Source: an uncultured Eubacteriales bacterium (GTDB lineage: Bacteria; Bacillota; Clostridia; Oscillospirales; Oscillospiraceae). From it: a stretch of 12,788 nt of DNA. The stretch is taken from NCBI GenBank assembly GCA_900544295.1, contig UQUO01000056.1, positions 1-12,788 of the forward strand, written 5' to 3'. The position numbers were made by a program, and so were the translations under genes. Shown here in pieces: positions 1 through 12,788 of this stretch (the first letter of the stretch is position 1; each line of letters begins with the position of its first letter). The notes under the pieces are model-generated. The model ran no database searches. It had not been told where the DNA came from and saw nothing but the letters and a program-made list of their open reading frames with translations.

Positions 1-33
1 AAAGGGGGAACCCTCGCCGGGGGTTCCCCCTTT
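1..33. repeat. 33-bp hairpin repeat, left copy
   Basis: A perfect 13-bp stem (aaagggggaaccc at 1-13 with its complement at 21-33) encloses a 7-base loop. The exact reverse complement of all 33 bases occurs at 12681-12713. Such short palindromes are typical of dispersed intergenic repeats; the window may simply begin and end in two members of one family. No coding potential is evident. Confidence 0.8.
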
Positions 34-54
34 GCGGGCGGCTCCGCCGCCCGC
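34..54. repeat. GC-rich palindrome gcgggcggc-tcc-gccgcccgc
   Basis: A 9-bp perfect stem (34-42 with 46-54) with a 3-base loop directly abuts the 33-bp repeat. There is no T-run on the plus side, so it is more likely part of a dispersed intergenic repeat than a classical terminator. Confidence 0.6.
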
Positions 55-95
55 AGCCTCATGCGCCGCCGTAACGCCGGCCATAATCCCACGCC

Positions 96-117
96 GGGCG
101 GGGATGGAACCCCGCCC
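96..117. repeat. GC-rich palindrome downstream of the XRE gene
   Basis: gggcgggg (96-103) pairs with ccccgccc (110-117) around a 6-base loop. It lies 26 bases beyond the stop codon of the minus-strand regulator gene and could help end its transcript, although the minus strand has no T-run after the stem. It looks like a dispersed repeat of the same general type as its neighbours. Confidence 0.55.
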
Positions 118-142
118 CTACAAAAACTTGTTCGCGCAAAGC

Positions 143-343
143 TCAGCGTTTGCCGCTGATGCCGAGGATATAGTCCGTGCTCGTATGATACAGCGCGGCA
201 AGTTTAATGAGCACCTGGGTCGGGATGTCGTTCTCGCCGGTCTCATACTTTGAATAGCCTGTCTGCGACATTTGCAGGTACTTTGCCACCTGCGCCTGGG
301 TCATATCCGCGTCTTCGCGCAGGTCTCGCAGTCTGGGATACAT
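143..343 (-). CDS. Small XRE (Cro/C1-type) HTH transcriptional regulator
   Basis: A 66-residue DNA-binding protein that is almost entirely one HTH_XRE domain (about residues 5-61). It shows the family pattern LRDLREDADMTQAQVAKYL, the recognition-helix region SQTGYSKYETG and the closing helices PTQVLIKLAALYHTSTDYIL. There is no sensor or dimerisation extension, so it probably acts as a simple dimeric repressor. I chose ATG at 343 because a GAGGTGAGG Shine-Dalgarno stretch lies just upstream of it; the GTG at 352 would fall inside that site. It is divergent from the 54-residue protein gene at 434, and the gap holds two copies of a palindrome that it very probably binds. The family assignment is secure; the operator assignment is inference. 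Confidence 0.9.
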   Translation of the reverse strand: MYPRLRDLREDADMTQAQVAKYLQMSQTGYSKYETGENDIPTQVLIKLAALYHTSTDYILGISGKR

Positions 344-371
344 TCGCCTCACCTCGGGCTCAGTATTCCAT

Positions 372-411
372 AACCTGAAACAGATTATTGATATTCAACC
401 TGTTTCAGGTT
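372..411. promoter_or_regulatory. Twin operator for the divergent XRE regulator
   Basis: Two 15-bp sites of form AACCTGNNNCAGRTT lie at 372-386 (aacctg aaa cagatt, one mismatch) and 397-411 (aacctg ttt caggtt, perfect dyad). Their centres, 379 and 404, are 25 bp apart. The pair also forms a larger perfect 13-bp inverted repeat, 371-383 against 400-412. The right site sits exactly between the -35 and -10 boxes of the plus-strand promoter, the classic place for a repressor. Binding by the XRE protein encoded at 143-343 is inferred from position and dyad symmetry. Confidence 0.75.
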
Positions 412-416
412 AGACT
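388..416 (+). promoter_or_regulatory. Promoter of the 54-residue protein gene
   Basis: TTGATA (388-393), a 17-bp spacer and TAGACT (411-416) give a sigma-A-type promoter pointing at the gene starting at 434. The spacer contains the perfect operator copy, so occupation by the neighbouring regulator would block RNA polymerase. Confidence 0.6.
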
Positions 417-433
417 TGCTTTGAGGTGAGCCT

Positions 434-598
434 ATGCCTGACTATAAAGAAATGTACCTGAATTTGGTGCGGGCCAGCGAGGAAGCTATCAACACACTTA
501 TCAGGGCACAGCGCGAGTGTGAGGAGATGTTCATAAACTGCATGGACGCGCGGGATGGAGATCAAGCCCGCAAAGAATCTGTGGGTACATCCGAATAG
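434..598 (+). CDS. 54-residue conserved-looking small protein
   Basis: The ORF starts at ATG 434 behind a good ribosome binding site (GAGGTGAG at 423-430) and ends at TAG 596-598, just before a strong terminator. The product begins MPDYKEMYLNLVRASEEAIN and continues as an acidic, mostly helical chain rich in Glu, Arg and Ala with two cysteines (Cys29 and Cys36); there is no signal peptide or membrane segment. A helix-forming pattern LIRAQRECEEMF covers residues 22-33. Its complete transcription unit (promoter, SD, terminator) supports a real gene. I assign no function. The divergent HTH gene and shared operators suggest it is either the repressor's partner or antagonist, as in small toxin/antirepressor-type pairs, or just a regulated accessory protein. 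Confidence 0.75.
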   Translation: MPDYKEMYLNLVRASEEAINTLIRAQRECEEMFINCMDARDGDQARKESVGTSE

Positions 599-601
599 CG
601 C

Positions 602-635
602 AAAAGAAACCGGCCTTTGAGGGCCGGTTTCTTTT
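602..635. terminator. Bidirectional intrinsic terminator
   Basis: A perfect 14-bp stem (602-615 with 622-635) around a 6-base loop has an A-run on one side and a T-run on the other. It can therefore end both the plus-strand small-protein transcript (stop at 598) and the minus-strand lyase transcript (stop at 660). Confidence 0.9.
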
Positions 636-659
636 GGAGGGAGTTGACTCCGGGATATA

Positions 660-2108
660 TTAAAGGCTGTCGCCGAAGTCGGCGCGGAATTTGGCGACGA
701 GCTTCTCCTGCCAGTCGCTGGTCGGGGCGAGGCGGCCGAAGAAGAAACGAAGAGAGCTCGGTTCCTCTACCCAGCGCAGGCCGCCCACCAGTTCGCGGTT
801 CCCGAACAGCCATGTTATCCTGTCCACCGCGTAGAGCAGCTGGCTCATAGTGAACACGCGCCTCGGAACCGCCAGGCGCAGCAGCTCCACGTCCGCAATG
901 GGCTCCGTGCCGTCGGGCTCGCGCTGCTCGGAGAGCGTGCCGCGCTCCATGCCGCGGATGCCGCCCGCCAGGTACACCGCCGCGGCCAGCGAGCCCGCCG
1001 GGTACTCGTGGTCGTCGATGTGCGGCAGGAACTCCCGCGCGTTCAGGTGGCAGCCCAGGCCGCCCGCAGGCGTCACCACAGGCACGCCCCGCTTCTGCAG
1101 CTCCCGGCACATGAAATCTATGAAAATCGGCCCCTGGCTGATGACGTCCTCGTCCATCGTCTCCTCCAGGCCCACTGTGATGGCCTCCATCTCGCGCACG
1201 CTCATGCCGCCGTAGGTCAGGAAGCCCTCGAACATCGGCACCAGTTCACGCATCTGCTCGCATAGCTTCTGCTCCCGCATCGCGATGCCGCCGCCGCGCG
1301 CGAAGCCGAATTTGCGCGCCGAGAAGTAGATGATGTCGAACTCCTCCGCCACGGCGCGGGTTATCTCGCGGATGCTCATGTCCTTGCAGGCGGCCTCGCG
1401 CGTTTTGATGAAGTGGAGATTATCCTGCAGCAGGCTCGCGTCCAGGACGGTCATGATGCCGTGCTCACGGCAGATGGCGCAGGTCTCGCGCATGTTTTGC
1501 AGGCTCAGCGGCTGGCCGCCGATGAGGTTCGTGCCCGCCTCCACGCGCAGGAAGGGGATGTGCTCTGCGCCGACCTCGGCGATGAGCTTGCGGAGCTTGT
1601 CAAGGTCGAAGTTGCCCTTGAAGGGGCAATCGCTCGTCGTGGCGAGGCCCTCGTCTATGACGAGCTCCTCTACCCGGCCGCCGAGGCGCGTGATGTGCGC
1701 CTTCGTAGTCGTGAAGTGGAAGTTCATCGGCACGACGTCGCCGGGTTTCACGAAGGCCATGGCCAGGATGTTCTCGCAGGCGCGGCCCTGGTGCGCGGGG
1801 AGGAAAAACTTCGTGCCGAATATCTCGTGTACCTTGTTCTCCAGCCGCGTGAAGGACGCGCTGCCCGCGTAACTGTCGTCACATATGAGCATGGCGGCAG
1901 TCTGGCGGTCGCTCATCGCGTTGACGCCGGAATCCGTCAACATGTCAAGGAAAATATCCTCGTTCTTGAGCAGGAAGGTGTTGTTGCCCGCCTCTGCTAT
2001 GGCCTGGGCGCGGCGTTCAACGGGCTGGAGGTTCAGTTTCTGGACCATGCGCACCTTGTGCAGCTCGAGGGGGATGTCCATACCGGTGAAGAATTTGATG
2101 TTGGCCAT
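660..2108 (-). CDS. PLP-dependent beta-eliminating lyase (tryptophanase / tyrosine phenol-lyase family)
   Basis: A 482-residue cytosolic enzyme, near the family's usual 455-475. Tryptophanase (indole) and tyrosine phenol-lyase (phenol) split an aromatic amino acid into the ring compound, pyruvate and ammonia using PLP. Family landmarks: LTDSG (58-61), SYAGS with Tyr80, HQGR (106-109), GGQP (197-200), Asp223, and SARK with Lys266 as the expected PLP lysine. From memory of the two enzymes, selective positions match tyrosine phenol-lyase: FTTT (132-135) instead of the FDTT of tryptophanase, MERG with Arg389 instead of VEIG, and LRFF (453-456) instead of LRHF. Oddities: the usual Asp-x-x-Arg before the active lysine is DASL (Leu226 replaces Arg), and the residue after Lys266 is Phe, not Asp. 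GGAG (2118-2121) lies 9 bases before ATG. A tyrosine-specific T-box precedes it. An automated label would probably be tryptophanase (tnaA); I withhold the symbol because the substrate is uncertain. Confidence 0.9.
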   Translation of the reverse strand: MANIKFFTGMDIPLELHKVRMVQKLNLQPVERRAQAIAEAGNNTFLLKNEDIFLDMLTDSGVNAMSDRQTAAMLICDDSYAGSASFTRLENKVHEIFGTKFFLPAHQGRACENILAMAFVKPGDVVPMNFHFTTTKAHITRLGGRVEELVIDEGLATTSDCPFKGNFDLDKLRKLIAEVGAEHIPFLRVEAGTNLIGGQPLSLQNMRETCAICREHGIMTVLDASLLQDNLHFIKTREAACKDMSIREITRAVAEEFDIIYFSARKFGFARGGGIAMREQKLCEQMRELVPMFEGFLTYGGMSVREMEAITVGLEETMDEDVISQGPIFIDFMCRELQKRGVPVVTPAGGLGCHLNAREFLPHIDDHEYPAGSLAAAVYLAGGIRGMERGTLSEQREPDGTEPIADVELLRLAVPRRVFTMSQLLYAVDRITWLFGNRELVGGLRWVEEPSSLRFFFGRLAPTSDWQEKLVAKFRADFGDSL

Positions 2109-2173
2109 TTTTTTGCTCTCCTTTTCTTTTATTGCGCCCGCCCTTTGGCGGCGGCGGACGCCGGAAGAAGAGT

Positions 2174-2213
2174 AAAAAAATACACGCCCTTCCTCCCTGA
2201 CAGAGGACGAGCG
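2174..2213 (-). terminator. T-box leader attenuator terminator
   Basis: On the minus strand CGCTCGTCCTC pairs with GAGGAAGGGCG (11 positions, one mismatch, one G-U) across a 7-base loop. TGTA and seven T residues (2180-2174) follow. It lies between the T-box core and the lyase start codon, as expected for transcriptional attenuation. Confidence 0.88.
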
Positions 2214-2474
2214 CCAAATCCCGTGTTACCACCTCAATTCACCGGAGCCTCACGGTCTCCGGCCTCTTCGGGTACGCCCGCAGCGCGGGATGTATACCCT
2301 ATCTCTGTAACGGGAGAAACCCGGCCCGGCCTACCGGCGAAAAATCGCTTTCGAGGGGCGGCTCTTGCGTGTATTCCCCGGCTCTCGCCTCGTGCCTTGC
2401 ACCGACCGGCACTTCTCTGCAGGCTCAAAATCCGGGTACTCTGCGCAGTCACAGCCTTTTGCTGTCTTTCAATT
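2174..2474 (-). promoter_or_regulatory. T-box riboswitch, tyrosine (UAC) specifier
   Basis: This is a complete T-box leader, read on the minus strand. Stem I (about 2456 down to 2360) has a base GGCU/AGCC and a specifier loop with AGAGUA facing GAAUACA, which is the canonical AGUA/GAA loop. The codon after GAA is UAC at 2373-2371 and is followed by A. The apical loop, closed by GTGCC/GGCAC, holds the GGUG motif. A stem III-like hairpin spans 2270-2299. The T-box core GAGGTGGTAACACGG (2235-2221) carries UGGU (2231-2228), which pairs with a tRNA 3' end of ACCA; discriminator A fits tRNA-Tyr and not the G of bacterial tRNA-Trp. CCGTG upstream can pair with CACGG of the core to form the antiterminator, in competition with the terminator at 2174-2213. 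Uncharged tRNA-Tyr should therefore switch the lyase gene on. Confidence 0.93.
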
Positions 2475-2480
2475 GTGTAC

Positions 2481-2508
2481 ATTATACCGCTCCGCTTTAA
2501 ATTGTCAA
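2481..2508 (-). promoter_or_regulatory. Consensus sigma-A promoter of the T-box/lyase unit
   Basis: On the minus strand a perfect TTGACA (2508-2503), a 16-bp spacer and a perfect TATAAT (2486-2481) predict a transcript start near 2474, immediately before the T-box stem I. Such a strong promoter fits control by attenuation rather than by initiation. The AT-rich stretch 2509-2665 between this and the pcrA promoter holds nothing else that I can identify. Confidence 0.88.
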
Positions 2509-2665
2509 TGTGCGTTTTTAATAATAATATTTACGTCATCCTCTAAATTTGCACATTTTTCACAAAAACATATGATTTTTATGCCCGCAGGAGAAAATCC
2601 CCGGTTCCGGCGTGCTCAGGACGCGCACAGGCGCGGCAAGTGCGCTTTTTCGTCGCGCCGGGGGG

Positions 2666-2694
2666 TTGTGCGGGGGATTTTGTTGTGATAAAAT
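2666..2694 (+). promoter_or_regulatory. Probable pcrA promoter
   Basis: TTGTGC (2666-2671), 17 bp, TAAAAT (2689-2694). The predicted start of transcription (about 2700-2704) falls on or beside the first in-frame start codons (GTG 2698, ATG 2704), so the message would have little or no 5' leader. Confidence 0.5.
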
Positions 2695-2703
2695 ATCGTG
2701 GCT

Positions 2704-5073
2704 ATGAATAACAGGGATTTTGAAAAACGATACATTGCGGCGCGGAAGCGGCTCATCGAGACCGAATTCGCAAAGCTCAACCCCATGCAGAGGGAGGCCG
2801 TGCTCGCCACGGAAGGCCCTCTGCTGGTTCTTGCCGGGGCCGGGAGCGGGAAGACCACCGTCCTCATAAACCGGGTCGCCAACCTGCTCAAATTCGGCCG
2901 GGCTTCGGATACGGACGAGGTCCCGGAGAGCGCTACGGAGGCCGACCTCGCGGTACTTGAGGCGGGCCCCTCCGAGGAGGCCCTGCGCCTTGCCGCCTAC
3001 GAGCCCGTGGAGCCCTGGCGCATCATCGCCATCACCTTCACCAACAAGGCAGCCGACGAGCTCAAGGCCCGGCTGGAGAAGATGTTGGGCGAGCGTGCGA
3101 ACGACATCTGGGCCCGCACTTTCCACTCCGCCTGCGTGCGTATCCTCCGGCGCGACGCCGACAAGCTCGGCTATCCGCGCGACTTCACCATCTATGACAC
3201 CGCGGACCGCCTCTCCATCATGAAGAGCATCATAAAGGAGATGGACCTGGACGACAAGGTCTACCCGCCCAAGGCCATCCTCGCCCGGCTCGACGCCGCG
3301 CGGGACGAGCTGCTCTCCCCCGAGGGCTTCGCGGCGAAATACGGCTCCTCCTCCGACCCGAGGCAGCGGAAGATAGCGGAGATATACAAGGTCTACGCCG
3401 CGCGGCTCTTCTCCGCCGGCGCCATGGACTTTGACGACCTGCTCTACAACACCGTCCGCCTCTTCCAGGAGCACCAGGACGTGCTGGAGCACTACCAGAG
3501 GCAGTTCAAATACGTCCTCATCGACGAGTACCAGGACACGAACAACCTCCAGTACATGCTGGCCTCCATGCTGGCCGACGGCTGGGGCAACATCTGCGTC
3601 GTGGGCGACGACGACCAGAGCATCTACAAGTTCCGCGGCGCGACTATCGAGAACATCCTGAACTTCGAAAAGCAATACCGCGGCTGCCGCACGATAAGGC
3701 TGGAGCAGAACTACCGCTCCACCGGCCACATCCTCTCCGCTGCCAACGCCGTCATCTCCCACAACACCGAGCGCAAGGGCAAGACCCTCTGGACCAATGC
3801 CGGCGACGGCGACAAGCTGCTGCTCTACACAGCGCGCAACGAGGACGACGAGGCCCAGTTCGTGGCCTCCAAGATCCTCGCCCACCGCGGCGCGGGCGGC
3901 AACTTCCGCGACTGCGCCGTGCTCTACCGCATGAACGCGCAGTCGAACCGGCTGGAGTTTGCCATGAAGCGCAACGGCATACCCTACCGCATCGTGGGCG
4001 GCATGCGCTTCTTCGACAGGGCGGAGATCAAGGACATGCTGGCCTACCTCTGCGTGCTGCTCTCCCCTTCTGACGACCTGCGGCTGTCACGTATCATAAA
4101 CACCCCGGCCCGCGGCATCGGCGCGCGCACCATAGAGCAGGCCCAGGAGCTGGCCGCCCGCGAGGGGCGCAGCCTCTACGAGGTCATAAAGCACGCCAAC
4201 GAATACGAGGAGCTAAAGCGCGCGGCGGCAAAACTCATACAGTTCACCGACATGCTCTCCTACCTGCGGGAGCTTTCCGAGACGCGGCCCGTGGATGAGC
4301 TCTATGACGCCGTGCTCGAACAGACGGGCTACATACGCGCCCTCCAGGAGAAGGGCGGGGACGAATCCCTCGCGCGCATTGAGAACGTCAACGAGCTCAA
4401 AACCAACATCCTCGGCTACATCAAGGAGACGGGCGACGCCTCGCTCGCCGGCTTCCTCGACGAGGTGGCCCTCTACACCGACCTCGACAGCTACGACGCC
4501 GAGACGGACTGCGCCACCATGATGACGATGCACAGCGCCAAGGGCCTGGAGTTCCCGGAGGTCTTCATCGTCGGTATGGAGGAGGGGCTCTTCCCCGGCG
4601 CGCGCTGCATAGGCGAGCCTGAGGAGATGGAGGAGGAACGCCGGCTCTGCTACGTCGCCCTCACCCGGGCGAAGGAGCGGCTTTGCCTCACCTGCGCGCG
4701 GCAGCGCATGATCTTCGGCCACACGTCCATGAACCTGCCCTCCCGCTTCACCGAGGAAATTCCCGAGGAGGACATCGAGAAAAAGGGCGGCTTCGAGGAG
4801 CGGCAGGAGCGCGCAGCCCGCAGGCCCGGCCAGCGCGGCCACATCCCGGCCCCGCGCAGCCGCTTCGCGCCCCCGCCCCCCGCCGCGGCGCCCAAGGCGG
4901 CCCCGGCCTTCGGCCTCGGCGACCGCATCGTCCACACCGCCTTCGGCGCGGGCGAGATAAGCAAAGTAACGCCCATGGGCGGCGATGCGCTCATCGAGAT
5001 CACCTTCGACACTGCCGGGGTCAAGAAGCTCATGCTCCGCGCCGCCTCCCAGCACATGAAAAAGGAGCAGTGA
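2704..5073 (+). CDS. pcrA: UvrD/PcrA-family ATP-dependent 3'-5' DNA helicase
   Basis: A superfamily 1A helicase for DNA repair, replication-fork maintenance and removal of stalled complexes. Residue numbers count from ATG 2704. Motifs in order: Q-motif LNPMQREAV (25-33), Walker A GAGSGKT (45-51), Ia ITFTNKAADEL, TFHSAC, Walker B LIDEYQDTN, III VGDDDQSIYKFRGA, IV LEQNYRST, V MTMHSAKGLEFPEV, VI YVALTRAKERL. A proline-rich linker leads to a C-terminal Tudor-like module beginning LGDRIVHTAFGAGEISKV, the part of PcrA known to contact RNA polymerase. The protein is 789 residues, about 50 longer than the B. subtilis enzyme; much of the excess is an acidic insertion (about 66-104) between motifs I and Ia. 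Neither ATG 2704 nor GTG 2698 has a Shine-Dalgarno; 2704 is my preference. The DMT exporter gene follows after three bases. Confidence 0.95.
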   Translation: MNNRDFEKRYIAARKRLIETEFAKLNPMQREAVLATEGPLLVLAGAGSGKTTVLINRVANLLKFGRASDTDEVPESATEADLAVLEAGPSEEALRLAAYEPVEPWRIIAITFTNKAADELKARLEKMLGERANDIWARTFHSACVRILRRDADKLGYPRDFTIYDTADRLSIMKSIIKEMDLDDKVYPPKAILARLDAARDELLSPEGFAAKYGSSSDPRQRKIAEIYKVYAARLFSAGAMDFDDLLYNTVRLFQEHQDVLEHYQRQFKYVLIDEYQDTNNLQYMLASMLADGWGNICVVGDDDQSIYKFRGATIENILNFEKQYRGCRTIRLEQNYRSTGHILSAANAVISHNTERKGKTLWTNAGDGDKLLLYTARNEDDEAQFVASKILAHRGAGGNFRDCAVLYRMNAQSNRLEFAMKRNGIPYRIVGGMRFFDRAEIKDMLAYLCVLLSPSDDLRLSRIINTPARGIGARTIEQAQELAAREGRSLYEVIKHANEYEELKRAAAKLIQFTDMLSYLRELSETRPVDELYDAVLEQTGYIRALQEKGGDESLARIENVNELKTNILGYIKETGDASLAGFLDEVALYTDLDSYDAETDCATMMTMHSAKGLEFPEVFIVGMEEGLFPGARCIGEPEEMEEERRLCYVALTRAKERLCLTCARQRMIFGHTSMNLPSRFTEEIPEEDIEKKGGFEERQERAARRPGQRGHIPAPRSRFAPPPPAAAPKAAPAFGLGDRIVHTAFGAGEISKVTPMGGDALIEITFDTAGVKKLMLRAASQHMKKEQ

Positions 5074-5076
5074 GCC

Positions 5077-5973
5077 ATGCCTGAGTCCAATTCCAGACAC
5101 ATAGGCAGGCTCTCCCTGCTCGGTGCGACGCTCATCTGGGGCTCGTCCTTTATCATTCTCAAGTCCACGCTCGACTCCGTGCCTACGCTCTGGGTGCTGG
5201 CCTTCCGCTTTTCCGGCGCGGCGCTGCTCATGGCCCTCATTGGTGCGAAGGAGCTCAAAAAGCTCGACTCTGCCTACCTCGTGCGCGGCCTGGGCCTCGG
5301 CGCGGCGCTCTTCGCCGCCTACACGCTCCAGACCTTCGGCCTTGAGCACACAACGCCGGGGAAAAACGCCTTCCTCACCGCTACCTACTGCGTTATCGTC
5401 CCCTTCATGTGGTGGCTCTTCTCCAGGAAGCGGCCGGACGCCTACAACCTCGCCGCCGCGCTCATCTGCATCTGCGGCATGGCCCTTGTCTCGCTGGACG
5501 GGAGCCTGACGCTGGGGCTGGGCGACGGGCTGACCATCTGCTGCGGCTTTTTCTACGCGCTGCACATTATCCTGACGGCCCGGGCCGTCGAGGGGCGCAG
5601 CCCTGTGCTGCTCTCCATGCTGCAATTCGCCGTGGCGGGGCTGCTGTGCTGGATAACGGCGCCCTTTGTCTCGGCCTTTCCCCAGGGCGTACCCGCCTCG
5701 GCCTGGTGGTCCATCGCCTATCTGTGCTTCATCTGCACCGGCATCTGTTTCCTCCTCCAGACCATCGGCCAAAAGTACACCTCGCCGCAGACGGCTTCCA
5801 TCATCCTGACGCTTGAATCCGTCTTCGGCACGCTGCTCTCCGTGATTTTTTATCACGAGCGCCTCAATTTCAAGACGATTTGCGGTTTCCTGCTCATCTT
5901 CGTCGCCGTCCTCATTTCAGAGACGAAACTGAGCTTCCTGAACAAACCAAAACTTGCGCAGGGCAAGAGATGA
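5077..5973 (+). CDS. DMT-superfamily transporter with two EamA domains
   Basis: A 298-residue inner-membrane protein with ten predicted helices arranged as two EamA repeats (about 12-140 and 150-281). Recognisable family features are LGATLIWGSSFIILKSTL at the first helix, the TTPGKNAFLTATYCVIVPF segment that usually follows helix 3, and LESVFGTLLSVIFYHERL before the last helix of repeat two. DMT proteins of this type export metabolites or amino acids, or are of unknown substrate; the sequence does not reveal which. The ATG lies three bases after the pcrA stop, with its AAGGAG inside the pcrA end, so the two genes are co-transcribed and translation is probably coupled. The pairing with a helicase looks incidental rather than functional. 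Confidence 0.92.
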   Translation: MPESNSRHIGRLSLLGATLIWGSSFIILKSTLDSVPTLWVLAFRFSGAALLMALIGAKELKKLDSAYLVRGLGLGAALFAAYTLQTFGLEHTTPGKNAFLTATYCVIVPFMWWLFSRKRPDAYNLAAALICICGMALVSLDGSLTLGLGDGLTICCGFFYALHIILTARAVEGRSPVLLSMLQFAVAGLLCWITAPFVSAFPQGVPASAWWSIAYLCFICTGICFLLQTIGQKYTSPQTASIILTLESVFGTLLSVIFYHERLNFKTICGFLLIFVAVLISETKLSFLNKPKLAQGKR

Positions 5974-5978
5974 GAAAT

Positions 5979-6015
5979 GCCCGCCGCCCCGATGGGGGCG
6001 GCGGGCGCGTTTTTT
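5979..6015 (+). terminator. Intrinsic terminator of the pcrA-transporter unit
   Basis: A perfect 12-bp GC stem (5979-5990 with 5995-6006) with loop gatg is followed by gcg and a T-run (6010-6015). It lies five bases past the transporter stop and directly abuts the end of the convergent glycosidase gene at 6018; on the minus strand the stem is followed only by a short T-containing stretch. Confidence 0.9.
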
Positions 6016-6017
6016 AT

Positions 6018-8264
6018 TCACATCTCACGGGCCATTTGCAGCATCTTTGCCATCTGGGCCCTGGTCAGGCTGCCGGCGGGGGCAAGGCCCGAGTCGGAGC
6101 CGTCCACTATGCCGAGGGAAATGAGAGTCGCCGTCGGCGTCTGCGCCCAGGAGGCCACGGAGGCCGCGTCCGGGAAGCGCGAGAGCAGCGAGGCGTCCGC
6201 GTCGGTGTAGCTCACGCCCAGGGTCTTGAGCGCGCGGTAGAGGAAGGTGAAACCCTCCTGCCGCGTCAGGGTGTCCTGCGGGGCGAAGAGGCCCTCGCCC
6301 TTGCCCTCGGTGATGCCGTTGGCGTAGGCCCAGGCCACGGCCGAGGCGTAGTAGGCGCTGTCCGGCACGTCCGCGAAGCCCGCGCCCTCGCTCACGGAGG
6401 GGCTGCCCGCCGCACGGTAGAGCATCAGCACAAAGTCGCAGCGCTTCATCGACAGGTCCGGCCCGAACTGCGTCTCCGTGATGCCGGAGACGATGCCATC
6501 CTTGTAGAGCGCCTTGACGTAGCTCTCGGCCCAGTGGCCGATGATGTCCGTGAACTCCTTCTCGATCTCAATTTCGATCTCCGACGTTATGCCGGCGGCG
6601 TTCACGAGAAGTTTGCCCTTCGTCCCCGGCGTGCCGGTGGCGGTGAAGAGGCCGTCCTTCGTCACGGTGCCTATACTGCCCTCGACAGAGTAGGTGACGG
6701 AGCCGTCATCCATGTACACGTCGCGCAGGAGGTACTTGGCGGCGACCTCGACACTCAGGGTCTCGCCCTGCTCAAGGACGGCGCTCGTGATGGCCGTGCC
6801 GCTCTCGGCGTCCGTGACGCTCAGGCTGTCGGCCTTCGTCACGACGTGCAGGGTGCCGCTGCCGGAGGCCGTGCCGGAGCTGAGGGTCAGCTTATCCGTC
6901 CCCGCCGAGGCAGGGGCGGTGTAGACTCCGCCGCTCACGCTGCCGCGGGAGGCCGAGGCCGTGACCGACGAGGGCGTTTCCACGCTGCGCATGGCGCTGT
7001 CCGTCGCGGCGTAACCCAGCGTGAGGCTGCTGCCAGCGAGGACATAGGCCCCGTCCTGCGTGAGGTAGAGGTTCCGCGCGCTGCCCGAGGGGGCCGTGTC
7101 GGTCACGAAGAGGATGTAGGAGCAGACGGAGCGCAGGGAGCCGTCCGAGGGCTTGTTCAAAATAGTGAAGCCCTCCTTGCCCGGCATGCGCAGGGCAAGG
7201 GTCGAGGAACCGCCGCCGTCCATGTTCACGACGGTGGTGCAGCCCATGGAGAGCATATCCTCCGCCAGCTCGCGCAGGGTGCTGCCCTTCGAGGCCGTGG
7301 TGCGCCCGTCCATGACGAGGTAGACCACCGTCCCGTCGCTCTTGATGCCGATGGCGGTGCGGGGGTTAGTAGCGGTGATGGAGCTGTCCCACCGGTCCTC
7401 GTCGAAGACCTGTCCGTCCTTTGCGATGATGTTGCCGCTGCCGGAGACCCATTCCTGGAGAGCCAGCTGGCTGTCGGAGCACTCCGTCGAGAGCGTCACG
7501 CGGTCGCCTTTCGAGAACTTCGCCAGCGCGGCTTCCTGCCCCGCCTTGTCCGAGGCCGTGAGGATGAGGTAGCCCTCCCCTATCGGCACGCTGGTCTCGC
7601 CCGTTATGATGTCGGCGACCTCCAGCTCCACCGTGCCGTCGAGCGTTATCTCACCCGAGAGTACCTTGAAACGCACGTACCAGCCGGAGCTGGAGGTGCG
7701 GGTCGAAACCGTGGAGAAATACTCGCTGTACAGGTACACGCCGCTGTCGGAGCGGGTCTTGTTCAGGTGCGTCGTCGTGACGGAGCCGCCGGAGGTCTGG
7801 TTTTCGAGAGTTATGTAAACCTCGGGCTTGTAGCTGGCGTAGGCTCTGCCGTTCGTGAATCCTATGGCGCTGTTGCCCTCGGGCGAGGACTTGTAGACGC
7901 CGTCCTCAACGACCATGCCGCAGGGGATGCGAGTCTCCCAGTAGCCGAAGTCGGCGTTTATCGCCCCAACGACGTTGTAGCCCAGGCCCTCGGCGTAGTC
8001 TATCATCTGCGTGATGGTCATGCCGCCGTAGATGGTATCGCAGGCGAGGACTATGGGGTAGACGGAGCTGCCGGGCGCGTTTTCGACTACGAAGGTCTCG
8101 TTCCGGCTGCCTGTGGAGCCGTAGGAGAAGGCGTTCTCGTAGACGAAGCCGGACGCCAGGTTCCAGCGGTTGGTGTAGACGGCCTCGCCGGTGCCGGCGC
8201 CGTAGGCGAGGGCGCAGGTTGTGAGCATGAGCGCGGCGAGGATGAGGCAGAGCAGTTTCTTCAT
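6018..8264 (-). CDS. Secreted phosphodiester glycosidase (NAGPA-type) with three SLH domains
   Basis: A 748-residue exported, wall-attached protein. A signal peptide covers residues 1-20 (MKKLLCLILAALMLTTCALA). The phosphodiester glycosidase/NAGPA (DUF2233-type) domain spans about 95-390 and shows NADFG (103-107), AIGIKSDGTVVYLVMDGR (304-321) and the signature NMDGGGSS (347-354). Members of this family hydrolyse sugar-1-phosphodiester bonds, such as uncovering of GlcNAc-phosphodiesters. Residues 390-570 look like Ser/Thr-rich bacterial Ig-like folds. Three SLH domains follow (571-620, 629-680, 697-745), each with the F/Y-x-D...W...GI...F.P...R core, and they anchor the protein to secondary wall polymer. 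ATG 8264 was chosen because AAAGGAAG lies just upstream and the signal peptide starts there; extension to 8312 adds an unlikely basic leader. It is the last gene of a five-gene operon, 14 bases after the four-TM gene. Substrate unknown; a wall or capsule glycan phosphodiester is inferred. Confidence 0.92.
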   Translation of the reverse strand: MKKLLCLILAALMLTTCALAYGAGTGEAVYTNRWNLASGFVYENAFSYGSTGSRNETFVVENAPGSSVYPIVLACDTIYGGMTITQMIDYAEGLGYNVVGAINADFGYWETRIPCGMVVEDGVYKSSPEGNSAIGFTNGRAYASYKPEVYITLENQTSGGSVTTTHLNKTRSDSGVYLYSEYFSTVSTRTSSSGWYVRFKVLSGEITLDGTVELEVADIITGETSVPIGEGYLILTASDKAGQEAALAKFSKGDRVTLSTECSDSQLALQEWVSGSGNIIAKDGQVFDEDRWDSSITATNPRTAIGIKSDGTVVYLVMDGRTTASKGSTLRELAEDMLSMGCTTVVNMDGGGSSTLALRMPGKEGFTILNKPSDGSLRSVCSYILFVTDTAPSGSARNLYLTQDGAYVLAGSSLTLGYAATDSAMRSVETPSSVTASASRGSVSGGVYTAPASAGTDKLTLSSGTASGSGTLHVVTKADSLSVTDAESGTAITSAVLEQGETLSVEVAAKYLLRDVYMDDGSVTYSVEGSIGTVTKDGLFTATGTPGTKGKLLVNAAGITSEIEIEIEKEFTDIIGHWAESYVKALYKDGIVSGITETQFGPDLSMKRCDFVLMLYRAAGSPSVSEGAGFADVPDSAYYASAVAWAYANGITEGKGEGLFAPQDTLTRQEGFTFLYRALKTLGVSYTDADASLLSRFPDAASVASWAQTPTATLISLGIVDGSDSGLAPAGSLTRAQMAKMLQMAREM

Positions 8265-8278
8265 GGGTACTTCCTTTC

Positions 8279-8605
8279 TCAGACGTGGCCGAAGAGGATG
8301 AGGCCGAGGCAATAGCTGAGGACGTTAGCGGCGAGCGTGAGCCAGAAGAGCTTCTTCGAGCGGCCACAGGCGTAGGCGTAGACGGCGTATTCGGCGGCGA
8401 CGACGGCGGCCTCCAGCGGGTAGACAGCCCAGGCGGCCGCGCCGCCGGGCAGAAGGACTAGGATGAGGTTCAGCGTGAGGTTCGTGGCGGCGTTCGCGGC
8501 GGCGCAGAGGGCGAGGAAGGCCGCGTCCCGCCGGTAGGTCAGAGCGAGGAAGGCCGTCTCGACCGCGAGGGTCAAAAGCGCCGCCAGGAGCAGCTCAAGG
8601 TTCAT
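8279..8605 (-). CDS. Small four-TM membrane protein
   Basis: A 108-residue hydrophobic protein with four predicted membrane helices (about 3-22, 29-53, 57-79, 86-106) and short basic turns (TYRRD, GRSKK). Polar residues lie inside the helices: Glu16, Asn38, Asn42, Asn46, Glu65, Glu72 and Asn94. This is unusual for a mere structural protein and suggests ion or substrate passage or helix packing. It overlaps the preceding 67-residue gene by ATGA, so translation is coupled, and the glycosidase gene follows after 14 bases. I do not recognise a named family with confidence. It is probably a component of a membrane complex made with its operon partners. Confidence 0.82.
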   Translation of the reverse strand: MNLELLLAALLTLAVETAFLALTYRRDAAFLALCAAANAATNLTLNLILVLLPGGAAAWAVYPLEAAVVAAEYAVYAYACGRSKKLFWLTLAANVLSYCLGLILFGHV

Positions 8606-8805
8606 TTGTCGTCATCCTTTTCCCGCCTGCGGCGCAGGGCCTTCACCGCGACGGAGACGACTATGACCGCCACGGCAATTATGAGCAGCGGTATACCGAT
8701 GAACACGCCGAAGGTCGCGCCCGTGGCTATGTCCGCCAGGGCATAGCTCATGAGGCACAGGGCAAAGACGAGGACGAGGGGCAGGGTGCGGGCAAGTTTT
8801 CTCAT
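8602..8805 (-). CDS. 67-residue exported micro-protein with one TM segment
   Basis: Architecture: cleavable signal peptide (MRKLARTLPLVLVFALCLMSYALA, likely cut before Asp25), a short outer stretch DIATGATFG, one membrane helix (about 34-56), and a basic-acidic tail KALRRRREKDDDK facing the cytosol. The mature protein is only about 43 residues. It is closely similar in layout to the product of the preceding gene (AFADI there, ALADI here), so the pair are probably paralogues or two subunits of one complex. The start at 8805 overlaps the upstream stop by ATGA, with GAGGAGG upstream. A longer in-frame reading to 8952 exists but gives an Arg-rich non-protein-like leader and was rejected. Function unknown. 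Confidence 0.82.
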   Translation of the reverse strand: MRKLARTLPLVLVFALCLMSYALADIATGATFGVFIGIPLLIIAVAVIVVSVAVKALRRRREKDDDK

Positions 8806-8996
8806 TTCTGCCGCTGCCTCCTCACGAAGGCCGCGATGAGTACGGCGGCCACGACGGCGACCACGGCCAGGCCGAGAACGAGCAGCAGGTTCTCCCCCGC
8901 CGTCGGCTCCGGCTCGACGACTATGTCCGCAAAGGCGGGGACGGCAAGGCATATGGCTGCGGCAAGCGCCGCAAGGGCGGCTTTCAGCTTTTTCAT
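8802..8996 (-). CDS. 64-residue exported micro-protein with one TM segment
   Basis: Signal peptide (MKKLKAALAALAAAICLAVPAFA, cut before Asp24), an acidic/proline outer linker DIVVEPEPTAGEN, one membrane helix (about 37-58) and a short basic end VRRQRQK. The mature form is about 41 residues with the N terminus outside. Its start codon overlaps the stop of the MFS-like gene by ATGA, and its own stop overlaps the next start in the same way. This tight stoichiometric coupling argues for assembly with the neighbouring membrane proteins. No function is known to me. Confidence 0.82.
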   Translation of the reverse strand: MKKLKAALAALAAAICLAVPAFADIVVEPEPTAGENLLLVLGLAVVAVVAAVLIAAFVRRQRQK

Positions 8997-9979
8997 GTTC
9001 TGACCTCCTTCAGTGACTTCTCAGCGTATATTATCGCCGCAAGGCCCGCGGCAAAGGAGACGAGGATGAGCGCGCTGTTCCAGGCGCCGCTCAGGTTTAT
9101 GAGCATCCCGGCCACGGTGCCCGGCCAGAGGGCCGAGGCCGCCAGGCCGAAGGCAAAGCCCGGGCTGTCCGGCATGGCCCTGTAGATGAGCCAGAGCGTC
9201 ACCGGCATGCTGAGGTTCAGCAGCAGCTGGCCCGCCAGCGCGGGCGCGGCCCAGGCTGCGCAGAAGGCCGTCAGCAGCGCGGCGGCGGGAACAGAGGCCA
9301 GCGCCGTGCGCGTGGGGCCGAGCCTGTCGCAGGCGTATCCGCCGAGGCTCTTGCCCGCGAAGACGAATATGGCGGTTAGGAACGAAAGGCCCGCGCCGGT
9401 CTTCCAGGGGAAGTCCGCGGCGCAGCCGCCTATGGCCCGCACGGCAACGGCAAGGGTCAGGGCCGCAACGGCGCCCCAGGGCACGCGCGCGGGCGCGGGC
9501 CGCACGAAGGCCGCCTCCCCCCTGCCCGAGACGAGCATGGCCGCGACGGCAATGAGCGCCGCGGCGCAGAACCAGGGCAGTAACCAGGGCCAGAGCGTGC
9601 CCGCCGCAAGGCCCAAGGCCCCTGGCGCGACGAAAACGCCCAGCGGTCCGGCGCTCCGGCTCTCCTTGAGCGTCACCGTACCCGCCGCCACATGGAAGAG
9701 GCAGTTGCCCAGGCCGATGATGAGGGCCGCCGCCCAGCCGGGCAGGGGCGCATATGCGCCCAGTACGCAGACGGCCAGCCCTATGGCCGCCAGCCGCTCG
9801 TGCCTGGTCAGCAGATCCGTCAGCAGGCCTGCAAGACACTGGGTCAGAAAGGCTGCGGAATTATAGATGACTATGCAGAGGGAGAGGTCCCCTCCCGAGG
9901 CCGCTATTGGCCCGAAAACGGCTGCGGCACAGACAGCGTCCGTCAGCAGGTGCGCGATGGAATTGAGCGGCAAGCGCAT
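8993..9979 (-). CDS. MFS-like polytopic membrane protein
   Basis: A 328-residue protein with about ten to eleven membrane helices, shorter than the usual 390-450 of MFS carriers. It keeps MFS-like features: a helix 2-3 loop reading LLTDLLTRHERLAAIGL, and a similar motif in the second half, GKSLGGYACDRLGPTRTAL. Distinctive segments are IYNSAAFLTQCLAGLLTD (38-55), GLGNCLFHVAAGT (89-101) and GVFVAPGALGLAAG (114-127). I chose ATG 9979 over GTG 9988 because GGGGGTG lies about seven bases upstream of it. It is the first gene of the operon and overlaps the next by ATGA. Substrate unknown; being transcribed with micro-proteins and a wall glycosidase, it may export or sense an envelope-related compound. 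Confidence 0.85.
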   Translation of the reverse strand: MRLPLNSIAHLLTDAVCAAAVFGPIAASGGDLSLCIVIYNSAAFLTQCLAGLLTDLLTRHERLAAIGLAVCVLGAYAPLPGWAAALIIGLGNCLFHVAAGTVTLKESRSAGPLGVFVAPGALGLAAGTLWPWLLPWFCAAALIAVAAMLVSGRGEAAFVRPAPARVPWGAVAALTLAVAVRAIGGCAADFPWKTGAGLSFLTAIFVFAGKSLGGYACDRLGPTRTALASVPAAALLTAFCAAWAAPALAGQLLLNLSMPVTLWLIYRAMPDSPGFAFGLAASALWPGTVAGMLINLSGAWNSALILVSFAAGLAAIIYAEKSLKEVRT

Positions 9980-10030
9980 GGCAGACACCCCCAGTTTTCT
10001 GACGTGCGCGGGGCTGCTTTGTTCCCTGCC

Positions 10031-10059
10031 AGTTTAACACAGCAGCTTACTTTTGTCGA
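10031..10059 (-). promoter_or_regulatory. Promoter of the five-gene envelope operon
   Basis: On the minus strand TCGACA (10059-10054), 17 bp, TAAACT (10036-10031). It is about 50 bases ahead of the start at 9979 and back-to-back with the plus-strand promoter of the AAA+ gene. No clear operator dyad is visible in the gap. Confidence 0.55.
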
Positions 10060-10103
10060 TGGTGTGTTTTGCCGCGAGGCGGGCGGAAAAGTTGCCGCGC
10101 CGC

Positions 10104-10132
10104 TTGCCTGAGTGGTATTTTGGGTATATAAT
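10104..10132 (+). promoter_or_regulatory. Promoter of the AAA+/HAD unit
   Basis: TTGCCT (10104-10109), 17 bp, perfect TATAAT (10127-10132). A strong AGGAGGTG Shine-Dalgarno and the ATG at 10162 follow within a short leader. Confidence 0.7.
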
Positions 10133-10161
10133 AACGGAGATATCTTGCAGGAGGTGCAAAA

Positions 10162-11613
10162 ATGCCCACGTCGTGGAAACGCTCTCCAGAGGAGCTGCAC
10201 AGGGTATACATTGAAAACACCGAGGCCTTTTACCGCGTCGCGGGCCGGGCCGCCGCCAGGGAGCTCGACGGGTTCATGCAAAGCTGCGCCCTCGCCCTCT
10301 GGGCCAGGGCCGGCTCCGTCACCCAGGCACAGGTGGACGCAATAAACCAGCTCTACTCCAAGGGCCGCTCCAAGGGCACGCGCCTGCTTTGGGAGCTCAC
10401 GGGCGAAGTCTGCCGCTCAGGCGAAGTCCTGCCGCCAATGTTCTTCTGGAGCCTGGCAGAGCGGGACGCGCGCGAGGGGCGGGACTGCTCCCGCGTCTTC
10501 GTCCGCATGGTGACGAATATCCTGCTCCACCTGGCCGCCGTGGACGACGACGTGAGCTACGCTGAGGCCGAATTCATCACAGACTGCGCCGACAGGCTCA
10601 GCGCCGTCTGCGACTCCGCGGGCGTGAAGCCCTCGAAGCCTGCCCTCAACGCCCGCGACTTCGTCACGAGCGGCGAGCCCTCCTTCATCGAAAAGCACCC
10701 CGTCTCAGAGGGCGGGCAGCCCTCCGGCGAGGCCGCCAAGGCCGCGCCCAAGGCAGAGACTGAAGAAAAGGCCGCAGAAAAGCCCGACTTTGACAAGCTC
10801 ATGGCCGAGCTCGATTCGCTCATCGGCCTTGAGAGCGTCAAGCGCGAGGTGCGAAGTCTCGTGAACCTCATCAAAGTCCGCAAGCTGCGCGAGGCCGCCG
10901 GCCTGCCCTCCGCGCCCATGAGCCTGCACATGGTCTTCACCGGCAACCCCGGCACAGGCAAAACCACCGTCGCGCGGCTTCTCGCCGGGCTCTACGCCGC
11001 CGTCGGCGCGCTCAGGCAGGGACAGCTCGTGGAGGTGGACCGCTCCGGCCTCGTTGCAGGCTACGTCGGCCAGACCGCACTCAGAACCAGCGAGGTCATT
11101 AAAAAAGCCATCGGCGGCGTCCTGTTCATAGACGAGGCCTACTCCCTCGCCTCCGGCGGTGAGAACGACTTCGGCCGCGAGGCCATCGAGACGCTGCTCA
11201 AGGCCATGGAGGACCATCGGGACGAGCTAGTCGTCATCGTCGCGGGATACGACGGGCCGATGGAGAACTTTATCCACTCGAACCCCGGCCTGGAGTCGCG
11301 GTTCAACAAATACATCCGCTTCCCCGACTACAACGGGCCGGAGCTCATGGCCATGTTCCGCCTCCAGTGCGAGAAAAACGGCTACTCCCTCCCGCCTGAG
11401 ACCGAAAAGGCTGCCGGGGAGCTCTTTGAGAGGCTCTACGAAGAGCGGGATGAAAACTTCGGCAACGGACGCACCGTGCGCAACCTCTTTGAGGACGCCG
11501 TGTCCCGTCAGGCCGACCGCATAGCCGCCCTTGAAAGCCCCGGGCGCGAGGAGCTCATGGCCCTCCTGCCCGAAGACCTGCGCGACAATAACGAGGAGGA
11601 CAACATCACTTGA
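10162..11613 (+). CDS. CbbX/SpoVK-like AAA+ ATPase with N-terminal helical (TerB-like) domain
   Basis: A 483-residue cytosolic ATPase. Residues 1-155 are a helical domain with two segments that resemble TerB-type repeats (LWARAGSVTQAQVDAI at 46-61 and LAAVDDDVSYAEAEFI at 124-139). An Ala/Glu/Lys-rich linker (about 185-208) follows. The AAA+ core covers 215-475: IGLESVKREV, Walker A GNPGTGKT (261-268), pore-loop-like YVGQT (301-305), Walker B VLFIDEAYSL (320-329), sensor region VIVAGY (358-363), Arg finger in NPGLESRF (374-381) and sensor 2 GNGRTVRN (434-441). This is the CbbX/SpoVK subgroup, whose members form hexamers; CbbX remodels Rubisco and SpoVK is a sporulation protein. The long N-terminal domain differs from both and probably selects the client. 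ATG 10162 follows AGGAGGTG. The HAD gene overlaps its end by TTGA. Client unknown. Confidence 0.9.
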   Translation: MPTSWKRSPEELHRVYIENTEAFYRVAGRAAARELDGFMQSCALALWARAGSVTQAQVDAINQLYSKGRSKGTRLLWELTGEVCRSGEVLPPMFFWSLAERDAREGRDCSRVFVRMVTNILLHLAAVDDDVSYAEAEFITDCADRLSAVCDSAGVKPSKPALNARDFVTSGEPSFIEKHPVSEGGQPSGEAAKAAPKAETEEKAAEKPDFDKLMAELDSLIGLESVKREVRSLVNLIKVRKLREAAGLPSAPMSLHMVFTGNPGTGKTTVARLLAGLYAAVGALRQGQLVEVDRSGLVAGYVGQTALRTSEVIKKAIGGVLFIDEAYSLASGGENDFGREAIETLLKAMEDHRDELVVIVAGYDGPMENFIHSNPGLESRFNKYIRFPDYNGPELMAMFRLQCEKNGYSLPPETEKAAGELFERLYEERDENFGNGRTVRNLFEDAVSRQADRIAALESPGREELMALLPEDLRDNNEEDNIT

Positions 11614-12410
11614 ATTACAACGCACTCAAAGCCTGCCGCCTATTCCTGCTTGACATGGACGGTACACTCTACCTCGGGGACGAGGTATTCCCCGGCGCCG
11701 TGGACTTCATCCGCACCCTTGAAAACACCGGACGGCGCTACATCTATCTGACCAACAATTCCTCCCGCGCGGGCATAGATTATGTAAACCGGCTCCGCGG
11801 CCTCGGCTTCCCCTGCGAGATGGAGAACGTCTTCACCTCCGGCATGGCCACGGGAATGTACCTCATGGAGAAATACCCCGGCGTCCCGGTCTATCCCGTC
11901 GGGACCCCAGCCTTTTTGGACGAGCTGCGCAGCTATGGCGTACCTTTCGCCGAAGGCGATGACGCGGGCGTCGTCTGCGTCGGCTTCGACACGACGCTGA
12001 CCTATGAGAAGCTGGACAGGGCCGTCCACTTTCTGAGGCGCGGCGCTGCCTTCGTCGCCGCGAATCCGGACTGGGTCTGCCCCATGCCCGCCGGCGAGGT
12101 CCTGCCCGACTGCGGCAGCATCTGCGCCCTGCTCACCGCCGCCTCGGGGGCAAAGCCCTTCTACATAGGCAAACCGAACCGGAGTATGGTTGACATAATT
12201 TCGGGATTTACAGGCGTGCCCAACGCGGAGATCTGCTGTGTGGGCGACCGGCTGTACACGGACATTGCGGTTGCGGTGAACGCGGGCGCGCAGTCGGTGC
12301 TGGTGATGAGCGGCGAGACTACGCCGGAGATACTGGCGGAGAGCGAAACCAAGCCAGGCTGGGTCATGGCGGACGTCGCAGAGCTTGCGGACGTACTCGA
12401 GGCCCAATAA
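11610..12410 (+). CDS. HAD-superfamily IIA (NagD/AraL-like) sugar-phosphate phosphatase
   Basis: A 266-residue cytosolic phosphatase of the HAD-IIA group. Motif I DMDGT (15-19; Asp15 nucleophile, Asp17 acid/base), motif II TNNSS (48-52), motif III Lys188 in IGKPNRSM, motif IV VGDRLYTDI (211-219; Asp213 and Asp218 for Mg). A C2-type cap (about 80-180) includes FVAANPDWVCPMPAGEVLP. Relatives dephosphorylate small sugar phosphates or nucleotides and often clear damaged or side-product metabolites. The start is TTG at 11610, overlapping the AAA+ stop (TTGA), with GAGGAGG ten or so bases upstream, so translation is probably coupled. The join with an AAA+ remodeller recalls the cbbX-cbbY-type neighbourhood, but the substrate is not visible from sequence. 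Confidence 0.93.
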   Translation: MNYNALKACRLFLLDMDGTLYLGDEVFPGAVDFIRTLENTGRRYIYLTNNSSRAGIDYVNRLRGLGFPCEMENVFTSGMATGMYLMEKYPGVPVYPVGTPAFLDELRSYGVPFAEGDDAGVVCVGFDTTLTYEKLDRAVHFLRRGAAFVAANPDWVCPMPAGEVLPDCGSICALLTAASGAKPFYIGKPNRSMVDIISGFTGVPNAEICCVGDRLYTDIAVAVNAGAQSVLVMSGETTPEILAESETKPGWVMADVAELADVLEAQ

Positions 12411-12418
12411 ACGCAAGA

Positions 12419-12454
12419 AAACCGCCCCGGTGCGACATCCGGGGCGGTTTCTTT
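12419..12454 (+). terminator. Intrinsic terminator of the AAA+/HAD unit
   Basis: A perfect 12-bp stem aaaccgccccgg (12419-12430) with its complement (12439-12450), an 8-base loop and TTTCTTT at the 3' side. It starts nine bases after the HAD stop. Confidence 0.92.
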
Positions 12455-12470
12455 ATGGAATGAGGACAAA

Positions 12471-12563
12471 ATGAAAAAGATGAAACTGTCTCTTGCGAGT
12501 ATTATGGTAACAAAGAGTTGTTACACAAAAAACCTTAAAGATGTTACAGAAGTATTAAGCTGA
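12471..12563 (+). CDS. Possible 30-residue peptide, AT-rich
   Basis: ATG at 12471 follows GAGGAC (12462-12467) and runs for 30 codons to TGA, giving a basic peptide beginning MKKMKLSLASIMVTKSC with one further Tyr and a Lys-rich middle. The stretch is far richer in A/T than every other gene here, with codons unlike the neighbours, suggesting either non-coding DNA or a recent arrival. An internal hairpin (gtaacaa-agag-ttgttac, 12507-12524) lies inside. There is no recognisable promoter of its own and no maturation enzyme nearby. Treat it as a weak candidate only. Confidence 0.25.
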   Translation: MKKMKLSLASIMVTKSCYTKNLKDVTEVLS

Positions 12564-12570
12564 AAGTTTT

Positions 12571-12660
12571 TTTCGCAGCCAGCACGCCTAACGCCGTGGG
12601 CGTGCGGTAAACCGGCCTCCTGACGGCAGCGGAACCCTGTCCGGACATACGTCCACCGCT
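12571..12660. other. Multi-hairpin intergenic element of unknown type
   Basis: No gene is convincing here. The stretch folds into nested stems: gcacgcc (12582-12588) with ggcgtgc (12599-12605); agcgg (12628-12632) with ccgct (12656-12660), enclosing ggac-atac-gtcc (12643-12654). It follows a run of T residues and leads into the 33-bp repeat. It may be a dispersed palindromic element or a structured RNA leading out of the window. I matched it to no known riboswitch class by eye. Confidence 0.4.
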
Positions 12661-12680
12661 CTCCCTGCATCCTCGCCCGC

Positions 12681-12713
12681 AAAGGGGGAACCCCCGGCGA
12701 GGGTTCCCCCTTT
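12681..12713. repeat. 33-bp hairpin repeat, right (inverted) copy
   Basis: The exact reverse complement of 1-33: 13-bp stem (12681-12693 with 12701-12713) and a 7-base loop. The two copies face each other across the whole window. Confidence 0.8.
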
Positions 12714-12748
12714 AACCCCCTCCTGCGCTTTGTGAGCACAAGAGAGTT

Positions 12749-12786
12749 CCGCGCGCTGCGGCGCGCGGCCAGGGCTCCGCCCCTGG
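12749..12786. repeat. Tandem GC hairpins at the right edge
   Basis: Two adjacent palindromes: ccgcgcgc-tgcg-gcgcgcgg (12749-12768) and ccaggg-ctccgc-ccctgg (12769-12786). These are repeat-like and non-coding, and may continue beyond the window. Confidence 0.6.
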
Positions 12787-12788
12787 AC

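Follow-up and report, generated by a model that had tools for sequence, protein, structure and literature searches.

A predicted tyrosine-specific T-box leader ahead of a TPL-like lyase gene in an uncultured Eubacteriales bacterium and its relatives, with a possible role in tyrosine re-synthesis from phenol

The stretch of DNA analysed here (the window; 12,788 nucleotides of contig UQUO01000056.1, from an uncultured Eubacteriales bacterium) carries on its minus strand a T-box leader and, starting 91 nt past the T-box match, the open reading frame of a PLP-dependent beta-eliminating lyase (Table 1). The leader matched the Rfam model RF00230 over its full length (model positions 1-219) with 103.1 bits and an E value of 2.4e-22 in cmscan, and it was the sole Rfam match in the window above the gathering score of 93 bits. 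It is preceded by a promoter that agrees with the consensus TTGACA-16-TATAAT at 12 of 12 hexamer positions. The specifier loop reads AGUA ... GAA-UAC-AC, and the covariance match places the tyrosine codon UAC, not another codon, at the specifier. tRNA-Tyr has the discriminator base A73 and hence an ACCA 3' end, to which the UGGU of the bulge is complementary. The antiterminator and the terminator are mutually exclusive, having the CUCGUCCUC arm in common before the T-run, and the terminator stem together with the T-run overlaps the 3' arm of the antiterminator. An earlier note on this DNA had described a full T-box leader with a UAC specifier, UGGU in the core, an attenuator terminator and a perfect-consensus promoter, and all of these elements were recovered here. 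The window leader is predicted to be a class I, transcription-attenuating, tyrosine-specific T-box that would respond to its tRNA.

Table 1. Positions of the leader elements, the lyase gene and the hairpin behind it in the window
Feature	Position	Strand	Basis or remark
-35 hexamer TTGACA	2503..2508	-	also upstream of the T-box in L001, L003, L033 and G045-G048
-10 hexamer TATAAT	2481..2486	-	16-nt spacer to the -35 hexamer
T-box leader, full-length RF00230	2200..2461	-	cmscan
Specifier codon UAC (Tyr)	2371..2373	-	covariance match, direct reading and leader comparison
Antiterminator bulge UGGU	2228..2231	-	fits ACCA 3' end
Intrinsic terminator stem-loop	2184..2214	-	region folds at -19.2 kcal/mol; 5' arm common with the antiterminator
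Terminator T-run	2174..2180	-	direct reading
482-aa PLP-dependent beta-eliminating lyase, TPL-like clade	660..2108	-	family scores and residues
Hairpin with short T-tail past the lyase stop	602..635	-	stretch folds at -25.3 kcal/mol

The terminator of the leader was missing from a simple pattern scan for terminators in the window because its T-run begins more than 2 bases past the stem. When the antiterminator stretch was folded alone, it was no better than shuffles, as expected for a bulged structure in competition with the terminator. Since the lyase is followed by a strong hairpin that ends in a short T-tail (itself absent from the simple pattern scan), the transcription unit is most likely monocistronic, with the leader controlling one gene.

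Several other features were seen in the window. A GC-rich palindromic sequence forms a 40-nt perfect inverted repeat near both ends (1-40 and 12674-12713), possibly a dispersed repeat at which the assembly stopped. A 69-aa open reading frame (143-352, minus strand) resembles by eye a Cro/C1-type helix-turn-helix regulator; upstream of it, within 372-411, lies a 12-bp inverted repeat, AACCTGAAACAG/CTGTTTCAGGTT, of operator-like appearance, and a small divergent open reading frame (434-598) is found nearby. A protein encoded farther along (6018-8312, minus strand) combines a phosphodiester glycosidase (NAGPA) domain with three S-layer homology stretches.

The amino acid to which the leader responds can be judged by comparison with other T-boxes. 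In seven genomes of close relatives, 55 T-box matches were found, and all 37 T-boxes of the six Scatomorpha genomes among the seven were read. Within this genus, the tryptophan leaders combine UGG with UGGC (5/5), the cysteine (5/5) and threonine (5/5) leaders carry UGGA, and U follows UGG in the valine (5/5), methionine (5/5) and phenylalanine (6/6) leaders; this tally leaves out one orphan leader, which lies at a contig end. The base after UGG matches the discriminator bases of the cognate tRNAs. The TrpB2-like gene behind the UGG leader was identified by family match, and the genes behind the other T-boxes, the lyase excepted, were assigned by eye from the N-terminal part of each translation: ValRS (GUC), a methionine-type ABC transporter (AUG), PheRS (UUC), CysRS and CysE (UGC) and ThrRS (ACC). 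The CysE label of L090 derives from its UGC leader alone, the downstream open reading frame shown not being CysE, and the codons of the L046 and L049 (ValRS) and L054 (CysRS) leaders were read by eye in place of the automatic pick. All 17 leaders before the lyase, that is, 5 of the 37 Scatomorpha T-boxes and 12 others including that of the window, have UAC with UGGU. Because the base after UGG tracks the amino acid, and because UAC and UGGU occur together in 17 of 17 lyase leaders, the tyrosine assignment of the lyase leader is firm as a reading of sequence. A tryptophan T-box reading of the window leader was ruled out, as the tryptophan leaders of the genus have UGG and UGGC.

Furthermore, across nine Scatomorpha-type leaders, 15 pairs out of the 89 predicted showed two-sided changes that keep the pair, and Stem I holds 7 of these 15; the structure, taken from RNAalifold, also includes long-range pairs beyond the T-box model, and the 5' end of the G005 row is misaligned. 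A search with aragorn in the loci examined reported one tRNA-Trp and no tRNA-Tyr gene. A second tyrosine T-box in G002 (L057/L194, on G002:C124) lies at a contig edge and may reflect strain mixture in the assembly.

The lyase itself was compared with family models and at individual residues. It scored 573.2 bits against NF009709 (cut-off 285), a broad NCBIfam subfamily named 'tryptophanase' that classical TPLs also pass. Against the TPL equivalog TIGR02618, it scored 433.8 bits, under the cut-off of 720.7, and against the tryptophanase models TIGR02617 and NF053783 it reached 324.2 and 384.4 bits, missing both cut-offs (825.8 and 750). A fold comparison gave high scores to TPL and tryptophanase chains alike and no separation. 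Residues were counted over 72 distinct members of the clade, four partial proteins (L036, L089, L203 and L040) having been dropped. The catalytic frame (Y71, D214, K257 and R404) is present in 72 of 72. In the window protein, the TPL substrate-site set T124, M288, M379, R381 and F448 is kept at four of five positions, position 288 being F; in the clade, T124, R381 and F448 are kept in 72/72 and M379 in 71/72. These four positions (124, 379, 381 and 448) distinguish TPL from tryptophan indole-lyase, according to excerpts of PMC5805759. Asp137, Ile396 and His463 of tryptophanase (E. coli numbering) are replaced by T, R and F in 72 of 72, and four departures from TPL, R217L, K256R, M288F and A386E, are likewise invariant (72/72).

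The cut-offs of TIGR02617 and NF053783 and these residues ruled out a tryptophanase identity. The label 'tryptophanase-family' of the earlier note therefore stands for the broad subfamily NF009709 and falls at the substrate site, where the residues are TPL-like. The enzyme appears to be nearer TPL than tryptophanase at the substrate site and belongs to a TPL-like clade. Given the missed TPL cut-off and the invariant changes, its chemistry may differ from that of TPL.

The combination of tyrosine T-box and lyase recurs. In the genus of Candidatus Scatomorpha merdipullorum (G003), the lyase was found in 10 of 13 genomes, the other three showing no match, and a survey of the kind proposed in the earlier note found the UAC/UGGU leader in all nine genomes with readable upstream DNA, the lyase copy of the tenth carrier (G006) having no start. 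The nearest relative, L001, is 96% identical to the window lyase over residues 1-464. In the wider family, a homologue at E <= 1e-100 was found in 41 of 400 genomes. Three of these are 41% identical and all score as classical TPL, with no T-box in the DNA stretches around them; eight belong to the Scatomorpha genus, and 30 remain. A T-box lies within 700 nt upstream in 7 of the 30, in each case with UAC and UGGU, and 23 are without one. No T-box was found on rescan at E up to 0.1 in L005, L012, L025, L026, L029, L041 and L042, and loci of other phyla showed none at the gathering threshold, a weak negative as this threshold also misses the Scatomorpha T-boxes of L001, L002, L003 and L033.

Ten leaders that were compared fall into three groups, with 62-81% identity within groups and 47-63% between them, and in a FastTree tree, read without its support values, the groups occupy branches apart from one another. 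These three leader groups and separated branches suggest that the tyrosine T-box was recruited to the lyase more than once; loss or gene transfer may account for the pattern as well.

The gene content of the genus bears on the role of the enzyme. A TyrA domain (PF02153) above the cut-off was found in none of the 13 Scatomorpha genomes, with one match under the cut-off in G044. Chorismate synthase was found in one of the 13 (G044 again, itself without a lyase match), and prephenate dehydratase in none of the six Scatomorpha genomes examined. Missing assembly is an unlikely cause of the gap in TyrA and chorismate synthase, since TyrRS was detected in 12 of 13 (missing in G044) and the TrpB2-like gene in 13 of 13, in 11 of them above the cut-off. 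In the window's own genome, TyrA is presumably absent too, to judge from its relatives, of which L001 is the nearest.

A T-box with UGG and UGGC precedes the TrpB2-like gene in five (G001, G002, G003, G005 and G006) of the six genomes, out of 13 in the genus, that were searched for T-boxes, the G004 copy being partial. These tryptophan T-boxes (L048, L050, L061, L066 and L067) stand on TrpB2-like genes in genomes in which chorismate synthase was not found. The TrpB2-like genes under tryptophan T-boxes probably serve indole salvage. G005 also has, at L106:4309-5943 (plus strand), a protein closely related to the Butyricicoccus tryptophanase of known structure, 8sl7, and may for this reason both produce and consume indole.

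Outside the genus, the association with TyrA is partial. TyrA was found in 24 of the 30 other family carriers, and it was missing in 4 of the 7 with a T-box versus 2 of the 23 without (Fisher p = 0.016, with phylogeny ignored). T-box lyase and TyrA are both present in G060, G113 and G407; in G407, the T-box lyase is divergent from an adjoining operon with DAHP synthase, TyrA and chorismate synthase. G007 has TyrA and a lyase without a T-box. Among 43 genomes of relatives (three of them the sources of the 37-39% identical L039-L041), 32 have TyrA. As these 32 have TyrA and 23 of the 30 carriers show no T-box, the lyase family, taken over all its members, is no simple replacement for TyrA, nor is it tied to TyrA loss in general. 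At tyrA itself, no T-box was found in the G007 stretch L074, and the 14-kb G407 stretch showed none save at the lyase; none came up either when 10 tyrA stretches were scanned for the pattern, by a method insensitive enough to pass over the known T-box in L211.

In T-box regulation, the uncharged tRNA holds the antiterminator and RNA polymerase passes, whereas the charged tRNA permits the terminator to form. In the present case, uncharged tRNA-Tyr would pair with UAC and UGGU and stabilise the antiterminator, and tyrosine starvation would lead to readthrough into the monocistronic TPL-like gene. The earlier note had pointed to a paradox, a degradative-looking lyase family induced on starvation, and this paradox holds and recurs in other genomes. 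A lyase induced by starvation should increase the tyrosine level rather than reduce it. As the substrate site is of the phenol type, the reaction would probably be the synthetic one, from phenol, pyruvate and ammonia to tyrosine, or a beta-replacement with a serine-like donor to the same product. The phenol could come from other bacteria of the gut, and such salvage would replace or supplement a missing shikimate/TyrA route, in parallel with the TrpB2-like enzyme that, under a tryptophan T-box, would turn indole into tryptophan. Among the options that the earlier note had listed, synthesis or salvage is favoured by the TPL-type residues, by the lack of TyrA over the cut-off in the genus and by the tryptophan T-box on a gene of the indole-salvage type, the activity and its direction being putative.

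That the tyrosine T-box induces a TPL-like enzyme used for tyrosine re-synthesis from phenol, with the tRNA response, the activity, its direction and the phenol source all as proposed, is considered somewhat more probable than not. The broader proposition has about an even chance of being right: that several anaerobic gut lineages, some without a detected end of the shikimate route, each put a tyrosine T-box on a TPL-like anabolic tyrosine synthase that would use the phenol of their neighbours, while a TrpB2-type enzyme would recover tryptophan from indole.

Other readings of the locus deserve consideration. The enzyme could act on another aromatic or donor (catechol, a substituted phenol, cysteine or serine), the T-box then marking a wider tyrosine-linked role and not phenol salvage. 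The invariant L217, R256, F288 and E386, unlike TPL in all 72 distinct members, and the score under the TPL equivalog cut-off are in keeping with this proposal; however, T124, R381 and F448, which distinguish TPL from tryptophan indole-lyase, are invariant, and a tyrosine-specific leader accompanies the enzyme in each of three leader groups. A different substrate is considered unlikely. Less probable still is that the enzyme degrades tyrosine and that its T-box control is non-optimal or has been misread. Characterised TPLs do yield phenol from tyrosine in gut bacteria, as stated in excerpts of PMC11259132, and among the genomes of relatives TyrA is present in 32 of one set of 43 and in 24 of the 30 other carriers. 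Breaking down scarce tyrosine would nevertheless be harmful, yet in a genus where TyrA went undetected the leader is present in all nine genomes that could be read, and it recurs elsewhere; moreover, the usual layout of terminator and antiterminator implies that uncharged tRNA should turn expression on.

That the T-box is a decayed remnant, or that it responds to some other tRNA, is very improbable. The Rfam score of the window leader is only 10 bits above the gathering score, with relatives under it. Against this stand UAC with UGGU in 17 of 17 leaders, the different base after UGG in the tryptophan, cysteine and threonine leaders of the genus, and the pair-keeping changes in 15 of 89 pairs across nine leaders, of which Stem I has 7. 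The favoured reading is that tyrosine is re-made from phenol.

A tyrosine-specific T-box leader is known for B. subtilis tyrS. The window leader has in common with such leaders the class I transcription-attenuation anatomy, UAC and UGGU, but it controls a TPL-like lyase, not a synthetase, a biosynthesis gene or a transporter. Compared to TPL (TIGR02618; PDB 2ez1, 9j3u and 1c7g), the window lyase is about 40% identical to the C. freundii enzyme, lies under the equivalog cut-off and carries R217L, K256R, M288F and A386E, and the three classical TPL genes are without a T-box in the stretches scanned. Compared to tryptophanase or tryptophan indole-lyase (TIGR02617, NF053783), it has T, R and F in place of Asp, Ile and His and misses both cut-offs. 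Excerpts of PMC11085991 describe gut bifidobacteria that salvage indole to tryptophan through TrpB; the use of microbial aromatic waste for an amino acid is common to both cases, whereas here phenol and tyrosine take the place of indole and tryptophan, and the gene is under a T-box.

The synthetic direction has precedent in biocatalysis, in which TPL makes tyrosine derivatives with pyruvate and ammonia (excerpts of PMC7431475). Excerpts of PMC11259132 describe phenol as a uremic toxin and as a product of gut bacteria that bear TPL; when mice were fed a diet rich in tyrosine, its level reached 1.92 nmol/mg faeces. In the literature searched, by titles and the starts of abstracts, no natural tyrosine-making by the TPL family was found, nor any T-box control of TPL or tryptophanase, which the 2008 T-box survey might mention. 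The excerpts of PMC7461572 and PMC1262725 link the T-box to no such lyase, and the text of the TBDB paper, as distinct from the database, does not contain 'lyase' or 'tryptophanase'.

If this account is correct, it would have several consequences. First, many proteins named 'tryptophanase' would need re-annotation; protein names are borne by 12 among the 120 listed relatives, and all 12 are 'tryptophanase'. Second, predictions of tyrosine auxotrophy would change for gut bacteria without TyrA. Third, some gut bacteria would consume phenol rather than make it.
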